A DNA stretch of 64,000 nucleotides, from NCBI RefSeq assembly GCF_000378005.1, contig NZ_KB899040.1, forward strand, positions 1,131,145 through 1,195,144, in the 5' to 3' direction. Every line of letters begins with the position of its first letter. The first letter of the stretch is position 1. A program made the position numbers and the translations under genes. The stretch is from Coprothermobacter platensis DSM 11748 (lineage in GTDB: Bacteria > Coprothermobacterota > Coprothermobacteria > Coprothermobacterales > Coprothermobacteraceae). Positions 1-64,000 of this stretch are shown here, piece by piece. The notes below the pieces were generated by a model that had not been told where the DNA came from, searched no databases, and saw nothing but the letters and a program-made list of their open reading frames with translations.

Positions 1-2
1 GA

Positions 3-2273
3 GGATGCTTTGGTCCTACATGCAAGGTCATAGGTGGATATGATTTTGGAGACAATGATAATGACCCCATGGATCAAGTGGGCCATGGAACAGAAGTTGC
101 AGGCATATTGGCAGCAGATGGTGGTATCAAAGGAGTGGCACCAAAAGCAAAAATTCTGGCTTATAAAGTCATGCCTACACTTACTTCCAGCACTTCTACT
201 GCTGGCGTGCTTTCAGCAGTAGAGAACATTCTTCCAGCCATCGATAAAGCCGCCAAGGATGGAGCAAATGTAATAAACATATCCATGGTAGAAAGTATTT
301 CCACAAATGCGGCTTACGGACAAAAAGTAATAGAGAATTTAGACAATTTGGGTGTAACGTTAGTAGCTGCGGCTGGCAACTACGGTTCAGCTCTTTATTG
401 TTCAGAACCTTTGGCGCCTTCTTTTTGCCAAGCGGGGTTCTCTGCTCCACTCATGACAACATTCACACAGCCGAATGTGATTACAGTGGGCGCGTCTCAC
501 TCAGATGGTGAATCTACTAATGGTATAGATGATTACTCCTCTATGGGACCATCTGTAGACTTCAGACTAAAACCAGATTTAGTTGCACCAGGATTTGTTT
601 ACACAACTGCAATGGAAATTGGTTACTATGAACCATCAGGAACATCCTTTGCTGCTCCCATAGTTTCATCCATGGTAGCTCTTTTAAAACAAGGGCATCC
701 AGACTGGAGTGAACAAGATATAAGAGCTGCATTAATGAACACATCAACTATTTTAAGTAACGAGGATAATAACGAACCAATAACAATGTTGTTGCAAGGT
801 GCCGGTAGAATAGATGCGTTAGCTTCCATGAAGACACCGCTGCTTATAACGCCCTACTCTATCTCTCTAACGGCAACTAATTTAAAACCAATTAATTTAA
901 CAATAAGAAACGTAAGTGGAGTGAATCAGAACATAACGGCATCAGTGCAGCTTACACTAGGGAATTTTGCTTTAGGCGCAAATGATGGGCTCACGTTATC
1001 TCTCTCTGCAAGCACAGTTTACTTACCTAAAGATGCCTCTGCCACAATAACACTCACACCATCTGCCGATTTAAATAAATTGGAGAAAGGGCCTCATGAA
1101 GCCATAATCTGGGTAAGCAACGGAACAACGCAGCTTCACGTGCCTGTGCTTATCTGGAATGATCCAAGCGCTTGGTGGTTCCCAGTTACAGAAAGCAGGC
1201 CTTCCAAGTTAGGCGATGTCAAAGCCTTATCATCCACAATTGATTTTAGTAATCCACGACAGCGCACAGCAACGATTGATTTTACCTTAAAAGCAGGTTC
1301 AATGCTGGTAGATACTACCACAACTATACCGTTGGGATACCTTGGTAATCATGTGTACCTTGTGAAGCTCTGCATTCTTGATGAAAACAACTCTACCATT
1401 GCGATAGCGTATTCCAAGGATAAATTACTTATAGGGCACTATGAAGCTTCATGGAACGGGCTCGATAAAGAAGGGCTTCCAGTTAAAAATGGCAGGTATA
1501 AATATGTGCTGGCTGCATCAGACTTGGGCTTTGGTAATATGGAATTTCTCGATGTAAATATCGATACCGCATCGGGTTACATAGAGGTAAAAAACAGTCC
1601 GGAAATCACTCTTCCTACAATAGCGCTTAATATTCCAAACGAAGTTACCGTTACAAAATATGTATTTCAACCAGATCCAACCTTTACACTCGTGGGCAAA
1701 ACTGATGTCGGTAACACGATAGAAATCAACGGCCAAAATGTAGAAGTAGATGATAGTGGCGCATTCACCATAGATATTCCCCTTCTCGTGGGTGATAACG
1801 TCGTAACCATAAATGCCCATAAAACTATGCTTGGCTATATAAAAGTAGACAACACAAAGTATGTAACAATCAATTTGCAACCACTCAATCTTATCGAGCT
1901 TGTGGTGGGCAAGCAGCAGTTCCAAGTAAATGACCAAACAAAAACGCTGGATGCTCCGCCTGTAATTAAAAACAGCCGGACTTTACTTCCCATAAGAGCC
2001 GTTGTAGAAGCCATGGGAGGGCAAGTTCAATGGGACGCAAAGAATAAACGCGTGGACATACAGTATGGTGGAACCGCCATAAGCTTATGGATAGGCAAGA
2101 ACACTGCAAAAGTAAACGGGAAAAATATATTAATAGATCCAGCAAATGCAAAGGTTGTACCTGAAATAATAAGTAGTAGAACGATGGTTCCACTGAGGTT
2201 TGTAGCAGAGTCTTTAGGCTGCACTGTTGATTGGTCAAATAGTACAAAAACCATAAATATAACTTACCATTAG
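3..2273 (+). CDS. secreted subtilisin-like serine protease (S8), 5' truncated by window
   Basis: Extracellular peptidase of the subtilase family. The frame is open from the window edge, so the signal peptide, any propeptide and the catalytic Asp lie upstream. The catalytic His motif HGTEVAG is near nt 90-110 and the catalytic Ser motif GTSFAAP is at 639-659. After the catalytic domain come beta-rich segments, including a FlgD/Ig-like stretch around 1430-1530 (W-N-G-x-D-x-x-G pattern). The last ~120 residues (about 1900-2270) form a copper-amine-oxidase N-terminal-like domain, with two copies of a 'R-T-x-x-P-x-R-x-V-x-E-x-x-G' pattern, a common surface module in anaerobic thermophiles. It probably degrades proteins for amino-acid fermentation. 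A hairpin follows the stop. Confidence 0.93.
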   Translation, partial: GCFGPTCKVIGGYDFGDNDNDPMDQVGHGTEVAGILAADGGIKGVAPKAKILAYKVMPTLTSSTSTAGVLSAVENILPAIDKAAKDGANVINISMVESISTNAAYGQKVIENLDNLGVTLVAAAGNYGSALYCSEPLAPSFCQAGFSAPLMTTFTQPNVITVGASHSDGESTNGIDDYSSMGPSVDFRLKPDLVAPGFVYTTAMEIGYYEPSGTSFAAPIVSSMVALLKQGHPDWSEQDIRAALMNTSTILSNEDNNEPITMLLQGAGRIDALASMKTPLLITPYSISLTATNLKPINLTIRNVSGVNQNITASVQLTLGNFALGANDGLTLSLSASTVYLPKDASATITLTPSADLNKLEKGPHEAIIWVSNGTTQLHVPVLIWNDPSAWWFPVTESRPSKLGDVKALSSTIDFSNPRQRTATIDFTLKAGSMLVDTTTTIPLGYLGNHVYLVKLCILDENNSTIAIAYSKDKLLIGHYEASWNGLDKEGLPVKNGRYKYVLAASDLGFGNMEFLDVNIDTASGYIEVKNSPEITLPTIALNIPNEVTVTKYVFQPDPTFTLVGKTDVGNTIEINGQNVEVDDSGAFTIDIPLLVGDNVVTINAHKTMLGYIKVDNTKYVTINLQPLNLIELVVGKQQFQVNDQTKTLDAPPVIKNSRTLLPIRAVVEAMGGQVQWDAKNKRVDIQYGGTAISLWIGKNTAKVNGKNILIDPANAKVVPEIISSRTMVPLRFVAESLGCTVDWSNSTKTINITYH

Positions 2274-2279
2274 TTAGAA

Positions 2280-2314
2280 AGAGAGGGCTTCCTTAGTATG
2301 CGGAAGCCCTCTCT
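2280..2314. terminator. hairpin after the subtilase gene
   Basis: A perfect 13-bp inverted repeat (left arm 2280-2292, right arm 2302-2314) with a 9-nt loop starts 7 bases after the stop codon. There is no T run after it, so it may be a weak or factor-assisted terminator or a 3' stabilising structure. Confidence 0.6.
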
Positions 2315-3474
2315 AATTAAGCCAGCAGCTTATAAAATTGAAATATACAATCGTAATGTCATTTGTTGATAACGTAAGCGCCATAGGAAAAATGCAATCA
2401 ATAATCAACCTAAAAAAATAGCCCAACTTATACCTAATATGAACCTTTAATAAACGGTCTTGATTAGTTCTTAGATGTGCCTCCTCGCTTTTCATGCAAG
2501 ATCAAGTAACATGAATATTCCCGTGCTTCTCTCAACCATACGTTTTGCTCCTTCAGCTTTATAGTCTTCAAACTTCAAAGCAAAACCAACTTCCCCTTTA
2601 GCAGCCAGCGGTTTTTTACAACGTCTTGCCCCAATAATGTAATCGTACACCAAGTAGGCTTGAGAAGCCTAAGCACCTGCCTCATCATAGTTGTTTTACC
2701 AGCACCGTCGGGAGCCTATAAAACATACCAGCAATCTCATGTTACATAACACCAAGATTTACGAAAGGACACTGAGAAACTACTCTTTCGAAGACGGCAA
2801 CCTATCACATGGATCTTGTGCGGCTTCCTTTCGTATCGTTATTTTAGCTGTCAAGAGCTATAGAAAAAGTAATCAGTATGGCCGAGGTTTGAAGTGGCAA
2901 AGATGTATGAAGGCAAGCTTCCTAAACGTAAATACCAATTAAAACTAGCAACTTTTTATACAACAGACTTTACTGTATAATCCTCAGCTTTAACTAGAGC
3001 TTCAAGGTTCTGCTTCAGCAAATCAATTGCATTTTGCAAATGTAAAATGCTGATAGTGCAGAACTTATTAGCCATTTGACACAAGAAACCCCCAAAAAAA
3101 AATGAAGCACATGAGTCGATCGCACTTAGAGAGCCGTGTTATACGCTCAAATAAGATTTATTGAGGTTTAATCGCTCACTCTATCTTTAAATTTTTTGTA
3201 CTATTTTTCCCGGCGGTCATGCTCGTGAAACTAGACTTATGATGTTCAAATATCCATGCATCGTCAAATAGGAAGGAATAAGAAAGTTGACATATAAACA
3301 GAGTCGATGAAGCTATTTCTTCCCTAAAACTTTCAAGGTACTTTGTTGTAACTACCTGTGCTTCTATGACGATATGGAATTATTCTGCAGACTAGAGTGG
3401 CAATTATATCTGTTATTATATGAACATATTCCCCTACTGAGGAATATACAAAATCTTTAGAAGGGAATTACGTG
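2315..3474. other. gene-poor interval
   Basis: About 1.16 kb with no convincing intact gene. The minus strand holds an ABC ATPase remnant (2492-2715). A 39-codon minus-strand frame at 2956-3075 is free of stops but has no SD and no recognisable family, so it is not called. The rest is AT-rich with many stops in all frames. The interval looks like a zone of gene decay next to the peptide-exporter locus. Confidence 0.5.
2492..2715 (-). pseudogene. decayed ABC transporter ATP-binding fragment
   Basis: Reading the minus strand from 2715 gives a 46-codon segment containing a Walker A motif (D-G-A-G-K-T-T) followed by a 'LLKPT...LLGQDV'-like stretch, as found after the P-loop of ABC ATPases. It ends at a stop at 2575-2577. 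A second segment in another frame (to the stop at 2492-2494) ends in 'FMLLDLA', which could be a worn Walker B, but that part is weak. A stop lies directly upstream of the Walker A frame. This is a relic, not a functional gene; the family call rests mainly on the P-loop. Confidence 0.5.
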
Positions 3475-3564
3475 ATGGAAGCCGTTCAGGTGAAGTCTAG
3501 CAACGCAGAAAACGTTATCGTTGTCCCTAACAATTGTGGGGTTCACAAGAAGGAAGCTGAGTAA
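3475..3564 (+). CDS. 29-residue peptide ORF, candidate RiPP precursor
   Basis: A short ORF of 29 codons starts at ATG 3475 (or GTG 3472) with a GAAGGG ribosome site (3460-3465) 6-9 nt upstream. The peptide is hydrophilic, has one Cys at residue 22 in the context P-N-N-C-G-V-H, and a charged tail K-K-E-A-E. It lies just before a radical SAM/SPASM gene and two ABC exporter genes, the usual place for a modified-peptide precursor. It matches no family I recognise. It is in the same frame as the radical SAM gene, separated by TAA and TAG, so it could instead be the broken-off start of that protein. Function not established. Confidence 0.3.
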   Translation: MEAVQVKSSNAENVIVVPNNCGVHKKEAE

Positions 3565-3579
3565 TTCACGTGCTAGAAA

Positions 3580-4206
3580 GTGAAAGGTGATACTTGCATC
3601 ATGCATAGCTTCCCAGAAGGCTTTCTCGGGAAAGCCATCTTTTGTGTTAGTTCTATCTGTAATCCCAGTTGCGTTTATTGTTATGAAAAAGAAAACTTTT
3701 TTGATGTTAATGCAGCACCCATAATGGATAAACAAAGTGCAGACCGTGCACTTGAATATATATTGAACAATTACGTAGATATACTTCGTGTTAGCTTTTT
3801 TGGTGGGGAACCTCTCCTGAATTTCTCAGTCATTGAAGCGCTACTGTATGGCCTAGGAAGCGATACCTTTTGTTTTGAGCTTTCTAAAGGATACTCAGAG
3901 ACCTTCGATACGAAAGGCGAACGTCATCCCTGCTTTAGACTTATAAATTATGATGTTGATGATGAACTTGTAAAAGCTTGTAATTCGAAGAATAATAATC
4001 TCTGTAAAAATTGTTGGGCCAAGAATATTTGCCGCAGTTGTACAGCGAATATCCTTTCAAGTCGGGATTTGCCTTTTTTATCCGGTTATGAATGTAAAAA
4101 AAGACAAGGTTACCAATACGCATTGCAGCATTTTGTGGGTATATTGGAGGAAGCACCGGATCACTTTCAAAGAATTGTCGACAATTATGTCTACTTTAGC
4201 AATTAA
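3580..4206 (+). CDS. radical SAM/SPASM peptide maturase, internally shortened
   Basis: The N-terminal part has the radical SAM [4Fe-4S] motif C27-x3-C31-x2-C34 followed by Tyr, and a G-G-E-P motif at residues 75-78. The C-terminal part has a Cys cluster C142-x2-C145-x5-C151-x2-C154 (C-K-N-C-W-A-K form), as in SPASM maturases that install thioether or C-C links in ribosomal peptides. At 208 residues it is about half the length of such enzymes: only ~64 residues separate GGEP from the SPASM cluster, so much of the TIM-barrel core is missing, apparently by in-frame deletion near residues 90-100. The start is GTG 3580 or ATG 3601; neither has a clear SD. It is probably non-functional, or works with another subunit. 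Two exporter genes follow directly. Confidence 0.7.
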   Translation: MKGDTCIMHSFPEGFLGKAIFCVSSICNPSCVYCYEKENFFDVNAAPIMDKQSADRALEYILNNYVDILRVSFFGGEPLLNFSVIEALLYGLGSDTFCFELSKGYSETFDTKGERHPCFRLINYDVDDELVKACNSKNNNLCKNCWAKNICRSCTANILSSRDLPFLSGYECKKRQGYQYALQHFVGILEEAPDHFQRIVDNYVYFSN

Positions 4207-4230
4207 TTAGAGGGGAATAGTCGATGTGAA

Positions 4231-6042
4231 TTGAAAACATATAATCCATTTATGAAAGATAAGCTGGGCGTGGCTAATCTTGTGCAAATTGTACCGCATT
4301 ATTCACCACTGGAAGCCGTTTTTTTGGGTGCTCTGAATGTATGTGGGGGCATTGTCCCTACTGTTTATCTATTGGCAACTTCTAAATTCATTGATTCGGC
4401 TATAAGTTTTTCGAAGAATGGCTCAGGCAAAAACAGCATCTTCTTATTTATATTCATCATGGTAATTTGTACTGCTTATATGTGGCTTTACCCACTTTTA
4501 GTGGAGTTAATTGCTACTAAGCTTGAAAACAATTTAAGAAAAAGCTTTCGCATCGATTTGACAACGAACATTGCATCAGTTAGATACGATTATATCGAGA
4601 ACCAAGAAAGCATGGATCTCATATCGCGTGTATGCAGGGAGCCTGAAGCAAGAGCATCCCAATCTTACCAGCGTATGCTCAGCGCCTTTGGCCTAATCTT
4701 GAAGATTGGTGGTATCATGGTCATACTTTTTTTGCGTGTTTGGTGGGCCACCTTAGTAGTCGCAGGCATAGCGGCTCTTGTATTCATGGTAGCCATGAAG
4801 GGTGGAGAAGAGAACTACGAAGCGGAAAGGTTAGCAGAAAAGCACAATAGAAAAGCGCATTATCTGTCCGAGGTTTTGCAAGGGCGCGATGCGGTGCATG
4901 AACGGACAATTTTCGACTATTCGGAAAAGGTAAATGAATGGTGGCACAGCCAATATGAAACAGCGAGGAAAATAAAGTTAAGTGCAAGTCTTAAGTGGCT
5001 TAAGGAATCTGAGATAAGTGGCATACTGACGTCTCTTATGATATTGGGCATTATTCTTGTGCTTGTAGTACCGCTTAAAAATGGGGCACTTTCCATAGGG
5101 CTTTATATTTCTATCATAAACAGCATCATAGCACTTATTCCAGATCTTTCGTGGGAACTGCCAGAATATACAGAAGCCATTGCAGAAGATAAAGAATACC
5201 TTTCCGATTTAAGTGGTTTATTAAAACTCCAGCATAATAAAGAATGGTTATCTACTCCTAGCAGTAAGGTCTCAGATGTAGAATCGATAGAATTTAGGAA
5301 TGTGACTTTTTCTTACCCTGGTCTATGCCGAGATGTACTTAAGAATGTATCTTTTCTCATGGAAAAGGGCAAACATTACGCTATTGTAGGCGCCAATGGT
5401 TCTGGTAAAACTACAATCACAAAATTGCTTACAGGTTTATATAACGATTTTTCTGGACAAATACTTATAAATGGTATCCCCATAGGAGCCTATAGCTCAT
5501 CTGAACTTAAATCCATGTTCGCCATAGTGTATCAGGATTTTGCCAAATATGGCATTTCTCTTTTTGACAATATAGCTATTGGCAATGTGAACAACTTTGA
5601 CGAAGATAAAGTCTATGAAGCCATAAATGAAATGGAACTTAGTAGCCTTATAGAATCTTTGCCTGAGGGAGTTTTAACTTCTTTAGGGCGGATAAGCGAA
5701 GGAAGTGTAGATTTATCAGGTGGACAGTGGCAGCGCATTGCAACAGCAAGAGCACTGGTAAGCAATGCTTCGGTAAGAATATTGGATGAACCGACAGCCG
5801 CTTTGGATCCTATAAGTGAAAGCAAACTTTACGAGAATTTTGAGAAGATTAATAAAGGAAAAACGACCATACTTATAAGCCACCGTTTGGCCTCAACAAA
5901 ACTTGCTGACGTCATTTTTGTCTTTGATGACGGAAGCATTGTGGAACAAGGCAATTATGAAAAATTGATGAGTATGGATGGTATTTACTCAACGATGTTT
6001 AATAGTCAGAGAAGTTGGTACATCTATGGCACAGAAGAATAA
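4231..6042 (+). CDS. ABC exporter half-transporter (membrane plus ATPase domains)
   Basis: Membrane exporter subunit. Residues ~20-320 contain about five or six hydrophobic segments and residues ~350-600 form the ATPase: Walker A G-A-N-G-S-G-K-T-T near 388, signature L-S-G-G-Q-W-Q near 496, Walker B I-L-D-E-P near 517, H-loop S-H-R near 550. The 'SGGQWQ' signature is frequent in exporters of modified peptides. There is no C39 leader-peptidase domain. It overlaps the next, similar gene by 17 nt if that starts at 6026, so the two probably form a heterodimer. Start uncertain: TTG 4231 is the first start after an upstream stop; ATG 4252 is an alternative. Substrate unknown; the adjacent maturase suggests a peptide. 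Confidence 0.85.
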   Translation: MKTYNPFMKDKLGVANLVQIVPHYSPLEAVFLGALNVCGGIVPTVYLLATSKFIDSAISFSKNGSGKNSIFLFIFIMVICTAYMWLYPLLVELIATKLENNLRKSFRIDLTTNIASVRYDYIENQESMDLISRVCREPEARASQSYQRMLSAFGLILKIGGIMVILFLRVWWATLVVAGIAALVFMVAMKGGEENYEAERLAEKHNRKAHYLSEVLQGRDAVHERTIFDYSEKVNEWWHSQYETARKIKLSASLKWLKESEISGILTSLMILGIILVLVVPLKNGALSIGLYISIINSIIALIPDLSWELPEYTEAIAEDKEYLSDLSGLLKLQHNKEWLSTPSSKVSDVESIEFRNVTFSYPGLCRDVLKNVSFLMEKGKHYAIVGANGSGKTTITKLLTGLYNDFSGQILINGIPIGAYSSSELKSMFAIVYQDFAKYGISLFDNIAIGNVNNFDEDKVYEAINEMELSSLIESLPEGVLTSLGRISEGSVDLSGGQWQRIATARALVSNASVRILDEPTAALDPISESKLYENFEKINKGKTTILISHRLASTKLADVIFVFDDGSIVEQGNYEKLMSMDGIYSTMFNSQRSWYIYGTEE

Positions 6043-7810
6043 ACAAGGTTCTTTTTTCTCAACGATTTTTCGCATAATACCTATTGTTATAAAGATGTAC
6101 CCACTGCAGCTCTTAAGCATATGCACCATTGATTTACTTCTTGGTATGTTTCTTGGTTTGAACACTATTGCTTTAGACAGATTCTTCCATGCTATTCAGT
6201 ATTACGCCGTAGGGAGTACACCGTTCGCAAACATTTTTTATGCGCTTTTGTTTCTTTTCGTATGCATCGCGGCTAATCCAGTTCTTAATGGCTTTAATGA
6301 CGTTATTTCCTTCGATTATGAGCGTAAGGTTACAGGAAAGCTTGGGGAAATGCTCAATAGGAAGTGCGAAAAACAGGACCCAGTTAACTTCGAAGATATT
6401 ACCTTTCTTGAAAAGATAAACAAAGCCCAAGAGGGGCTAAAAAACACGTTCAAATTGGCAATAGATATATTAGATGCCCTTTTTGCTTATATCCCATATT
6501 TTTTGGTCATAAGTGTTTATTTATATAGATTAAGCCCCATGCTCCTTCTGGTCATTGTACTATTCTTTGTGCCTGATATCTTCTCCCAAGCTTTTAAGGG
6601 CAGATTATATACAAAACTGGAAGATAATGTGGCTCCTATCAGAAGGAAGTATGAACATTACGAGCAATGCATCATAGGTAAGGATTATTTTAAAGAAACA
6701 CGTTCTTTGGGCGCGTTTAACTACTTTTCTAATGTATATAAAGGAGCTTTGGCTTCGCTGAACCACGAAACAATGAAAACGCAGGTTCAATCAGCTCGTA
6801 TTGAACTCACATTTAAATTGTTCACCCTGTCAGGTTACGTTGGTACATTGCTCTTGCTTGTTATGTACTTACTAAATGGCACCATATCTGTAGCCAGTTT
6901 TGGAGCTGTGTTGGCATCCATCGATATGCTTATGAGTATGCTTGAGCAATTCATTTTTTATGTTTTAGGTAGAAGCATGAAAAGAGTAGGTAGCGTGAAT
7001 AACTTTCTAAGCTTCTTAACTGAAGAACAATATCAAGGCAAAAAGGCAATACTCAGGGAAGCTCCAGAAATCATTGTAAGAAGTGTATCTTTTAGTTATC
7101 CAGGAAGCACAGAAAAAGCCATATCAGATGTCTCACTAGTCATTCACAGCGGTGAAACAGTTGCCATTGTGGGTGAGAATGGAGCCGGTAAAAGCACGTT
7201 CGTAAAGCTACTTTGTGGCCTGTATATTCCCGACAAAGGCACTATTATTGTAGGTGGACATGATACACGCGATATTGATAGGGAAACACTTATGGCTGGT
7301 ATGTCCTGTGTTTTTCAGCATTATCAACGCTATAAAATGACCTTAGCACAAAATGTATTTATAAGTAACACCAAAACGGAAATGGATCAAGAAAAGGTTG
7401 AACGGTCTTTACAAAAAGCAGATCTTTCTGTGAGAAAAGAGATATTCCCTGAAGGCGAAGATACGATGTTATCTCGCGAGTTCGATGGTATTGATTTATC
7501 GGGTGGACAGTGGCAAAAGGTGGCTATAGCCAGAGGGTTTTATAGAGCTCACTATATGATTCTTCTTGACGAACCTACATCTGCTATAGATCCTACTCAG
7601 GAGACAAAGCTGTATCGTACATTTATGGAACTATCCAAAGATAAAACGTCCATCATTGTTACGCACAGGCTTGCACTTACCAGTGTTGCGGACCGCATTC
7701 TAGTTATGGATCATGGCCACATCGTTCAAGAAGGGACCCATGAGGAGCTGATGGCTCATGACGGGCTTTACAAACGTATGTACCTTGCTCAGAGTAAATG
7801 GTACAAATAA
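6026..7810 (+). CDS. ABC exporter half-transporter, partner of the upstream gene
   Basis: A second fused membrane-ATPase exporter subunit of 594 residues. Walker A is G-E-N-G-A-G-K-S near residue 383, signature L-S-G-G-Q-W-Q near 491, Walker B L-L-D-E-P-T near 513, H-loop T-H-R. The N-terminal ~320 residues hold the membrane segments. I chose ATG 6026 because the protein then aligns with the start of its partner; the frame is open further upstream to 5978. The overlapping genes suggest translational coupling and a heterodimeric exporter. The locus ends here; the next genes run on the opposite strand, and I see no terminator in 7811-7933. Confidence 0.85.
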   Translation: MAQKNKQGSFFSTIFRIIPIVIKMYPLQLLSICTIDLLLGMFLGLNTIALDRFFHAIQYYAVGSTPFANIFYALLFLFVCIAANPVLNGFNDVISFDYERKVTGKLGEMLNRKCEKQDPVNFEDITFLEKINKAQEGLKNTFKLAIDILDALFAYIPYFLVISVYLYRLSPMLLLVIVLFFVPDIFSQAFKGRLYTKLEDNVAPIRRKYEHYEQCIIGKDYFKETRSLGAFNYFSNVYKGALASLNHETMKTQVQSARIELTFKLFTLSGYVGTLLLLVMYLLNGTISVASFGAVLASIDMLMSMLEQFIFYVLGRSMKRVGSVNNFLSFLTEEQYQGKKAILREAPEIIVRSVSFSYPGSTEKAISDVSLVIHSGETVAIVGENGAGKSTFVKLLCGLYIPDKGTIIVGGHDTRDIDRETLMAGMSCVFQHYQRYKMTLAQNVFISNTKTEMDQEKVERSLQKADLSVRKEIFPEGEDTMLSREFDGIDLSGGQWQKVAIARGFYRAHYMILLDEPTSAIDPTQETKLYRTFMELSKDKTSIIVTHRLALTSVADRILVMDHGHIVQEGTHEELMAHDGLYKRMYLAQSKWYK

Positions 7811-7933
7811 TCTTCACCCACCTCCTGAGCAGGAAAAGATCATACCATCATTTGCCTTTTTACTATTTGGGTAGACCTTCGTTAAGTTTTCTATCTTGGG
7901 AATCTTTTTCACAACGGAACCCGTCTTTCCAAT

Positions 7934-8692
7934 TCAAGCAGAAGGCGATTCCAAGCTGTTCAGAAAAGCGAAGGTCTCCAGTGCTAACGTGATTTCCCTT
8001 TCTTCACCCATGGCAGCTAATTGTTCACCGCTGGCATAGTCGTTGATGCTCTGCTCCAGGCTTGCCGTCCTTTCAGTAACAACGTTCAAGATAGAACCTG
8101 TCCTGACCTTACGCAATTTTCCTATAACGAACAAGGCTGCAGTCTCCATATCGGCTGCCAAAACGCCCATCTTGCTCCAGTAGTCATCTATTTCGTTCTC
8201 TCTGTCTGTGTAAAAGCTGTCGTGACTTCTTATGATGCCACAGTAATGTCTATAATTCAGCTCCCGGGCACATCTCAAAATGGCGAACATCACATCGTTA
8301 TCTGTAACAGCCGGGTAAGAAGGGTCTATATAGGTTTTTGATGTGCCTTCATCGCGCACAGCTCCTTGAGCAATGATTAGGTCGCCCACTTTCATATTAT
8401 CCTGAAGTGCACCACAACTCCCAATCCGTATCATCGTTTTTACACCGATCTTGCTAAGCTCTTCAACGGCTATCCCTGTAGACGGCCCACCGATACCGGT
8501 AGAAACTGCCAGCACCGGCACTCCTTTGTACTTACCACGAATGCTACAGAACTCGCGGTTGTATGCAAGCTCTTCCACACCATCTAAAAACTTAGCTATG
8601 CGCTTAACCCTACCTGGATCACCTGGCAGAACAGCATAATTAGCTGCCTGCTCTTGCGTAAGCCTGATATGAGGCTGCAACTCTCTTTCCAT
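7934..8692 (-). CDS. udp: uridine phosphorylase
   Basis: Cytosolic nucleoside phosphorylase of the PNP/UDP family, 252 residues, the usual length for hexameric Udp. It splits uridine with phosphate to uracil and ribose-1-phosphate. Visible family features are the N-terminal P-H-I-R-L segment, the phosphate-binding L-P-G-D-P-G-R loop, the I-R-I-G-S-C-G-A strand, and the purine/pyrimidine phosphorylase M-E-T-A-A-L segment near residue 188. The start ATG 8692 has an AAGGAG site. It lies 16 nt downstream of the Old Yellow Enzyme gene and is probably co-transcribed with it. Specificity for uridine over other nucleosides is inferred from overall resemblance. Confidence 0.9.
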   Translation of the reverse strand: MERELQPHIRLTQEQAANYAVLPGDPGRVKRIAKFLDGVEELAYNREFCSIRGKYKGVPVLAVSTGIGGPSTGIAVEELSKIGVKTMIRIGSCGALQDNMKVGDLIIAQGAVRDEGTSKTYIDPSYPAVTDNDVMFAILRCARELNYRHYCGIIRSHDSFYTDRENEIDDYWSKMGVLAADMETAALFVIGKLRKVRTGSILNVVTERTASLEQSINDYASGEQLAAMGEEREITLALETFAFLNSLESPSA

Positions 8693-8708
8693 GTCATTCT
8701 CCTTCTAT

Positions 8709-9731
8709 TTATAGGTATTTGCCTCTCTCATATTGTTCAGGAAAAGCAACATTTGCCTTAAGTTCATGAGCAGCATACAAAGGCCAATAAGGCTGTCTGA
8801 GCAAAGCCCTTCCCAAAAGAACTATATCTGCTCTGCCGTTTCCGATAATCTCTTCTGCTAGTTCAGGAGAAGTGATTAAACCAACTGCTGCCGTAAGAAG
8901 CCCTGTACTTTTCTTTACTGCCTCGGCGTAGCCGATCTGGTAGCCCGGATAAAGATCTATTCTGGGAGACAAGAGACCACCAGAGCTGCAATCCACAACA
9001 TCTACTAAATCCTTCACCAAGTTCACAATAGATACGGTTTCATCAATGTCCAAACCACCTTCGACAAAATCTGTAGCGGAAACACGCATAAAGATGGGCA
9101 TGCTTTGAGGAATGCAACCCTTTACCTCTTCAAGCACTTCCCTAAGGAATCTAACTCTGTTTTCCCTTGAGCCACCATACTCATCTGTCCTTTTATTGGA
9201 CAAAGGAGATAGGAACTCATGGATGAGGTAGCCGTGCGCGGCATGTATTTCCAAGGTGTCATAGCCGACTTTTACAGCCCTGCTCGCTGCCGATCCAAAA
9301 GCCTTTACGATATTTTTTATTTCATCTTTGGTAAGCTCCTCAGGTGTGGGATATTCATTACTCCAATGGATCGGCGATGGCCCTACAATGTGCTCGCCTT
9401 TGACCTCACACTTTCTACCTGCATGGGCGAGCTGCACACCCATCTTGCATCCCACACTGTGAACGAAATCAACAGTCTTTTTTAAAGGTGTGATTTGGCT
9501 ATCATCCCAAAGCCCAAGATCGTTCCCCGTTATACGCCCTCGTTTTTCTACGGCGGTGGCCTCCTGAATAATGAGCCCAACACCGCCTACCGCTCGCGAA
9601 CCATAATGGACAAAATGCCAGTCAGTAGATATGCCATCATCACCGGCACTGTACATGCACATGGGAGACATACCGATACGGTTTTTTAAATCAAGACCTT
9701 TAATCTGGAGTGGACTAAAAAGCTTACTCAT
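8709..9731 (-). CDS. namA: NADPH/NADH:flavin oxidoreductase, Old Yellow Enzyme family (YqjM-like)
   Basis: FMN-dependent ene-reductase that reduces activated C=C bonds of enones, aldehydes and some nitro compounds. The 340-residue length and layout match the short YqjM class: N-terminal L-F-S-P-L-Q-I-K-G-L, P-M-C-M-Y with the Cys that tunes FMN in YqjM, substrate-binding H-A-A-H-G-Y-L, and the segment R-T-D-E-Y-G-G-S. The frame extends to a GTG at 9740, but an AGGAGG site with 8-nt spacing points to ATG 9731. It precedes udp on the same strand. The physiological substrate cannot be read from sequence. Confidence 0.88.
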   Translation of the reverse strand: MSKLFSPLQIKGLDLKNRIGMSPMCMYSAGDDGISTDWHFVHYGSRAVGGVGLIIQEATAVEKRGRITGNDLGLWDDSQITPLKKTVDFVHSVGCKMGVQLAHAGRKCEVKGEHIVGPSPIHWSNEYPTPEELTKDEIKNIVKAFGSAASRAVKVGYDTLEIHAAHGYLIHEFLSPLSNKRTDEYGGSRENRVRFLREVLEEVKGCIPQSMPIFMRVSATDFVEGGLDIDETVSIVNLVKDLVDVVDCSSGGLLSPRIDLYPGYQIGYAEAVKKSTGLLTAAVGLITSPELAEEIIGNGRADIVLLGRALLRQPYWPLYAAHELKANVAFPEQYERGKYL

Positions 9732-9870
9732 CTTTTGCACCTCCTTCTACCTGTCACTATTATGGTACATAAACGCTGTGCAGGTAATAGTGATAGTGGG
9801 TGCAGTATCGACATTGCGCCAAATGAAAGATGCGTCCGCTGAAATTTGCACATGAGGTGCATATTTACGT

Positions 9871-9970
9871 TTTAGGCTTTTACTTTGTAGCGACCATAGA
9901 CAACATCTAAAAAAACGATTAATACCATAAACGCAGAGTATGCAATCAAGTTATCTGAAAACAAAACCAT
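9871..9970. repeat. copy 1 of a ~100-bp near-identical tract
   Basis: Covers the 3' end of membrane paralog A. It matches 11318-11417 with only two base differences that I count, in the same orientation about 1.45 kb away. Confidence 0.85.
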
Positions 9971-10426
9971 TATAAAACCGATAGTGGCGCAGATGCAGAA
10001 CAACCACCCCAATGCTTTGACGTTCTCCCTGTACAAAAGAGAAAGTGCAAATATGTTGAACATGATAGTAACCACAGTACCACTCACACAACAATTTCTG
10101 GAAAATCCAAGAATGTCTAGTGGGCTCATGAATCTTTTGCTATTCACATAGAGACTTAGAAGAACAGCTACTAAACTAACTGCTAAGAAAAACATCATAA
10201 GCAGGGACCCATTTGCTATCAGTTTGTATTCTTTAGTTTCTGGAGTCAGCACACCGGTATCGTCCCTCGCGGAAAGAAAATCAGAATAAACCATGCATAA
10301 AATTGATACGGTCCATACTACAATACCGAAGTAAGTTGCACTTTTCATGGATGCTAACGGAGCAATATAAAGCACAGAAAGCCCGTTCGTCAAAGCAATC
10401 TTTCTTTTAAAATCATTCCTACCCAT
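9872..10426 (-). CDS. multi-pass membrane protein, paralog A
   Basis: A 184-residue protein with about five hydrophobic segments and no recognised family. The start ATG 10426 has GGGAGG upstream; the frame continues to 10444 but that start has no site. It is a clear paralog of 11319-11879: the same layout, a shared 'NIFALSLLY' segment and an identical C-terminal tail (D-V-V-Y-G-R-Y-K-V-K-A). The last ~100 bp of the two genes are almost identical in DNA, far more alike than the rest. It lies with its paralog on either side of a secreted protein gene on the same strand. Function unknown. Confidence 0.65.
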   Translation of the reverse strand: MGRNDFKRKIALTNGLSVLYIAPLASMKSATYFGIVVWTVSILCMVYSDFLSARDDTGVLTPETKEYKLIANGSLLMMFFLAVSLVAVLLSLYVNSKRFMSPLDILGFSRNCCVSGTVVTIMFNIFALSLLYRENVKALGWLFCICATIGFIMVLFSDNLIAYSAFMVLIVFLDVVYGRYKVKA

Positions 10427-10550
10427 AAAACCTCCCGTTCTCAATCCAAACTGTATTCGCTCTCTCCATCAAACGAAATCAAATACTGATAACTAAATGG
10501 TACATTCGTGCCAATCATCACTTAGTCTTCAGTACGCATGTACCATCTTT

Positions 10551-11183
10551 TCATATTATGTAAGAGATTTCAAATGCCCGATCTAACGAATCTCTATTAA
10601 AGTTAATGGCAATTACTGGATCAACTTTAGTAGGTAATATTACGCCCTTTGCATGATATAAATCAAAAGCTGCCCATGCTGCTAGCATCATCTGGTTTTC
10701 TACTCTAATCGCGTCAGGAGCAGGGTTTATAAGATGTTCAATGTAGTTTTGCGCAGCAGATACAGCCCAGTTAATGGGAACAGCTATAAAATCCGTAAAA
10801 GTCTCAACTTCTAGAACGATTCTTAAAAAATTCGCCTCGGTTATAAAATCCTTAATTTCCTGCGCGTAGGAACCACGCCTGTCTTCCCAGTATTTGGTTG
10901 TTACTGAATCTACTCCAGCTTTAGGGTTTAAATCACTATCGAGATATACACAACCAGTTATATGCCTTGATTGTCCACCCTTATAGTATTCATCAATTGT
11001 AAAATTCGCACCTTGAAACTCTTTCAGCGTGTACGAAAGATAATGTGCTGAATCATCCCATGTTCTCCCTCCAACTTGCGGTTCGCTCGCACTAACGTTG
11101 TAAATGCACAGTGAACCAACGAACACTGCTAAGATTACAGCAGTAGACAATACTTTCTTAAACCCCACGTATTTACTTACCAT
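10551..11183 (-). CDS. secreted protein of unknown function
   Basis: 210 residues beginning with a signal peptide: a basic start, a hydrophobic core around residues 10-27, and a likely cleavage at V-S-A-S. The mature part is mixed polar, with two Cys-poor helical stretches and no motif I recognise. I chose ATG 11183 because a GAAGGTG site lies upstream; the frame extends to 11231. It sits between two paralogous membrane proteins on the same strand, so a secreted factor with membrane partners is possible but unproven. A secreted toxin with immunity-like proteins is one hypothesis; no toxin motif is seen. Confidence 0.6.
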   Translation of the reverse strand: MVSKYVGFKKVLSTAVILAVFVGSLCIYNVSASEPQVGGRTWDDSAHYLSYTLKEFQGANFTIDEYYKGGQSRHITGCVYLDSDLNPKAGVDSVTTKYWEDRRGSYAQEIKDFITEANFLRIVLEVETFTDFIAVPINWAVSAAQNYIEHLINPAPDAIRVENQMMLAAWAAFDLYHAKGVILPTKVDPVIAINFNRDSLDRAFEISYII

Positions 11184-11317
11184 TACTATTACACCTTCTC
11201 GTAGGATTCTCAGCCTTACCCTGAAGCCCATCTAAACTGGATTATAGCGCTAGGTCAGCGAGAACAGAATCTACAAACTTGTGCAAGCTTAAGAGTCGAT
11301 TACATCTGATTACATGC

Positions 11318-11417
11318 TTTAGGCTTTTACTTTGTAGCGACCATAGACAACATCTAAAAAAACGATTAATACCATAAACGCACAGTATGCAATCAAGTTA
11401 TCTGGAAACAAAACCAT
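11318..11417. repeat. copy 2 of a ~100-bp near-identical tract
   Basis: Covers the 3' end of membrane paralog B and the base before its stop. See copy 1 at 9871-9970. Confidence 0.85.
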
Positions 11418-11879
11418 GCAAAAACTGATAAGAGCACAAACAAAGAACAAGTCGACTAACGTTGTATGATTTTCCTTATACAAAAGAGAAAGTGCAAATA
11501 TGTTGTACATGATAGTCGTAACGGCGTAGCCTACAAAGCAGTTTCTGAAGATTTCAACGGTGTTCAAAGGGCCTACAATTCCTTTGTCATTGAGGTAAGC
11601 AATTAGAAGCACAGTCCCCACACCAACAAAAAAGAGCAATGCCATAAACACGAACCCCTTCACAATCGCTTTGTATTCACTGCTTTCCACGGGAAGCCTG
11701 TCATTAAAATCCTTTCTTCCAAAAAGTACAACAGAATAAAAGGTAATCAGACATGCTACAACTACTAATACCATGGTAAAAACATTCGGATCTTTGGCAA
11801 CTGCATAGCTGGTAAGCGCAATTAATGAACTTTCATTTATAAAGGTAATTCTCCCCTTAAAATCGCCTCTTTCTTTCAT
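11319..11879 (-). CDS. multi-pass membrane protein, paralog B
   Basis: A 186-residue membrane protein with about five hydrophobic segments, paralogous to 9872-10426. The start ATG 11879 has GGGGAGG upstream. The N-terminal two thirds differ strongly from paralog A, while the final ~30 residues are identical or nearly so. It is first in the minus-strand group that includes the secreted protein. No known family recognised. Confidence 0.65.
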   Translation of the reverse strand: MKERGDFKGRITFINESSLIALTSYAVAKDPNVFTMVLVVVACLITFYSVVLFGRKDFNDRLPVESSEYKAIVKGFVFMALLFFVGVGTVLLIAYLNDKGIVGPLNTVEIFRNCFVGYAVTTIMYNIFALSLLYKENHTTLVDLFFVCALISFCMVLFPDNLIAYCAFMVLIVFLDVVYGRYKVKA

Positions 11880-12203
11880 AAAACCTCCCCCTTAAGGTCG
11901 TTGTTTGTTGCGATTCTTCTGTGATTCCTACCCATATAATACCGCACGTGGAAAAGGAATATCATGCATACAAAAATTACAGGGATTATAAAGCATTCAA
12001 GAGTATCCATTTACTCTTTTTATAGTTTTAAGCCTCATTCTAACTTATTCGGTAGAGAAACTTACTAAGAACATAGAGTGCGGTACCTTGATGATGAATG
12101 TTTTACTTATCAAAGAGCTTATTATTTTAGAGGTGAACCACGGAGGCGGTACAGAGACCTGTCACAAACTACATGTTCTGCACCGCCTCCGTGAAAAGCT
12201 TAT
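11880..12203. other. intergenic interval
   Basis: About 320 bp of AT-rich sequence upstream of paralog B and downstream of the MFS gene. The only structure I see is the GC-rich hairpin at 12139-12193. No coding frame is convincing. Confidence 0.5.
12139..12193 (-). terminator. GC-rich hairpin after the MFS exporter gene
   Basis: A 12-bp perfect inverted repeat (12139-12150 with 12182-12193) encloses a 31-nt loop, starting 10 bp past the MFS stop. No U run follows on the minus strand, so it is a weak intrinsic terminator or a stabilising stem. Confidence 0.5.
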
Positions 12204-13706
12204 TTAGATATTCTTTGTATTAACAATTTTATTTACAGAATCCAAGTTGGCATCGGCTTCTTCAGCAACCATTTGCGTTTCTTCTTCGTCCCACTTAGGA
12301 GCTGGCCCTCTTAAGTAAGACATAAATGCAGCAAGCAAACTAAAAATCATAGCGATGAAGAAAGCTTCACGCAAACCTCTTATGAAAGAGCCGACAGCTA
12401 ATCCCTGCGAACCTACTTGCGTTCCCACAAACAAAGCTTGCATGGCTTGAGCAGATATGCCAGAAGAAATAATACCCATAGACAAAGCGATGCTTACTAC
12501 TTGACCAGCGTTATTCATCATAGTCCTGGTACCAGAAGCTATACCTCTCTTATCTTCCGGTACAGACCTCATTATTTCACTTGTATTAGGCGAAGCAAAC
12601 ATGCCCGAACCAAATCCCATGATGAGCATCCACATAACTAAGCCAATTAGGCTTGAGTTCACGGATATAGTAGATAAGCCCATTAAACCGATTGCGGATA
12701 TCAATAGGCCCAGAGAGCTTAACATTCGTGCGCCGAATCTATCGGAAAGCCAGCCACTAATAGGAGCAGTGACCATCATAGACAAAGCGAATGGCGCCAA
12801 GAATATGCCAGCCTTAAGCGGATCCATGGCCTTAACGCCCTGTAGATAAAAGATTAGCAGGAATGTAACTGCACCTCTGGCTATGCCATTAAGCATAGTG
12901 CTTGTAAACGCAAAAGCCAGAATTCTTGTCTTAAACAGTCTAAGATCAAGCATGGGCTGATCAGTTCTATTCTCTACGTAGATAAAAACCCCAAGAAGTA
13001 TTATGGAGAAAACAAAAAGCAAAATAATATAGGGACTTGACCATCCCATAAAGCCGCCAAAGGACAAAGCGATGAGGAATAAAAGCATGCCCATAGTGAA
13101 CAGCATCGTTCCAGCATAATCAAAGTGCTGCCCTCTGGGTGCAACATGAAGTTCCTTAAGCTGGAACCAAGCCCACAATGTTCCTATTATACCTATGGGT
13201 ACGTTTATGTAAAAAATCATTCTCCACCCAAAGCCAGCTAGGAAACCACCTAAAATAGGGCCAATAACTGACGCAACACTAACAACCATACTGTTTATAC
13301 CAAGAGCCATTCCCAGCTCATTTTTCGCGAATGCATCAGTGACAATGGCAGTGCTGTTTGCAATCATCAGTGAACCACCTACGGCCTGTACAAGTCTAAA
13401 AATAAGCAGTTCTACTCCAGAGGTGGAAAGTCCACATAAAAGCGAGCCCACTGTGAATATGGCAAAACCTGAAACATAAAGCTTTTTCCTTCCATACATA
13501 TCGGCTATTCTGCCGATGGAGGGCACTAAAACAGTCAAGGCAAGCATATAGCCCATGATAATCCATGTAATCAAGCTCATGCTAGTGTTTAAGCTTTTCA
13601 TGATGTCTGGTAATGTAATCATGAGCATACTTCCATTTAAAACGGAAAAAAGCGTACCCAGCGTTGTGCATGAGAGCGCAATCCATTTATAGTTTTTATT
13701 AACCAT
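12204..13706 (-). CDS. MFS drug-efflux transporter, DHA2 (EmrB/QacA) family
   Basis: A 500-residue inner-membrane proton antiporter with about 14 hydrophobic segments, typical of the 14-helix DHA2 group. The motif A region is seen in the loop after helix 2 (G-R-I-A-D-M-Y-G-R-K) and a second copy near the middle (G-W-L-S-D-R-F-G-A-R). The motif C-like G-P-I-L-G-G segment is in helix 5. The start ATG 13706 has a strong AAGGAGG site. No linked MarR/TetR regulator or membrane-fusion partner is seen. Substrate unknown; toxic organic compounds are usual for the family. Confidence 0.9.
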   Translation of the reverse strand: MVNKNYKWIALSCTTLGTLFSVLNGSMLMITLPDIMKSLNTSMSLITWIIMGYMLALTVLVPSIGRIADMYGRKKLYVSGFAIFTVGSLLCGLSTSGVELLIFRLVQAVGGSLMIANSTAIVTDAFAKNELGMALGINSMVVSVASVIGPILGGFLAGFGWRMIFYINVPIGIIGTLWAWFQLKELHVAPRGQHFDYAGTMLFTMGMLLFLIALSFGGFMGWSSPYIILLFVFSIILLGVFIYVENRTDQPMLDLRLFKTRILAFAFTSTMLNGIARGAVTFLLIFYLQGVKAMDPLKAGIFLAPFALSMMVTAPISGWLSDRFGARMLSSLGLLISAIGLMGLSTISVNSSLIGLVMWMLIMGFGSGMFASPNTSEIMRSVPEDKRGIASGTRTMMNNAGQVVSIALSMGIISSGISAQAMQALFVGTQVGSQGLAVGSFIRGLREAFFIAMIFSLLAAFMSYLRGPAPKWDEEETQMVAEEADANLDSVNKIVNTKNI

Positions 13707-13716
13707 GTACCAATCC

Positions 13717-14322
13717 TCCTTTTAATAATTTTTGGTTAAAGACAAAGCTCACAAAGAACTCCTCGGGAATAATAGCAGGATTAAAAGACCCTTTTACCTT
13801 TGCTCACAATATAAAAGAAACAATTCTGTTTTCTACACAACCACCTTTACTTTCTTTATCTGTTATTAATATTTTATAACCTAATAAAATGTTTTAGCTA
13901 ACCTGCTTTTTAAAAGAAAAATAACTAAAGGAATTAACAAGAAACCCATTCGAAAAGTAAGCAAACCTTACTGGCCCTACCCTGTTATTGATTCTCAAGC
14001 AGAAATAGATAGGGATACTGTTACTCGCAAAACCAAAATGATATGCGAGGATCTATTTCAGCGCCTCGTGAAGATATGAGTATAGGAAAAAAGAAGGATG
14101 CAAAAGCAATCGCTTCAGGGATATTCTTTTTGAGAGTAATCATTAAATTATCGAATGCCATTGCCAGAAACAGTTAGAACACATTAGATACTTGAAGAAA
14201 GAACGTAATATAACTTCATAAGACTTTACGTTCAAACGGCACAAAGCACAAAATTTACCTATCAAAACTGCTAAGAAAGATTAAACAGACCTTTTGGATT
14301 TTAGGAGAATATTACAATGAAA
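13717..14322. other. AT-rich intergenic interval
   Basis: Upstream of the MFS gene and downstream of the ChrB-like gene (both minus strand). A plus-strand frame from about 13900 to a TGA at 14077-14079 is protein-like in composition (rich in K, D, I, with a W-P-Y segment) but has no usual start codon or ribosome site. It may be a relic. No RNA gene or repeat seen. Confidence 0.4.
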
Positions 14323-14862
14323 TTAGCCCTGATTCGCTGCATAAACCCTTGAAGCAAAATCTTCCAAAGCCTCTTGACAACGTGCGTAGTAGCTATCTGC
14401 CTCATCAGACCGCTGTGCGGAAAACAAATCACGGTTTCTTATTTTTTTCAGCCAACTTGTAAGACGCTTCAATGCTTCTTCATTCTCTTCAAATTCTGCA
14501 TAAGTAAAGTTCTGTCTTCCTATTTCCATTTGTATTTCCTGCAGAAATGCTTCGCATTGTTCTATGAACTCAAAATATTCAAGATTTCGTTCTTCATTGT
14601 ACCTTTCAAGAATTCTAGATTTACTTTTCTCATCGAACGGTGATGCTGTAAGCATAAAGCACTCACCGCCACCTTTTTCTATCTCATCGGAGATAGACTT
14701 AAAGCGTTCCACATTGGCATCTGTTTTGGGTATGGCGCAAACAGAATTCTGTACATAGATAGCACCAGAGTCTTTGATGTGGCGCCACACCGCCACCCTA
14801 TATCTGGATGGTTCAGGAGGCATCTTGTATACGAGCAGTAGCCATTCCGTAATTTCACTCAT
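14323..14862 (-). CDS. ChrB N-terminal-domain-like protein
   Basis: A 179-residue cytosolic protein. The start resembles the N-terminal domain of ChrB: W-L-L-L-V-Y, P-P-E-P-S, R-V-A-V-W-R, G-A-I-Y-V-Q-N-S-V, then a G-G-E segment. ChrB proteins regulate or assist chromate resistance, but the C-terminal ChrB domain and any ChrA pump are absent here. The C-terminal half is charged and helical, probably coiled. There is no SD; a TATATT box (14869-14874) lies exactly 6 nt before ATG 14862, as in leaderless mRNAs. Its role is probably stress-related, but not shown. Confidence 0.65.
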   Translation of the reverse strand: MSEITEWLLLVYKMPPEPSRYRVAVWRHIKDSGAIYVQNSVCAIPKTDANVERFKSISDEIEKGGGECFMLTASPFDEKSKSRILERYNEERNLEYFEFIEQCEAFLQEIQMEIGRQNFTYAEFEENEEALKRLTSWLKKIRNRDLFSAQRSDEADSYYARCQEALEDFASRVYAANQG

Positions 14863-14868
14863 AAGTTA

Positions 14869-14874
14869 AATATA
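14869..14874 (-). promoter_or_regulatory. -10-like box for a leaderless chrB-like mRNA
   Basis: TATATT read on the minus strand, followed by 6 nt and then the ATG at 14862. No SD is present. No convincing -35 was found. Confidence 0.4.
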
Positions 14875-15037
14875 ACACTTGGCAATAACCATTTATGACA
14901 AATGAAAAGCCATAATAGTATTTACTCTTGTGACATGTTCTTAACAAAGTTACTTAAATGAGTTAAGAAACTACTCTATAACGGAAGGCTATATGAAGTA
15001 AAATTAGCAAAATCCATAAAATGAGGGAGGAATCCTT

Positions 15038-16438
15038 ACGAAAAGGACATTAGGTCTATGGGACATTGTTTTAATGAATGTTACAGCCATCATCGGTCTC
15101 AGATGGCTTCCCATTGCCGCCGGTTATGGAGCTGCTGCTATTGTTTTCTGGCTTCTGGCAACTATTATGTTTTTTATTCCCCACGGCTTGGTCTCAGCGG
15201 AATTAGCAACTTCATTGCCAGAAGAAGGCGGTCTGTATGTTTGGGTAGAAAAAGCTTTCGGTGAACGTTGGGGTTTTCTTACATCGTGGCTCTATTGGAT
15301 TAACAATCTATTCTACTATCCGTCTTTGTTAACGTTTATAGCGGTCACACTTTCTTATCTAATAAACCCGGAGCTTCAGAACAGTCGTTTGTACGTAGCT
15401 CTGACCATACTCGTTATCTACTGGATTGTAACACTGCTGAATTTAAGAGGAACAAGGGTCAGTAAGCTGCTATCCGATCTAAGTGGCACGTTAGGTACGA
15501 TCCTACCAGGGCTTGTTTTGATTGTGCTTTCTTTTATAACAGTGCTTGTTTGGAAGAGGCCTATCCCAACGGATTACTCACTTTCCAGCATCATCCCCCA
15601 TGCTGATACCTTTTCCAATATTGCTTTCTTATCCACTATCATGTTTGGTATGGCAGGGATGGAGCTTTCGCCTACCTTGGCTGGCGAAACAAAGAATCCT
15701 CAACGGACATTTGCCCTTGCTACGATTATATCGGGGTTTATCATCGCCGGCATTTACATTGTTGGTACTATGGCCATAACGTTCATGATTGCTCCGGATA
15801 AAATTGGCGCTGCCAGTGGCATTATGCAAGCCATAGAAATCATAAGCGCTGAACTACATCTAAATGTTTTAGTCCCATCTATCGCTCTGATGCTACTAAT
15901 TGGAAACTTGGGTGGCCTAACAGTTTGGACAATCGGCCCTATAAAAATGCTTTTTGAGAGCACAAAACGAGGCATTCTGCCAGAGTTTTTTACAAAGCTA
16001 AATAAAGAGGGCGTGCCACAGAATGGGATGCTCATTCAAGCACTGATGGTCAGCGTTATTGTAGTGCTTACCAGTTTCTTACCCACCGTAGAAAGCACCT
16101 ATGAAGTTCTTGTCATGATGACAACGATTACGTATTTCATACCTTACATTTTCATGTTTGCCGCATTCATTTCTCTTAGGCGTAACCATCCAGAGATGGA
16201 AAGGCCTTTTAAAGTCCCTGGAGGTACATTCGGCGCTTATTTAGTGGCAGCACTTGGCTTAATATCTGTTATCACTGCTCTTATTCTTCCTCTTATTCCA
16301 TCTCAGGGCTTGACATCAAACGAAATTTTAATATATGAGCTGGAAGTAGCAGGTGGTCCTATTCTATTCGGTTTCTTAGGTTATTTGGTATATCAGCAGT
16401 ATGTGAAAAAGACCACAAAAGCTTTTAAAAACTCGTAA
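15038..16438 (+). CDS. amino-acid permease, APC family (apparent ACG start)
   Basis: Inner-membrane amino-acid transporter with about 12 hydrophobic segments, ~466 residues. The first ATG in frame (15074) begins at M-N-V-T-A-I-I-G-L-R-W, inside helix 1 of the APC fold, and would remove the usual K-R-T-L-G-L-W-D-I-V-L lead-in. That lead-in is encoded from 15038, where an ACG codon stands 7 nt after a strong GGGAGG site (15025-15030), exactly where ATG is expected. Upstream is a stop at 15017. So translation probably starts at ACG, or the ATG has mutated or been misread. Conserved segments include the E-E-G-G-L-Y-V-W loop. Substrate not determinable. A strong terminator follows. Confidence 0.88.
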   Translation, partial: TKRTLGLWDIVLMNVTAIIGLRWLPIAAGYGAAAIVFWLLATIMFFIPHGLVSAELATSLPEEGGLYVWVEKAFGERWGFLTSWLYWINNLFYYPSLLTFIAVTLSYLINPELQNSRLYVALTILVIYWIVTLLNLRGTRVSKLLSDLSGTLGTILPGLVLIVLSFITVLVWKRPIPTDYSLSSIIPHADTFSNIAFLSTIMFGMAGMELSPTLAGETKNPQRTFALATIISGFIIAGIYIVGTMAITFMIAPDKIGAASGIMQAIEIISAELHLNVLVPSIALMLLIGNLGGLTVWTIGPIKMLFESTKRGILPEFFTKLNKEGVPQNGMLIQALMVSVIVVLTSFLPTVESTYEVLVMMTTITYFIPYIFMFAAFISLRRNHPEMERPFKVPGGTFGAYLVAALGLISVITALILPLIPSQGLTSNEILIYELEVAGGPILFGFLGYLVYQQYVKKTTKAFKNS

Positions 16439-16471
16439 AAATCACAATAAGTTATCACAGATTAGTTAGGC

Positions 16472-16508
16472 AAGGTTGGACTTTTTCAAAAGTCCAACCT
16501 TTTTTTTT
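16472..16508 (+). terminator. intrinsic terminator after the permease gene
   Basis: An 11-bp stem (16472-16482 with 16491-16501) with an 8-nt loop, followed directly by a run of eight T. Confidence 0.93.
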
Positions 16509-16537
16509 GCGTTTACAATTATTAGGAGCAAAGTTCT

Positions 16538-17521
16538 ATGGGAGGCGTGGCAATGGCGAAAGCTTTTTTATACGATGTGGGAACAAAGAACGTAGACATA
16601 ACAGAAAACAACCAAGACATTAAGGATAACGCTAAGAATAAGAACAAACGCATCTGGGTGGACATATCAACTAATAACTCCGAAGAAATAAAGCTACTGC
16701 AAGATGCCTTTCATTTTCACCCTATAGCTGTCGAAAGTGCAACAAATGAAGGTGAACGCCCCAAATTCTATGATTATGGTAACTATTCGTTATTACTAAT
16801 GCAGGTAGCAATACCATCTAACAAAGGAAGTACTGCTAAGTTTTCGCAGTTTACAGCATTTATCTCTCAAGACTCATTGGTAACCGTTCATCCAATAGAA
16901 TTTAACTTTGTGGCTGACACCATAAAAACATACAAAGATGCGCCAGAGCTTTTCGATAAAGGCATTGGTTTTGTGCTTTACCATTTACTCGACGGACTCA
17001 TATCCAATTACTTCAGCATATTAGACAAAGTGGATAATCGTCTTAAAGGCGTAGAAGAAAAGATATTTCAAAAACCTGACAAACATGTACTAAATGAGAT
17101 TTTCAAACTTAGGCAGGGCATTAACCAAGTTAGAAAGAGCATTTCAAACAATTTGGATGTTCTAAGCTTGCTTCTAAGACATGATGCTTCCGACACCTCC
17201 GATGAAAACAGACTTTATTACATGGATCTTTATGATCACTTGATGCATTTGCTGGATATGACAGATATGTACCATGACATGGTGTTCACCTCCATGGATG
17301 CGTACTTATCCAGTGTGTCCAATAATATGAATAACGTCATGAAAGTACTCACGGTAATAACTACTATTATGATGCCTTTGACAGTTATTACGGGTATATA
17401 CGGAATGAACTTCGATATACCTTCTTTTCACTGGCGCTTCGGTTATATTTGGGCACTCAGTTTAATGGTCATCTCTTGTATAGCTATGGCTTGGTTTCTA
17501 AGAAGTCGTAATTGGCTTTAA
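16538..17521 (+). CDS. corA: CorA-family magnesium/cobalt transporter
   Basis: Pentameric divalent-cation channel. The long cytoplasmic N-terminal domain and stalk helix are followed by two C-terminal membrane helices, with the diagnostic Y-G-M-N-F motif at the end of the first (near residue 290) and a basic C-terminal end. About 327 residues, usual for the family. Start is ATG 16538 (AGGAGC site) or ATG 16553 (GGGAGG site); the second gives M-A-K-A-F-L-Y. It stands alone between a terminator and azoR. No Mg riboswitch is evident in the short leader. Confidence 0.92.
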   Translation: MGGVAMAKAFLYDVGTKNVDITENNQDIKDNAKNKNKRIWVDISTNNSEEIKLLQDAFHFHPIAVESATNEGERPKFYDYGNYSLLLMQVAIPSNKGSTAKFSQFTAFISQDSLVTVHPIEFNFVADTIKTYKDAPELFDKGIGFVLYHLLDGLISNYFSILDKVDNRLKGVEEKIFQKPDKHVLNEIFKLRQGINQVRKSISNNLDVLSLLLRHDASDTSDENRLYYMDLYDHLMHLLDMTDMYHDMVFTSMDAYLSSVSNNMNNVMKVLTVITTIMMPLTVITGIYGMNFDIPSFHWRFGYIWALSLMVISCIAMAWFLRSRNWL

Positions 17522-17754
17522 GTACAACAAGAAATAGGCTACAGACACTCCATAGGCGTGACCATATTAAATTGATTGTTACAAAATAAAATAACAATGA
17601 TTTTTATGTATGAACATTTCCGACATACGCACTGTATTTATTGACTACCTGAGAACAAAAGGCTTGTATCTATGATGATTTATATCACACTTACTTCTTA
17701 TCAATTGTTATTACAAACTACTCAAAGTAATGAATAAAATTTATCCACAAAGGC

Positions 17755-17760
17755 TATAAT
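17755..17760 (+). promoter_or_regulatory. -10 box candidate for azoR
   Basis: A perfect TATAAT 52 nt before the azoR start. The region 17 nt upstream does not resemble TTGACA, so this is a partial promoter match. Confidence 0.35.
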
Positions 17761-17812
17761 TAGAATTGTGAACATCATAACATTTGTAAATATAACGAGG
17801 AGGTAAGAAAGA

Positions 17813-18418
17813 ATGGCTAAAGTTTTGTACATCAAAGCAAACCCGAAAAGCAATGAGGAATCACGTACATTCAGAATTTCTGAACATTTTATCGAAGAAT
17901 ACAAGAAAACACATCCAGAAGATGAAATAATTGAGTTGGACCTTTACAAAGAGGGAATCCACTTTCTAAGCAATGATGACATTAATACAATTATGGGTCC
18001 CAACAAAGAGAATTTGAGAAATCATCCTATCCTAAAATACACGTATCAATTTGTGGATGCAGACAAGTATGTTATTGCGACACCAATGTGGAATTTAGGT
18101 GTTCCTGCCATACTTAAAGCCTATTTTGATTATGTTTCTGTAACAGGAATTACATTCAAATACACAGAGAATGGCCCAGTTGGTTTGCTAAAGAACAAGA
18201 AAGGCGTCGTCATAATGACCACAGGCGGTGAATACTTAGAACCACCATTTGATCAGATGGATTTCGCCAGCAAGTATGTTACTACTATGCTGAAGTTCTT
18301 CGGTGTCGAAGAAGTATCAGTTGTGGCTGCTCAACGTCTTGATATTATCGGGGAAGACGTGGAAAAATTGGTTGGAGACGCCAAAAAGCAAGCAGAAGAG
18401 TTAGCAAAAACTTTTTAG
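17813..18418 (+). CDS. azoR: FMN-dependent NADH-azoreductase / NAD(P)H quinone reductase
   Basis: A 201-residue flavodoxin-fold oxidoreductase, the normal AzoR length. It reduces quinones and azo compounds by two electrons with NADH. Seen are the N-terminal V-L-Y-I-K-A-N-P phosphate-binding strand, the P-M-W-N-L-G-V-P-A FMN loop near residue 96, and the T-T-G-G-E loop near 143. The start ATG 17813 has a strong GAGGAGG site. Monocistronic, with its own terminator. A role in quinone or nitro-stress defence is likely from the family. Confidence 0.92.
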   Translation: MAKVLYIKANPKSNEESRTFRISEHFIEEYKKTHPEDEIIELDLYKEGIHFLSNDDINTIMGPNKENLRNHPILKYTYQFVDADKYVIATPMWNLGVPAILKAYFDYVSVTGITFKYTENGPVGLLKNKKGVVIMTTGGEYLEPPFDQMDFASKYVTTMLKFFGVEEVSVVAAQRLDIIGEDVEKLVGDAKKQAEELAKTF

Positions 18419-18441
18419 CGATTAACCTGCTATTTAAGTTT

Positions 18442-18474
18442 GGGGCCCGCTTTCTTATAAAGCGGCCCTTTTTT
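18442..18474 (+). terminator. intrinsic terminator after azoR
   Basis: A GC-rich stem (18442-18453 with 18459-18468, one bulged base) followed by six T. Confidence 0.88.
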
Positions 18475-18544
18475 ATGATATTTGCTTAATGGTTTTTTAA
18501 TTAAAACTAAGGCTTGTGGTAACTTTACCCACGCTAAAAAGAAC

Positions 18545-18550
18545 TATAAT
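18545..18550 (+). promoter_or_regulatory. -10 box candidate for asnA
   Basis: A perfect TATAAT about 50 nt before the asnA start; the -35 region is weak. Confidence 0.35.
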
Positions 18551-18598
18551 TGCCCTCATAAATAAAACAACGTTTTATTGAAAGGGGCGTCGGTTCAT

Positions 18599-19657
18599 TT
18601 GACAGAAAGAAGCACTGAAACTGAAAAAAGACTCAAGCTCCCAAAAACTTATTCACCGTACTTAGATTTGAGACAGACCGAAATGGCCATTAAGTTCATT
18701 AAGGACACATTCCAGAGACGCTTAGCTCATGCTCTCAATTTGCAAAGAATTTCTGCTCCATTGTTTGTTAAATCTAATACCGGGCTAAACGATAACCTAA
18801 ATGGCATTGAAAAACCGGTAAGCTTTGGAACAAAAGATGGTACTTATGTTGAAATCGTTCAATCTTTGGCTAAATGGAAACGTGATGCTTTACGCCGGTA
18901 TGGGTTTGCTGCTGGAGAAGGGCTTTACACTGATATGAACGCCATAAGGCGTGATGAAATAGTTGATAACTTACATTCGTTTTATGTAGATCAATGGGAT
19001 TGGGAACGTGTTATCACGGAAGGTGACAGGAACTTAACTTTTCTAAAAACGATAGTGAGACGAATATACACAGTGATAAGAGATACCGAGAAGAAAGTAT
19101 GTGAGCATTATCCCCTACTACCTGAGCCATTCCTACCAACGCACATTCATTTTGTACACAGTGAAGAGCTGGAACAAATGTACCCTAATTTAACGCCTAA
19201 AGAACGTGAAGATGCTATAGCTAAGCAATATGGTGCTGTGTTCATTATCGGTATAGGTTACCCGTTGAAAAATGGTCTACCACATGATGGAAGAGCTACT
19301 GATTATGACGATTGGATTACAGAAACAGAAAACGGCTATCATGGATTAAACGGTGACATTATCGTTTACTACCCCATACTCGAACAAGCAGTGGAATTAT
19401 CGTCCATGGGAATAAGGGTAAGTCCCTCTTCACTGAAATTACAATTGCAAATGCGCGGCGAAATGCGTAAAGCATCACTACCCTATCACAGCAGCCTCAT
19501 CAATGGCGAATTGCCCCTTACCATAGGCGGAGGCATAGGCCAGTCGCGTTTATGTATGGTCTATTTACGTAAAGTTCATATTGGTGAAGTGCAAGCAAGC
19601 ATATGGCCTGACCAAGTGATTAAAGCCTGCGGGAAAGTTGGTATACCATTGTTATAA
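18599..19657 (+). CDS. asnA: aspartate--ammonia ligase (asparagine synthetase A)
   Basis: Makes asparagine from aspartate, ammonia and ATP, with AMP as product; its fold is that of class II aminoacyl-tRNA synthetases. About 352 residues versus ~330 in E. coli AsnA. Typical stretches are visible: S-P-Y-L-D-L-R-Q-T-E near the start, L-N-G-I-E-K-P-V-S-F, S-L-A-K-W-K-R, H-S-F-Y-V-D-Q-W-D-W-E, G-R-A-T-D-Y-D-D-W near residue 240, and the G-G-G-I-G-Q-S-R-L motif 3 with its Arg. I prefer TTG 18599 because AAGGGG lies 11 nt upstream; TTG 18578 is an in-frame alternative with no site. Confidence 0.95.
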   Translation: MTERSTETEKRLKLPKTYSPYLDLRQTEMAIKFIKDTFQRRLAHALNLQRISAPLFVKSNTGLNDNLNGIEKPVSFGTKDGTYVEIVQSLAKWKRDALRRYGFAAGEGLYTDMNAIRRDEIVDNLHSFYVDQWDWERVITEGDRNLTFLKTIVRRIYTVIRDTEKKVCEHYPLLPEPFLPTHIHFVHSEELEQMYPNLTPKEREDAIAKQYGAVFIIGIGYPLKNGLPHDGRATDYDDWITETENGYHGLNGDIIVYYPILEQAVELSSMGIRVSPSSLKLQLQMRGEMRKASLPYHSSLINGELPLTIGGGIGQSRLCMVYLRKVHIGEVQASIWPDQVIKACGKVGIPLL

Positions 19658-19684
19658 TGCATCCATACAGGGGAGGTGTAAAAC

Positions 19685-20188
19685 ATGCAAGAACGCAGCA
19701 TTGATTGGGCAAGTGTGCTCATTGCTGTTTTCATGTTGGTTATTGGCGTATTGGTTTTATCAAACCCAGCAGCTACAATTACGACATTGGCCATGTTTGT
19801 TGGCATTGCTGTATTAGTCACGGGAGTTATACTGCTGTTCAATTACAAATCATCCAACTACAATTTAGCATTCGGAATTATTGCTGTCATATTAGGTATA
19901 TTCCTGCTTGCAAGGCCTGCTTTTGCAGTCGGGGCAATGGCTTTTATAATAGGCATATGGTTTGTAATTGAAGCTGTACAAGGCCTGACGCGAGCAGGTG
20001 TTTATCGGTTAGTAAGTTCAGCACTTTACACAATAAGTCTCATTGCAAATGTGGTATTGTTGATTTTAGGCATTTTAATCCTCATACATCCATTTGTAGC
20101 TGCACTTTCTCTGCCCATAATGGCTGGTATAGCATTAATACTTGGTGGATTAGTTCAGCTCGTATCTGCTTTTAGTCCTCGGTCATAA
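19685..20188 (+). CDS. HdeD/DUF308-family membrane protein
   Basis: A 167-residue very hydrophobic protein with six predicted membrane segments in three hairpins, as in HdeD/DUF308 proteins: repeated 'L-x-G-I-x-x-L-x-x-P' patterns, such as G-V-L-V-L-S-N-P-A, G-I-F-L-L-A-R-P-A and G-I-L-I-L-I-H-P-F. In E. coli HdeD is linked to acid resistance; the role here is unknown. The GGGGAGGTG site is 7-8 nt before ATG 19685. It lies 27 nt after asnA and may be read through from it. Confidence 0.75.
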   Translation: MQERSIDWASVLIAVFMLVIGVLVLSNPAATITTLAMFVGIAVLVTGVILLFNYKSSNYNLAFGIIAVILGIFLLARPAFAVGAMAFIIGIWFVIEAVQGLTRAGVYRLVSSALYTISLIANVVLLILGILILIHPFVAALSLPIMAGIALILGGLVQLVSAFSPRS

Positions 20189-20194
20189 CATTCA

Positions 20195-20229
20195 AGAGGA
20201 GCTTTGTCATACATGACCAAAGCTCCTCT
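20195..20229. terminator. bidirectional hairpin between convergent genes
   Basis: A stem of about 15 bp with one bulge (left arm from 20195, right arm to 20229) lies between the DUF308 gene and the convergent NuoH-like gene. No strong T run on either side. Confidence 0.65.
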
Positions 20230-20257
20230 AAGCTTTAAAACCTAATAAACAGCAAGT

Positions 20258-21139
20258 TCAAATAGAAGCTATCACTAAAGAGACAAATCCTAAAGCTACT
20301 ATAAGTACATTCAAGAATGTATTGTATTTATCGTTGAGAAATGACAATCCGACGCCAATAAGCGCACATACAGCAAAAACTGCCACATTTTTTACAGTTA
20401 CTGTCAACAAGGAAGCAGGACCAAGAAACATGAATGTGAATAAGGACAACAAAACCGACAATTGCAACGTGCTTTCTAAGGCAGACATACCTTGATACTT
20501 ATTGCATTCGGAAGGAACACAATGATTTTTAACACTGAGCATTAGTATGAATGCCATAGATAAAATAGCAATTATGGATGACATGGGAAGCTTTGTAAGA
20601 AATGCATCTTTTGATATCCACTGTGCAGCCGTTTCGCCACTATAACTAAGCCACTGGGCACTGACTATGTCAGATAACTTAACCGAACCAACTAAAGATG
20701 CTACCTCAAAAGTAGATAATATAAATGATAAGTAAGCCCCTAAATACGAAAAATGGCGCACATTATTGCCGTTTTTCCGTTCATCTTGTAAAACTACATG
20801 AACTAATGGAACAAACAGCATGGCAAAGATAATAACAAGAAGGTCTCCGTGGGCCGACATGGTAGGCACAGAAGAAAAAGGTAGCAACCACAAAGCGAAT
20901 ATAGGCATTGCCAAAGAAAGTATGTGCATTACGTCCCATAGCCACCCTTTATCTTTCGATGGATTCCTGAAAGAATGCCATACCTGAACAAAAAAAGACC
21001 AAGGAAGAACACGATCTGTAGAACGATTTATCAAACCTTGTAACCATCCATAAACACCCATCAAAAGCAGGCCAAATGCGGCAAAATAGACAGGAAGGAA
21101 TAAAAGAATTAGCGCTTTTAATATGTTGTACCCAATCAC
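20258..21139 (-). CDS. NuoH/EchB-like membrane subunit
   Basis: A 293-residue protein with about eight hydrophobic segments that resembles the NuoH / hydrogenase subunit 4 family (HycD/EchB-type) in length and helix layout. In those complexes this subunit joins the redox arm to the ion-pumping arm. The resemblance is modest, and the acidic loops that contact the quinone or hydrogenase modules are not obvious. It starts at GTG 21139, overlapping the end of the NuoL/N-like gene by 4 nt, so the two are translationally coupled. No NuoB/C/D/I or hydrogenase gene lies in the window. Confidence 0.55.
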   Translation of the reverse strand: MIGYNILKALILLFLPVYFAAFGLLLMGVYGWLQGLINRSTDRVLPWSFFVQVWHSFRNPSKDKGWLWDVMHILSLAMPIFALWLLPFSSVPTMSAHGDLLVIIFAMLFVPLVHVVLQDERKNGNNVRHFSYLGAYLSFILSTFEVASLVGSVKLSDIVSAQWLSYSGETAAQWISKDAFLTKLPMSSIIAILSMAFILMLSVKNHCVPSECNKYQGMSALESTLQLSVLLSLFTFMFLGPASLLTVTVKNVAVFAVCALIGVGLSFLNDKYNTFLNVLIVALGFVSLVIASI

Positions 21140-22812
21140 TGCTTATCACCATCCTCTTTGGAGGGGATATCTTCGCCGAGTTCATCTAAATGATCAGATT
21201 CTCCTGCTAAGTTTTCCGTATTTCCAGTGTTAGCATCCTGTTCACTAGTAGAGAAACTCCAAATCAATGCTGACAAAAGTATGGCAGCTAACAGCACTGC
21301 TAAGACATATAAACTATTCCAACCACCAGATGCCGTTTCTGTGCTGAAATCAAAAACCAAAAATCCCTTTAAATCCTTTAGTGGGGCCGCTAAGAGTTTC
21401 TGAAAACTTGTATTGAACACACCCATACCTACTAATGCTATGCAAGTAAAAATGCCAACCGCATTACTCATAAGTACTCGGCTGTTTCTTGCTATGCTCT
21501 TATAAAAGAAATCTGACCAATAATGGGCAATGCAAACAAATAAAGACAAACTTATAAACAACAGCAGACCAGCAAGAATAAACTCACCGGTTTCCAATAA
21601 TCCCGTATAAACCATATAAACCGCTCCGAAGCCTATAAGGGGAGGCAATGCAGCAATGGAAAGCCCAGAAACTAATGACTGAGCAGCGATGATAGGCATG
21701 CCTTTCCATAACGGAACACCTTCTTGTACCTCATCAATGCTATCGAGAGATGTGCTGCGGGTGTGAGCTATGGCAGAAGCCATATATAAACTTGTTTGAG
21801 CAATACTGTGAGCATAGCCTAACATCACAGATGCAATGAACGCAGAAGGCAAATAATCAACTTGCATTGGCATGAAGGGCAGAATCAAAACCACATAAGA
21901 AAGCTGGAGGCTCGAGATATATACAAGCGAGTGTGAAGAATCCGCACCATTAGCGGCCTTCCTTGCAGATATGATAGACCATGCTATAACGAAAGCACCA
22001 ATGATGCAACTAACCAATGGTCTAGAAAAAAGTGTGCCAAAATGTGCCATCCATTCGCTTCCTGTAAGCAAAGACAAAAAGATGGCGCCGAACAACCCTG
22101 CTTTCGTCACAGAACCAGATAAGTAAGCCGAAATCGCCGGGTCAATACCTGTAAATGTTTGCTCTGCTCGCTTGTGGAATGGAAATATACCCATGTTAGA
22201 TAAAAAGATTAGGAAAAAGATGAGTAAGCCCAAGAGCGAAAAAACATTGTACTTAAGAAGTTTGTCAGAAACAGTTGCAAAACTGGAGTCCAAGCTGCCT
22301 CCGGACAAAAGCACCACAGCTATGATCATGGCTATTGTGGAAAGGATGTTCCAAATAAGGTTGAATTTGACTACGTTTTTGTTTTGAGCACTCATCTTCA
22401 CAAGTAAGAAACTTGACCATTCCATAAGTTGCCAAGCCAAGAACATGGACAGGAATGTCCTCGAAGTGAGAACAAGAAAAACGCCCAAGCTTGTAACCAG
22501 AGAAAGAGACACAAAAGACTCTATCCAATTTCTGTCCTTCAAATCGAAAAGTGTTAAGTATATGATTATGGTGGGTATGAGAACTGTGGGCCATAATACC
22601 CTGGAGATTCCAGTCCAAATGAAAGAAATCTGAGCATTGAACAACGAGAATTCTATGCCTTCCGCAGCAATTCCAAATTCATAATAACAGCCATATGCAA
22701 TGGCAAGAAGGCCTATGAACAAACTTAACACCTGCGACCAACGTGTACGAATCAATGAGAGTAAGCCGGCAGCGAATGCGCACAAAGCAAAAACTAACGC
22801 CAAAGCCGTCAA
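21136..22812 (-). CDS. NuoL/M/N-like proton antiporter subunit
   Basis: A 558-residue membrane protein with about 14 hydrophobic segments of the complex-I/Mrp antiporter family. The mid-protein signature is visible: F-P-F-H-K-R near residue 210, then S-A-Y-L-S-G-S-V-T-K-A-G with the key Lys. The usual helix-5 W-E-L-M motif reads W-Q-L-M-E, so the conserved Glu is Gln, with a Glu three positions later. The C-terminal ~40 residues are acidic and hydrophilic. Start TTG 22812 follows a strong AGGAGGTG site at 7 nt. It pairs with the downstream NuoH-like gene as a stand-alone two-gene membrane module. Confidence 0.75.
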   Translation of the reverse strand: MTALALVFALCAFAAGLLSLIRTRWSQVLSLFIGLLAIAYGCYYEFGIAAEGIEFSLFNAQISFIWTGISRVLWPTVLIPTIIIYLTLFDLKDRNWIESFVSLSLVTSLGVFLVLTSRTFLSMFLAWQLMEWSSFLLVKMSAQNKNVVKFNLIWNILSTIAMIIAVVLLSGGSLDSSFATVSDKLLKYNVFSLLGLLIFFLIFLSNMGIFPFHKRAEQTFTGIDPAISAYLSGSVTKAGLFGAIFLSLLTGSEWMAHFGTLFSRPLVSCIIGAFVIAWSIISARKAANGADSSHSLVYISSLQLSYVVLILPFMPMQVDYLPSAFIASVMLGYAHSIAQTSLYMASAIAHTRSTSLDSIDEVQEGVPLWKGMPIIAAQSLVSGLSIAALPPLIGFGAVYMVYTGLLETGEFILAGLLLFISLSLFVCIAHYWSDFFYKSIARNSRVLMSNAVGIFTCIALVGMGVFNTSFQKLLAAPLKDLKGFLVFDFSTETASGGWNSLYVLAVLLAAILLSALIWSFSTSEQDANTGNTENLAGESDHLDELGEDIPSKEDGDKQ

Positions 22813-22990
22813 ATGTCGTCACCTCCTATAGCAATTAAACAAAAGAACACACTTGCTCTTATTCCCTTTAGGCTGTATTTTAGACGGTGTTTCTTTTGAG
22901 CACTACTATTTTACGCCGAGGTATACACTTTTCGATAATATCTTCCTATTTGCCCATCATAGTACAATGAAGCAGTGGGAGGTGTTGCTC

Positions 22991-24163
22991 TTGGAAATGA
23001 GTTTCTTCGACCAAGTAGTAGACAGAAAAGGAACGAATTCAAGTAAATGGGATGGTCTAAAGAACGTTTTTGGAATTGAAGACGCTATTCCTATGTGGGT
23101 AGCTGACATGGATTTTAAAAGCCCTCCAGAAGTTATTGAAGCCATTAAGCAGCGGGCAGACCACGGTATGTTTGGCTACACAGTCGTGGATAGTGAGTAC
23201 TATGACTTAGTTGCACAATGGATGAACAAAAGGCACAAATGGGAAGTTAAACCCGATTGGGTTGTGACATCTCCCGGTACGATTTCTGCTCTCAGCGTTA
23301 TTATAAGGACTTTCACGAACGCAAATGACACGATTGTTATCCAGCCACCCGTTTACCCCCCGTTTGAAAGATCAATATTGTTAGCCGGAAGGAAAGTAGC
23401 CTACAACAATTTGATTTTAGAAAATAACCGTTATCGTATGGATTATTCCGGATTAGAAAAACTCCTAAACAAAGGTGCAAAAATGTTTATATTATGCAGT
23501 CCACACAATCCTGTGGGCAGAGTTTGGGCCGAAGATGAGTTATTGGAGTTAGCCAGCGTTCTTTCCAAACACGAAGATGTGTTCGTTTTTGATGACGAAC
23601 TTTGGGCTGATTTTACATATGCTCCTAACGAGCACCATCCTCTGCTTCAAGTAGCACCGCATTTGGTAAAGCGGACTATAACTGCAACATCTGCAAGTAA
23701 AACTTTCAATTTAGCAGGCTTGGAAAACACTAATTTGATCATTCCAGACGAGAACATAAAGAGCAAATTCAATGATGCTATGTTTTCTCTTGCCTTAAGT
23801 AAAACAAATCTCTTTGCCATTGTAGCCACCAAGGCGGCTTATAAATATGGTGAAGGGTGGGTGGATCAACTTCTGCAGTACCTACACGAGAACTTTGAAT
23901 TCATGAAAGATTTTCTTAAATCTCGTATACCTTCATTGGAACTCGTAGAACCTGAAGGCACATATCTTGCTTGGGTAAATGCGTCGCATCTTGGCATTTC
24001 TTCTTCTAAAGTTGCCGATAAGTTGTTGAGAATCGGACATGTAGCCGTGGAAGATGGAAGCACATTTGGGCCTGGTGGAGAAGGATTTCTCAGAGTAAAT
24101 TATGCAATGCCTCGTTCACTACTTGAACAAGCGCTAAATGGATTCCAAAAGGCACTGACATAA
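22991..24163 (+). CDS. PLP-dependent aminotransferase / C-S lyase, MalY/PatB family
   Basis: A 390-residue fold-type I PLP enzyme. MalY/PatB proteins cleave cystathionine or cysteine conjugates (beta-lyase) and some act as aminotransferases. Seen are W-V-A-D-M-D-F near the start, P-H-N-P-V-G-R-V-W (PLP/substrate Asn), F-D-D-E-L-W and the PLP lysine in S-A-S-K-T-F-N-L-A-G. The frame is open from 22853, but the family start begins at F-F-D; TTG 22991 follows GGGAGG by 8 nt and is my choice. It is divergent from the NuoL-like gene and next to a convergent sulfur-relay operon, which would suit a role in cysteine sulfur metabolism. Confidence 0.88.
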   Translation: MEMSFFDQVVDRKGTNSSKWDGLKNVFGIEDAIPMWVADMDFKSPPEVIEAIKQRADHGMFGYTVVDSEYYDLVAQWMNKRHKWEVKPDWVVTSPGTISALSVIIRTFTNANDTIVIQPPVYPPFERSILLAGRKVAYNNLILENNRYRMDYSGLEKLLNKGAKMFILCSPHNPVGRVWAEDELLELASVLSKHEDVFVFDDELWADFTYAPNEHHPLLQVAPHLVKRTITATSASKTFNLAGLENTNLIIPDENIKSKFNDAMFSLALSKTNLFAIVATKAAYKYGEGWVDQLLQYLHENFEFMKDFLKSRIPSLELVEPEGTYLAWVNASHLGISSSKVADKLLRIGHVAVEDGSTFGPGGEGFLRVNYAMPRSLLEQALNGFQKALT

Positions 24164-24195
24164 AAAAGGCCCTCTCTTAAAGGAGGGCCTTTTTT
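24162..24195 (+). terminator. bidirectional intrinsic terminator
   Basis: A stem with A6 on the left and T6 on the right (24162-24175 with 24184-24195), between the convergent aminotransferase and DsrH-like genes. The A/T tracts allow termination in both directions. Confidence 0.93.
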
Positions 24196-24213
24196 GATGG
24201 GTAATTAGCAGTT

Positions 24214-24507
24214 TTAACTAATGATTTTTGGATTCTTTTCGATAAGGTCGACAATGCCATCGTAATCAACAATACTGACCGGTGCTGTTATCTTTGCAGG
24301 ATCGTAACCGCGAGCAATCAAATCATCTTTGCATGCGTACACATTAACACCGCGTTGTTTTAATTCATCCAGCAAATCGACCTTTGTTATTGTGTATAGA
24401 ACACCATCCTCAATTAGAAGCACGTCATCTCCTGCAGAAGCGGTATCAAAGAGTAAAGAGTTTAACGTCCTTCTGCTATCGTTGAATTTGACCATTATTA
24501 GAGACAT
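24214..24507 (-). CDS. DsrH/TusB-like sulfur relay protein
   Basis: A small cytosolic protein of 97 residues resembling the DsrH/TusB family, third member of the DsrEFH (TusDCB) sulfur-transfer heterohexamer. Visible features are D-D-V-L-L-I-E-D-G-V-L-Y and the D-Y-D-G-I-V-D-L-I C-terminal segment. ATG 24507 with an AAGGAGG site is used; the open frame extends to 24582, into the preceding gene. Last gene of a five-gene minus-strand operon: tusA-like, yeeE-like, dsrE, dsrF, dsrH. Confidence 0.75.
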   Translation of the reverse strand: MSLIMVKFNDSRRTLNSLLFDTASAGDDVLLIEDGVLYTITKVDLLDELKQRGVNVYACKDDLIARGYDPAKITAPVSIVDYDGIVDLIEKNPKIIS

Positions 24508-24523
24508 TTTAGCCGCCTCCTTC

Positions 24524-24883
24524 TTAGAACCAGAGCACGAAGTCATATTCGTGCAGGAACTCCGGCAAATCTTTTTCTGCAATAAAATTGACGTGCCATC
24601 GTGGATCGATGTCTTCTTCTTTTATCTGCCTGTACTCAACACAATCTTTCACAGCAAAAACTTTTGTTTCATAACGTTCAATGTACTTGAAAGTCGTGTT
24701 TAGTGGAAGTAACCCGAGATGCTCTGGCTGTGTATTTTTGTTTAAAGCCACTACAGCGTCTCTAACGAGCAACACTGCAGGCTCTATGTCTTCAGCATAC
24801 ATGCCAAAAACGCATCTAAAAGCTTCATTCACCCATATGGAGCCTACAGGAGATTGATAAACTGCAAACAGTACTTTTCTCAT
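24524..24883 (-). CDS. DsrF/TusC-like sulfur relay protein
   Basis: 119 residues, DsrE/F fold. The opening K-V-L-F-A-V-Y-Q-S-P-V-G-S and the A-V-L-L-V-R-D-A-V segment match the DsrF/TusC pattern, as does the middle position in the operon. TusC has no catalytic Cys in E. coli and acts as a scaffold in the TusBCD complex. The two Cys here (residues ~24 and ~81) are not in a known motif. Start ATG 24883 has a GGAGGCGG site. Spacing to neighbours is 12-16 nt. Confidence 0.75.
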   Translation of the reverse strand: MRKVLFAVYQSPVGSIWVNEAFRCVFGMYAEDIEPAVLLVRDAVVALNKNTQPEHLGLLPLNTTFKYIERYETKVFAVKDCVEYRQIKEEDIDPRWHVNFIAEKDLPEFLHEYDFVLWF

Positions 24884-24895
24884 ATCAGCCGCCTC

Positions 24896-25249
24896 CTACA
24901 CCGTAAAGTTGACATAACGATCAGCCGTAGTTAAAAGCGTAGCCATTTCTGGAACACCGCTCAACTGAGAACCTTCTACAGCAGCATCTCTGTCTAATCC
25001 ACGGTATTCGAAGCAAAGTCCACAAATATGGACTTCCGCTCCCCTGCTAGCTAAATCTTTTAACAAGTTTGGTATGTTTCTGTCAGCTCTTATGGGTTTC
25101 ACCTTTGAGTTAACAGACAGCACAGAATCTGCGAAGAGAAAGATCGAAACCTTGTGACCTTTCTTAAGTGCTGCATCCGCTATTTTTATAGCGCTGTCCA
25201 TATCTTCATAACTGTAAGGAGGATTAATAACCTGCAAGACGATATGCAT
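24896..25249 (-). CDS. DsrE/TusD-like sulfur transferase
   Basis: 117 residues of the DsrE family. The conserved persulfide-carrying Cys region reads H-I-C-G-L-C-F near residue 76-82; one of these Cys should accept sulfur from the TusA-like protein. The N-terminal V-L-Q-V-I-N-P-P-Y-S segment and S-I-F-L-F-A-D-S-V strand also fit. It starts two bases after the stop of the YeeE-like gene, so the genes are tightly coupled. Likely acts in a cytosolic persulfide relay; whether the end product is tRNA thiolation or sulfur assimilation is unknown. Confidence 0.8.
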   Translation of the reverse strand: MHIVLQVINPPYSYEDMDSAIKIADAALKKGHKVSIFLFADSVLSVNSKVKPIRADRNIPNLLKDLASRGAEVHICGLCFEYRGLDRDAAVEGSQLSGVPEMATLLTTADRYVNFTV

Positions 25250-25251
25250 GA

Positions 25252-26250
25252 CTAATTCCTCCCGTAAACCAACCAGTACATAAACCAGTTGCCAAGTATA
25301 AAGAATATGCTAGCCAAAATTGAACTAATAGCAAGATGAGGTATACCACTCAAGAAGTGACCAATGTTGCATCCGCCTGCTACACCAGCGCCCCAACCCA
25401 TAAGCAAGCCACCAATGACTGCGAAAACATAAGATTTTGGATCTTTCGGGAAGCGAATCTTGAACTCTTTAAAAATTGCTGCAGAAATAAAAGATCCAAT
25501 GATTATGCCGAATACTTCCATGCCAATCCAGTTATAAGGAGCTTCTGTCATGGTAGCCGTAAACAGATTTATCCAACCGCCCGTTATACCTAAGCTGTAC
25601 GTTTGCTGAGACCAATAAGCGAGCATGCCCACAAGACCAACAAGTACACCGGCAATTGCCCAGTGCATAGGGGCTTTCCTCTGTGATGTTTTTGTGAAAA
25701 ACAAGTAAGCAAGAATGATAGCAGCAAATACAATGGACACAACCCAAGGATTAAGTCCAAACAAATTGGCGACTGTTGGCGCAACTTTTCCATCCTGTGC
25801 CGCGTATACACCTGGATTCGTCATGGTAACAGTGATGGGCTTTCCAAAAAGTCCTGTTAGACCTTTTAGTTTTCCCGCCCTTGCAGCAGCGGCAGAAATA
25901 GCATAAAAAGTGGCGGCAATGATAGCCGTAACGTTTCCTTCACCTATTCTGTAAGTTACACCACTGGCGCAGCCACCAGCCAAAACCATGCCCATGCCGA
26001 ATGCGAATCCGCCCACAATCTGAGCAGCAGGAATAAATGCTGACGGGTGCAATTTTATGACGCCCATAGCTGCCATAGCTTGAAAACCAATTGTTTCAAC
26101 GGCAATAGCCATTAGCCCTTGCTTCCATAACCAGTTATCTTTGAAATAACGCAAATCTCTGAAAGCAGAATTGAAACACATACGAGTACGCTGAAGCAAG
26201 AAACCAAATAAAATACCTACTATTAAACCACCTATCAACGTGCCTTGCAT
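25252..26250 (-). CDS. YeeE/YedE-family thiosulfate (sulfur) transporter
   Basis: A 332-residue inner-membrane protein with about nine to ten hydrophobic segments. It carries the Cys sites of the YeeE/YedE family that relay thiosulfate: R-M-C-F-N near residue 25, G-G-C-A-S-G-V in the first half and G-G-C-N-I-G-H in the second. YeeE takes up thiosulfate with the help of a TusA-type protein (YeeD), and a TusA-like gene lies directly upstream here. Some YedE proteins are proposed selenium transporters; nothing here favours selenium. Start ATG 26250 has a GAGGAGGT site. Confidence 0.9.
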   Translation of the reverse strand: MQGTLIGGLIVGILFGFLLQRTRMCFNSAFRDLRYFKDNWLWKQGLMAIAVETIGFQAMAAMGVIKLHPSAFIPAAQIVGGFAFGMGMVLAGGCASGVTYRIGEGNVTAIIAATFYAISAAAARAGKLKGLTGLFGKPITVTMTNPGVYAAQDGKVAPTVANLFGLNPWVVSIVFAAIILAYLFFTKTSQRKAPMHWAIAGVLVGLVGMLAYWSQQTYSLGITGGWINLFTATMTEAPYNWIGMEVFGIIIGSFISAAIFKEFKIRFPKDPKSYVFAVIGGLLMGWGAGVAGGCNIGHFLSGIPHLAISSILASIFFILGNWFMYWLVYGRN

Positions 26251-26292
26251 AGAATGTACCTCCTCTTAGGTTTTTAGCCTAACGGCCGGAAC

Positions 26293-26532
26293 TTACTGTT
26301 TCCGGATGATAATGCGCCACTCACTCGGCCCTGTCTCCTCGATACTGAGTACTTCGCCGCCTTCCTTAGGAGCATTAGCTGGAATACGTTCCTTAGAAAG
26401 TGGATAGTCGATTAGTACTTCCAAAACTTCTCCAGTTTTCATGGTTTTAAGTTTTCTCCGAGTTTCTACATCAGGAACCGGGCAAACTTCTCCTCTCATG
26501 TCTAATGTGTAATTAGGCTTTACCTCTGCCAA
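26293..26532 (-). CDS. TusA/SirA/YeeD-like sulfur carrier protein
   Basis: 79 residues with the diagnostic C-P-x-P motif (C-P-V-P, Cys17 region), where the Cys carries persulfide sulfur. Start TTG 26532 follows a GGGAGGTG site. First gene of the sulfur-relay operon. It probably accepts sulfur from thiosulfate entering through the YeeE-like channel and passes it to the DsrEFH complex. Confidence 0.88.
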   Translation of the reverse strand: MAEVKPNYTLDMRGEVCPVPDVETRRKLKTMKTGEVLEVLIDYPLSKERIPANAPKEGGEVLSIEETGPSEWRIIIRKQ

Positions 26533-26601
26533 GGTAAGTCACCTCCCAAATAATGTTGTGAATTAGATTTGGTAGAGCACCCATCATGCTCTCCGTTTTG
26601 T

Positions 26602-26607
26602 ATTATA
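26602..26607 (-). promoter_or_regulatory. -10 box candidate for the sulfur-relay operon
   Basis: TATAAT on the minus strand about 70 nt before the TTG start of the TusA-like gene; a small 5-bp hairpin (26574-26590) lies between. The -35 match is weak. Confidence 0.35.
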
Positions 26608-26732
26608 CTCAACTATTTAATTGAATGTACATCAATGCGCATAAAACAGGGCAAAACTATTGACAAGATAAATCGTTAATAGGCTTCACAATAAGTACAA
26701 TACAATGTACAATCTAGTCAAGGAGGTGGAAT

Positions 26733-27488
26733 ATGGAGAAATCTCCGCTGGACAGTTACCATGAATCGGTAATACAGATTCTGAACGACATTTCAACGCA
26801 ACAGCGTCAGAACTTACTTGAAGCTTCAAGCATCTTAACAGAAACAACACTTAAAGGAGGCATCATTCACACATTTGGAACGGGCCATTCTCATTTGGTG
26901 GCAGAAGACGTTTTCTGGCGTGGCTCAACATTAGCAAACATACATGCCATATTGGAACCCAGTTTAACAGGTCATGAAGAAATAACAAAAGCTGAATACA
27001 TGGAAAAAATTGAAGGAATGGGCAAAGTCATCGTTGACTACCACAGAATAACACCCCCAGATGCACTCATAGTTATTTCCAATTCAGGCAATAATGCCGT
27101 ACCCATAGATGTGGCAATGGAATGCCACAAACGTGGTGTCAAAGTCATTGCCATCACTTCTTTTGCATATTCTGATTACTTGAAAACACTCCATTCTTCT
27201 GGAAAGAAGCTCAAAGACATTGCTGACGTTTCCATAGACAACTGCTGCCCTGTAGGTGATTCCGTAGTTCATTTCGAAGGCATGGATATGAGTGTAGGCG
27301 CCGTCTCCACTATTGCCGGTTGCTTCATTATGCATTCGCTGGTGACTCAAACCGTAAAAAATCTTCTCGATGAAGGTGTTAAGCCAGATGTCTATTACAA
27401 TGGCTCTCTCATGGCAAATAGAGAACAAGTTGATGCTTACAACCAACAACTTATCGAGAAATACATGGGGAAAATTAGAAACCTGTGA
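26733..27488 (+). CDS. SIS-domain phosphosugar-binding protein (UPF0309 type), copy 1
   Basis: 251 residues with one SIS (sugar isomerase) domain. The phosphosugar loop G-T-G-H-S-H is near residue 51 and the second loop S-N-S-G-N-N near 115. UPF0309 proteins occur in amino-sugar and PTS operons; their reaction is unknown, but binding or isomerising a phosphosugar is implied by the fold. Start ATG 26733 has AAGGAGG. It is first in the amino-sugar gene group, with a 165-nt gap before the first permease. A second, shorter copy lies at 33205-33915. Confidence 0.82.
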   Translation: MEKSPLDSYHESVIQILNDISTQQRQNLLEASSILTETTLKGGIIHTFGTGHSHLVAEDVFWRGSTLANIHAILEPSLTGHEEITKAEYMEKIEGMGKVIVDYHRITPPDALIVISNSGNNAVPIDVAMECHKRGVKVIAITSFAYSDYLKTLHSSGKKLKDIADVSIDNCCPVGDSVVHFEGMDMSVGAVSTIAGCFIMHSLVTQTVKNLLDEGVKPDVYYNGSLMANREQVDAYNQQLIEKYMGKIRNL

Positions 27489-27653
27489 ACATTTAACATG
27501 CTTAACATTTATTCGCGTGATGTATTAAAATGCTTATGAGGAAGCTTGATATGTTGTTTATGGAGCTTCCGAGGAGGTGGTTAAGAATACTGAACGGGGT
27601 GCCAAAAGCAACAAGAATCGGAAAGTCAAGTCACCCAGGGAGGTGAAGTATCA

Positions 27654-29291
27654 ATGAATGGTTACAACGTTGGTATTGCATTTTTGCTTGCCCTTTACGG
27701 GTATTTCGCTATTTTAGCGAATTTAGGGCCATCATGGTTGTTTTCTGATCCAATCGTAGCTGGCTTGTTTACAGGGCTCATCGTCGGGAACGTTCCACTC
27801 GGCTTGGCTATCGGCGGAACGTTGGAGCTAATGTCTTTGGGGTTATGGACATACGGTGGAGCCACCATTCCTGACTACATGACCGGAGCTATCGTTGGCA
27901 CAGCCGTGGCCGCGCTGTCTACAGCTCCTATGGCAACTGCAATAACGCAAGGTATCGCTGTTGCTGTACCAGTTTCTTTGTTGATGACGCAGTTGGACAT
28001 TCTTGGCAGAACGCTGACTACAGTGTTCATTCATGGTGCAGACCACTATGCCGAACAGCAGAACGAACGCGGTATCGTCATTATGCACTGGCTTGGTCAA
28101 TTACCTTGGGGTTTAAGCCGTGCTATACCGTTGTTCTTCGCTATTTGGCTCGGCGCCGGACCTATCCAAAACTTAGTATCTGTTATCCCAACATGGTTAA
28201 CAAATGGATTCACAGCCATGGGACACCTCTTACCCGCTTTGGGCTTTGGTATTTTGTTAACATACCTGCCTCTACCGAAGTATTGGGGGTTCTTTGTTCT
28301 TGGATTTGTGCTATTTGCTTACATGAAGATGCCACTCATCGGCATCATGCTCGCAATTCTGGCAGTAGTAGCTATATACAATTACCTATCCTCTCGCATA
28401 GAGCATGTTGAGACAGCTCAGGCAGTGGCAGAAGGTGCAGAAGAAGAGCTGGTAACAGGTCCTCAAGAACTTATCAAGAGTAATGTAACCCGAGCAGATT
28501 TAGTCAATGCCATGCTCAGGCACAACTTTACCCTGCAACTCTCTTGGAACTACGAAAGAATGCAGGCGCTCGGCTTCGCTTATTCAATGATGCCGATCTT
28601 AAAGAAAGTTTATCCAAACAAGGATGAATATTTTGCTGCAATCAGAAGACATCTTAATTTCTACAACACGAACCCTTCTCTTGGTTCACCAACGATTTTC
28701 GGTGCTGCTTGCGCATTAGAAGAGCAAAAACAGCCTGAAGTAGCAGACAGCATAAAGATAGCCTTAATGGGACCTTTAGCAGGTATTGGTGATACCATCG
28801 AAGCCATCTTATTGAAGCCTATTTTTGCTGTGTTTGCGGCAAGTATGGCTTTAAGTGGAAACTGGTTCGGCGCTGCCCTCATGCTTATTTTAGGATTCAT
28901 CTATTTCTACATTATGTTCCCCGGTTTCTGGCTGGGATACAACCAAGGAATTAACTTGGTAAAGACGGCTGGCAGCAGGGCTCTCGCAACCATAACCGAC
29001 TTGGCAAGCATGTTTGCATTAGGCGTTATGGGCGGGTTCATACCTTCCATATTAGCTTCGGTAAAGACACCTCTAAAATTTGCCAGAAGTGTAACTATAG
29101 AAGGAAAAGCTGCTCAGCAAGTAGTAGAAATTCAAAGCATACTCGACCAACTGCTTCCTTACCTCATACCGATAGCGTTTGTGTTCATGGTTTACTGGCT
29201 GCTCCGTTCAAGGAAATGGAGTATATTGCAAGTGCTGTTCTTATTGGTAGCAATCGGTATCGTATGTGGAGCATTAGGAATCTTGGCTTAG
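27654..29291 (+). CDS. mannose-family PTS permease, IIC-IID fusion, copy 1
   Basis: 545-residue sugar-transporting PTS membrane component. Residues ~1-245 are EIIC-like (hydrophobic, G-x-x-x-G-N-V-P-L-G segment); residues ~275-545 are EIID-like, beginning N-A-M-L-R-H-N-F-T-L-Q-L-S-W-N-Y-E-R-M-Q and containing G-P-L-A-G-I-G-D-T. IIC and IID are normally separate genes; here they are one protein, joined by a short acidic linker. Start ATG 27654 has GGGAGGTG. IIA and IIB genes follow. Substrate predicted to be an N-acetylated amino sugar from the enzymes downstream. Confidence 0.9.
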   Translation: MNGYNVGIAFLLALYGYFAILANLGPSWLFSDPIVAGLFTGLIVGNVPLGLAIGGTLELMSLGLWTYGGATIPDYMTGAIVGTAVAALSTAPMATAITQGIAVAVPVSLLMTQLDILGRTLTTVFIHGADHYAEQQNERGIVIMHWLGQLPWGLSRAIPLFFAIWLGAGPIQNLVSVIPTWLTNGFTAMGHLLPALGFGILLTYLPLPKYWGFFVLGFVLFAYMKMPLIGIMLAILAVVAIYNYLSSRIEHVETAQAVAEGAEEELVTGPQELIKSNVTRADLVNAMLRHNFTLQLSWNYERMQALGFAYSMMPILKKVYPNKDEYFAAIRRHLNFYNTNPSLGSPTIFGAACALEEQKQPEVADSIKIALMGPLAGIGDTIEAILLKPIFAVFAASMALSGNWFGAALMLILGFIYFYIMFPGFWLGYNQGINLVKTAGSRALATITDLASMFALGVMGGFIPSILASVKTPLKFARSVTIEGKAAQQVVEIQSILDQLLPYLIPIAFVFMVYWLLRSRKWSILQVLFLLVAIGIVCGALGILA

Positions 29292-29321
29292 TAAACGATA
29301 AATAGAAAGGAAAAATGACGA

Positions 29322-29738
29322 ATGGTAGGAATGGTAATAGTGACCCATGGCAGATTGGGTGAAGGTCTCTTGGACGCCATGCAGATGATTGCAGGGCCGC
29401 AAGAAAAAGTGGATGTCGTTTCTCTTAAAGAAGGAGATAATATCGACGAACTCAAACAGAGAATTCTCGATACAGTAAGACGCGTGGATGATGGCGAAGG
29501 AGTTCTCGTATTTGTAGATATGTTCGGAGCCTCGCCGAGCAACGCTGCGGCTTATCTCATTAATGAAAACGTCAATGTTCAGGTTATTACTGGAACTAAC
29601 TTGCCCATGCTGCTGGAAATCGTTAACTTTAGAGAGAATGGCTCTCTTCAAGAACTTGCCGCCAATGCTATGAACGCTGGCGTCGAGTCTGTGAAGAACT
29701 TAACCGAGCTTCTCAAAGATTCACTTGGAAATTCTTAG
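29322..29738 (+). CDS. mannose-family PTS EIIA
   Basis: 138-residue cytosolic phosphocarrier that takes phosphate from HPr. The phospho-accepting His is residue 9 (V-I-V-T-H-G-R-L-G-E), and the F-V-D-M-F-G-A-S-P-S-N segment near residue 67 is typical of EIIA-Man. It is the only mannose-type EIIA in the operon, so it probably serves both IIB proteins. Start ATG 29322 follows a GAAAGG site at some distance. Confidence 0.92.
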   Translation: MVGMVIVTHGRLGEGLLDAMQMIAGPQEKVDVVSLKEGDNIDELKQRILDTVRRVDDGEGVLVFVDMFGASPSNAAAYLINENVNVQVITGTNLPMLLEIVNFRENGSLQELAANAMNAGVESVKNLTELLKDSLGNS

Positions 29739-29762
29739 ACAGGCTCAAGGAGGTCGATTTAA

Positions 29763-30257
29763 GTGAGATTACATCTGCATATTGACAACAGGCTCATACA
29801 CGGCCAAGTTACTGTTACATGGTGCTCATTCTACGGCGCAAACATGATTGTGGTTGCTGATGATAAAGTAGCAGCGGATCCAATTCAAAAAGTAATGCTA
29901 CCTCAAGCTGCCAGGGGTCTTCCTACCAAAGTTATGAGCGTTAAAGACGCCATTGAGTATCTAAAAACATTAGATGCGCAGCAGGGTTCTGTTCTCATCA
30001 TCGCAAAAACGCCTCAGGACGCTTTAGAACTCTTAGAAGGCGGAATAAAAGTTGAATCCATAAACGTTGGGAATCAGGCCCCTGTGCCAGGTACAAAACC
30101 GGTTATGGTGTTCCCGTGGATCGCTGTAACACCTGATGATGCTCAAACGTTCCAAAAAATCGCTGCTTTAGGATATCGCATAACACCTAAAAGGACACCG
30201 GCTGATAGAGATTACGATTTAGTAGAAGAGATAAGAAAGAAGAAATTGCTGGCGTGA
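29763..30257 (+). CDS. mannose-family PTS EIIB, copy 1
   Basis: 164-residue phosphotransfer protein. The phosphorylated His lies in the D-N-R-L-I-H-G-Q-V motif (His ~14). It passes phosphate from EIIA to the sugar during uptake through the IIC-IID permease. Start GTG 29763 follows an AAGGAGG site. Between the two permease genes, so it could serve either; the second IIB is at 32708. Confidence 0.92.
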   Translation: MRLHLHIDNRLIHGQVTVTWCSFYGANMIVVADDKVAADPIQKVMLPQAARGLPTKVMSVKDAIEYLKTLDAQQGSVLIIAKTPQDALELLEGGIKVESINVGNQAPVPGTKPVMVFPWIAVTPDDAQTFQKIAALGYRITPKRTPADRDYDLVEEIRKKKLLA

Positions 30258-30288
30258 ATGTAACGTTAAGCCAGGGAAGGAGAAACTT

Positions 30289-31899
30289 ATGAGTTTCTGG
30301 CAAGCCTTAGCAATTGGGCTAATTGGCTATATGTCCTCTATTTATTCACCTTGGCTTTACGGCGGGTTGGCTGGTTGGTATACCACCGGCCGCCCATTTA
30401 TAGCAGGTATGCTCATTGGTTTAATATTAGGTGATATCAGAACAGGCATTTTAATGGGAGCGGCCGTGCAGGCTTTGTATATTGGATTGGTGACCCCTGG
30501 CGGAGCAATGCCTGCGGACGTAAACTTCGCTGCATATATTGGTATTCCTCTTGCAATGGCTGCAGGGCTTCCAAGTTCAGAAGCTGTTGCGCTCTCTGTA
30601 CCGTTGAGTTTCTTTGGTGTAGCCATGGTGTACCTTGTAGTAACAGTAAACTCACTGTTCGTTCATTGGCAGGATAGACTTATTGAACAAGGTAGACTCA
30701 AGACTGCAATTAATGTACCTGTTTATGGGCAAATAACAAATTTCATAGTTAGATTCTTCCCAATATTTCTTATTGATTATTTTGGTGCTCCATACATAAG
30801 CCAAATTTCTGGTTTAGTTCCAGATATGGTCAGAACTATGCTCGTAACATTCGGCTCTATTCTTCCTGCCGTTGGTTTTGGCCTACTACTTTCTTTCATA
30901 ATAAAAGAAGACTTCGAGCTTCTCTATTTCCTTATTGGTTTTCTACTGGTTGCTGTTCTAAAAATCTCGATTGTTCCAGTTTTGCTTGTCGGTGTGTTTT
31001 TAGCCTATCTTGACGTCAAGTACAGACGAGCAGAAGTATCCGCTACAATGGTTTCTGGACAAGAAGAAGCAGAGCAAATAGAGAAGAAAAAGCCACTTTT
31101 AACATCGCGAGATGTGAGAAAAGCTTATTTTTCTTGGATGTTCTGGAATCTCTCAGTGCAGAATATGGAACGCATGCAGGCACCAGCTATTGTAAGGATG
31201 CTTGGCACAGTAATGGATAAATTATACGATTCTGTAGAAGAGAAAAAAGCCTTGCTTGCAAGACACACTCCGTTCTTTAACACAGAACCTAACATCGGTG
31301 CTATCGTGCCAGGTGTGGTATTGGGTATGGAAGAAGAAAGAGCAAAGGGAGCCGATGTTAGCGACGAACTTATCATTAACACAAGAACAGCTTTGATGGG
31401 TCCCTTAGCAGGTATAGGTGATTCTTTACTTCCAGGCACATATATCCCTATATTACTCAGCATAGGATTGGGACTTTCAAAAGATGGAAGTATTGCAGGT
31501 CCTTTGTTCTACATTGTAGTGTTCTTGGGAACAATGATTCCCCTAACTATGTGGCTTTTCAACATGGGTTATAAGTTCGGTATCGGCGCAGTAGAAACAA
31601 TATTGTCATCTGGACTTAAAGACCTTATCTCAAGTGCTGCGGCAATTGTTGGCGGTACAGTTATTGGTGGCATTTCTGCTACATATGTAGCCGCTAATTT
31701 AGGATGGCAATTTAAGTCAGGAGATATGACAATATCTTTACAGAATATTTTGGACGGTATCTTCCCTTCTCTTGTTCCCCTATTACTTACTCTCCTAGCT
31801 TATTACCTTATTGGCAAGAAGCATGCAAGTATAGGACGGGCATTTTTCATCTTTTTTGTCATTGCAGTTGTCGGTGTCCTCATTAGATTTTTTGTGTAG
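30289..31899 (+). CDS. mannose-family PTS permease, IIC-IID fusion, copy 2
   Basis: 536-residue second fused permease. The EIIC-like half covers about residues 1-245 and the EIID-like half starts near residue 275 with R-K-A-Y-F-S-W-M-F-W-N-L-S-V-Q-N and includes G-P-L-A-G-I-G-D-S. It is clearly diverged from copy 1, so different sugars are plausible. Start ATG 30289 has GAAGGAG. A hairpin at 31925-31952 separates it from nanE. Confidence 0.9.
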   Translation: MSFWQALAIGLIGYMSSIYSPWLYGGLAGWYTTGRPFIAGMLIGLILGDIRTGILMGAAVQALYIGLVTPGGAMPADVNFAAYIGIPLAMAAGLPSSEAVALSVPLSFFGVAMVYLVVTVNSLFVHWQDRLIEQGRLKTAINVPVYGQITNFIVRFFPIFLIDYFGAPYISQISGLVPDMVRTMLVTFGSILPAVGFGLLLSFIIKEDFELLYFLIGFLLVAVLKISIVPVLLVGVFLAYLDVKYRRAEVSATMVSGQEEAEQIEKKKPLLTSRDVRKAYFSWMFWNLSVQNMERMQAPAIVRMLGTVMDKLYDSVEEKKALLARHTPFFNTEPNIGAIVPGVVLGMEEERAKGADVSDELIINTRTALMGPLAGIGDSLLPGTYIPILLSIGLGLSKDGSIAGPLFYIVVFLGTMIPLTMWLFNMGYKFGIGAVETILSSGLKDLISSAAAIVGGTVIGGISATYVAANLGWQFKSGDMTISLQNILDGIFPSLVPLLLTLLAYYLIGKKHASIGRAFFIFFVIAVVGVLIRFFV

Positions 31900-31924
31900 C
31901 TATATTTAAGTGCAATGTTTTATG

Positions 31925-31952
31925 CCGGAGCCCAAAACACCTTGGGCTCCGG
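31925..31952 (+). promoter_or_regulatory. intra-operon hairpin before nanE
   Basis: A perfect 10-bp GC-rich stem (31925-31934 with 31943-31952), 8-nt loop, no T run after it. It sits between the transport genes and the catabolic genes, so it may protect the upstream mRNA or set the stoichiometry. Confidence 0.55.
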
Positions 31953-31970
31953 TAATAAGAAGAGGTGAAC

Positions 31971-32705
31971 ATGAACACAATATTAGAAAGACTAAAAGGT
32001 GGTTTAATTGTTTCCTGCCAAGCATATGAAGACAGTCCACTTTATGGCGCTGAGATTATGGCAAGAATGGCAAGAGCTGCCGAAATTGGCGGGGCAATTG
32101 GATTAAGAGCATGCTGGACCCAAGATATAGAAGCTATAAAAAGTGTCACATCTCTTCCAATCATAGGTATAAACAAGGTCATAAAGCCAACCACTGATCC
32201 AGTGAATGATGTTATTATTACGCCAGACTACGAATCTGCTTCTGTTATATGTGAGACTGGAGTAGAAATACTTGGCCTTGATTGCACAGCGCGAAAAAGA
32301 AGTTATGACGATATTGCAAATCTCATAGCAAAAATAAAGGTAAACTACCCTAACATTCTAATAATGGCGGATATAAGCACCTTAGAAGAAGGTTTGCATG
32401 CTGCGGATATTGGTGCCGATATTATATCCACCACGCTTTCTGGATATACAACATACAGTAGGCAACAAGAAGCCCCAGACATTGCTTTAGTAAGAGACCT
32501 ATATGCTAATACAGATAAGCCCATAAATGCAGAAGGCAGATACTGGGAGCCAGCTCAAGTATACTCAGCGTTTGACAACGGAGCATGGTGTGTAACAATA
32601 GGATCGGCAATAACAAGACCAGAGCTCATAACGCGCAGGTTTACACAATCAATTGAAAAATACTGGCAGAACAAACAATCACACTATCAAGAAGGAGGCT
32701 CCTAA
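31971..32705 (+). CDS. nanE: N-acetylmannosamine-6-phosphate 2-epimerase
   Basis: TIM-barrel epimerase that turns ManNAc-6-P into GlcNAc-6-P. Seen are G-L-I-V-S-C-Q-A near residue 12, G-A-I-G-L-R-A near 42, L-P-I-I-G-I-N-K, an A-D-I-S-T-L-E-E segment, S-T-T-L-S-G-Y-T and N-A-E-G-R-Y. About 244 residues, slightly longer than usual. ATG 31971 follows AGAGGTG closely; GTG 31965 is an alternative. Its presence points to ManNAc or sialic-acid-derived sugar as a substrate; no sialate lyase (NanA) is seen in the window. Confidence 0.93.
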   Translation: MNTILERLKGGLIVSCQAYEDSPLYGAEIMARMARAAEIGGAIGLRACWTQDIEAIKSVTSLPIIGINKVIKPTTDPVNDVIITPDYESASVICETGVEILGLDCTARKRSYDDIANLIAKIKVNYPNILIMADISTLEEGLHAADIGADIISTTLSGYTTYSRQQEAPDIALVRDLYANTDKPINAEGRYWEPAQVYSAFDNGAWCVTIGSAITRPELITRRFTQSIEKYWQNKQSHYQEGGS

Positions 32706-32707
32706 AG

Positions 32708-33208
32708 ATGAGTGTTAGCTTAGTTAGATGCGATGATAGACTTATCCACGGTCAGGTAATTGTGAGAGTCCTTAAGACTTATGCCATTAACAGAATTTTA
32801 CTGATCGATGATGAGACGGCAAAAAACCCCACTATGGCAAGTATATACAAATTGTCTGTGCCACCTGGCGTCAGGTTGGAAGTCTTTGCTCTCGACAAAT
32901 CTTATGATGCAGTAGAAGAATCAATAAATGATAAAACGAATACACTTATTCTTCTTAAGAATCCACAAATAGCGCTTGAACTTTTTAAGCAGCATTCCGG
33001 TTTGCCTAAAGAATTCAACATCGGTCCCATGAGTAACAGGAAGGATACAAAGAAAGCAACTATGTATGCTTATCTGTTGGCCAATGAAATTGAAGCAATA
33101 GAGAGTCTTTCTAATTTGGGTATAAGAGTTTATTTTCGGCAGGTATCGGAGCAAGAAGAAATTGACTGGGCAAAAATTAAAAGTAATTTAGTAGGAGGTA
33201 AAAAATGA
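32708..33208 (+). CDS. mannose-family PTS EIIB, copy 2
   Basis: 166-residue EIIB with the phospho-His motif D-D-R-L-I-H-G-Q-V (His ~13). Two bases after the nanE stop and overlapping the next gene by 4 nt (ATGA), so it is tightly coupled with enzymes rather than permeases. Probably serves the second permease. Confidence 0.92.
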   Translation: MSVSLVRCDDRLIHGQVIVRVLKTYAINRILLIDDETAKNPTMASIYKLSVPPGVRLEVFALDKSYDAVEESINDKTNTLILLKNPQIALELFKQHSGLPKEFNIGPMSNRKDTKKATMYAYLLANEIEAIESLSNLGIRVYFRQVSEQEEIDWAKIKSNLVGGKK

Positions 33209-33915
33209 AATATTTCGAAGTAATTAAAGGCTTAATTCCCGTTTTGGAAACAGAAGAAGAGAACATGAAACAAGCTGGACACTTGATGGCTCAGAGCATT
33301 ATGAATGGCGGTATCATTCAAGCATTTGGAAGCGGCCATTCTTATGCAGCTTCCATTGAAATAGCAGGAAGAGCTGGTGGTCTTCTGCCCGCAAAGGCCG
33401 TAATGGAAGAGACCTTTGGTCGTTATGAAACCGTGGAGGGTGTTGGCTCAAAGTTCACGGAGAGTTGGGACTTACGACCCAACGACTGTGTAGTTATCAT
33501 ATCTAATTCTGGAAGAAATCCTTTTATCATAGAAATGGCATCATTTGTGAAATCGAAAAATGTTCCACTCATAGCCGTTACCGCTTTGGAAGTTAGTAAG
33601 AAAAGCACATCAAGGCACTCCAGCGGTAAAAGGCTTTTCGAACTTGCTGATGTTGTGCTCGACAATCACAGCAAGGAAGGAGATGCAGCAGTAGAAATAG
33701 AGGGTTTATACACCAATGTAGGAGGAACTTCTTCTATTTCTGCTGATCTACTTCTGAACCAAACAGTAGTTTATGCCATTGAAGAAATGCTCGCGAACAA
33801 TTTCCAGCCACCAGTTTTGATGAGTGCAAACATAGATGGCGGGCCCGAGTTCAATGAAAAGCTAAAAGAACAATATAAAGAGCAATACGGATACCGTATT
33901 TGGATAAACAAGTAA
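33205..33915 (+). CDS. SIS-domain phosphosugar-binding protein (UPF0309 type), copy 2
   Basis: 236-residue single SIS-domain protein paralogous to 26733-27488: G-S-G-H-S-Y loop near residue 45, S-N-S-G-R-N near 103, and a shared H-S-S-G-K-(K/R)-L segment. Starts on the stop of the EIIB gene. The two copies with two permeases and two EIIB proteins suggest two related sugar inputs. Exact reaction unknown. Confidence 0.82.
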   Translation: MKYFEVIKGLIPVLETEEENMKQAGHLMAQSIMNGGIIQAFGSGHSYAASIEIAGRAGGLLPAKAVMEETFGRYETVEGVGSKFTESWDLRPNDCVVIISNSGRNPFIIEMASFVKSKNVPLIAVTALEVSKKSTSRHSSGKRLFELADVVLDNHSKEGDAAVEIEGLYTNVGGTSSISADLLLNQTVVYAIEEMLANNFQPPVLMSANIDGGPEFNEKLKEQYKEQYGYRIWINK

Positions 33916-33936
33916 GTTTAAGGAGGCTTAAGTGTA

Positions 33937-35103
33937 ATGGCATTTGAAATAACAAATAACCACTATGTTATAAAAACTGATAATTTTTACAACCCTCAGC
34001 ACGTAGATGGCACAGTTTATGTAGAAGTGAACAACGCTCATATTGAAAACGTATCATTTAACCAGCCTGAAGAAAACCTGGAAATGTTGGATCTCACAGG
34101 TTACATTGTAGGCCCGGGCTTTATCGATGTTCACATTCATGGCTTTGCAGGGCATGACACCATGGAAGGAACAATGGAATCTATAAATAGCATGGCTAAA
34201 AGCTTAGCATCCACTGGTACTACGGCATTCTTGCCTACCACAACTGGTGCTCCTGTGGAAATGCTGAAGCCTATCATGGAACTTACAAAACACTTCTCTG
34301 AGGTCAGCGGGACACGACCGCTCGCGCTACACTTAGAAGGACCTTTTATAAGTAAGAAAGTTCCAGGCGCGATGGATCCAAACCTATTTAGGCAAGCAAA
34401 CCGCGATGACATAATGACCCTTCTTAGTGAAGGCGATGTTCTCATGATCACCATTGCACCTGAAATAGAAGGACATTTGGATATGATAGAACTTTTAGCT
34501 TCGGAAGGTGTGAACGTCTCTCTTGGTCACACATCTACAGATTTTGAAACAGCAGCAAAAGCATTTGCCAAAGGAGCAACATCTATAACGCATTTCTTTA
34601 ACGCTATGACACCCTTCCAGCATAGGGAACCAGGTTTAATCGGCGCAGGTTTGCTCTACCCATTTTTCCTGCAATTCATAGGGGACGGTGTGCATACGCA
34701 TGTAGCTACCTTAAAGCTTATGTGCCAGTATGTAAAGGACAGATTGGTACTAATAACTGACGCCACAATGGCTGCAGGTTTGGGAAAACCAGGAACTTAC
34801 AAACTGGGAAATAGAAATATCATCGTTGACGAAACATCAGCTCGCCTGGAAAATGGAACATTGGCAGGATCAGTGCTTAGCATGGACAAAGGCTTTAGAA
34901 ATCTCGTGCACTTCGGTGATTTAACCATCGCTGAAGCTTTCAATTCAGCGTCCTTATTGCCTGCTAAGTCAATAGGGCTTAAAGATAGAGGAGCTCTAAA
35001 GAAAGGTTGTTTTGCAGACATTGTCGTGCTAAACAAGGAAAATCTCAAGGTAGAAGCTACAATAGGAGAGGGAAATATTATCTATGCAGGGTCAGATAAG
35101 TAA
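33937..35103 (+). CDS. nagA: N-acetylglucosamine-6-phosphate deacetylase
   Basis: Amidohydrolase that removes acetate from GlcNAc-6-P to give GlcN-6-P. Seen are the D-V-H-I-H-G metal site near residue 64, L-E-G-P-F with the catalytic/metal Glu near 131, S-L-G-H-T near 199, T-H-F-F-N-A-M near 220, G-D-G-V-H, and the catalytic Asp in I-T-D-A-T. 388 residues, normal for the family. ATG 33937 follows AAGGAGG. Confidence 0.95.
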   Translation: MAFEITNNHYVIKTDNFYNPQHVDGTVYVEVNNAHIENVSFNQPEENLEMLDLTGYIVGPGFIDVHIHGFAGHDTMEGTMESINSMAKSLASTGTTAFLPTTTGAPVEMLKPIMELTKHFSEVSGTRPLALHLEGPFISKKVPGAMDPNLFRQANRDDIMTLLSEGDVLMITIAPEIEGHLDMIELLASEGVNVSLGHTSTDFETAAKAFAKGATSITHFFNAMTPFQHREPGLIGAGLLYPFFLQFIGDGVHTHVATLKLMCQYVKDRLVLITDATMAAGLGKPGTYKLGNRNIIVDETSARLENGTLAGSVLSMDKGFRNLVHFGDLTIAEAFNSASLLPAKSIGLKDRGALKKGCFADIVVLNKENLKVEATIGEGNIIYAGSDK

Positions 35104-35947
35104 AAAAGATGTGGCTGAAGATATAAAGAAGCGATTGAGAAATGTCAGGAAACTCATAGTTACAGACCTCGACGGGACATTATTAAACAATCGTTCAGAA
35201 TTACCTCAGGAGTACGTGGACCTAATAAAGGAGGTGCTTACTCCTGAGGTTAAACTTACTATGGCGTCTGGACGTGGCTTTCCGTCAGTGAAAAATTTCT
35301 CGGACAGGTTTCCAATTGATTTGCCTGTTATTTGTGAGGGTGGTGCTGTTGTAGTCGACCCTATCACGAACAGTATTATCTACGAAACATTCATTGATGA
35401 GCCAATTGTTAGGTCTATTGCAGAACATTTAGAAGCAAAACAATATGGATCCAATTTTTACCTCTATAAAGGGCAAACACTCACATGCTACAAACGTCCG
35501 GAAGTACATCTCTTTACAGACAAAGAGCCGGCTCCTATCATAAACATAGATCTTACTAAGATTCCCAAAGAAGATATGACAGGTGTAAGAAAAATAGCCG
35601 TCATACTGGATGAGAAGTATTTGTATGATCTACAGAACGAACTTAGGAACCTCTTTGGAGAAAAAGTTAACATTATGCGAGCGGATGATGGCTGCTTAGA
35701 CATTATGCCTGTTGGAGTTAGCAAAGGAAGTGCATTGCAGTACTTACTCCATATTTTAGATTTTCCACCTTCCAATGTCATGGCCATTGGTGATAATGAA
35801 AGTGATGCTACTATGTTCGATGTTGTAGGCTTTTCTGTTGCCATGGCAAATGCTGATGATTATACAAAGAGCAAAGCTTCCTTTATCACCACATCCAATG
35901 AAGACTTCGGTGTTCTGCATGCCATAAAAAAGTTCTTGGAGGCATAA
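35084..35947 (+). CDS. HAD-superfamily (Cof-type) sugar phosphatase
   Basis: 287-residue HAD hydrolase with a C2B-type cap. Nucleophile motif D-L-D-G-T-L-L near residue 28, motif II-like M-A-S-G-R, Lys in the S-K-G-S-A-L segment, and motif IV G-D-N-E-S-D-A. It overlaps nagA by 20 nt in another frame. Cof-type enzymes dephosphorylate sugar phosphates; here it may relieve sugar-phosphate build-up. Specificity unknown. Confidence 0.88.
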   Translation: MQGQISKKDVAEDIKKRLRNVRKLIVTDLDGTLLNNRSELPQEYVDLIKEVLTPEVKLTMASGRGFPSVKNFSDRFPIDLPVICEGGAVVVDPITNSIIYETFIDEPIVRSIAEHLEAKQYGSNFYLYKGQTLTCYKRPEVHLFTDKEPAPIINIDLTKIPKEDMTGVRKIAVILDEKYLYDLQNELRNLFGEKVNIMRADDGCLDIMPVGVSKGSALQYLLHILDFPPSNVMAIGDNESDATMFDVVGFSVAMANADDYTKSKASFITTSNEDFGVLHAIKKFLEA

Positions 35948-35953
35948 CAAAAT

Positions 35954-37252
35954 ATGATGAGATTCGGTTTCTCAGAAGAAGTGATAACGCCGCCTATAGG
36001 TGTACAAATGGCTGGATTCATAGGCGAAAGGAAAGCTGAAGGAGTCCACGACGACCTGCATGCGAAATCGTTATACATTGAACTAAACGAGATAGATAAA
36101 ATTCTGTTTATAGCACTTGATACGTTGGCGATTTCGTATAGCTTCACACAGCACGTAGCTGAACGTGTGTCTGCATTAACAAATATACCCAAAGACAACA
36201 TCTTAATTGCTGCCACTCATACGCACTCTGGACCTGAAGGTCTACAAAGCATAACCATTGCAAAAGATAGTGGCGAAATCATGCACATAAATGATATTGA
36301 TGATACCTTACTTGAATACACAGAACAGCAGGCAGTCAAATCGGCTGTGCAAGCAGTTCAAAATACACACATCGGTAATCTGTATTATGGTGAATGTCCA
36401 TTTACAGAAAGAGTCTTTGGCAACCGCAGAGAAGCAATGGAAGAGCCCATGCCAACCTTTAAGATGCTTATGCTAAGTAGCGAAGAGGGAAAGCAAGTGC
36501 TCTTATACAATTTCGGATGCCATCCCACTGTGCTTCATGAAGAGAATCACTTTATAAGTGCTGATTTTCCTGGACAAGTAGCATCTATTTTAAGGAAGGA
36601 TATTCCTTCCATAGACTTATGCATGTTCCTTAACGGTGCGGCAGGAGATATGAGCACACGTTTTTACCGACAACAATCCAGTTTTGAAGAACTCAACCGC
36701 ATCAGCACAGTCATGGCGCAAAGTATTGAGCGTTGCATAAGCAAAGCAGAAAAAGTAGAATTAGAAAATGTAAAATGCACAGTAAAAACAGTGCCGATAA
36801 AACTAAAAATAAAGAAAATGCCAGAAGTACATGCATTGGAGAATATGCTTGAACAAGCTAAAATGGAACTTGAACAAGCCAAAAAAGAAGGTAAGGCAAA
36901 TCTCAGACCTTGGCAATCTAAAGTGGAAGGAGTAGAAAGTTTAATAAGAGAAAGCAAGCTTGTGGATGGAGCCACCAGCGTCAGCACAGCATTCAAGATT
37001 ATAAAAATGGGCAACTTCGTATTCGCAGGCATTCCTGGAGAGCTGTTTTCCACTTTAGGTAAGGAAATAGAAGAAGCACTGAAGCCACAAACTGTGTTTG
37101 TCGTTGGTTACTGCACCGATTACATTGGTTATATCCCAGACAAGACTGCCTATGAAGAAGGTGGATATGAAACACTTTCTACCCTTTTAGAAAAAGGCGA
37201 AGGAGAACGTTTGATAGAAATGATCCTTCAGACGATTAAAGTACAAAACTAA
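35954..37252 (+). CDS. neutral-ceramidase-like hydrolase in an amino-sugar operon
   Basis: 432 residues resembling the N-terminal domain of neutral/alkaline ceramidases: metal-site motif A-T-H-T-H-S-G-P near residue 80, G-C-H-P-T-V near 190, N-G-A-A-G-D-M near 220. Ceramidases split an N-acyl amide bond, but this protein is much shorter, has no signal peptide, and has a Lys/Glu-rich helical insert around residues 290-335. In this operon a cytosolic amidase on an N-acyl amino sugar is more likely than a lipid enzyme; that is inference. ATG 35954 follows GGAGG of the previous gene end. Confidence 0.75.
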   Translation: MMRFGFSEEVITPPIGVQMAGFIGERKAEGVHDDLHAKSLYIELNEIDKILFIALDTLAISYSFTQHVAERVSALTNIPKDNILIAATHTHSGPEGLQSITIAKDSGEIMHINDIDDTLLEYTEQQAVKSAVQAVQNTHIGNLYYGECPFTERVFGNRREAMEEPMPTFKMLMLSSEEGKQVLLYNFGCHPTVLHEENHFISADFPGQVASILRKDIPSIDLCMFLNGAAGDMSTRFYRQQSSFEELNRISTVMAQSIERCISKAEKVELENVKCTVKTVPIKLKIKKMPEVHALENMLEQAKMELEQAKKEGKANLRPWQSKVEGVESLIRESKLVDGATSVSTAFKIIKMGNFVFAGIPGELFSTLGKEIEEALKPQTVFVVGYCTDYIGYIPDKTAYEEGGYETLSTLLEKGEGERLIEMILQTIKVQN

Positions 37253-37275
37253 GCAGCATAAGGAGGTAGAAAAGA

Positions 37276-38313
37276 ATGAGCGAAGAACAGTTTAAAATGC
37301 TTACGGAAATAAAGCAGGTTCCTGCTGTTTTAGAGAAACTTCTTGATGTAGAAACACCGCATATGAAAGCTATTGCAACTCAGATAAAGCAGTACAATCC
37401 GGCTTTCGCGGTGCTGTCTGGTCGTGGTAGCTCAGATAATGCATGCGTTTACGGGCAATATGTCTTAGAACTCCTGGATGACCTCCCATGTTCCTTAAGT
37501 ACTGGTTCCATCTATACACTTTATAAGAACCCACCACATATTGCGAATGCATTAGTACTGGGTGTATCACAGTCCGGAGAGACAGATGACGTATGCGAAA
37601 CGATAAAATTGGCTAACAAAGAAGGTTCTATAACGATGGCAGTCACCAATAATCCTGAAAGTACACTTTTTAAACTTGCTGGTGATAACGCTGTATACAT
37701 GCAAGCAGGTAAAGAAGAAAGCGTATGTGCAACGAAGAGTTTTACAGCCTCTTTAGCTGCTTTCCTTATGCTCGCAAATGAACTTTCCAATAAAAACATA
37801 AATACATCCGCTATCATCGACGTAACGCAACATGTTATAGAACAAGAAGAGCAAATAGCGTCACTGGCATCACACTACACCTTTGCCTCGAACTTAGTTG
37901 TTTTAGGTACTGGCTTATCTTACAGCGCTGCTTTAGAAACGGCACTAAAGCTTAAAGAATCTTGCTACATAAGTGCTTGGGGCATGTCATCAGTAGACTT
38001 TTTGCACGGCCCTGTAGCGATTGCTAGTAACATGTTCCCCATTATTGTCTTGGCACCCAACGATGAAACGTTGCAGGTCAGTTTGAATGTTATAAACCGG
38101 GTCAAACAAGTAGGAGCGCATGTTCTGGTCATTTCTGATAGCGAAGATGCGCTAAAACTTGGCGATCTTGCCTTCACATTACCGCACATGGAGAACTATC
38201 TTTATCCGTTTTCCGAGGTAACATTTGCCCAGTTATTTGCTTTCCACTTAGCGCGGCTAAGAAATATTAATCCTGATGCACCTCGCTATTTAAGCAAGGT
38301 GACGCAAGTATAA
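37276..38313 (+). CDS. two-SIS-domain glucosamine-6-phosphate deaminase/isomerase (NagB-II/AgaS/GlmS-C type)
   Basis: 345 residues with two SIS domains, like the isomerase half of GlmS but without the glutaminase domain. Key loops are S-G-R-G-S-S near residue 49 and S-Q-S-G-E-T-D-D near 98; the C-terminal P-R-Y-L-S-K-V-T end is typical. NagB-II proteins convert GlcN-6-P to Fru-6-P plus ammonia, the step after NagA, and no classical NagB is present. AgaS (GalN-6-P) is the main alternative. Strong AAGGAGG start site; last gene of the operon, followed by a terminator. Confidence 0.85.
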   Translation: MSEEQFKMLTEIKQVPAVLEKLLDVETPHMKAIATQIKQYNPAFAVLSGRGSSDNACVYGQYVLELLDDLPCSLSTGSIYTLYKNPPHIANALVLGVSQSGETDDVCETIKLANKEGSITMAVTNNPESTLFKLAGDNAVYMQAGKEESVCATKSFTASLAAFLMLANELSNKNINTSAIIDVTQHVIEQEEQIASLASHYTFASNLVVLGTGLSYSAALETALKLKESCYISAWGMSSVDFLHGPVAIASNMFPIIVLAPNDETLQVSLNVINRVKQVGAHVLVISDSEDALKLGDLAFTLPHMENYLYPFSEVTFAQLFAFHLARLRNINPDAPRYLSKVTQV

Positions 38314-38334
38314 ATAAATACATATGTATTATGG

Positions 38335-38361
38335 GGCGGCCCATGATAGAGCCGCCTTTTT
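38335..38361 (+). terminator. intrinsic terminator of the amino-sugar operon
   Basis: A GGCGGC/GCCGCC stem (38335-38340 with 38351-38356) followed by five T. A perfect 14-bp AT-rich palindrome (38317-38330) lies just before it. Confidence 0.85.
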
Positions 38362-38599
38362 CATTTCTACTAATTGCTCGAACGGTCAGCTTCAAAATGA
38401 TAGAGCGTAGCCACCGCTACAAAATGCCCGTTCTTAGAAGCTAACTCTCTATACACATTCACGATAACCAGAAAAATGGCTTATTTCCTACCGATGCGGT
38501 GTAACATTTTTATGTAGAATGCAAGGTTCAGATAGTTTAAGATCTCGATACACTTTTACATTACTATTTTTGTTTGTGTAGGAAAGGGAGGCAATCAAC

Positions 38600-39730
38600 A
38601 TGGAAATAAACTATGGGCTTGCCGGTTTAGGAACAATTTCCAAGACACATTTGCTCGGTCTTAGAAACATTCCTCTTTTAGGCATAGATGTTCCATTTTC
38701 AGTGAATTTGCATACGCTTTTTAGTAGCCACCCTGAGCAAAATGCTCTAGCAGCAAAACAGATCGGATTTAAAACAGTGGTAGACAGCATGGAAAAACTC
38801 GTAGCTTCCAGTGAATTAAACGTAGTTGACATATGCACACCGAATTTTCTTCACCGAAAGCAGGCTTTAACTGCCATGAAAGCTGGCAAACACGTATATT
38901 GTGAAAAACCGCTGGCTGTTAACAGCGATGAAACGGCTCAGATGCTACAAGCAGCAACTACCACACAGGTAATAAACCAGGTCGCTTTCGTTATGAGGTT
39001 CAACCCAGCTGTAGCTGCTGCGCATTCAGCTATAAAACAAGGTATCATAGGAAAACCTTATGCCTTCCGTGGAGAAATACTTCATTCCAGCTATTTACCG
39101 GTACAAAAATCCATGACTTGGCGTTTAGAAAAAAGCAAGAGCGGCGGTGGCGCTTTAGTTGATCTTGGCGTACATCTTATCGATTTAGTTAGGTTCTTAC
39201 TCGGAGACGTAAAAGCAGTGAGCTGCACAACAAAAACAGTGGTTAAAGAACGCCAACGTCCCAACGGTGAAATAGGTAATGTTGATGTCGATGATTGGGC
39301 ATCTTTGGACTTGCAAGTGGAAAGCGGCATAAGCGGTACCATTGAAGCATCCCGCTTAGCTGTGGGCAACGATGCCAGCAGACTTTGGATTTATGGTACC
39401 GCTGGTTCTCTGTTCATTGATCTAAACCACGAACCATACTCCCCTGCTTTTTATAATACCTATGGCCAGCGCATATACGTGGATACAAAAACACTTATGC
39501 AAGACACGTTTTATCAAAACATAACGAAACTCTACCCACCAGCAAAACTCTCTCAAGGTTTTATGGTAGACACACATTTAACCAGCTTACTATGGTTTTT
39601 AATGGGAGTAAGTAATGGCAAGCCTATGGATGATGCTCCCACATTCATGGATGGCCACATAGCAGAACTTATTATGGAAGCTGCGTACAAATCCGATGAA
39701 CAAGGGCATAACTTTATACAGATACTGTAG
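38600..39730 (+). CDS. Gfo/Idh/MocA-family NAD(P)-dependent oxidoreductase
   Basis: 376-residue sugar or inositol dehydrogenase type protein. Rossmann N-terminus G-L-A-G-L-G-T-I-S near residue 5, then the family hallmark E-K-P-L-A near residue 101 with the catalytic Lys, and G-G-G-A-L-V-D-L-G-V-H-L-I-D near 180. Start ATG 38600 has AAAGGGAGG. It follows the amino-sugar operon after a terminator and a ~240-nt gap, so is separately transcribed. Substrate unknown; a sugar or sugar derivative is expected. Confidence 0.88.
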   Translation: MEINYGLAGLGTISKTHLLGLRNIPLLGIDVPFSVNLHTLFSSHPEQNALAAKQIGFKTVVDSMEKLVASSELNVVDICTPNFLHRKQALTAMKAGKHVYCEKPLAVNSDETAQMLQAATTTQVINQVAFVMRFNPAVAAAHSAIKQGIIGKPYAFRGEILHSSYLPVQKSMTWRLEKSKSGGGALVDLGVHLIDLVRFLLGDVKAVSCTTKTVVKERQRPNGEIGNVDVDDWASLDLQVESGISGTIEASRLAVGNDASRLWIYGTAGSLFIDLNHEPYSPAFYNTYGQRIYVDTKTLMQDTFYQNITKLYPPAKLSQGFMVDTHLTSLLWFLMGVSNGKPMDDAPTFMDGHIAELIMEAAYKSDEQGHNFIQIL

Positions 39731-39846
39731 GCTAACAGCAGATAGAATCTTTAATTTTTTAGTTGTTTTAAATAGGGTTATTTTTGTGTGTAGTTTTTTG
39801 AGCTAAAATACCACCATAATGCTTTCGTTGAGAGGAGCCGTACTTT

Positions 39847-40389
39847 GTGAATGAACACATCAGGAATATAACGCTAACTGCACTGCTCATTGCGATAGGG
39901 ATACTTTTACCGGTTGTATTCCATATGGTCTCTTTAGGCGGCCCCATGTTTTTACCTATGCACTTGCCTGTAATTATAGCTGGCTTTCTACTGCCTTGGC
40001 AGTTCGCAGCTTTGGTTGGAGCAGTTACGCCACTTCTAAGTTCTTTTTTAACAGGTATGCCACCTATGCCCGGAGCCCTTACTATGGTTGCGGAGTTAAC
40101 GACGTATGCTATAGTCACATCTCTCTTGTACAGACATCTAAGAAAAGGCATATATGGTTCAATGATACTAGCCATGGTCTCTGGCAGGCTGGTTTCCATT
40201 ATTGCTAACTGGGCATTATTAACACTCGTCCTCGGCCAGCCCTTTAAGATTACGTCATTTCTATATACCATGTTTGCAGTGGGTTTACCGGGCATCGTGT
40301 TCCAGTTAATCGTTATACCCCCGCTTGTAACACTTATTTTGCATGCGGAAGCACAACAAAAACAAAAATTCTCTACACAGAAAGGATGA
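39847..40389 (+). CDS. ECF transporter substrate-binding (S) component
   Basis: 180-residue membrane protein with about six hydrophobic segments. The F-L-P-M-H-L-P-V-I-I-A-G segment, L-L-S-S-F-L-T-G-M-P-P and the A-M-V-S-G-R-L-V helix match ECF S components of the vitamin-uptake group; cobalamin-type (CbrT-like) is one possibility, but substrate cannot be fixed. It needs the shared EcfT/EcfA module, not in this window. Start GTG 39847 follows GAGAGGAG. The methyltransferase gene follows by 9 nt. Confidence 0.72.
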   Translation: MNEHIRNITLTALLIAIGILLPVVFHMVSLGGPMFLPMHLPVIIAGFLLPWQFAALVGAVTPLLSSFLTGMPPMPGALTMVAELTTYAIVTSLLYRHLRKGIYGSMILAMVSGRLVSIIANWALLTLVLGQPFKITSFLYTMFAVGLPGIVFQLIVIPPLVTLILHAEAQQKQKFSTQKG

Positions 40390-40398
40390 TTTTATATT

Positions 40399-40998
40399 AT
40401 GGAACTTAGCGATAAAGAGTTTTTTAACAGCATTGCTTCTGAATGGGACAGTAGAACTCACCACGACCCCATAAAAGTGCAGGACGTTTTGAGCTACGTT
40501 CATGTAACAGAAGGTTCTTCAGTATTAGATGTGGGATGTGGAACAGGAGCACTAACCCCTTATTTACTGGAGTTGGTGTGTCCATCTGGACAAATCGTCG
40601 GTCTTGACTATTCAGAAAACATGCTTAAGATTGCTAAAACAAAATTTCCAAAGGAAACTTATCCTAATATAGATTTCATATTAGGTGATATCATGACTTT
40701 CAGCCCAACGCAGGAATTTGACTTCGTCATCTGCTATTCATCTTTTCCACACTTTCCTGATAAAGAAGGAAGCATAAGAAAGATGGCAAAACTCCTCAAA
40801 AAAGGCGGAAAACTGGCTATACTCCATTCAGAAAGCCGTGAGCATATAAACACGATGCACCGTAATATGGGAGAAAACATGGAAAACATTGAGCTTCCAG
40901 ATTCGGATACTTTGACAGGATATATGGTTGCAGCCAATTTGAATGTGGAAACAATTATAGACAATGATGAGAAATATGCCATAGTTGCAGTTAAGTAA
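40399..40998 (+). CDS. class I SAM-dependent methyltransferase
   Basis: 199 residues with the Rossmann-like methyltransferase fold: motif I V-L-D-V-G-C-G-T-G near residue 43, acidic end of strand 2 G-L-D-Y near 70, and a D-F-V-I-C-Y-S segment near 113. Similar to UbiE/Methyltransf_11 proteins. It is 9 nt after the ECF S component and likely co-transcribed; the pairing could mean a link with a cofactor, but the substrate is unknown. Confidence 0.85.
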   Translation: MELSDKEFFNSIASEWDSRTHHDPIKVQDVLSYVHVTEGSSVLDVGCGTGALTPYLLELVCPSGQIVGLDYSENMLKIAKTKFPKETYPNIDFILGDIMTFSPTQEFDFVICYSSFPHFPDKEGSIRKMAKLLKKGGKLAILHSESREHINTMHRNMGENMENIELPDSDTLTGYMVAANLNVETIIDNDEKYAIVAVK

Positions 40999-41256
40999 CT
41001 AATAACTGATATAACGGCCTCTTATATAAAGAAATCTAAATGTTGCAGTATATAGTATGAAGCTTTTAGCGACAAGTTGATTGGTTGTGCTGATGTGCAA
41101 GGAGAAAGTTCGGGAAAAACTACATGGCGAAAGAAACCATCGGAGCATGCAGAGTTCAAGGACTTAAACTACTGCTTTATAAAAATTCATGCTTTGTATT
41201 TTACTAAAGCGTTATAATAGATTTAACCATTTTAAAAATGAATTGGGGGCGACATT

Positions 41257-42927
41257 GTGGAAAAAGAGTTATTTACTTTTATAGCTGGAGGCACGGCTGG
41301 AGCAGGTATCAGAAAAGCCGGAGCTGTAGCTGGCTATATATTTACGCAAATGGGAAGACGCGTATTTGAGATGGAGGACTACCAGAGCCTTATTAAAGGT
41401 GGGCACAATTTTGCCGTAGTTTCCTCAGCTACTTATCCTATACAAAGCCATTATATGAAAGCAGATCTTGTTGTTGCCACAGACAAACGAAGCTACGATA
41501 TGCATAAGGATCATTTGACCAGTGGTGGCATCATGGTCTATAACAGTGATGCTATGAAAGATCAGCAAATTCCAAATGGAGTCGGTGTTGCTTTTACCAC
41601 TATTTCGCGCAAATACACGAATTCCGAATTAAGGCTTGGCGTTGGAGCCATTGCTGCATTGGCAGCGGCAATAGGCATGTCAAAAGATGAACTTACAGAG
41701 GTCATAAAGAGCCAGTATCGTGATGCAGAGAACAATGTTAACTTTGCTATGGAAATATACGATGCGGTGGCACCACAGCTTTATGCCAAATTTGCCTTAA
41801 AGAAAAGTGATGCAAAGCATCTGCCCATGATAAGCGGAAGCGAAGCCATATCCATGGGTGCTGTAGCAGGTGGATTGGATTTCTTCTTTGCTTACCCGAT
41901 GACGCCAGCATCCCCTTTACTGCACTACTTAGCTGGACATGCTAAAGATTTCAACATTGGGGTTATGCATCCGGAAAGTGAAATTGCTGCTATAAACATG
42001 GCTATCGGTGCTGCTTCCATGGGCCTTAAGACTATGGTGTCTTCCAGTGGCGGTGGAATGGCTCTTATGGAAGAGGCATTTTCTCTTTCAGGTATGGCAG
42101 AAGTACCTGTGTTGGCTATTCTTGGCTCAAGGCCAGGCCCATCCACGGGAGTGCCTACATATACCGAGCAAGGAGATCTCCGCTTTGCGCTTAATCAAGG
42201 ACATGGCGAGTTTCCTCGCATAGTAGCTTCCCCTTACAGCATGGAAGAAGCATTTTATCTGGCTGCCGAGATGCTGAACATGGTACAGCAGTTCCAAACT
42301 GTAGGCACACTGCTAACAGAAAAACACCTCATAGAAAGTCGTATGAATGTAGACATAGATGTTGAAAAAACGCAATGGGCTCAACCTGTAATGTATACAG
42401 GCGGCGACGAAAAATATCTCAGATACAAATTAACAGAAGACGGTATATCACCGCTGATGTTCCCACCTTCAGAACAAGTAGTGAAATTCACAAGCTATGA
42501 ACACGATGAATATGGACTTTCCACAGAAAGCCCAGAGATGATAGCGAAAATGCACGAAAAGAGAGCCCGTAAGGAAGAAGCACTTATAGAAAAACTTAAA
42601 CAGATGCACACAGTGAACGTGTTTGGCGAAACAGGACCACTCATTTTTACATATGGATCAACCACTATGTCTGTTTTGGAAGCTCTCCGTTGTGGAAACA
42701 TACAGGCAAGGGTAGTACAGCCTATTTATCTTGAGCCCTTCCCTGTTTGGGAATTCGAGCAGTTCAAAGAAGAAAGCCCCATCGTTGTAGAACAGAGTGT
42801 TATGGGCACGTTTGAAACACTGATAAAGGATAAAACAAACATAAAGGCAAAAGCATCCATTAGAAAATATGATGGTAGGCCTTTCGATCCAGAAGAACTT
42901 GCTCAGAGCATAAAGGAGGTGCTGTAA
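41257..42927 (+). CDS. korA: 2-oxoacid:acceptor (ferredoxin) oxidoreductase, gamma-alpha fusion subunit
   Basis: 556-residue subunit of a CoA-dependent 2-oxoacid oxidoreductase. Residues ~1-185 are the gamma domain (F-I-A-G-G-T-A-G-A-G-I-R); residues ~195-556 are the alpha (pyrimidine-binding) domain with the Y-P-M-T-P-A-S-P motif near 215 and H-P-E-S-E-I-A-A-I-N. It acts with the beta subunit encoded 2 nt downstream to oxidise 2-oxoacids made from amino acids, yielding acyl-CoA, CO2 and reduced ferredoxin. 2-Oxoglutarate, branched-chain or aromatic oxoacids are all possible. ATG/GTG region: GTG 41257 after GGGGG. Confidence 0.9.
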   Translation: MEKELFTFIAGGTAGAGIRKAGAVAGYIFTQMGRRVFEMEDYQSLIKGGHNFAVVSSATYPIQSHYMKADLVVATDKRSYDMHKDHLTSGGIMVYNSDAMKDQQIPNGVGVAFTTISRKYTNSELRLGVGAIAALAAAIGMSKDELTEVIKSQYRDAENNVNFAMEIYDAVAPQLYAKFALKKSDAKHLPMISGSEAISMGAVAGGLDFFFAYPMTPASPLLHYLAGHAKDFNIGVMHPESEIAAINMAIGAASMGLKTMVSSSGGGMALMEEAFSLSGMAEVPVLAILGSRPGPSTGVPTYTEQGDLRFALNQGHGEFPRIVASPYSMEEAFYLAAEMLNMVQQFQTVGTLLTEKHLIESRMNVDIDVEKTQWAQPVMYTGGDEKYLRYKLTEDGISPLMFPPSEQVVKFTSYEHDEYGLSTESPEMIAKMHEKRARKEEALIEKLKQMHTVNVFGETGPLIFTYGSTTMSVLEALRCGNIQARVVQPIYLEPFPVWEFEQFKEESPIVVEQSVMGTFETLIKDKTNIKAKASIRKYDGRPFDPEELAQSIKEVL

Positions 42928-42929
42928 AC

Positions 42930-43778
42930 ATGGCTGACGATTTAACCACATATGAAGAGAATACATGGTGCCCCGGATGCGGGAATTTTGGAATTTTCAA
43001 TGCTTTTAAGAATGCTGTGAAGAGACTGGAGATGGAAGACGGCATAAGCAGACAAAACATACTCATAACAGCAGGAATTGGTTGCCATGCCAAAATATTT
43101 GACTACCTCGACTTATCTGGCTTTTACTCCCTGCATGGAAGAGAAATCGCCACTGCTCAGGGTATGAAGCTTGCCAATCCACAGGCAACCATAGTAGCTT
43201 TTGCTGGTGACGGTGATGCTTTCGGCGAAGGAATAGAACACCTCATATTTGCCGCAAAAAGAAACGCGGATATGACAGTGATCATACATGATAATGGCGT
43301 TTATGGTTTAACCACGGGTCAGTTTACCCCTACTTCACCAGAAGGTTTTAAAGGACCTTCCACACCATTTGGAAGCCCAGAAGAGCCTATCAATCCACTT
43401 AAACTAATGCTGGTTACTGGCGCAACTTTTGTAGCACGCGGCTTTTCAGGAAGACTAAAAGAACTTACCGATGTCTTCGTACAAGCCATGAAGCATAAAG
43501 GTTTCTCTTTTGTGGACGTGCTCCAGCCATGCGTGTCATTCAATGACACTTACAAACTATATAACAGCAAAGTGGAGCTACTTTCTCAGCCTGCGGCAAA
43601 CGTGGATGAAGCAATGAGATTAACCGAGCAAACAGAAAAGCTACCCATAGGCGTTTTTTATCAGGCAGAGGCGCCTGTCTACCATGAAAACCTATTGGGC
43701 AATTGGAACCCCACCGTTCAGCGCGCTACCAGGCAGCAGCGTTTACAATCTATAAAATCACTTTTAGAAAAAGCATAA
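42930..43778 (+). CDS. korB: 2-oxoacid:ferredoxin oxidoreductase beta subunit
   Basis: 282-residue thiamine-diphosphate-binding subunit. The W-C-P-G-C-G-N-F-G motif near residue 13 plus G-I-G-C-H near 54 supply iron-sulfur Cys; the TPP motif G-D-G-D-A-F-G-E-G near 90 ends in a H-D-N segment. A further Cys in L-Q-P-C-V-S-F near 195 completes the set. Start ATG 42930 with an AAGGAGG site inside the korA end. Together with korA it forms the heterodimeric KorAB type. Peptidase genes follow, fitting amino-acid fermentation. Confidence 0.92.
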   Translation: MADDLTTYEENTWCPGCGNFGIFNAFKNAVKRLEMEDGISRQNILITAGIGCHAKIFDYLDLSGFYSLHGREIATAQGMKLANPQATIVAFAGDGDAFGEGIEHLIFAAKRNADMTVIIHDNGVYGLTTGQFTPTSPEGFKGPSTPFGSPEEPINPLKLMLVTGATFVARGFSGRLKELTDVFVQAMKHKGFSFVDVLQPCVSFNDTYKLYNSKVELLSQPAANVDEAMRLTEQTEKLPIGVFYQAEAPVYHENLLGNWNPTVQRATRQQRLQSIKSLLEKA

Positions 43779-43786
43779 TATGAAAA

Positions 43787-43840
43787 GGTTCTTACCTCCG
43801 CCAAAGAAAGCATAAAATCTTTGGTAAGGAGGTAAGAACC
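43787..43840 (+). promoter_or_regulatory. long hairpin that buries the ribosome-binding site of the Xaa-Pro peptidase gene
   Basis: Left arm 43787-43799 pairs with 43828-43840 (13 bp), and 43801-43807 pairs with 43818-43824 (7 bp), around a 10-nt loop; the internal loop is 1 by 3 nt. The SD sequence AAGGAGG (43826-43832) is almost wholly in the right arm and the ATG (43842) follows the stem by one base. There is no T run, so it is unlikely to be a simple terminator. Confidence 0.75.
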
Positions 43841-43841
43841 C

Positions 43842-44921
43842 ATGAATGAAAAACGTCTCCACAAAGTACTACAGAAAATGTCGGAAAATGGCCTTGGGCA
43901 AATGATTATATCAGACCCAATGACCATTTTTTACCTTACCGGAAAGTTTATCGACCCCGGGGAACGCATGTTAGTGCTGCTTTTAAAAGTGAATAATCGC
44001 CCAATGCTTTTCGTAAATGAGATGTTCGCTGTAAAAGACGATTTTGGCGCCGATGTGGTGAGCTATGGTGATTCGGAAGACCCTATAGCCATACTATCAC
44101 CTCACGTAGATAATGAAGTGCTCTTAGGTGTAGACAAAGTCTGGCCTGCACGCTTCCTAATAAGGCTTATGCACCAAGTAAAGGTTAAAGATTTTGTGGA
44201 TATTTCCCCCATTGTTGACAGCATAAGAGCACGCAAAGACGAAGAGGAACGCGAGCTTATGAGAGTGGCGTCCCGCATAAATGACCAAGCCATGGAGAAA
44301 ATCATCGCTAAGCTTCCTAATCGCTACAGTGAAAAAAAGATGGCTCAAATTCTATTGGAAACATACCAAGAACTGGGGGCCGAGGGCTTTTCTTTCGAAC
44401 CTATCATCGCATATGGTGCCAATGGAGCAGACCCACATCATGAGACAGACGCAACTTCCATCCTCAATGAAGGCGACAGTATCATAATCGATATTGGGTG
44501 CCGCAAAGATTTTTACTGCTCTGACATGACAAGAACGGTTTTTTACAAGAAAGCAGATGAACTCCAAAGAAAGGTTTATAACATCGTTCTTGAAGCAAAC
44601 ATGAAAGCCATAGAAACGGTGAAACCAGGCGTACGTTTTTGTGACATAGACGCAACCGCCCGCAACCACATATCTAAATTCGGTTTTGGTCAATATTTCA
44701 CCCACCGCACAGGACACAGTATCGGCTTAGACGTTCACGAAACAGGAGATGTCTCTTCAGCAAATACCGAACCCGTTGATGAAGGGATGATCTTCTCCAT
44801 AGAACCTGGCATATACTTCCCAGGAAAGTTTGGCGTGCGCATTGAAGATTTGGTCTTAGTAACTTCAGATGGTTGCGAGGTATTAAATCACTATCCTAAA
44901 GATTTGCAAATTATAGGGTAG
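43842..44921 (+). CDS. pepQ: M24-family Xaa-Pro peptidase
   Basis: 359-residue cytosolic metallopeptidase with a creatinase-like N-terminal domain (~1-125) and the pita-bread catalytic domain. Metal ligands are visible in I-D-I-G-C (Asp), S-D-M-T-R-T (Asp), T-G-H-S-I-G (His), E-P-G-I-Y (Glu) and R-I-E-D (Glu). It removes residues before proline in peptides; aminopeptidase and dipeptidase forms cannot be separated here. Its SD lies in a 20-bp hairpin that should repress initiation unless melted or opened. Confidence 0.9.
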   Translation: MNEKRLHKVLQKMSENGLGQMIISDPMTIFYLTGKFIDPGERMLVLLLKVNNRPMLFVNEMFAVKDDFGADVVSYGDSEDPIAILSPHVDNEVLLGVDKVWPARFLIRLMHQVKVKDFVDISPIVDSIRARKDEEERELMRVASRINDQAMEKIIAKLPNRYSEKKMAQILLETYQELGAEGFSFEPIIAYGANGADPHHETDATSILNEGDSIIIDIGCRKDFYCSDMTRTVFYKKADELQRKVYNIVLEANMKAIETVKPGVRFCDIDATARNHISKFGFGQYFTHRTGHSIGLDVHETGDVSSANTEPVDEGMIFSIEPGIYFPGKFGVRIEDLVLVTSDGCEVLNHYPKDLQIIG

Positions 44922-44972
44922 CCAAGCAGATACATCCGCAAAGACGAGCTACAGAAAAGGAGGTGCGTCACT

Positions 44973-46298
44973 TTGGATGTGGTGGATTTACTTTCAACAC
45001 TGGTATCTTTCCCCACCGTGAATGACCCTGGTAAGGGTTTACTGCCAACAAAGGAGTGCCCACAATTCATAGCAAATACGCTTTCCTCGTGGGGCATAGA
45101 AAACGAGATTATTGAGCATGATGGTGCATATGCAGTTTGTGCATCAATCGGTACAGGCAAGCCAAAAGTCATGGCTATGGCACATTTTGACGTAGTGCCC
45201 GTGAGCGTGGAAGAATGGTCTTATGAACCGTTTAAGTTGACCATTGAAGGCGATAAAGCTTATGGCCGGGGATCAGTGGATGATAAAGAAAACGTTGCTT
45301 CACTCATGCTTGCTTTAAAAGCACTAAAAGACAAATCACTTAATGGAAAAGTCATATGCGCTTTCACAGGTGACGAAGAAACAGGCGGACGCATGGCATC
45401 TTTCATAGCTGATAAAATGCAAGAAGAGAACAGCTTACCTTCTTTCTTAATCAATGCAGACGGTACTGGCATGGTTCCAATTGTCAGACGAAGGAAGGGA
45501 TTTGGTGTAAACATAAGCCTGCCCGCTAAAACGGTTGCCGTTAAAGGCGCTGTTAAAGAAAAGACTTTCGAAATCCGTACGCCCATTGTAGAAACACGGC
45601 ATGCTGCATATTTCTTGCCTGGTGTAGATACACATCCGCTTATTGCCGCATCGCAGTTTCTCAGGGAAACTGATTTTCAAGCAATACAACTTAGCGGCGC
45701 TTTTTTAAAATCCAACGTTGTGCCGGGAAAGGTCGTTCTTACATACGTGGATGAAACAGTCGGTTCAGAAAGTGATGTTAACGTGGATGAAAACCTAACT
45801 GCCCTTCTGAAGGCCGTTGTTCCACTAATCAAGGCGCCTATAAAACCTGACAGATACAGCGATTTTGGTGTTTCCATAACACCGAACATGTACAGTTTCG
45901 AGCAAGAAAGACATGTACTTTATATCGACATAAGGGCTATGAGCAACGGCAACAGTGACATAGAAAAAACCATTAGCGAAGTGATTTCTTATAACCTACC
46001 TGAAGCCGAAGTGAGCTTTGGTAACAAAGATAAGGCAGGATTTTTGTTCACCGACCCAAAAGAACCGTTTGTAAAAACCGTCTTAAACGTCATAACGCAA
46101 CATGGAGAAAAAGCAAAAGCTGTAGAAGGTGCTGGAGCGGCAGACAGCCGGTATTTCACACCGCTGGGTGTAAAAGCTATCGATTTCGGTCCCAAAGGTG
46201 GAAACGTACATGGACCTAACGAGTATGTGGAAATACCTTCGTTGAAAATGCTTCCTCAGGTTTACACAGAAATTTTAGAGAACTTATTAGCTTTATAG
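44973..46298 (+). CDS. M20-family dipeptidase (PepV/Sapep-like)
   Basis: 441-residue cytosolic zinc peptidase. Metal-site motifs are M-A-H-F-D-V-V-P near residue 68, G-R-G-S-V-D-D-K near 97, T-G-D-E-E-T-G-G near 130 and N-A-D-G-T-G near 157; the C-terminal H-G-P-N-E-Y holds the last His. It likely hydrolyses dipeptides. Start TTG 44973 follows AGGAGGTG at 7 nt. It lies 51 nt after pepQ and probably shares its mRNA. Confidence 0.88.
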   Translation: MDVVDLLSTLVSFPTVNDPGKGLLPTKECPQFIANTLSSWGIENEIIEHDGAYAVCASIGTGKPKVMAMAHFDVVPVSVEEWSYEPFKLTIEGDKAYGRGSVDDKENVASLMLALKALKDKSLNGKVICAFTGDEETGGRMASFIADKMQEENSLPSFLINADGTGMVPIVRRRKGFGVNISLPAKTVAVKGAVKEKTFEIRTPIVETRHAAYFLPGVDTHPLIAASQFLRETDFQAIQLSGAFLKSNVVPGKVVLTYVDETVGSESDVNVDENLTALLKAVVPLIKAPIKPDRYSDFGVSITPNMYSFEQERHVLYIDIRAMSNGNSDIEKTISEVISYNLPEAEVSFGNKDKAGFLFTDPKEPFVKTVLNVITQHGEKAKAVEGAGAADSRYFTPLGVKAIDFGPKGGNVHGPNEYVEIPSLKMLPQVYTEILENLLAL

Positions 46299-46307
46299 TG
46301 CTAAATG

Positions 46308-46353
46308 AAGAGAGTCAGCTAATCAAACATGAGACATGATGGCTGACTCTCTT
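46308..46353 (+). terminator. hairpin after the peptidase genes
   Basis: A 12-bp stem (46308-46319 with 46342-46353) with a 22-nt loop, starting 9 nt after the M20 stop. Only a short T tract; it also precedes the -10-like box of the next gene. Confidence 0.65.
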
Positions 46354-46359
46354 GTGCAT

Positions 46360-46365
46360 TAAAAT
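46360..46365 (+). promoter_or_regulatory. -10-like box for a leaderless resolvase-like mRNA
   Basis: TAAAAT followed by 7 nt and ATG 46373, with no SD between. Confidence 0.35.
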
Positions 46366-46372
46366 ACTGTGT

Positions 46373-47014
46373 ATGATGTGGTTTTTTATAGGCCTGTCTA
46401 TGGGTTTACTCTTGCTGCTTTTTCTCAAGCTTTCTTACCAAAGAGATTTAGAGCGCACAAAGAGAGAATTGCAAGAAGAATACCAAGCTACCATAAGGGA
46501 AAGTCAGTTACGTGCGGAAACATTTTGGAAGGCGCAGTTCGAAGACTGGAAGAGTCGAGAAATAGAAACAATCAGATTAAGCACAGAACAGCAGTACAAG
46601 GCACTTTTTGAACAGTGGAAGCTTGCCGAAGAAGATGGCATCCGGCAGGATGCTGCAAAGAGAAGCAAATCGGTCATGCTTGGACAAATAACGGAGCATT
46701 TAGTTCCTTTCCTGCCCAACTTTAGCTATAATCCCAAAGATGCCAGATTTTTGGGAACACCTGTCGATCTCATTGTTTTCGATGGGCTGAGCGATGGCGA
46801 TTTAAAACAAGTTGTCTTCATAGAAGTAAAAAGCGGAACTTCCAAACAACTCACTGAGCGAGAAAAACAAGTCAGGGATGTCATCTTTGAACGGCGTGTT
46901 TCGTGGGAACTCTTCTACCAACCTGCAGAACTATTAACTACGGAAAAAGGTTTACTTGACCATCCTTATGATGACCAAGTAAACCCCATGGACAGCGAAG
47001 AATCTACGGAATAA
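46373..47014 (+). CDS. membrane-anchored Holliday-junction-resolvase-like nuclease
   Basis: About 213 residues: an N-terminal hydrophobic helix (residues ~3-20), a long Glu/Arg/Gln-rich coiled coil (~25-100), then a restriction-endonuclease-like domain with G-T-P-V-D-L-I-V-F-D near residue 130 and F-I-E-V-K-S-G near 150 (the D...E-x-K catalytic pattern). This matches predicted endonucleases related to archaeal Holliday-junction resolvases. ATG 46373 lies 7 nt after a TAAAAT box; the frame extends to TTG 46352. Its 3' end overlaps the convergent GerMN gene by 11 nt. Cell role unknown. Confidence 0.75.
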   Translation: MMWFFIGLSMGLLLLLFLKLSYQRDLERTKRELQEEYQATIRESQLRAETFWKAQFEDWKSREIETIRLSTEQQYKALFEQWKLAEEDGIRQDAAKRSKSVMLGQITEHLVPFLPNFSYNPKDARFLGTPVDLIVFDGLSDGDLKQVVFIEVKSGTSKQLTEREKQVRDVIFERRVSWELFYQPAELLTTEKGLLDHPYDDQVNPMDSEESTE

Positions 47015-47900
47015 TAGCCTTTTCGTTTCTTGTTATTTCGCTAGGCAAACCAAAGTGACCCCAGTATGACTCTATAGCGTAACCGTCTATTTCTCCTTTG
47101 GTTTTGCCTTCTATGCTAAGCTTCACTGTTTTTATGTCAGGAAACTCGGTTAGCGTATTTCCTATGGCGTAAATACTCATCGCTTCGCCACCTGCGGATA
47201 CTGGGCAGTACTTATATGCTTCTGTAATAGCTTCCTTGCTTAAATCCACATACGCAGTGCCATTCTCCACATTGAAACCCAAAATACGTGTTGTTGGCGG
47301 AAGCGGCATACCCATACTTAAATCAGTTGGACCTTGAATCAACGCTTCCAACGCTCTTAAGGGTTTGTTTTCGTCAACTACATAATGGTTCTCTGCCTTT
47401 ACTCCCCAGTCTGGGTCAGCCACGATATAATAAACCTTTACCTGTGTGAGTGCCAGCGGAATAGAACGACTTTGATTGTACTCTTTGACTAAACCTATAA
47501 ACTTATCTGTTTTATCTCCCAAAGCGCTGGTAATAATTTCGACAGCAGATGCTGTTGTACTCTTTAATTGAGAAGAAATAGCATTGTCAGCTAAACCTTG
47601 TTGAGTCAATGCCACTCTTTCAGAGAACTCAGATTTTATGGCAAGTTGTACAACTTCCTTTTGCGTGGCAGTGAGTTCCAAGTCTCCTGAAATGCTGTTC
47701 AAGTAAATAGAGTCAAGATTTGAAAGGTAACCGGGTTTCACACCGGAACTGGAAAAACTCCCACCATAGCGCGAATACAAGAAACCCGCTCCAAAACCAA
47801 TGACGATCAAAAGTACTACTATGAGTATCCAACGCGCAGCGCTACCTCTGGCATTTCTTGTGCTTCTGCTATTTCTAACGCTTCTATTGTTATTCGACAT
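47004..47900 (-). CDS. GerMN-domain membrane-anchored protein
   Basis: 298 residues: a basic, Ser/Arg/Asn-rich cytosolic tail (1-22), one membrane helix (~23-45), a helical middle domain, then a GerMN domain at ~155-280 (P-L-R-A-L-E-A-L-I-Q-G-P-T region, V-D-L-S-K-E-A segment, I-G-N-T-L-T-E-F). GerMN domains occur in spore germination protein GerM and in envelope lipoproteins and bind cell-wall-associated partners. No spore genes are near, so an envelope role is likely. Start ATG 47900 with GGAGGTG. Confidence 0.8.
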   Translation of the reverse strand: MSNNNRSVRNSRSTRNARGSAARWILIVVLLIVIGFGAGFLYSRYGGSFSSSGVKPGYLSNLDSIYLNSISGDLELTATQKEVVQLAIKSEFSERVALTQQGLADNAISSQLKSTTASAVEIITSALGDKTDKFIGLVKEYNQSRSIPLALTQVKVYYIVADPDWGVKAENHYVVDENKPLRALEALIQGPTDLSMGMPLPPTTRILGFNVENGTAYVDLSKEAITEAYKYCPVSAGGEAMSIYAIGNTLTEFPDIKTVKLSIEGKTKGEIDGYAIESYWGHFGLPSEITRNEKAIIP

Positions 47901-47969
47901 GGTGGTGCACCTCCGGATCTATAAGAAACAATAAAAAAGAATAGACGTTTTTGCCGCAAATTCTTACAG

Positions 47970-47975
47970 TAAAAT
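47970..47975 (+). promoter_or_regulatory. -10-like box for a leaderless HD-protein mRNA
   Basis: TAAAAT followed by exactly 6 nt and ATG 47982; no SD. Confidence 0.4.
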
Positions 47976-47981
47976 ATTAAC

Positions 47982-49376
47982 ATGAACTTAATTGAATACT
48001 ATGGCCTTAAAGACGTCTACCTAAATGTCATTCCCAAGCTTAACATGGACAAAGACCCCCTAACGCTTTGGAGCCATTCCGTGGATGTAGCTCGGCGTTT
48101 TGCTGAACTTTCAGATAAACTTTGGCGTCCACCCATTGGTCCTGAAGCCCATCTCATTTTGCGCTATGGTATAGAGATGATGCAAAGTTTGGTCTATCTC
48201 CATGATGTAGGTAAAGTTGATGCACAGTTCCAGGAAGAACTAAAAACAGGTTCGCTAACATCCAGACACACTATTTTGGGGTTAAACTTAGTCGTCGAAG
48301 CTGCAGAAAAACTTGCTCAAAACTATCCTAAAGAACTCCGGCCTACGCTAATCTATTTGACTTCACTGGCAACCACATTACATCATGTGCCCCTTATGAA
48401 GACTACACTTAGCAATCCTAAAGAACACCCTGATGCCAGCCTACTCCCTTATCATTTGCAAGCGATTTGGGAACAGGACATAAGAAATACGATTACACAT
48501 TTGAAACAGTATAGGAAAGAACTTACCATTAGCGGTTGGGAGCTCCACTGGGTCTTTAGTTACCTTAGCGGTTTAGTCGCCTTAGCTGATGAAAGTTCCA
48601 GTGCTCATTATCCCATTACGCTTTCTCACACGTTTTTTGTTGATTACAAAGTTCCTGATGAACCTTGCAGCTCGGAAGTAGGCATATATGCCCCTCAACT
48701 TTGGGCAAGTCAGTTAAAAGAAGGCATCATTACTCCATCCACGAGTGAAGCATTCCGTTTAATGCAGCCGCGTATTTACACAAGCTTCTACGATATACTG
48801 CCGTTCATACTGGGCCTGGGTAAATATAACATAAGAATGTTGAGCCTTCTGGGAAGTACTGTTTATACCCCAAGAAAAGACTGGGCAGAGCTCTTTTCGG
48901 ATTTATTTAGGTGCCGTGTTGTCCTTACGCAGCAGCCTAAAGGTTCAATAAACATAATCAGAACAGACAACTATGAAGGCAAACCCCCATACTATATGCA
49001 GTCCGTTAATGATAACGCTTTCGAATTAGATGAGTGGAACGTTGTCACACAAGACTACAACGATTTGGTACCATTTTTTGATTGGCTATCACTGGTCAAA
49101 AAAGTTTGGAGCCACTTGGGCGAATATGCTCTCATAAATGTCGGTTTAGCAAACACAAAGCAACATTTTATAAAGGCTGATGCCATAGAAACCAGTGATG
49201 ACTTAGTACAAGTGAGAAGAAGATTGCCTAATGATATTAGCAATTGGCCCAAAGTTCCACGTGAAACACTGGTTCACAAACTGGCAAGTACGCCAGTTCC
49301 CCTTTTAGAAGCCGTTAAGGGAACCATTATAGGTGAATCACATGTACTGCTTAAACAACCAAATCGTGTTTTATAA
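47982..49376 (+). CDS. HD-domain protein resembling the Cas3'' nuclease, not linked to CRISPR
   Basis: 464 residues. The first ~230 resemble the HD nuclease domain of Cas3: W-S-H-S-V-D-V-A near residue 31, Y-L-H-D-V-G-K-V-D-A-Q-F-Q near 72-84, S-R-H-T-I-L-G near 94 and T-L-H-H-V near 128, giving the expected His/Asp ligand set and the 'F-Q' after HDxGK. No helicase domain follows; the C-terminal ~230 residues match no family I recognise. No CRISPR repeats or other cas genes were seen in the window. No SD; a -10-like box lies 6 nt before ATG. Nuclease or phosphohydrolase activity is inferred. Confidence 0.6.
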   Translation: MNLIEYYGLKDVYLNVIPKLNMDKDPLTLWSHSVDVARRFAELSDKLWRPPIGPEAHLILRYGIEMMQSLVYLHDVGKVDAQFQEELKTGSLTSRHTILGLNLVVEAAEKLAQNYPKELRPTLIYLTSLATTLHHVPLMKTTLSNPKEHPDASLLPYHLQAIWEQDIRNTITHLKQYRKELTISGWELHWVFSYLSGLVALADESSSAHYPITLSHTFFVDYKVPDEPCSSEVGIYAPQLWASQLKEGIITPSTSEAFRLMQPRIYTSFYDILPFILGLGKYNIRMLSLLGSTVYTPRKDWAELFSDLFRCRVVLTQQPKGSINIIRTDNYEGKPPYYMQSVNDNAFELDEWNVVTQDYNDLVPFFDWLSLVKKVWSHLGEYALINVGLANTKQHFIKADAIETSDDLVQVRRRLPNDISNWPKVPRETLVHKLASTPVPLLEAVKGTIIGESHVLLKQPNRVL

Positions 49377-49413
49377 GCGATAAAAAAGAACCTACAAATA
49401 AGAGCAGTTGCTA

Positions 49414-49419
49414 TATAAT
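49414..49419 (+). promoter_or_regulatory. -10 box just upstream of the PRD regulator gene
   Basis: TATAAT 11 nt before ATG 49431, with no SD; the mRNA leader would be only about 4-5 nt. Confidence 0.45.
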
Positions 49420-49430
49420 ATCGCTGAATC

Positions 49431-51434
49431 ATGAAAGAAACACGCGAAATGACACGCCTTTTCAAAGAACGACATGTAAGAGAATGCTTATACCTTATTG
49501 ATCTTGAAGAACCTTTATCCATAGCGGAAATAAGCAAAGCACTAAACATAAAAAGCAGGACATTAAAAAGTGACCTTAAGGAACTTGTTCCTTTCCTTGC
49601 CTCCAACGGCCTGACACTGGTAAGCAAGAGAGGTAAAGGCATTTATGTTGTAGCCAAGGACAAACAAACCAAGAAAGACATTAAGAAAAAACTGGAAAGT
49701 ACGTTAAGCGAAGTTAGCCCAGACAGGGAAACACGTTGCAAAGAAATGTTATTGGATTGCCTTTTGCAAAATAAGATTCCCACATTGGAAGACTGGTGCT
49801 TCACATTTACGGTGTCGCGTCCCACAGTACTTAAAGACTTACGCATAGTAAAAGACTGGCTTAAAGATAAAGGCTTAAACTTGGTAGGCAAACCTGGAAG
49901 CGGTTATGTTTTGGAAGGCAAAGAAAAGGAATTCTGCATAAGAGATGCTTTATCAAGTTTGCTTGCTGATGAACTCCACAGCGACAGCCATGTGGAAGAA
50001 GGAATCGGGCAAAACGGTAATAAAAGGAATTTGCTAAAGGATGTGGATTTAGAAGGTGTGGAAAAATTCATTGAAAACGTTGAAAAAACCATGCAAACAA
50101 CAATTGCCGATAGTGATTACGAGTTACTTCGTCTTAGAACGGCAATAAGCATAAAACGCATTAAAGAAGAAAACATTGTGGAAATGGACCAAGAAACTTT
50201 TGAAGAAATCGCTCAAAGTCCAACATATAACATAATTGCTGGCCAATGCGGTTTTTTAGAGAATTATTATGATATTGTTTTGCCACCAGAAGAAATTGCT
50301 TATTTAACTTTGCTCTTTCTAACAGCAAAACCTCAAAACCCGGCACAAACAAAACCAGACCAGAAAAGCGAACAGTATTTTGAACTGGCAAAGACTGTGG
50401 CACAGATATCTCAAGATGTACTGGGTATACCTCTTGCATATGATACAGAGCTCATCGACATGCTTGCAGCTCACTTGGAAACAACTATTAGCCGCATCAA
50501 ATACGGTTTCGATATAGAAAACCCGTTGGCTGCTGAAGTCAAAGATGAATACCCTCTTTATTTTAGCGTCGCAAAAGTAATAGCTACTCTCCTTACCAAT
50601 AAACTGGGTATCCGCATAATGGAAGATGAGGTAGCTTACATTGCAATGTACATCGCAACGGCTGCTGAAAAAGCAAAAACGAAGAATGCACAAAAAAAAC
50701 GTGTGGCAGTATTTTGTCCGTTGGGCATTGGCATGTCTAACTTCATTTACTGGAAACTTGCAAATGAACTGCCTGAGGTTGAAGTAGTCCAAGTAGGGTC
50801 ATATAAAGAACTTTCATCGGGTAAACTTGAACCAGATATAAACTTGATTGTTTCGACTATACCATTACCTAATACATGTGTACCGAGTGTAGTTGTGTCT
50901 CACCTGCTTAACACAGAAGAAATAAAGAAAATAAAAGAGAAGCTCAACTTAATGGATGCGTCTTGGCATAGTTTACTGCACCTGTTCGATGAGCGTTTAA
51001 TACTTCTTAATGTTGAAACTAAGGATCGTACAGAAGCTCTTTCGCTCCTTGCTTCAAGAATGGTTCAATACGACTATACAAAACCGCAGTTCGTTGATGC
51101 CATCATAAAGAGAGAGGAAATGTTCCCCACCGCCATCAATGCACCAATACCTTTTGCTCTACCACATGTGGAATATGATTACACCATAAAAGAAGGATTT
51201 GGGTTAGCTTTCCTGAGCAGTCCTGTTTTATTCAAAGAAATGGGAAATCCAGATCATGAGATGCCCGTCAAAATCATACTCATGCCCGCACTTCTTTCTG
51301 ATGGCAAATTAGGTAAAATTCTGAGCCAGCTTTTAGAGCTCATGAAAGATACAAAATTCATCCGCAAGCTATTAGCAGCCAAATCAGCTTCTGAAATAAG
51401 AAGCCTTCTTATTAAAGAACTCAGTCAGTTATAG
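49431..51434 (+). CDS. PRD-containing PTS-regulated transcription activator (MtlR/LicR type)
   Basis: 667 residues in the order: DNA-binding helix-turn-helix regions (~20-60 and ~105-150), PRD1 (~215-300), PRD2 (~315-415), an EIIB-like domain with C-P-L-G-I-G-M-S-N near 428, and an EIIA (fructose/mannitol) domain (~520-667) with the phospho-His in A-L-P-H near 583. PRD2 keeps L-A-A-H-L, but the second usual PRD2 His position reads Tyr (A-Y-I-A-M-Y). Such proteins are switched by HPr- and EIIB-dependent phosphorylation. It most likely controls the galactitol-type PTS operon starting at 52454, with one opposite-strand gene between. Confidence 0.88.
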   Translation: MKETREMTRLFKERHVRECLYLIDLEEPLSIAEISKALNIKSRTLKSDLKELVPFLASNGLTLVSKRGKGIYVVAKDKQTKKDIKKKLESTLSEVSPDRETRCKEMLLDCLLQNKIPTLEDWCFTFTVSRPTVLKDLRIVKDWLKDKGLNLVGKPGSGYVLEGKEKEFCIRDALSSLLADELHSDSHVEEGIGQNGNKRNLLKDVDLEGVEKFIENVEKTMQTTIADSDYELLRLRTAISIKRIKEENIVEMDQETFEEIAQSPTYNIIAGQCGFLENYYDIVLPPEEIAYLTLLFLTAKPQNPAQTKPDQKSEQYFELAKTVAQISQDVLGIPLAYDTELIDMLAAHLETTISRIKYGFDIENPLAAEVKDEYPLYFSVAKVIATLLTNKLGIRIMEDEVAYIAMYIATAAEKAKTKNAQKKRVAVFCPLGIGMSNFIYWKLANELPEVEVVQVGSYKELSSGKLEPDINLIVSTIPLPNTCVPSVVVSHLLNTEEIKKIKEKLNLMDASWHSLLHLFDERLILLNVETKDRTEALSLLASRMVQYDYTKPQFVDAIIKREEMFPTAINAPIPFALPHVEYDYTIKEGFGLAFLSSPVLFKEMGNPDHEMPVKIILMPALLSDGKLGKILSQLLELMKDTKFIRKLLAAKSASEIRSLLIKELSQL

Positions 51435-51456
51435 AAAGTTATCATTTATCTACAGG

Positions 51457-52284
51457 CTAAGGATGTTCCTTAAGAACAAGTTCGTTTATTGCCCATGCAA
51501 CGCCAGCTTGATTATTCGTTTTTGTCACTAATCGGGCTATCCGTTTGGCTTCCCTGACAGCATTTTCCATGGCTACAGGATAGCCTACCTTGCTCATTAT
51601 GTCCACATCATTATAGGCATCCCCAATATACATAACTTCATCAGGTGTAACATGGAAATAATCGCATAGAAAACTCAAAGACTGTTCTTTTCCTACATTA
51701 GGTCCATAAACTTCATAGAAAGGTCCAGCTTCTTTGAGCAAAGACTTAACTACACTGGCTTCCTTATAAAGATTGTCCACAGCGTCAAGCACATCAAGAA
51801 CTTTCTCTTCAGGACCGAAAAAAGCTACTTCCACTACATCCTGTGGGAGTACCTGAAGTACGTCTGGGACCCTATTTACCCTATAGCCATTTCGTTTCAA
51901 ATAAACCTCGTAAGGACCTACGTAGTCCTTGTCCACAAGCATATCATTTTCCTTAATAAAGTCTGATGACACAAAATAAAACAGATTTCTTTTTCGGCTT
52001 TCCTTTACCAAATGGGACGCAATCGACTGGCTTAAATAAACTTGCCTGATAATTTCCTCCGAAAGTGGCTTGTAAATAAAAGCACCATTTTGTAGCACCA
52101 CCGGTACATCTAAACCTAAACCTTGGATGACTGGCTTCGCATAACTAAAGTGCCTGCCAGTAACCAATGTAACATGAACACCCCGGTCCAAAGCCTGCTT
52201 AATTGCTTGCTTGTTCTCTTCAAGCAAGACTTTGTCATCGGTGACTAACGTACCATCAATGTCTGTCAATATGAGCTTTACCAT
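51457..52284 (-). CDS. HAD-superfamily (Cof-type) sugar phosphatase
   Basis: 275-residue HAD hydrolase: nucleophile D-I-D-G-T-L-V near residue 8, motif II T-G-R-H, and motif IV G-D-A-Y-N-D-V. Cof-type cap domain in between. It is on the opposite strand between the PRD regulator and the PTS operon, so it may be part of the same regulon. The family dephosphorylates sugar phosphates; substrate unknown. The upstream SD is weak (ATG 52284). Confidence 0.87.
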   Translation of the reverse strand: MVKLILTDIDGTLVTDDKVLLEENKQAIKQALDRGVHVTLVTGRHFSYAKPVIQGLGLDVPVVLQNGAFIYKPLSEEIIRQVYLSQSIASHLVKESRKRNLFYFVSSDFIKENDMLVDKDYVGPYEVYLKRNGYRVNRVPDVLQVLPQDVVEVAFFGPEEKVLDVLDAVDNLYKEASVVKSLLKEAGPFYEVYGPNVGKEQSLSFLCDYFHVTPDEVMYIGDAYNDVDIMSKVGYPVAMENAVREAKRIARLVTKTNNQAGVAWAINELVLKEHP

Positions 52285-52406
52285 TGCCGTTTGCCCAAAT
52301 CAATTGTAACATCTGAGAACATTGTTGAATGCCCATTTTCTTTCCCATTACATCACTTAGTAAACGAAATGTACTTACTTTACATAGACATCGACAGGTA
52401 TGTTAA

Positions 52407-52422
52407 TTGACTTATAAATCAA
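52407..52422. promoter_or_regulatory. near-perfect palindrome upstream of the sugar-acid PTS operon
   Basis: TTGACTTATAAATCAA, a 16-bp palindrome with one mismatched pair, 32 nt before the EIIA start. It overlaps a TATAAA box. A candidate operator for the PRD activator or another regulator. Confidence 0.35.
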
Positions 52423-52453
52423 CGTGAAAAACAATGTAATCAAGGAGGTTTAT

Positions 52454-52954
52454 ATGGACGTTAAAGAAATCATAAAACCAGATTTGATCTTCAAACAGAT
52501 GGACTTTAACACACCAGAGGAGGTGATTAGCTTTTTAGCAGAGAAACTTACATCCAATGAGTTGGTAAAGTCGGAATTTCGACCTGCCGTATTGGAACGT
52601 GAAAAAACATTTCCTACTGCACTGTTCACAGGCTCCATAAACGTCGCCATACCCCACACAGATGTGAAATATGTAAACAAACCCGCAATTGCCATAGCGA
52701 CCTTAAAACATCCCATTTCATGGAGAAGAATGGATAAACCAGAGGATGACATTCCAGTATCCATGGTATTCATGCTAGCCATAGTAGACCCGAACGAATA
52801 TGTCCTGTTCCTTTCAAAATTGACTACTCTATTCGGCAAACCCGATGTTTTAGCAGATTTGTACAATGCCAACTCCAATGCGGACATGGCAAACATTCTC
52901 TTAGCCAATTTGTGTGGCGAAGAAAAGCAAGAAAACAAGAATAAGGAGGATTGA
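52454..52954 (+). CDS. PTS EIIA, galactitol/fructose type
   Basis: 166-residue phosphocarrier. The phospho-His lies in V-A-I-P-H-T-D near residue 68, and the N-terminal E-V-I-S-F-L-A-E-K-L segment fits the EIIA-2 fold. I chose ATG 52454 because of the AAGGAGG site; the frame extends to 52424. First gene of a run of co-directional genes to 59411: IIA, IIB, IIC, dehydrogenase, two dehydratases, aldolase, HPr. Confidence 0.9.
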   Translation: MDVKEIIKPDLIFKQMDFNTPEEVISFLAEKLTSNELVKSEFRPAVLEREKTFPTALFTGSINVAIPHTDVKYVNKPAIAIATLKHPISWRRMDKPEDDIPVSMVFMLAIVDPNEYVLFLSKLTTLFGKPDVLADLYNANSNADMANILLANLCGEEKQENKNKED

Positions 52955-52958
52955 TTCC

Positions 52959-53264
52959 ATGGCGACTGACAACAAAACACTGCGCATACTGGCCGTATGT
53001 GCTGACGGTGCAGCCACATCCACAGTTGTGGCTGTTAGGCTAAGGGAATATTTCGGAAACAAAGGCGTAAAAGTAGAAGTCGTTCAAGGTCGCGTAGTCG
53101 ATGCGAAACGTTCCGTGGAAAGTGGGAAATTCGATCTTGTAGTTTCTACAGCAGGTTCCAACTTAGGCATTACCAATGTTCCCGTACTTAACGGTATCCC
53201 CTTACTAACGGGTATCGGTAAAGACCAATTTTTCGCTGAGGTCGAAAAAGTTCTTAAAAAATAG
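52959..53264 (+). CDS. PTS EIIB, galactitol type (GatB-like)
   Basis: 101 residues with the EIIB P-loop Cys in A-V-C-A-D-G-A-A-T-S near residue 13, the site phosphorylated by EIIA. ATG 52959 follows AAGGAGG, 4 nt after the EIIA stop. Passes phosphate to the sugar or sugar acid entering through the IIC permease. Confidence 0.9.
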   Translation: MATDNKTLRILAVCADGAATSTVVAVRLREYFGNKGVKVEVVQGRVVDAKRSVESGKFDLVVSTAGSNLGITNVPVLNGIPLLTGIGKDQFFAEVEKVLKK

Positions 53265-53289
53265 AACCAACTAAAGGGAGGCGGGTAGC

Positions 53290-54696
53290 ATGTTTAACGT
53301 TGTTATTAAAGCTTTTGGAGCGGCAGTTTTACTGCCACTCATCATTTTGGTGTTTGAACTACTCTTACGTGTGAATTTCTCCAAAGCTTTGAGATCTGCG
53401 CTTTACATTGGTATTGGACTGAACACGTTAACATCCATTCTCAATCCCTATTTTATGGGATTAATTGGAAAAGCTGTTTCAGACATGATTACAGGTAGCG
53501 GTGTAAATCTACCTTATGTTGACACAGGATGGTCATTGTTAGCATCTTTGGCTTACTCCACTCTCATAGGCGCTCTTATTATCCCAATAGGCATAGTAGT
53601 TAACTTAGTAATGGTTTTTCTTCACTGGACAGATACTCTGGACTTAGATTTGTGGAACTTCTGGCACTGGGCATTTGTAGGAAGCCTTGTCTACTACGCA
53701 ACAAATAATCTGGTTTATGGACTGCTAAGTGCTATCGCCATTGAAATGTTTCTTCTCATTCTTGGTGATGCCACAGCGCCAACCATGCAAAAGTTTTTCA
53801 ACTTACCTGGCCTTGCTTGGCCACATGCCAGCGGACAAGGCGGGACACTTATTGCTCTACCTGTAAAATGGATTTGCGATAAGATCGGCTTGAGCAAAAT
53901 AAAGTTAAATTCTCAAACCATACGGGACCGCTTGGGTCTGCTTGGCGACGCTTCGGTCATAGGCTTCATCATAGCTGTCATAATTGGGCTCATAGCCTGG
54001 AGTAGCAAACTTGGCGATTTACAAGTTTGGGGTAGTTTATTTGCACTCGGTATCGGAACTGCTGCATATATCTTCATGTATCCAAAAGCAACAGCCGCCT
54101 TAATGGAAGGATTTGAGCCACTTACTAGCAGAGTCAGTGAAATGCTGTCCAAGTCCGGTTCTCAAAGAGGGCTCAACTTTGGTATGGACTCCGCACTTTG
54201 CATTGGACATCCAGACGTTATAACCACTGGGTTACTGGTCATGCTTACCACAGTCCCGCTCATGTTTTTACTGCCTGGCAATAGGATTCTAATTCTCGGT
54301 GATATCGGTGTAACCCCATTCTTCTTAGCTTCAGCCGTAACGGCAATCATGGGCGGAAACATCATCACATCTTACATTGCCACAACCATATCTATGATCA
54401 TTACCCTCTATTTCAGTAGCGCCGTATCTGTGAATTTCGCTTCTTTGCTTACATCCATAGGTATCGCTCTTCCTGATACAGGTTCTGCCGTTGTTGGTGC
54501 TGATACAAGGCCCTTGCATGGTTTGTTCTGGATGTTAGGCAAGTGGACTATCGGAGGCATACCCGTTGGAATCATACTTACCTTTGTGGTTATCTTTGCC
54601 ATGCTTTTCTTCTTCCACCGCAATAAGACTGGTTGGTACAAAGCTTTCGGTTATGAAGAAGAAAAGGAAGAAACTGTAGCAGAAGCAAATTCATAA
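53290..54696 (+). CDS. PTS EIIC, galactitol family (GatC-like)
   Basis: 468-residue membrane permease with about ten hydrophobic segments and the GatC-like N-terminus (L-R-S-A-L-Y-I-G-I-G-L-N). Characteristic segments: T-D-T-L-D-L-D-L-W-N-F-W-H near residue 117 and M-D-S-A-L-C-I-G-H-P-D-V near 300. The C-terminal end is acidic. ATG 53290 has GGGAGGCGG. Galactitol-family permeases in sugar-acid operons are thought to take up other polyols or aldonates; here the downstream dehydratases suggest a hexonate. Confidence 0.9.
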   Translation: MFNVVIKAFGAAVLLPLIILVFELLLRVNFSKALRSALYIGIGLNTLTSILNPYFMGLIGKAVSDMITGSGVNLPYVDTGWSLLASLAYSTLIGALIIPIGIVVNLVMVFLHWTDTLDLDLWNFWHWAFVGSLVYYATNNLVYGLLSAIAIEMFLLILGDATAPTMQKFFNLPGLAWPHASGQGGTLIALPVKWICDKIGLSKIKLNSQTIRDRLGLLGDASVIGFIIAVIIGLIAWSSKLGDLQVWGSLFALGIGTAAYIFMYPKATAALMEGFEPLTSRVSEMLSKSGSQRGLNFGMDSALCIGHPDVITTGLLVMLTTVPLMFLLPGNRILILGDIGVTPFFLASAVTAIMGGNIITSYIATTISMIITLYFSSAVSVNFASLLTSIGIALPDTGSAVVGADTRPLHGLFWMLGKWTIGGIPVGIILTFVVIFAMLFFFHRNKTGWYKAFGYEEEKEETVAEANS

Positions 54697-54709
54697 ATAG
54701 CTTTTGCCC

Positions 54710-54756
54710 GTGATCCCACATCTGAGTTTTTCCACCTTACTTGGATGTGGGATCAC
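54710..54756 (+). promoter_or_regulatory. intra-operon hairpin between PTS and catabolic genes
   Basis: A perfect 13-bp stem (54710-54722 with 54744-54756) with a 21-nt loop containing a short T run; no T run after the stem. Likely a processing, stabilising or partial attenuation structure. Confidence 0.55.
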
Positions 54757-54789
54757 CCACCCGATGAAAAAGAAAGGAGCTGATTATAA

Positions 54790-55746
54790 ATGGCAAAATG
54801 GAAAGTTGTTGCCACAGCTGTTACCTTCGGTCGAATCAACAAAGAACCGCTTGAACGCCTTCAAAAGGCTGGTTGCGAAGTACTCTTAAACCCTTATGGA
54901 AGGCCTTTGACAGAGGATGAAATGATTAAGCTTGCATCGGACGCTGATGCCATTATCGTTGGTAACGATAAAGTTACAAGACACATCATGGAGAATTGCA
55001 AAAATCTCAAGTTAATTGCTAAACATGGTGTTGGAACAGATGGGATTGACATTAACGCGGCAAAAACACTGGGAATTACTGTGACGAATGCCCCAGCAAC
55101 CAACAATGAGGAAGTGGCAGACCTCACTTTCGGGCTCATGATTGCTCTTGCAAGAGGTATATGCAAGGCAAACACGGACACAAAAAATGGAAAGTGGATT
55201 AAACCGACTGGAGTAAGCCTTTACCAAAAAACCATTGGTATTGTAGGCGTTGGAGCCATTGGAAGGGCTGTATCAAAGAGAGCCACTGGTTTTAGCATGA
55301 ACATACTTGGCTATGACACAATGGAAAACGAAGAGGCAAAGCGGTTAGGTTTGAAGTTTGTACCATTAGATACACTTTTGCAGCAATCAGATTTTATAAC
55401 ATTGCATTTACCTTTGACTAACGACACGCGCAATTTACTGAACAAAGATAGGTTCCAGCAGATTAAAAAAGGTGCCATACTGATAAACACAGCACGCAGT
55501 CAATTATTAGATATGGATGCTTTGTATAAAGCACTTACCGATGGAACGCTAAGGGGATATGGGACAGATGTTTACGATTTTGAACCTCCTGAGCATCTAC
55601 CATTCTTTGATCTGGAAAATGTAATTCTCACGCCGCATATTGGTGGAACAACGCTGGAGTCCAATTTGCGTATGGGAAACACCGCCGTAGATAACGTGTT
55701 AGCTGTGTTAAATGGGCAAATTCCCCCCAACGTGGTTGAAGGATGA
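54790..55746 (+). CDS. D-isomer-specific 2-hydroxyacid dehydrogenase (phosphoglycerate-dehydrogenase-like)
   Basis: 318 residues, NAD-dependent. Rossmann motif G-V-G-A-I-G-R near residue 153; catalytic triad in N-T-A-R-S (Arg near 236), D-F-E-P-P-E (Glu near 265) and T-P-H-I-G-G (His near 283). No regulatory ACT domain. In this operon it more likely oxidises or reduces a sugar-acid intermediate than makes serine. ATG 54790 has AAAGGAG. Confidence 0.87.
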   Translation: MAKWKVVATAVTFGRINKEPLERLQKAGCEVLLNPYGRPLTEDEMIKLASDADAIIVGNDKVTRHIMENCKNLKLIAKHGVGTDGIDINAAKTLGITVTNAPATNNEEVADLTFGLMIALARGICKANTDTKNGKWIKPTGVSLYQKTIGIVGVGAIGRAVSKRATGFSMNILGYDTMENEEAKRLGLKFVPLDTLLQQSDFITLHLPLTNDTRNLLNKDRFQQIKKGAILINTARSQLLDMDALYKALTDGTLRGYGTDVYDFEPPEHLPFFDLENVILTPHIGGTTLESNLRMGNTAVDNVLAVLNGQIPPNVVEG

Positions 55747-55749
55747 GAA

Positions 55750-56079
55750 ATGTCAGATATTCAACGCTCAAACAGCTCTCAATGTAAGCAAGCATTATTA
55801 TTGCACCCTAAGGATGATGTCGCTGTGGCTTTATGCGCTTTGAAGAGCGGAGAAAACGTTCAAATAACCCTTGATAGGAATGTTGTTGATGTTGTCACTG
55901 CACAAGATGATATAGACATCTACCACAAAATTGCTATACATGATGTTAGTCAAGGAGCAGATGTTCATAAGTATGGAGAAGTTATCGGCGTAGCGTCTCA
56001 ACCTATAAAAAGAGGGCAATGGGTTCATATCCATAATGTGGAAAGTAAGGTATGGACAAATGCAAATAAAAGCATTTAG
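55750..56079 (+). CDS. UxaA-type dehydratase, N-terminal SAF-domain subunit
   Basis: 109 residues matching the small SAF domain of altronate/galactarate-type dehydratases: L-L-H-P-K-D-D-V-A-V-A-L, H-K-I-A-I-H-D-V near residue 56, K-Y-G-E-V-I-G-V-A near 75 and G-Q-W-V-H-I-H-N-V. In UxaA this domain is fused to the large domain; here it is a separate gene, overlapping the large-domain gene by 20 nt. ATG 55750 is 3 nt after the dehydrogenase stop. Confidence 0.85.
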   Translation: MSDIQRSNSSQCKQALLLHPKDDVAVALCALKSGENVQITLDRNVVDVVTAQDDIDIYHKIAIHDVSQGADVHKYGEVIGVASQPIKRGQWVHIHNVESKVWTNANKSI

Positions 56080-57229
56080 AAGACCTGATGGAACCTACGG
56101 AATAAGAAACAAGATTCTTATATTACCATCAGTAGGATGTGCAAATGAGACAGCCCGTTCAATAGCAGAACAAGTTGATGGAGCCATTTATGTGCCTAAC
56201 CCTAAAGGTTGCGGCCAAGTGGGCAAAAGTTTGGAGATAACCCGTAGAACGCTCTTGGGTTTTGCCTCAAATCCTAATATCTATGGCACCATCGTTGTTG
56301 GTTTGGGTTGTGAAACGGTCCAACCTCAAGCATTGTTTGAAGAAATTAAGAACCATTCTTTGAAACCCACTGAATTACTCATCATACAGGACGAAGGCGG
56401 AACTGTACGCACTGTGGAAAAAGGAATTAGACTCGCATCTGCTATGGCTCAAGAAATGTCCAAACAGCAGCGTGAACCAGCAGACATTTCTTGTTTATTG
56501 CTTGCCACCAACTGCGGTGGCTCAGACGCTACTTCAGGCATTAGCGCAAACGCCGCATTAGGTTACTGCAGCGACTTAATCGTTAAAGAAGGTGGCAGCG
56601 TCATCCTCGGTGAAACTACAGAGTTTATCGGTGCTGAGCACATCTTATCTCGCAGGGCAAAAGATGATAACGTGCGCAAAAACCTTCTGCACATCGTTCA
56701 CTCATTAGAAAAAGAGTTCATAGAAAAAGGCATCGATCTTCGTGGGGCAAACCCGTCACCAGGAAACATAAGAGGTGGGTTAAGCACTCTATCTGAGAAA
56801 TCACTTGGTTCCATCGTTAAAGGAGGTACGTCAGCAGTTAATGAAGTCGTCAAATACGCTGAGAAGCCTTCCCAGAAAGGCCTCATAATCATGGACACGC
56901 CAGGGTACGATATTGAATCTGTTACGGCCATGGCTGCAGGCGGAGCACAGTTATGTGTATTTACTACGGGGCGAGGAACGCCCATAGGAAACGCACTCAT
57001 TCCTGTCATTAAGGTAACAGGAAATCCTCGTACGTTTGAGAACATGAGGGACAACATGGATGTAGATGCATCTTCCATAATACGTGGCACACAAACCATT
57101 GCAGAATGTGGCGATCAACTTTTTAACGAAATAATTGATGTTTGCAACGGCAAGCTTACAAAAGCGGAAACATATAACTTTTCTGAAAGCGCTATTTACA
57201 GGCCACAAGAGCCATGGTGTTCCTGGTAA
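56060..57229 (+). CDS. UxaA-type sugar-acid dehydratase, large C-terminal subunit
   Basis: 389 residues resembling the large domain of altronate dehydratase: F-R-R-P-D-G-T-Y-G-I-R-N near the start, N-P-K-G-C-G-Q near residue 50, T-N-C-G-G-S-D near 148 and G-E-T-T-E-F-I-G-A-E-H near 183. The conserved Cys near 51, 149 and in C-G-D fit the iron-dependent family. It should dehydrate an aldonate to a 2-keto-3-deoxy acid. I chose ATG 56060 (AAGG upstream); the frame starts at 56036. Confidence 0.85.
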   Translation: MQIKAFRRPDGTYGIRNKILILPSVGCANETARSIAEQVDGAIYVPNPKGCGQVGKSLEITRRTLLGFASNPNIYGTIVVGLGCETVQPQALFEEIKNHSLKPTELLIIQDEGGTVRTVEKGIRLASAMAQEMSKQQREPADISCLLLATNCGGSDATSGISANAALGYCSDLIVKEGGSVILGETTEFIGAEHILSRRAKDDNVRKNLLHIVHSLEKEFIEKGIDLRGANPSPGNIRGGLSTLSEKSLGSIVKGGTSAVNEVVKYAEKPSQKGLIIMDTPGYDIESVTAMAAGGAQLCVFTTGRGTPIGNALIPVIKVTGNPRTFENMRDNMDVDASSIIRGTQTIAECGDQLFNEIIDVCNGKLTKAETYNFSESAIYRPQEPWCSW

Positions 57230-57263
57230 AGATGAAATTTACTTAAAGGAGGTACTTAAAAAC

Positions 57264-58412
57264 GTGAAAATAACATCCATCGATGTGTACAAGGTCAAAC
57301 CACGCTGGATATTCATAAAAGTGGGAACAGATGAAGGTATCTACGGGTGGGGAGAACTCATATCAGGGACAAAAACAGAAACCGTGGTAGCCGGCGTTAA
57401 GGAAATGGGCGAAACCATTATAGGCAAAAATCCCATGCAAATTGAAGATATTTGGCAAACATTGTACCGCTCGTTCTTTAGGGGTGGACCTATCAATATG
57501 ACCATTCTATCGGGCATTGAAATGGCACTCTGGGACATCAAAGGAAAATATTTCAACATACCTGTGTACGAATTTTTGGGAGGCCGCAGTAGAGATAGAA
57601 TAATGGTTTATTCATGGATAGGCGGAGACAGACCTGGCCAAACTGTGGCTGACGAAGCCCTGGATAGAAAAAACAAAGGTTTCAAAGCCATAAAGATGAA
57701 TGCCACTTCGGAAATGCATTATGTGGATTCCTTCAAGAAAGTGGATGAAGTTCTTAAAAGAGTAGATTCCATACGTAGTGCTGTAGGTTATGATTTGGAA
57801 ATTGGTATAGATTTTCACGGCCGAGTACATAAACCCATGGCAAAAGTCCTTGCGAAAGAACTTGAGAAATACAGACCCATGTTCATAGAAGAGCCTGTCT
57901 TGCCGGAAAATGACGATGCATTGATAGAGATCGCTTCTCACACATCTATACCCATTGCTACAGGCGAAAGGCTTTATACGCGTTGGGGTTTCAAAGACGT
58001 TTTTAGAAGCGGTTTAGTAGATATCATCCAACCGGATGTAGCCATGACAGGCGGCATTTTGGAAACAAAGAAGATTGCAGCCATGGCAGAAGCTTTCGAT
58101 ATCGCTGTGGCGCCTCATGCACCTTATGGACCCATAGCATTGGCTGCTACATTACAAGTAGACAGCTGCACTCCCAATGTGTTTATTCAAGAACAAAGCT
58201 TAGGCATCCATTACAACATGGGATTCGATTTGCTCGACTTTGTAAAGAACAAGGAAATCTTCAGTTACAAAGATGGCTTTGTGGATATCCCGCAAAAACC
58301 AGGTTTGGGTATAGAAATCGATGAAGATTTAGTCAAGTCCGTTGCTGAAGAAGGCTTACATTGGACCAATCCTAAATGGCGCAATTATGACGGCACAATT
58401 GCGGAATGGTAG
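57264..58412 (+). CDS. dgoD: D-galactonate dehydratase-like enzyme, enolase superfamily
   Basis: 382 residues, the same length as E. coli DgoD, and similar from the first strand (K-I-T-S-I-D-V-Y-K-V-K-P-R-W) to the end (I-A-E-W). The catalytic set is in place: D-F-H-G-R near residue 183 (metal Asp and catalytic His), E-E-P-V near 209, G-E-R-L near 235 and A-P-H-A-P near 285. DgoD turns D-galactonate into 2-keto-3-deoxygalactonate. GTG 57264 follows AAAGGAGGT; the open frame upstream to 57135 overlaps the uxaA-like gene and is not likely used. Confidence 0.88.
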   Translation: MKITSIDVYKVKPRWIFIKVGTDEGIYGWGELISGTKTETVVAGVKEMGETIIGKNPMQIEDIWQTLYRSFFRGGPINMTILSGIEMALWDIKGKYFNIPVYEFLGGRSRDRIMVYSWIGGDRPGQTVADEALDRKNKGFKAIKMNATSEMHYVDSFKKVDEVLKRVDSIRSAVGYDLEIGIDFHGRVHKPMAKVLAKELEKYRPMFIEEPVLPENDDALIEIASHTSIPIATGERLYTRWGFKDVFRSGLVDIIQPDVAMTGGILETKKIAAMAEAFDIAVAPHAPYGPIALAATLQVDSCTPNVFIQEQSLGIHYNMGFDLLDFVKNKEIFSYKDGFVDIPQKPGLGIEIDEDLVKSVAEEGLHWTNPKWRNYDGTIAEW

Positions 58413-58464
58413 ACCGTACAAAGTCAGTCTGTAAATAACTTTAGTTAAATAAGGAGGAACAAAA

Positions 58465-59115
58465 ATGAGAGATTATGAAGTGTTAAATAAAATAAAGGAA
58501 CTTGGAGTATGCGCCATTGTTAGAGGTACTTCTTCTGAATCATTGTTCCGAATAGCCGATGCACTCATTGAAGGCGGAGTCGGTGCCATTGAAGTTACCT
58601 TTGATACACCCGGAGCACCGAAAATGGTGGAAGACCTCGCGAAAAAATATTCCAGCAGTATCCTCATCGGTGCAGGTACAGTACTTGACCCTGAAACAGC
58701 CAGAATAGCTATCTTATCCGGTGCACGCTTCATATTGGCTCCTTCCCTGAATATCGGCATGGTCCGCATGTGCCAGCGCTACAGCGTACTTCCAGTACCT
58801 GGTATTCTGACCCCCACAGAAGCAGTCACAGCACGTGAAAATGGTGCGCAGTTAGTCAAGGTGTTTCCAGCAGGTGTGATGGGTCCAAACTATATTAAGC
58901 AAATTAAGAGCCCCCTACCCCAACTTGAAATGATGGCTGTGGGAGCAATAAATACAGAGAATTTTGCCGACTTCATAAAAGCAGGTGCTTGCTCCGCTGG
59001 AATAGGAAGCGACCTTGTTAACAAGAAGCTTGTTGAAGAAGGCAATTTCCAAGAAATCACGAAGAGAGCAAAAACCTTTACAAGCATATTCCAAGAACTG
59101 AAGAAATCTGCTTAG
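58465..59115 (+). CDS. 2-keto-3-deoxy-6-phosphogluconate/galactonate aldolase
   Basis: 216-residue class I aldolase of the Eda/DgoA family. The Schiff-base Lys lies in L-V-K-V-F-P-A near residue 133, the catalytic Glu in A-I-E-V-T-F-D near 43, and the start A-I-V-R-G-T is typical. It splits KDPG or KDPGal into pyruvate and glyceraldehyde-3-phosphate. ATG 58465 has AAGGAGG. Gluconate versus galactonate stereochemistry cannot be told from sequence; DgoD next door favours galacto. Confidence 0.9.
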   Translation: MRDYEVLNKIKELGVCAIVRGTSSESLFRIADALIEGGVGAIEVTFDTPGAPKMVEDLAKKYSSSILIGAGTVLDPETARIAILSGARFILAPSLNIGMVRMCQRYSVLPVPGILTPTEAVTARENGAQLVKVFPAGVMGPNYIKQIKSPLPQLEMMAVGAINTENFADFIKAGACSAGIGSDLVNKKLVEEGNFQEITKRAKTFTSIFQELKKSA

Positions 59116-59144
59116 TAACTATTCTTAAGGCGGTGAGAACGAAT

Positions 59145-59411
59145 ATGTTGACTAAAAAGTTTGTTGTAGAAAACGAAGTTGGGCTTCACGCTCGCCCGGC
59201 TTCACTTTTTGTTGAAACAGCAAACAAATTCAAATCGAGTGTGTTCGTAAAAAAAGATGGAACAGTGGTAAATGCCAAAAGCATTCTCGGCATACTATCG
59301 CTGGGAGCTGAAAAAGGCGCAGAGTTAGAAGTAGCTGTAGATGGCGAAGACGAAGAAGCCGCCTTGAAAGCTATACAGCAGCTGATGCAGACCAAATTCG
59401 GCGAAGAATAG
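59145..59411 (+). CDS. ptsH: phosphocarrier protein HPr
   Basis: 88 residues. Active-site His in G-L-H-A-R-P-A (residue 15) and the HPr-kinase Ser region K-S-I-L-G-I-L-S-L (Ser near 46). So it can carry phosphate from enzyme I to EIIA proteins and can probably be Ser-phosphorylated for catabolite control. ATG 59145 lies after an AAGGCGGTGAG site; the frame opens at 59133. Unusually, it closes a catabolic operon and is not next to ptsI, which is not in the window. Confidence 0.93.
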   Translation: MLTKKFVVENEVGLHARPASLFVETANKFKSSVFVKKDGTVVNAKSILGILSLGAEKGAELEVAVDGEDEEAALKAIQQLMQTKFGEE

Positions 59412-59413
59412 CA

Positions 59414-59448
59414 AAAGAGGAGGGTTCCATCAGGGGGCCCTCCTCTTT
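59414..59448. terminator. bidirectional terminator between ptsH and the GNAT gene
   Basis: A perfect 11-bp stem (59414-59424 with 59438-59448) with A-rich and T-rich outer arms; the GNAT gene on the minus strand ends inside it. Confidence 0.8.
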
Positions 59449-60043
59449 ATTTCCCTATTTGTTTTCTCATGCGATGAAAATGAAGGGTAATGTTAGACAT
59501 CAGATTAATATCGTAAGTTCGTTGAATTTCATAACCATAGTGAAGGTAAATACGAATAGCTCGCTCGTTTTCCGCTTCAACGTCAAGGCACATAAAATAA
59601 GCCCCCTGTTTCAAGGCTTCATTTTCTATGTAGTTCATTAGCATACTGGCAATCCCACGTCCTTGCATGATGGGATAAACGGATAAAAAAGCAATGTAGT
59701 ACTCATCCTTTGTGATTCTGCTAACGACTGAATCTAACCTAAGCAGTGCCGGTAGTATATTGAAAAACCTAAGTTTTAACATTTTTAGCATTAAATAACC
59801 AGTATGCAGTTGTTCTCTTTGTTTTTCCATATAACTATATCCAACCACCATGCCTAAAATGCTTTCATCTTCGACGAAACACGTATGTGAGTAACTAAAG
59901 AGATTGTTATTCTGGCAATATAGATATTGCATTAAATCGCGAACATTGTTTTCCCCGAATAAGTTACAGAAAAAAGGAGCAGCTAAAAGAACCAAATTTG
60001 AAAAGTCTTCTTTGCCGGCCTTAATCCCCTTCTGTAGTTCCAT
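59447..60043 (-). CDS. GNAT-family N-acetyltransferase
   Basis: 198 residues with the acetyl-CoA-binding motif near residues 131-145: L-S-V-Y-P-I-M-Q-G-R-G-I-A-S (Q/R-x-x-G-x-G/A pattern), followed by M-C-L-D-V-E-A-E-N-E-R-A-I-R-I-Y, the usual C-terminal GNAT strand. The GGAGG site 9 nt before ATG 60043 decides the start; the frame goes to 60127. Its 3' end is in the shared terminator. Acceptor substrate unknown. Confidence 0.85.
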   Translation of the reverse strand: MELQKGIKAGKEDFSNLVLLAAPFFCNLFGENNVRDLMQYLYCQNNNLFSYSHTCFVEDESILGMVVGYSYMEKQREQLHTGYLMLKMLKLRFFNILPALLRLDSVVSRITKDEYYIAFLSVYPIMQGRGIASMLMNYIENEALKQGAYFMCLDVEAENERAIRIYLHYGYEIQRTYDINLMSNITLHFHRMRKQIGK

Positions 60044-60094
60044 ACCCTTTAGCCTCCGCCTCCATATAAATGATATAACGCCCTTGCCACACTG

Positions 60095-60100
60095 TATAAT
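60095..60100 (+). promoter_or_regulatory. -10 box candidate for radC
   Basis: TATAAT about 50 nt before the radC start, preceded by TG; weak -35 region. Confidence 0.3.
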
Positions 60101-60152
60101 GGAGACATGCCAGTTTTCCGCATACATATAACAATGGTGAGGTTTATGTACT

Positions 60153-60860
60153 GTGAGTGATCCAATCTATAAAATTCCTATAAAAGAATGGATTGTGTCA
60201 GAACGCCCCAGAGAGCTTTTGCTTACAAAAGGTCCTCAATACCTTTCTGATGCCAAGTTGCTGGCAATTATCCTTAGAACAGGCACAAGAGAGGAAACGG
60301 CAGAAGATTTAGCCTTGCGATTACTGAATACCTTTGGTGGTCTTACTGGCCTTTATAAGGCGGGTACAGAACAGCTTTTGGAGGTAAAAGGTGTCGGCAT
60401 GGCAAAAGCTGCTCAGATAAAAGCAGCGCTTGAAATAGGCAAACGATTGCTCCAAGATGAAACAGCGGAAGAAATAAAAATAGGTAGCCCAGAAGATGCG
60501 GTGCAATATGCCGCTCAGTATTTCTTACCCATGCTTATGAATGAGAACAAGGAACATTTTTGGGTACTCTTGTTAGATAGAAAAAATCATCCCATAAAGC
60601 ACGTTGAACTTAGCGTTGGTACTTCCATACAAACTACAGTGGATCCAAAAGAAATTGTAAGGGAAATAAGTCTAACATCTGCCCAAGCCATTATTGTCAT
60701 ACATAACCATCCCAGCGGAGATCCAAGCCCCAGCAAAGAAGATATTTCAGCCACAAAATTATTAAAACAAGCTTGCGAGCTTGTAGGAGCTCAACTCCTT
60801 GACCACGTCATTATTGGAAAAAACAGACATCTAAGCTTAGCCAGAGAAAAGTTAATTTAA
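60153..60860 (+). CDS. radC: RadC-family JAMM protein
   Basis: 235 residues: an N-terminal helix-hairpin-helix-like part (E-V-K-G-V-G-M-A-K-A-A near residue 73) and a C-terminal JAMM/MPN domain with the metal motif H-N-H-P-S-G-D-P-x-P-S-x-E-D near residue 188-201. Once thought to be a DNA repair protein, its function is unsettled. Start GTG 60153 after GGTGAGG; an ATG just upstream is out of frame and closes at once. A repair polymerase operon follows. Confidence 0.92.
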   Translation: MSDPIYKIPIKEWIVSERPRELLLTKGPQYLSDAKLLAIILRTGTREETAEDLALRLLNTFGGLTGLYKAGTEQLLEVKGVGMAKAAQIKAALEIGKRLLQDETAEEIKIGSPEDAVQYAAQYFLPMLMNENKEHFWVLLLDRKNHPIKHVELSVGTSIQTTVDPKEIVREISLTSAQAIIVIHNHPSGDPSPSKEDISATKLLKQACELVGAQLLDHVIIGKNRHLSLAREKLI

Positions 60861-60908
60861 GAATTTTTCCTAAGTGCTAATGCTGTCTATATATGGTATA
60901 CATTTGTG

Positions 60909-60917
60909 TGCTATACT
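60909..60917 (+). promoter_or_regulatory. extended -10 promoter for a leaderless DUF6504-dinB mRNA
   Basis: TGCTATACT (TG-n-TATACT) with exactly 6 nt to ATG 60924 and no SD. This spacing puts the transcription start at or next to the ATG. Confidence 0.5.
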
Positions 60918-60923
60918 ATGGGC

Positions 60924-61142
60924 ATGACGGTCATAGTGCTTTATCATGGCGCAGAGTTCAAACCGTTAGCTTTTAGAAACGGACAAAGCTGGCTAAAAGT
61001 TAAAATTTTGCAGCAAAAGTGGCAGCAGCCGCAAGGTAACCGTCAACTTTACCATTTTGTTGTTTCCACAGAAGAAGATCAAATTTGGGAACTTATTTAT
61101 ATGTCTCCAGATGGCTATTGGAAAGGATGGTGTTTACCATGA
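60924..61142 (+). CDS. small protein upstream of dinB (DUF6504-like)
   Basis: About 72 residues, basic and rich in Trp (five W). The pattern K-P-L-A-F-R-N-G-Q-S-W near the start, then Q-Q-K-W-Q-Q-P, ...Y-H-F-V-V and G-Y-W-K-G-W resembles small DUF6504-type proteins found next to Y-family polymerase genes. Its end overlaps the dinB start by 4 nt (ATGA), so translation is coupled. ATG 60924 is chosen from the promoter spacing; GTG 60906 and ATG 60918 are alternatives. A polymerase-accessory role is inferred only from position. Confidence 0.6.
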   Translation: MTVIVLYHGAEFKPLAFRNGQSWLKVKILQQKWQQPQGNRQLYHFVVSTEEDQIWELIYMSPDGYWKGWCLP

Positions 61143-62311
61143 AATGGGTTATGCACGTAGATATGGATGCTTTTTTCGCTAGCTGTGAACAAGCCATAAA
61201 CCCAAAACTCAAAGGTAAGCCCATAGGTGTTATGGCAGACCCTTATGGAAGAGGTAAAAAACGTTCTGTCATTGCCGCTGCATCTTATGAAGCAAAGAGA
61301 ATGGGCGTAAAAGCTGGAATGCCGCCCAAAGACGCTTTTAACCTATGCCCTGACCTTTTATTGGTACAAGCCCACCCATCCTTCTATGGTTATGTTCACC
61401 AAACTATGCTTAAGCTTGCCAAGCATATTTCTTCTGAAGTAGAGAATTACAGTATTGATGAATTTTTTATGACATATTATGGAAATGACCCAGACAAATT
61501 AGGGCAAACCATAAGAGCTTATGTAAAAAAGCAGTTCGGTATAACATGTTCTGTGGGTATAGCTCCCGGAAAATTGTTAGCTAAGATGGCAACTGAAGAA
61601 GGTAAACCCGACGGGCTTACATGGTGGCAGCCTCAATTCATCCCTGGCGTCTATAAATACCTCCCTGTGTCCGCCATACCAGGCATAGGGCCACGCAGGG
61701 AAGCGTTACTCAATAAGAATGGAATCTATACTTTGGAAGACTTGGCTTTAACCCCAAAGTCAGTCATTAAAAACCTTATGGGCATACTCGGAGAGTATTA
61801 TCAAAAAATTGCACAAGGCATTGATGAAACCCCACTTATTACGCAAGAGCCTCCACTAAAAAGTATTACACGCAGTGTTACGCTGGACGCAAGCACACTC
61901 AGTCCATTGGTAGTAGAAGCGGTAGGGAGACTTCTTTGTGATTCACTAAGCAAAGGATTAGAAGAAATTGATTCTCGAGCGAAAGAATTGTTCATATTTT
62001 TACGCTATGATGACATGACTGCTGATTCCGTTGGCATGAAGTTAGAACTTTATACAAATAATCCAGACACCATTTTCCAAAACTTTAAACTGCTCAACAA
62101 AAAATTAAGGCCATATCAGCAAGGAATAAGATTGGTAGGTGTTGGCATGACAGATATAAGGCAGCATTACACACCAAGCCTTTTTTGCAAAGACGATCCA
62201 AACCCTTTAAAAACCACTTTGGAGCATATACGCCAACGTTATGGTTACGACAGCATTATCCCCGCTAACTTGCTTTTTGCAGAACCTTATACAACTTTGA
62301 TTGCAGAGTAG
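61139..62311 (+). CDS. dinB: DNA polymerase IV, Y-family translesion polymerase
   Basis: 390 residues. Catalytic palm motifs are H-V-D-M-D-A-F-F-A-S near residue 4-13 and Y-S-I-D-E-F-F near 102-108; the finger Y-E-A-K-R-M-G-V motif is near 58. After the palm come a helix-hairpin-helix thumb (I-P-G-I-G-P-R near 181) and the little-finger domain from ~245. The residues after the S-I-D-E core are F-F-M-T, differing from the usual A-(Y/F)-L-D. ATG 61139 overlaps the upstream gene stop. No C-terminal beta-clamp peptide is obvious. Confidence 0.92.
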   Translation: MKWVMHVDMDAFFASCEQAINPKLKGKPIGVMADPYGRGKKRSVIAAASYEAKRMGVKAGMPPKDAFNLCPDLLLVQAHPSFYGYVHQTMLKLAKHISSEVENYSIDEFFMTYYGNDPDKLGQTIRAYVKKQFGITCSVGIAPGKLLAKMATEEGKPDGLTWWQPQFIPGVYKYLPVSAIPGIGPRREALLNKNGIYTLEDLALTPKSVIKNLMGILGEYYQKIAQGIDETPLITQEPPLKSITRSVTLDASTLSPLVVEAVGRLLCDSLSKGLEEIDSRAKELFIFLRYDDMTADSVGMKLELYTNNPDTIFQNFKLLNKKLRPYQQGIRLVGVGMTDIRQHYTPSLFCKDDPNPLKTTLEHIRQRYGYDSIIPANLLFAEPYTTLIAE

Positions 62312-62798
62312 TCATTTACTGTTGCAACATTAATACCCTGAAATTCCCGTAAGATATCAACTGAGTCCAGGACCTGCACTCATTGCTGAATCTAACTCAC
62401 CCACAGGCTCTTCGACATACTCGGCGCGGTCTACAGCTTCCTCAGGGCCGCTCGTTATTTTGATTTTTGCCAAAGAGCTCTTCGCTTACTCTTTTAGCCT
62501 CACGCCATTTTCTACAAATATTAATAGCTGAAATCAATGCTTTTCAGAACATGATAAAGAATTCCCATCCAAAGCGCATAAAGCTTGTAAACCATAGCCA
62601 TTCATAGCAAATAAGTTCACCAGAAAACGCCCAATTGCTCCTGCCACCAGCCACGCCATCTTCTTGATATCTTTAACTTTCACTCTTTATCTATCCATCC
62701 AGTTATTTTCATCACTTATACTCGCATTTCATTATCTTCCTCAAAAGGAGTGCTTAACTAAAGCTTAATTAACAGGTGTTTGAAAGTATTCGCTTATA
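62312..62798. other. intergenic interval after dinB
   Basis: About 490 bp holding the minus-strand remnant at 62357-62683 and the promoter region of the pga genes. No plus-strand gene, RNA gene or repeat is seen. Confidence 0.5.
62357..62683 (-). pseudogene. frameshifted remnant of a small membrane protein
   Basis: On the minus strand, three different frames read in succession give protein-like segments: first V-K-D-I-K-K-M-A-W-L-V-A-G-A-I-G-R-F-L-V (hydrophobic), then a basic-charged helix with C-R-K-W-R-E-A-K-R-V-S-E-E-L-F, then an acidic tail with E-Y-V-E-E-P-V-G-E-L-D ending at 62357. Each is cut by a stop before the next. This order of membrane helix, charged helix and acidic tail suggests one gene broken by at least two indels. 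Family not recognised. Confidence 0.45.
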
Positions 62799-62807
62799 GT
62801 GTATAAA
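62780..62807 (+). promoter_or_regulatory. promoter of the pgaD-pgaC genes
   Basis: TTGAAA (62780-62785), 16-nt spacer, TATAAA (62802-62807), then 6 nt to GTG 62814. The spacing fits a leaderless mRNA. Confidence 0.45.
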
Positions 62808-62813
62808 AATAAA

Positions 62814-63212
62814 GTGAGAAAATTAAATATAAAATCAAACAAAATAACTAAGGGCAGTCAGGTCAATTCTTTTGTTGGTATTTTTTTGACTTCCATCGCA
62901 TGGACAATTATATTAAGCATAGTAACTTGGGCAATAGCAGCTTTAGGATGGTTTGCAATTGGGGTGATATGGAAGCGCCAACTCTTCTTGCCACAAAACA
63001 TAAAAGATACAGCTATAGCACTTATCTTATTAGGGCTATGGCTCTTGGTCATATTTACCTTTTTCGCTCTTTGGAAAAGGTACAACTACAACAAGTACTA
63101 TCTGCACAACAAACGAAGCGTAGAGCCACTAATAGATACACCAGAACCATTAAAGTGGAAAGAACTTAATATAGATCCAGGCTCAGAAAGCTCAAAAACG
63201 CGAGGGGGATAA
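62814..63212 (+). CDS. PgaD-like membrane protein of poly-N-acetylglucosamine synthesis
   Basis: About 132 residues with two membrane helices (~27-55 and ~70-92) separated by a short loop (W-K-R-Q-L-F-L-P-Q), and a hydrophilic C-terminal tail ending in P-L-K-W-K-E-L-N. This is the layout of PgaD, the small inner-membrane partner of the PgaC synthase, whose gene follows one base after the stop. The start is GTG 62814 (6 nt after a TATAAA box) or GTG 62799; neither has an SD. Confidence 0.65.
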   Translation: MRKLNIKSNKITKGSQVNSFVGIFLTSIAWTIILSIVTWAIAALGWFAIGVIWKRQLFLPQNIKDTAIALILLGLWLLVIFTFFALWKRYNYNKYYLHNKRSVEPLIDTPEPLKWKELNIDPGSESSKTRGG

Positions 63213-63213
63213 A

Positions 63214-64000
63214 ATGTTTGCAAACTATTGGAAAATCTTCAGTTATTATATATATCTGTTTCCACTACTAATGAGTGTGGTGTATGCCATTGGAGGTGTC
63301 TATTTCTGGCAGCGCAAAGAAAAAGCGAGTAAATTAACACAGGAGGTTAACCTCACAGAGGAATTCCCTCACGTAGTTGTCCTTATACCAGTTCATAACG
63401 AAGAGGAAACACTCGATGAGACTATAAGTAATATCACTGACTTAGACTACCCTTCCTATGATGTTCTGATAATTGATGATAATTCCACAGATGCATCTCT
63501 TCAAGTCATCAAAAAATATCTTAACAGTAAAAAGAACCTTCATTTGATCCATTTAACGAGGAACGTTGGGAAAGCTGCAGCATTAAATGTGGCACTGGAA
63601 CATATAGATAACATTCCTATAAGTGTCGTAATCGACGCAGATACCACACTTTCAAAAGATGCTTTAAAGCAGCTGGTTAAACCATTTTATAAACAATCAC
63701 GTTTAGGAGCAGTAACTGGGAATCCTGTGGTAAAAAACCGAAAAAATATTCTAGAGAAAATCCAGACAGCTGAATTCGCCTCAATTATTGGCCTTATGAA
63801 GAGATCCCAACGTGCTATGGGAAGGGTTCTGACAGTTTCTGGTTGCGCCACAGCTTATAGAACAGATATTCTAAAGAAAGTCGGAGGTTTCTCCAGTAAA
63901 ACTGCTACTGAAGACATCGACGTTACCTGGAAACTACAAAAGCAACATTACGAAGTATGGTTTGAACCACAGGCACTGGCCTACATAGAAGTACCTTCCT
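63214..64000 (+). CDS. pgaC: poly-beta-1,6-N-acetylglucosamine synthase (PgaC/IcaA-like), 3' truncated by window
   Basis: At least 262 residues visible; the gene runs off the window. A membrane helix (~10-32) is followed by a GT2 glycosyltransferase domain: V-V-L-I-P-V-H-N-E-E near residue 56, I-D-D-N-S-T-D near 88, the D-A-D-T nucleotide/metal motif near 142 and the catalytic-base region A-T-E-D-I-D near 230. The expected Q-x-x-R-W motif lies beyond the end. It polymerises UDP-GlcNAc into a biofilm polysaccharide with PgaD. ATG 63214 has a GAGGGGG site. Confidence 0.85.
   Translation, partial: MFANYWKIFSYYIYLFPLLMSVVYAIGGVYFWQRKEKASKLTQEVNLTEEFPHVVVLIPVHNEEETLDETISNITDLDYPSYDVLIIDDNSTDASLQVIKKYLNSKKNLHLIHLTRNVGKAAALNVALEHIDNIPISVVIDADTTLSKDALKQLVKPFYKQSRLGAVTGNPVVKNRKNILEKIQTAEFASIIGLMKRSQRAMGRVLTVSGCATAYRTDILKKVGGFSSKTATEDIDVTWKLQKQHYEVWFEPQALAYIEVPS

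What the first reader, a model, noticed from the sequence alone, without database searches (positions are those of the whole stretch)
3475..7810. Possible RiPP locus with a half-length radical SAM/SPASM protein
A 29-residue ORF with a good ribosome site and one Cys precedes a protein that has both radical SAM (C-x3-C-x2-C, GGEP) and SPASM Cys clusters but lacks roughly 100 or more residues of the barrel between them, and then two exporter half-transporters with 'SGGQWQ' signatures. Either this is a decaying modified-peptide system whose exporter survives, or a minimal maturase that works with a partner. The peptide matches no precursor class I know.
Basis: partly seen in the sequence, partly recalled or inferred. 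Interest (0 to 1): 0.7.

Follow-up and report, generated by a model that had tools for sequence, protein, structure and literature searches.

The report
Broken streptosactin-like peptide operon, exporter intact
A thermophilic bacterium carries a foreign operon that probably once made a small sulfur-bridged peptide related to streptosactin; the enzyme that would build the bridges has lost the middle of its catalytic domain while the two export pumps behind it look intact, so this is most likely a decaying copy of a known kind of system.

Summary
A 29-residue one-Cys ORF (3475-3564) with a good ribosome site precedes a 208-aa protein with radical-SAM and SPASM cysteines, then two intact half-ABC exporters. 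Both halves of the 208-aa protein match the streptosactin maturase GggB (query 9-88 to profile 34-113; 84-206 to 270-394). An in-frame gap of about 161 residues (GggB 107-267) removes the middle of the barrel, including TNGT and SLDGP; all ten cysteines shared with the three GggB sequences are kept. No second short form appeared in about 490 genomes, no intact orthologue was found, and the missing piece is not elsewhere in this genome. The peptide weakly resembles one GggA precursor (MEAVQV...IVVPNNCG versus MEELQV...YVVNNNCG; shuffle p about 0.001) but lacks the second Cys and the GGG. The operon is inserted into remnants of an ABC-ATPase gene that is intact in a congener, so it arrived horizontally. 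Its exporters are closest (55-59%) to a clostridial pair that mostly stands without a maturase. Best reading: a horizontally acquired streptosactin-type RiPP locus with a dead maturase and a surviving exporter. A working minimal maturase is unlikely (about 7%).

The parts
2498..2755 (-). Left remnant of a resident ABC-transporter ATPase gene (Walker A region and following part), frameshifted and with stops
   Evidence: tblastx to the intact 312-aa ATPase of the congener G002 (L171) at 2498-2712; DNA comparison extends it to about 2755
7841..7906 (-). Right remnant of the same ATPase gene (its N-terminal part, KIPKIENLTKVYPNSKKANDGM)
   Evidence: tblastx to L171, 64% identity over 22 residues in the syntenic place
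2756..7840 (+). Inserted, horizontally acquired segment; boundaries uncertain by some tens of bases
   Evidence: The flanking genes are only about 1.45 kb apart in G001 and the intact ATPase-permease pair occupies the site in G002
3459..3466 (+). Shine-Dalgarno-like AGAAGGGA of the peptide ORF
   Evidence: sequence
3475..3564 (+). 29-residue peptide ORF, probable GggA-like precursor: MEAVQVKSSNAENVIVVPNNCGVHKKEAE
   Evidence: position directly upstream of a gggB-like gene as in L125-L130; similarity to one GggA variant, shuffle p 0.0003-0.001; not matched by NF050037
3580..4206 (+). GggB-like radical SAM/SPASM maturase with internal in-frame deletion (208 aa from GTG; 201 aa from ATG 3601)
   Evidence: NF050038, two stretches; alignment A3
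3658..3681 (+). CNPSCVYC, ligands of the SAM [4Fe-4S] cluster
   Evidence: alignment A3
3820..3860 (+). Deletion junction; 161 GggB residues (107-267) absent, placement uncertain by about ten codons
   Evidence: alignment A3
3871..4095 (+). SPASM-type cysteine region, seven cysteines conserved with GggB
4231..6042 (+). Half-ABC exporter 1 (603 aa, TTG start matching the start of its C. sulfidigenes relative)
   Evidence: 59% identical to L038
5978..7810 (+). Half-ABC exporter 2 (610 aa)
   Evidence: 55% identical to the second gene of the L038 pair; same order on a Clostridium plasmid

Best explanation
A horizontally acquired, streptosactin-type (GGG-like) RiPP operon whose maturase has been inactivated by an in-frame internal deletion. 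In the ancestral form a short GggA-like peptide was bound by a GggB-like radical SAM/SPASM sactisynthase that joined its Cys (C21 here) to the alpha carbon of a residue about three positions downstream; the product left the cell through a heterodimer of the two half-ABC proteins. Shown here: the gene order, the family of both maturase halves, the loss of about 161 barrel residues, retention of all ten cysteines shared with GggB, open exporter frames, insertion into a resident ABC-ATPase gene. Inferred: that the peptide is the precursor, that the bond was a sactionine, that the enzyme can no longer use SAM because TNGT, SLDGP and several barrel strands are gone, and that the exporter pair now works on its own as most of its clostridial relatives appear to do.
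For: GggB is the only family matching both halves strongly; for the C half the next family is nearly eight orders of magnitude weaker. Real GggB sequences align in register on both sides of one large gap. The gap is not filled from elsewhere in the genome. No other genome shows the short form. Insertion into a decayed ATPase gene, absent from congeners. Exporters intact, with clostridial orthologues that mostly have no maturase next door. Peptide similar to one GggA variant and in the position of gggA.
Against: The deletion is in frame and all conserved cysteines survive while the neighbouring ATPase remnant is riddled with frameshifts, so the deletion is either recent or the short protein is still kept. 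The peptide similarity holds for one of three GggA variants only, and a three-sequence profile ranks it about eighth among 2,011 window ORFs. No intact orthologue was found, so the ancestral state is reconstructed from streptococci at 26-29% identity. Streptosactin loci have a different exporter.
Confidence: 0.68

Rival explanations
1. A functional minimal radical SAM/SPASM protein: the short form works with a partner (another radical SAM enzyme of the cell, or itself as a dimer), or serves as an Fe-S peptide-binding subunit that hands the peptide to the exporter.
For: In-frame deletion, open frame, every cysteine shared with GggB retained; plausible ribosome site at ATG 3601; other radical SAM proteins exist in the genome.
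Against: The lost block carries TNGT and SLDGP and several barrel strands; nothing in the genome supplies it; no second example in about 490 genomes searched with the protein; the single-sequence structure prediction was useless.
Confidence: 0.07
2. The 29-residue ORF is not a precursor: the maturase fragment is a relic, the short ORF is chance or a remnant of the former maturase N-terminus, and only the exporter pair has a present function.
For: Only one GggA variant resembles it; the others give p 0.19-0.41. It is in the maturase frame, with two stops between. One GggB N-terminus shows a weak likeness (NSENFTLSTSSDKCGIEINKE, p 0.05-0.25). The exporter pair usually stands alone.
Against: Good ribosome site; gggA position; the likeness to GggA reaches both the N-terminus and the NNCG core (p 0.0003-0.001); the GggB N-terminus comparison is weaker and its spacing to CxxxCxxC is wrong (24 against 41 residues).
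Confidence: 0.25
3. Assembly or sequencing artefact: the maturase is full length in the organism and the middle was collapsed.
For: Only one assembly of the species was reachable. The two edges of the lost block resemble each other in GggB (NIDVFVYLI and VYDVLLSMI), which could favour a collapse.
Against: The assembly has two contigs; no exact long repeat lies at the junction; the same likeness would equally favour a real deletion.
Confidence: 0.08

Closest known systems
Streptosactin (GGG subfamily RaS-RiPP; precursor GggA NF050037, maturase GggB NF050038)
   Same: Short peptide gene directly upstream of a radical SAM/SPASM maturase; both halves of the maturase match GggB, including its unusual C-terminal part; NNCG core in one GggA variant
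   Different: Barrel middle deleted; peptide lacks the second Cys and the GGG; exporters are a clostridial pair; no Rgg regulator match in this genome; host is not a Streptococcus
Clostridial two-gene half-ABC exporter family (C. sulfidigenes L038; Clostridium plasmid CP026601)
   Same: Both genes in the same order, 39-59% identical, YQDFAKY and SGGQWQ
   Different: Mostly without a maturase upstream; where a radical SAM gene lies directly upstream (L039, L041) it is of another type
SCIFF/ranthipeptide maturases (ScfB-type TIGR03974, PapB NF047865) and the solved sactisynthase 5wgg
   Same: Radical SAM half of the fragment matches them; 5wgg is the best solved structure for the GggB-plus-window profile
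   Different: They match the C-terminal half weakly or not at all
NxxC subfamily RaS-RiPPs
   Same: Asn residues shortly before a Cys in the peptide
   Different: Maturase matches GggB best; no NxxC model was available to test

Membership tests
GggB streptosactin maturase (NF050038) | Match to the family profile over both the radical SAM half and the C-terminal half | tested here: met
   9-88 to 34-113 and 84-206 to 270-394, best family overall
GggB streptosactin maturase (NF050038) | Curated score cut-off of the equivalog model (650 bits) | tested here: not met
   81 bits; so not filed as GggB itself, only as a truncated relative
GggB streptosactin maturase (NF050038) | Complete radical SAM barrel with SAM-binding motifs between the two cysteine regions | tested here: not met
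   GggB 107-267 absent
GggB streptosactin maturase (NF050038) | Radical SAM CxxxCxxC and SPASM-type cysteines | tested here: met
   Ten cysteines invariant in A3
Streptosactin precursor (NF050037) | Match to the precursor model; two Cys with four-residue spacing and terminal GGG | tested here: not met
   No model match; one Cys, no GGG; similarity to one variant only
Sactipeptide pathway | Sulfur to alpha-carbon cross-link in the product | not testable with these tools
   Needs mass spectrometry
Clostridial two-gene half-ABC exporter family | Two adjacent half-exporters homologous in the same order | tested here: met

The most novel reading that the evidence does not exclude
The 201-208-aa protein is a working minimal radical SAM/SPASM enzyme or Fe-S adaptor that acts on the 29-residue peptide with a partner: a streptosactin-type pathway reduced to the start of the barrel plus SPASM.
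Probability: 0.07. Interest if true: 0.75.

Novelty: new member of a known kind. Interest (0 to 1): 0.3.

Why it matters
The GGG subfamily is listed only for Streptococcus hosts (PMC13361665). A relative of its maturase, even a broken one, in a genome of another phylum shows that this maturase type has travelled further than recorded and with a different exporter. It is also a tidy case of a RiPP operon losing its modifying enzyme while the pump stays open. The larger claim, a minimal maturase, would matter much more but is not supported.

Tried and rejected
Peptide as the maturase N-terminus: not preferred (two in-frame stops, wrong spacing, p 0.05-0.5 against three GggB N-termini). Intact maturase orthologue: sought in congeners and 98 relatives, 391 Clostridia, 398 genomes of the phylum with a C-half profile, viral contigs and plasmids; only generic radical SAM proteins or weak SPASM matches. 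GggB-type maturase next to the exporter relatives: none in 80 loci. Exporters as a RiPP-specific marker: rejected, since most relatives stand alone. Structure: single-sequence AlphaFold, mean pLDDT 31, no use. RNA element: none. Insertion ends: no long repeats; AAGAT occurs near both ends, too short to call a target duplication.

Full report
OBSERVATION. A 29-residue ORF (ATG 3475, AGAAGGGA eight bases before it) reads MEAVQVKSSNAENVIVVPNNCGVHKKEAE. A 208-residue ORF follows from GTG 3580; ATG 3601, preceded by AAAGGTGAT, is the likelier start. Then come two overlapping half-ABC exporters of 603 and 610 aa without internal stops.

WHAT THE MATURASE IS. The best family for the whole protein is the streptosactin maturase GggB (NF050038, E 7.8e-23). 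Tested separately, the N half matches profile 34-113 (2.4e-11; a few other maturase families score similarly there) and the C half 270-394 (1.1e-12; the next family is nearly eight orders of magnitude weaker). Real gggB genes were fetched from Lactobacillales genomes (L125-L130). Aligned with three of them (A3) the window protein keeps CxxxCxxC, FGGE, FC, CFR, CKxCW, CxxC and ECK in register. Ten cysteines are common to all; two further GggB cysteines are Ala here. About 26 N-terminal residues and one block, GggB 107-267, have no counterpart. That block carries TNGT and SLDGP, which from general knowledge of the superfamily belong to the SAM-binding part of the barrel. I infer that the protein cannot act as a radical SAM enzyme. 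The residues at the junction (FSVIEALLYG) align about equally well to either edge of the lost block, so the deletion may have run between similar short stretches; this is inference.

IS THE SHORT FORM SEEN ELSEWHERE? The 208-aa query found only generic full-length radical SAM proteins in 98 relatives, in five exporter-bearing genomes and in 391 Clostridia. The two short frames in those lists (189 and 205 aa) lie at contig ends. A C-half profile found nothing above 24 bits in 398 genomes of the Clostridium phylum and nothing in plasmids or viral contigs. Full GggB searched in the own genome hits this locus in two pieces (38-114 and 270-394) plus ordinary radical SAM proteins, so the missing part is not encoded apart.

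THE PEPTIDE. In the gggB loci a 34-35-aa gggA lies just upstream. One variant, MEELQVINLEDLLEFDQGYVVNNNCGPSHSCGGGR, resembles the window peptide at its N-terminus (ME..QV) and before the core (VV.NNCG). Shuffling gives p 0.0003-0.001; the two other variants give p 0.19-0.41. Among 2,011 short frames of the window it ranks first or second against that variant, but about eighth with a three-sequence profile. The NCBIfam streptosactin model matches the real GggA peptides and not this one. I take it as a probable, unproven precursor without the second Cys and GGG. Published bridges are Cys25-Ser28 and Cys31-Gly34 (PMC8172795); the counterpart here would be C21 to H24.

ORIGIN. No congener has orthologues of the maturase or exporters. 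In G001 the S8 protease and the following homologous block lie 1.45 kb apart, against 5.6 kb here. In G002 an intact minus-strand ABC ATPase and permease occupy the site. Pieces of that ATPase flank the window operon on both sides, frameshifted on the left. The operon is therefore an insertion into this gene, old enough for the gene to have decayed. The exporters are 59% and 55% identical to a Clostridium sulfidigenes pair, with differences concentrated at third codon positions (0.63 against 0.21-0.24 at second positions), as expected of purifying selection over most of that history.

THE EXPORTERS. Eighty genome loci carry relatives of the first exporter. A motif scan found a radical SAM gene directly upstream in two, L039 and L041, both of other types. 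In twenty further loci the upstream neighbours are unrelated genes (read by eye); L038 has a radical SAM gene downstream of the pair that does not look like a peptide maturase. The pair therefore usually stands alone, and its survival here says little about whether the peptide is still made.

ORGANISM. The genome is 1.42 Mb, and congener G001 has exactly 1,424,912 bases, from memory the size of Coprothermobacter proteolyticus DSM 5265. The window would then be another Coprothermobacter species.

CONCLUSION. A horizontally acquired, streptosactin-type operon with a maturase disabled by an in-frame deletion and an open exporter pair. Open points: the frame has stayed open, which leaves a small chance of a retained function; the precursor identity is suggestive only; and one assembly alone could be examined.

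Noticed in passing
L039:5413-6935 (Clostridium sp. SIG252 MAG): Two similar short peptides (51 and 49 aa, MKKEEILTLLEEE... and MKREEIFNLLEED..., both with INIGRTSGM) directly before a 371-aa radical SAM/SPASM protein and the same exporter pair: a likely uncharacterised RiPP locus.
   Followed up: partly
L132:789-2685 (Lactobacillales genome G512): Two Gly/Cys-rich peptides (CGG repeats, 89 and 59 aa) before a PapB-like 457-aa maturase: a candidate ranthipeptide locus.
   Followed up: no
L131:1009-2631 (Lactobacillales genome G457): A 48-aa peptide ending WGINCRKGSFGIWCN before a 442-aa PapB-like maturase.
   Followed up: no
L029:7753-11369 (Clostridiaceae bacterium 14S0207 plasmid CP026601): Relatives of both exporters on a plasmid; the first gene is broken into two frames and the second is fused behind it as annotated, so that copy looks decayed.
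   Followed up: partly
window 2757-3458: About 700 bases of the insertion upstream of the peptide hold no recognisable gene, RNA family or similarity to the fetched loci; possibly decayed operon parts.
   Followed up: partly
window 9872-10444 and 11319-11879 (minus strand): Two paralogous membrane proteins (190 and 186 aa) with an identical C-terminal end (VLIVFLDVVYGRYKVKA), a recent tandem duplication or gene conversion.
   Followed up: no
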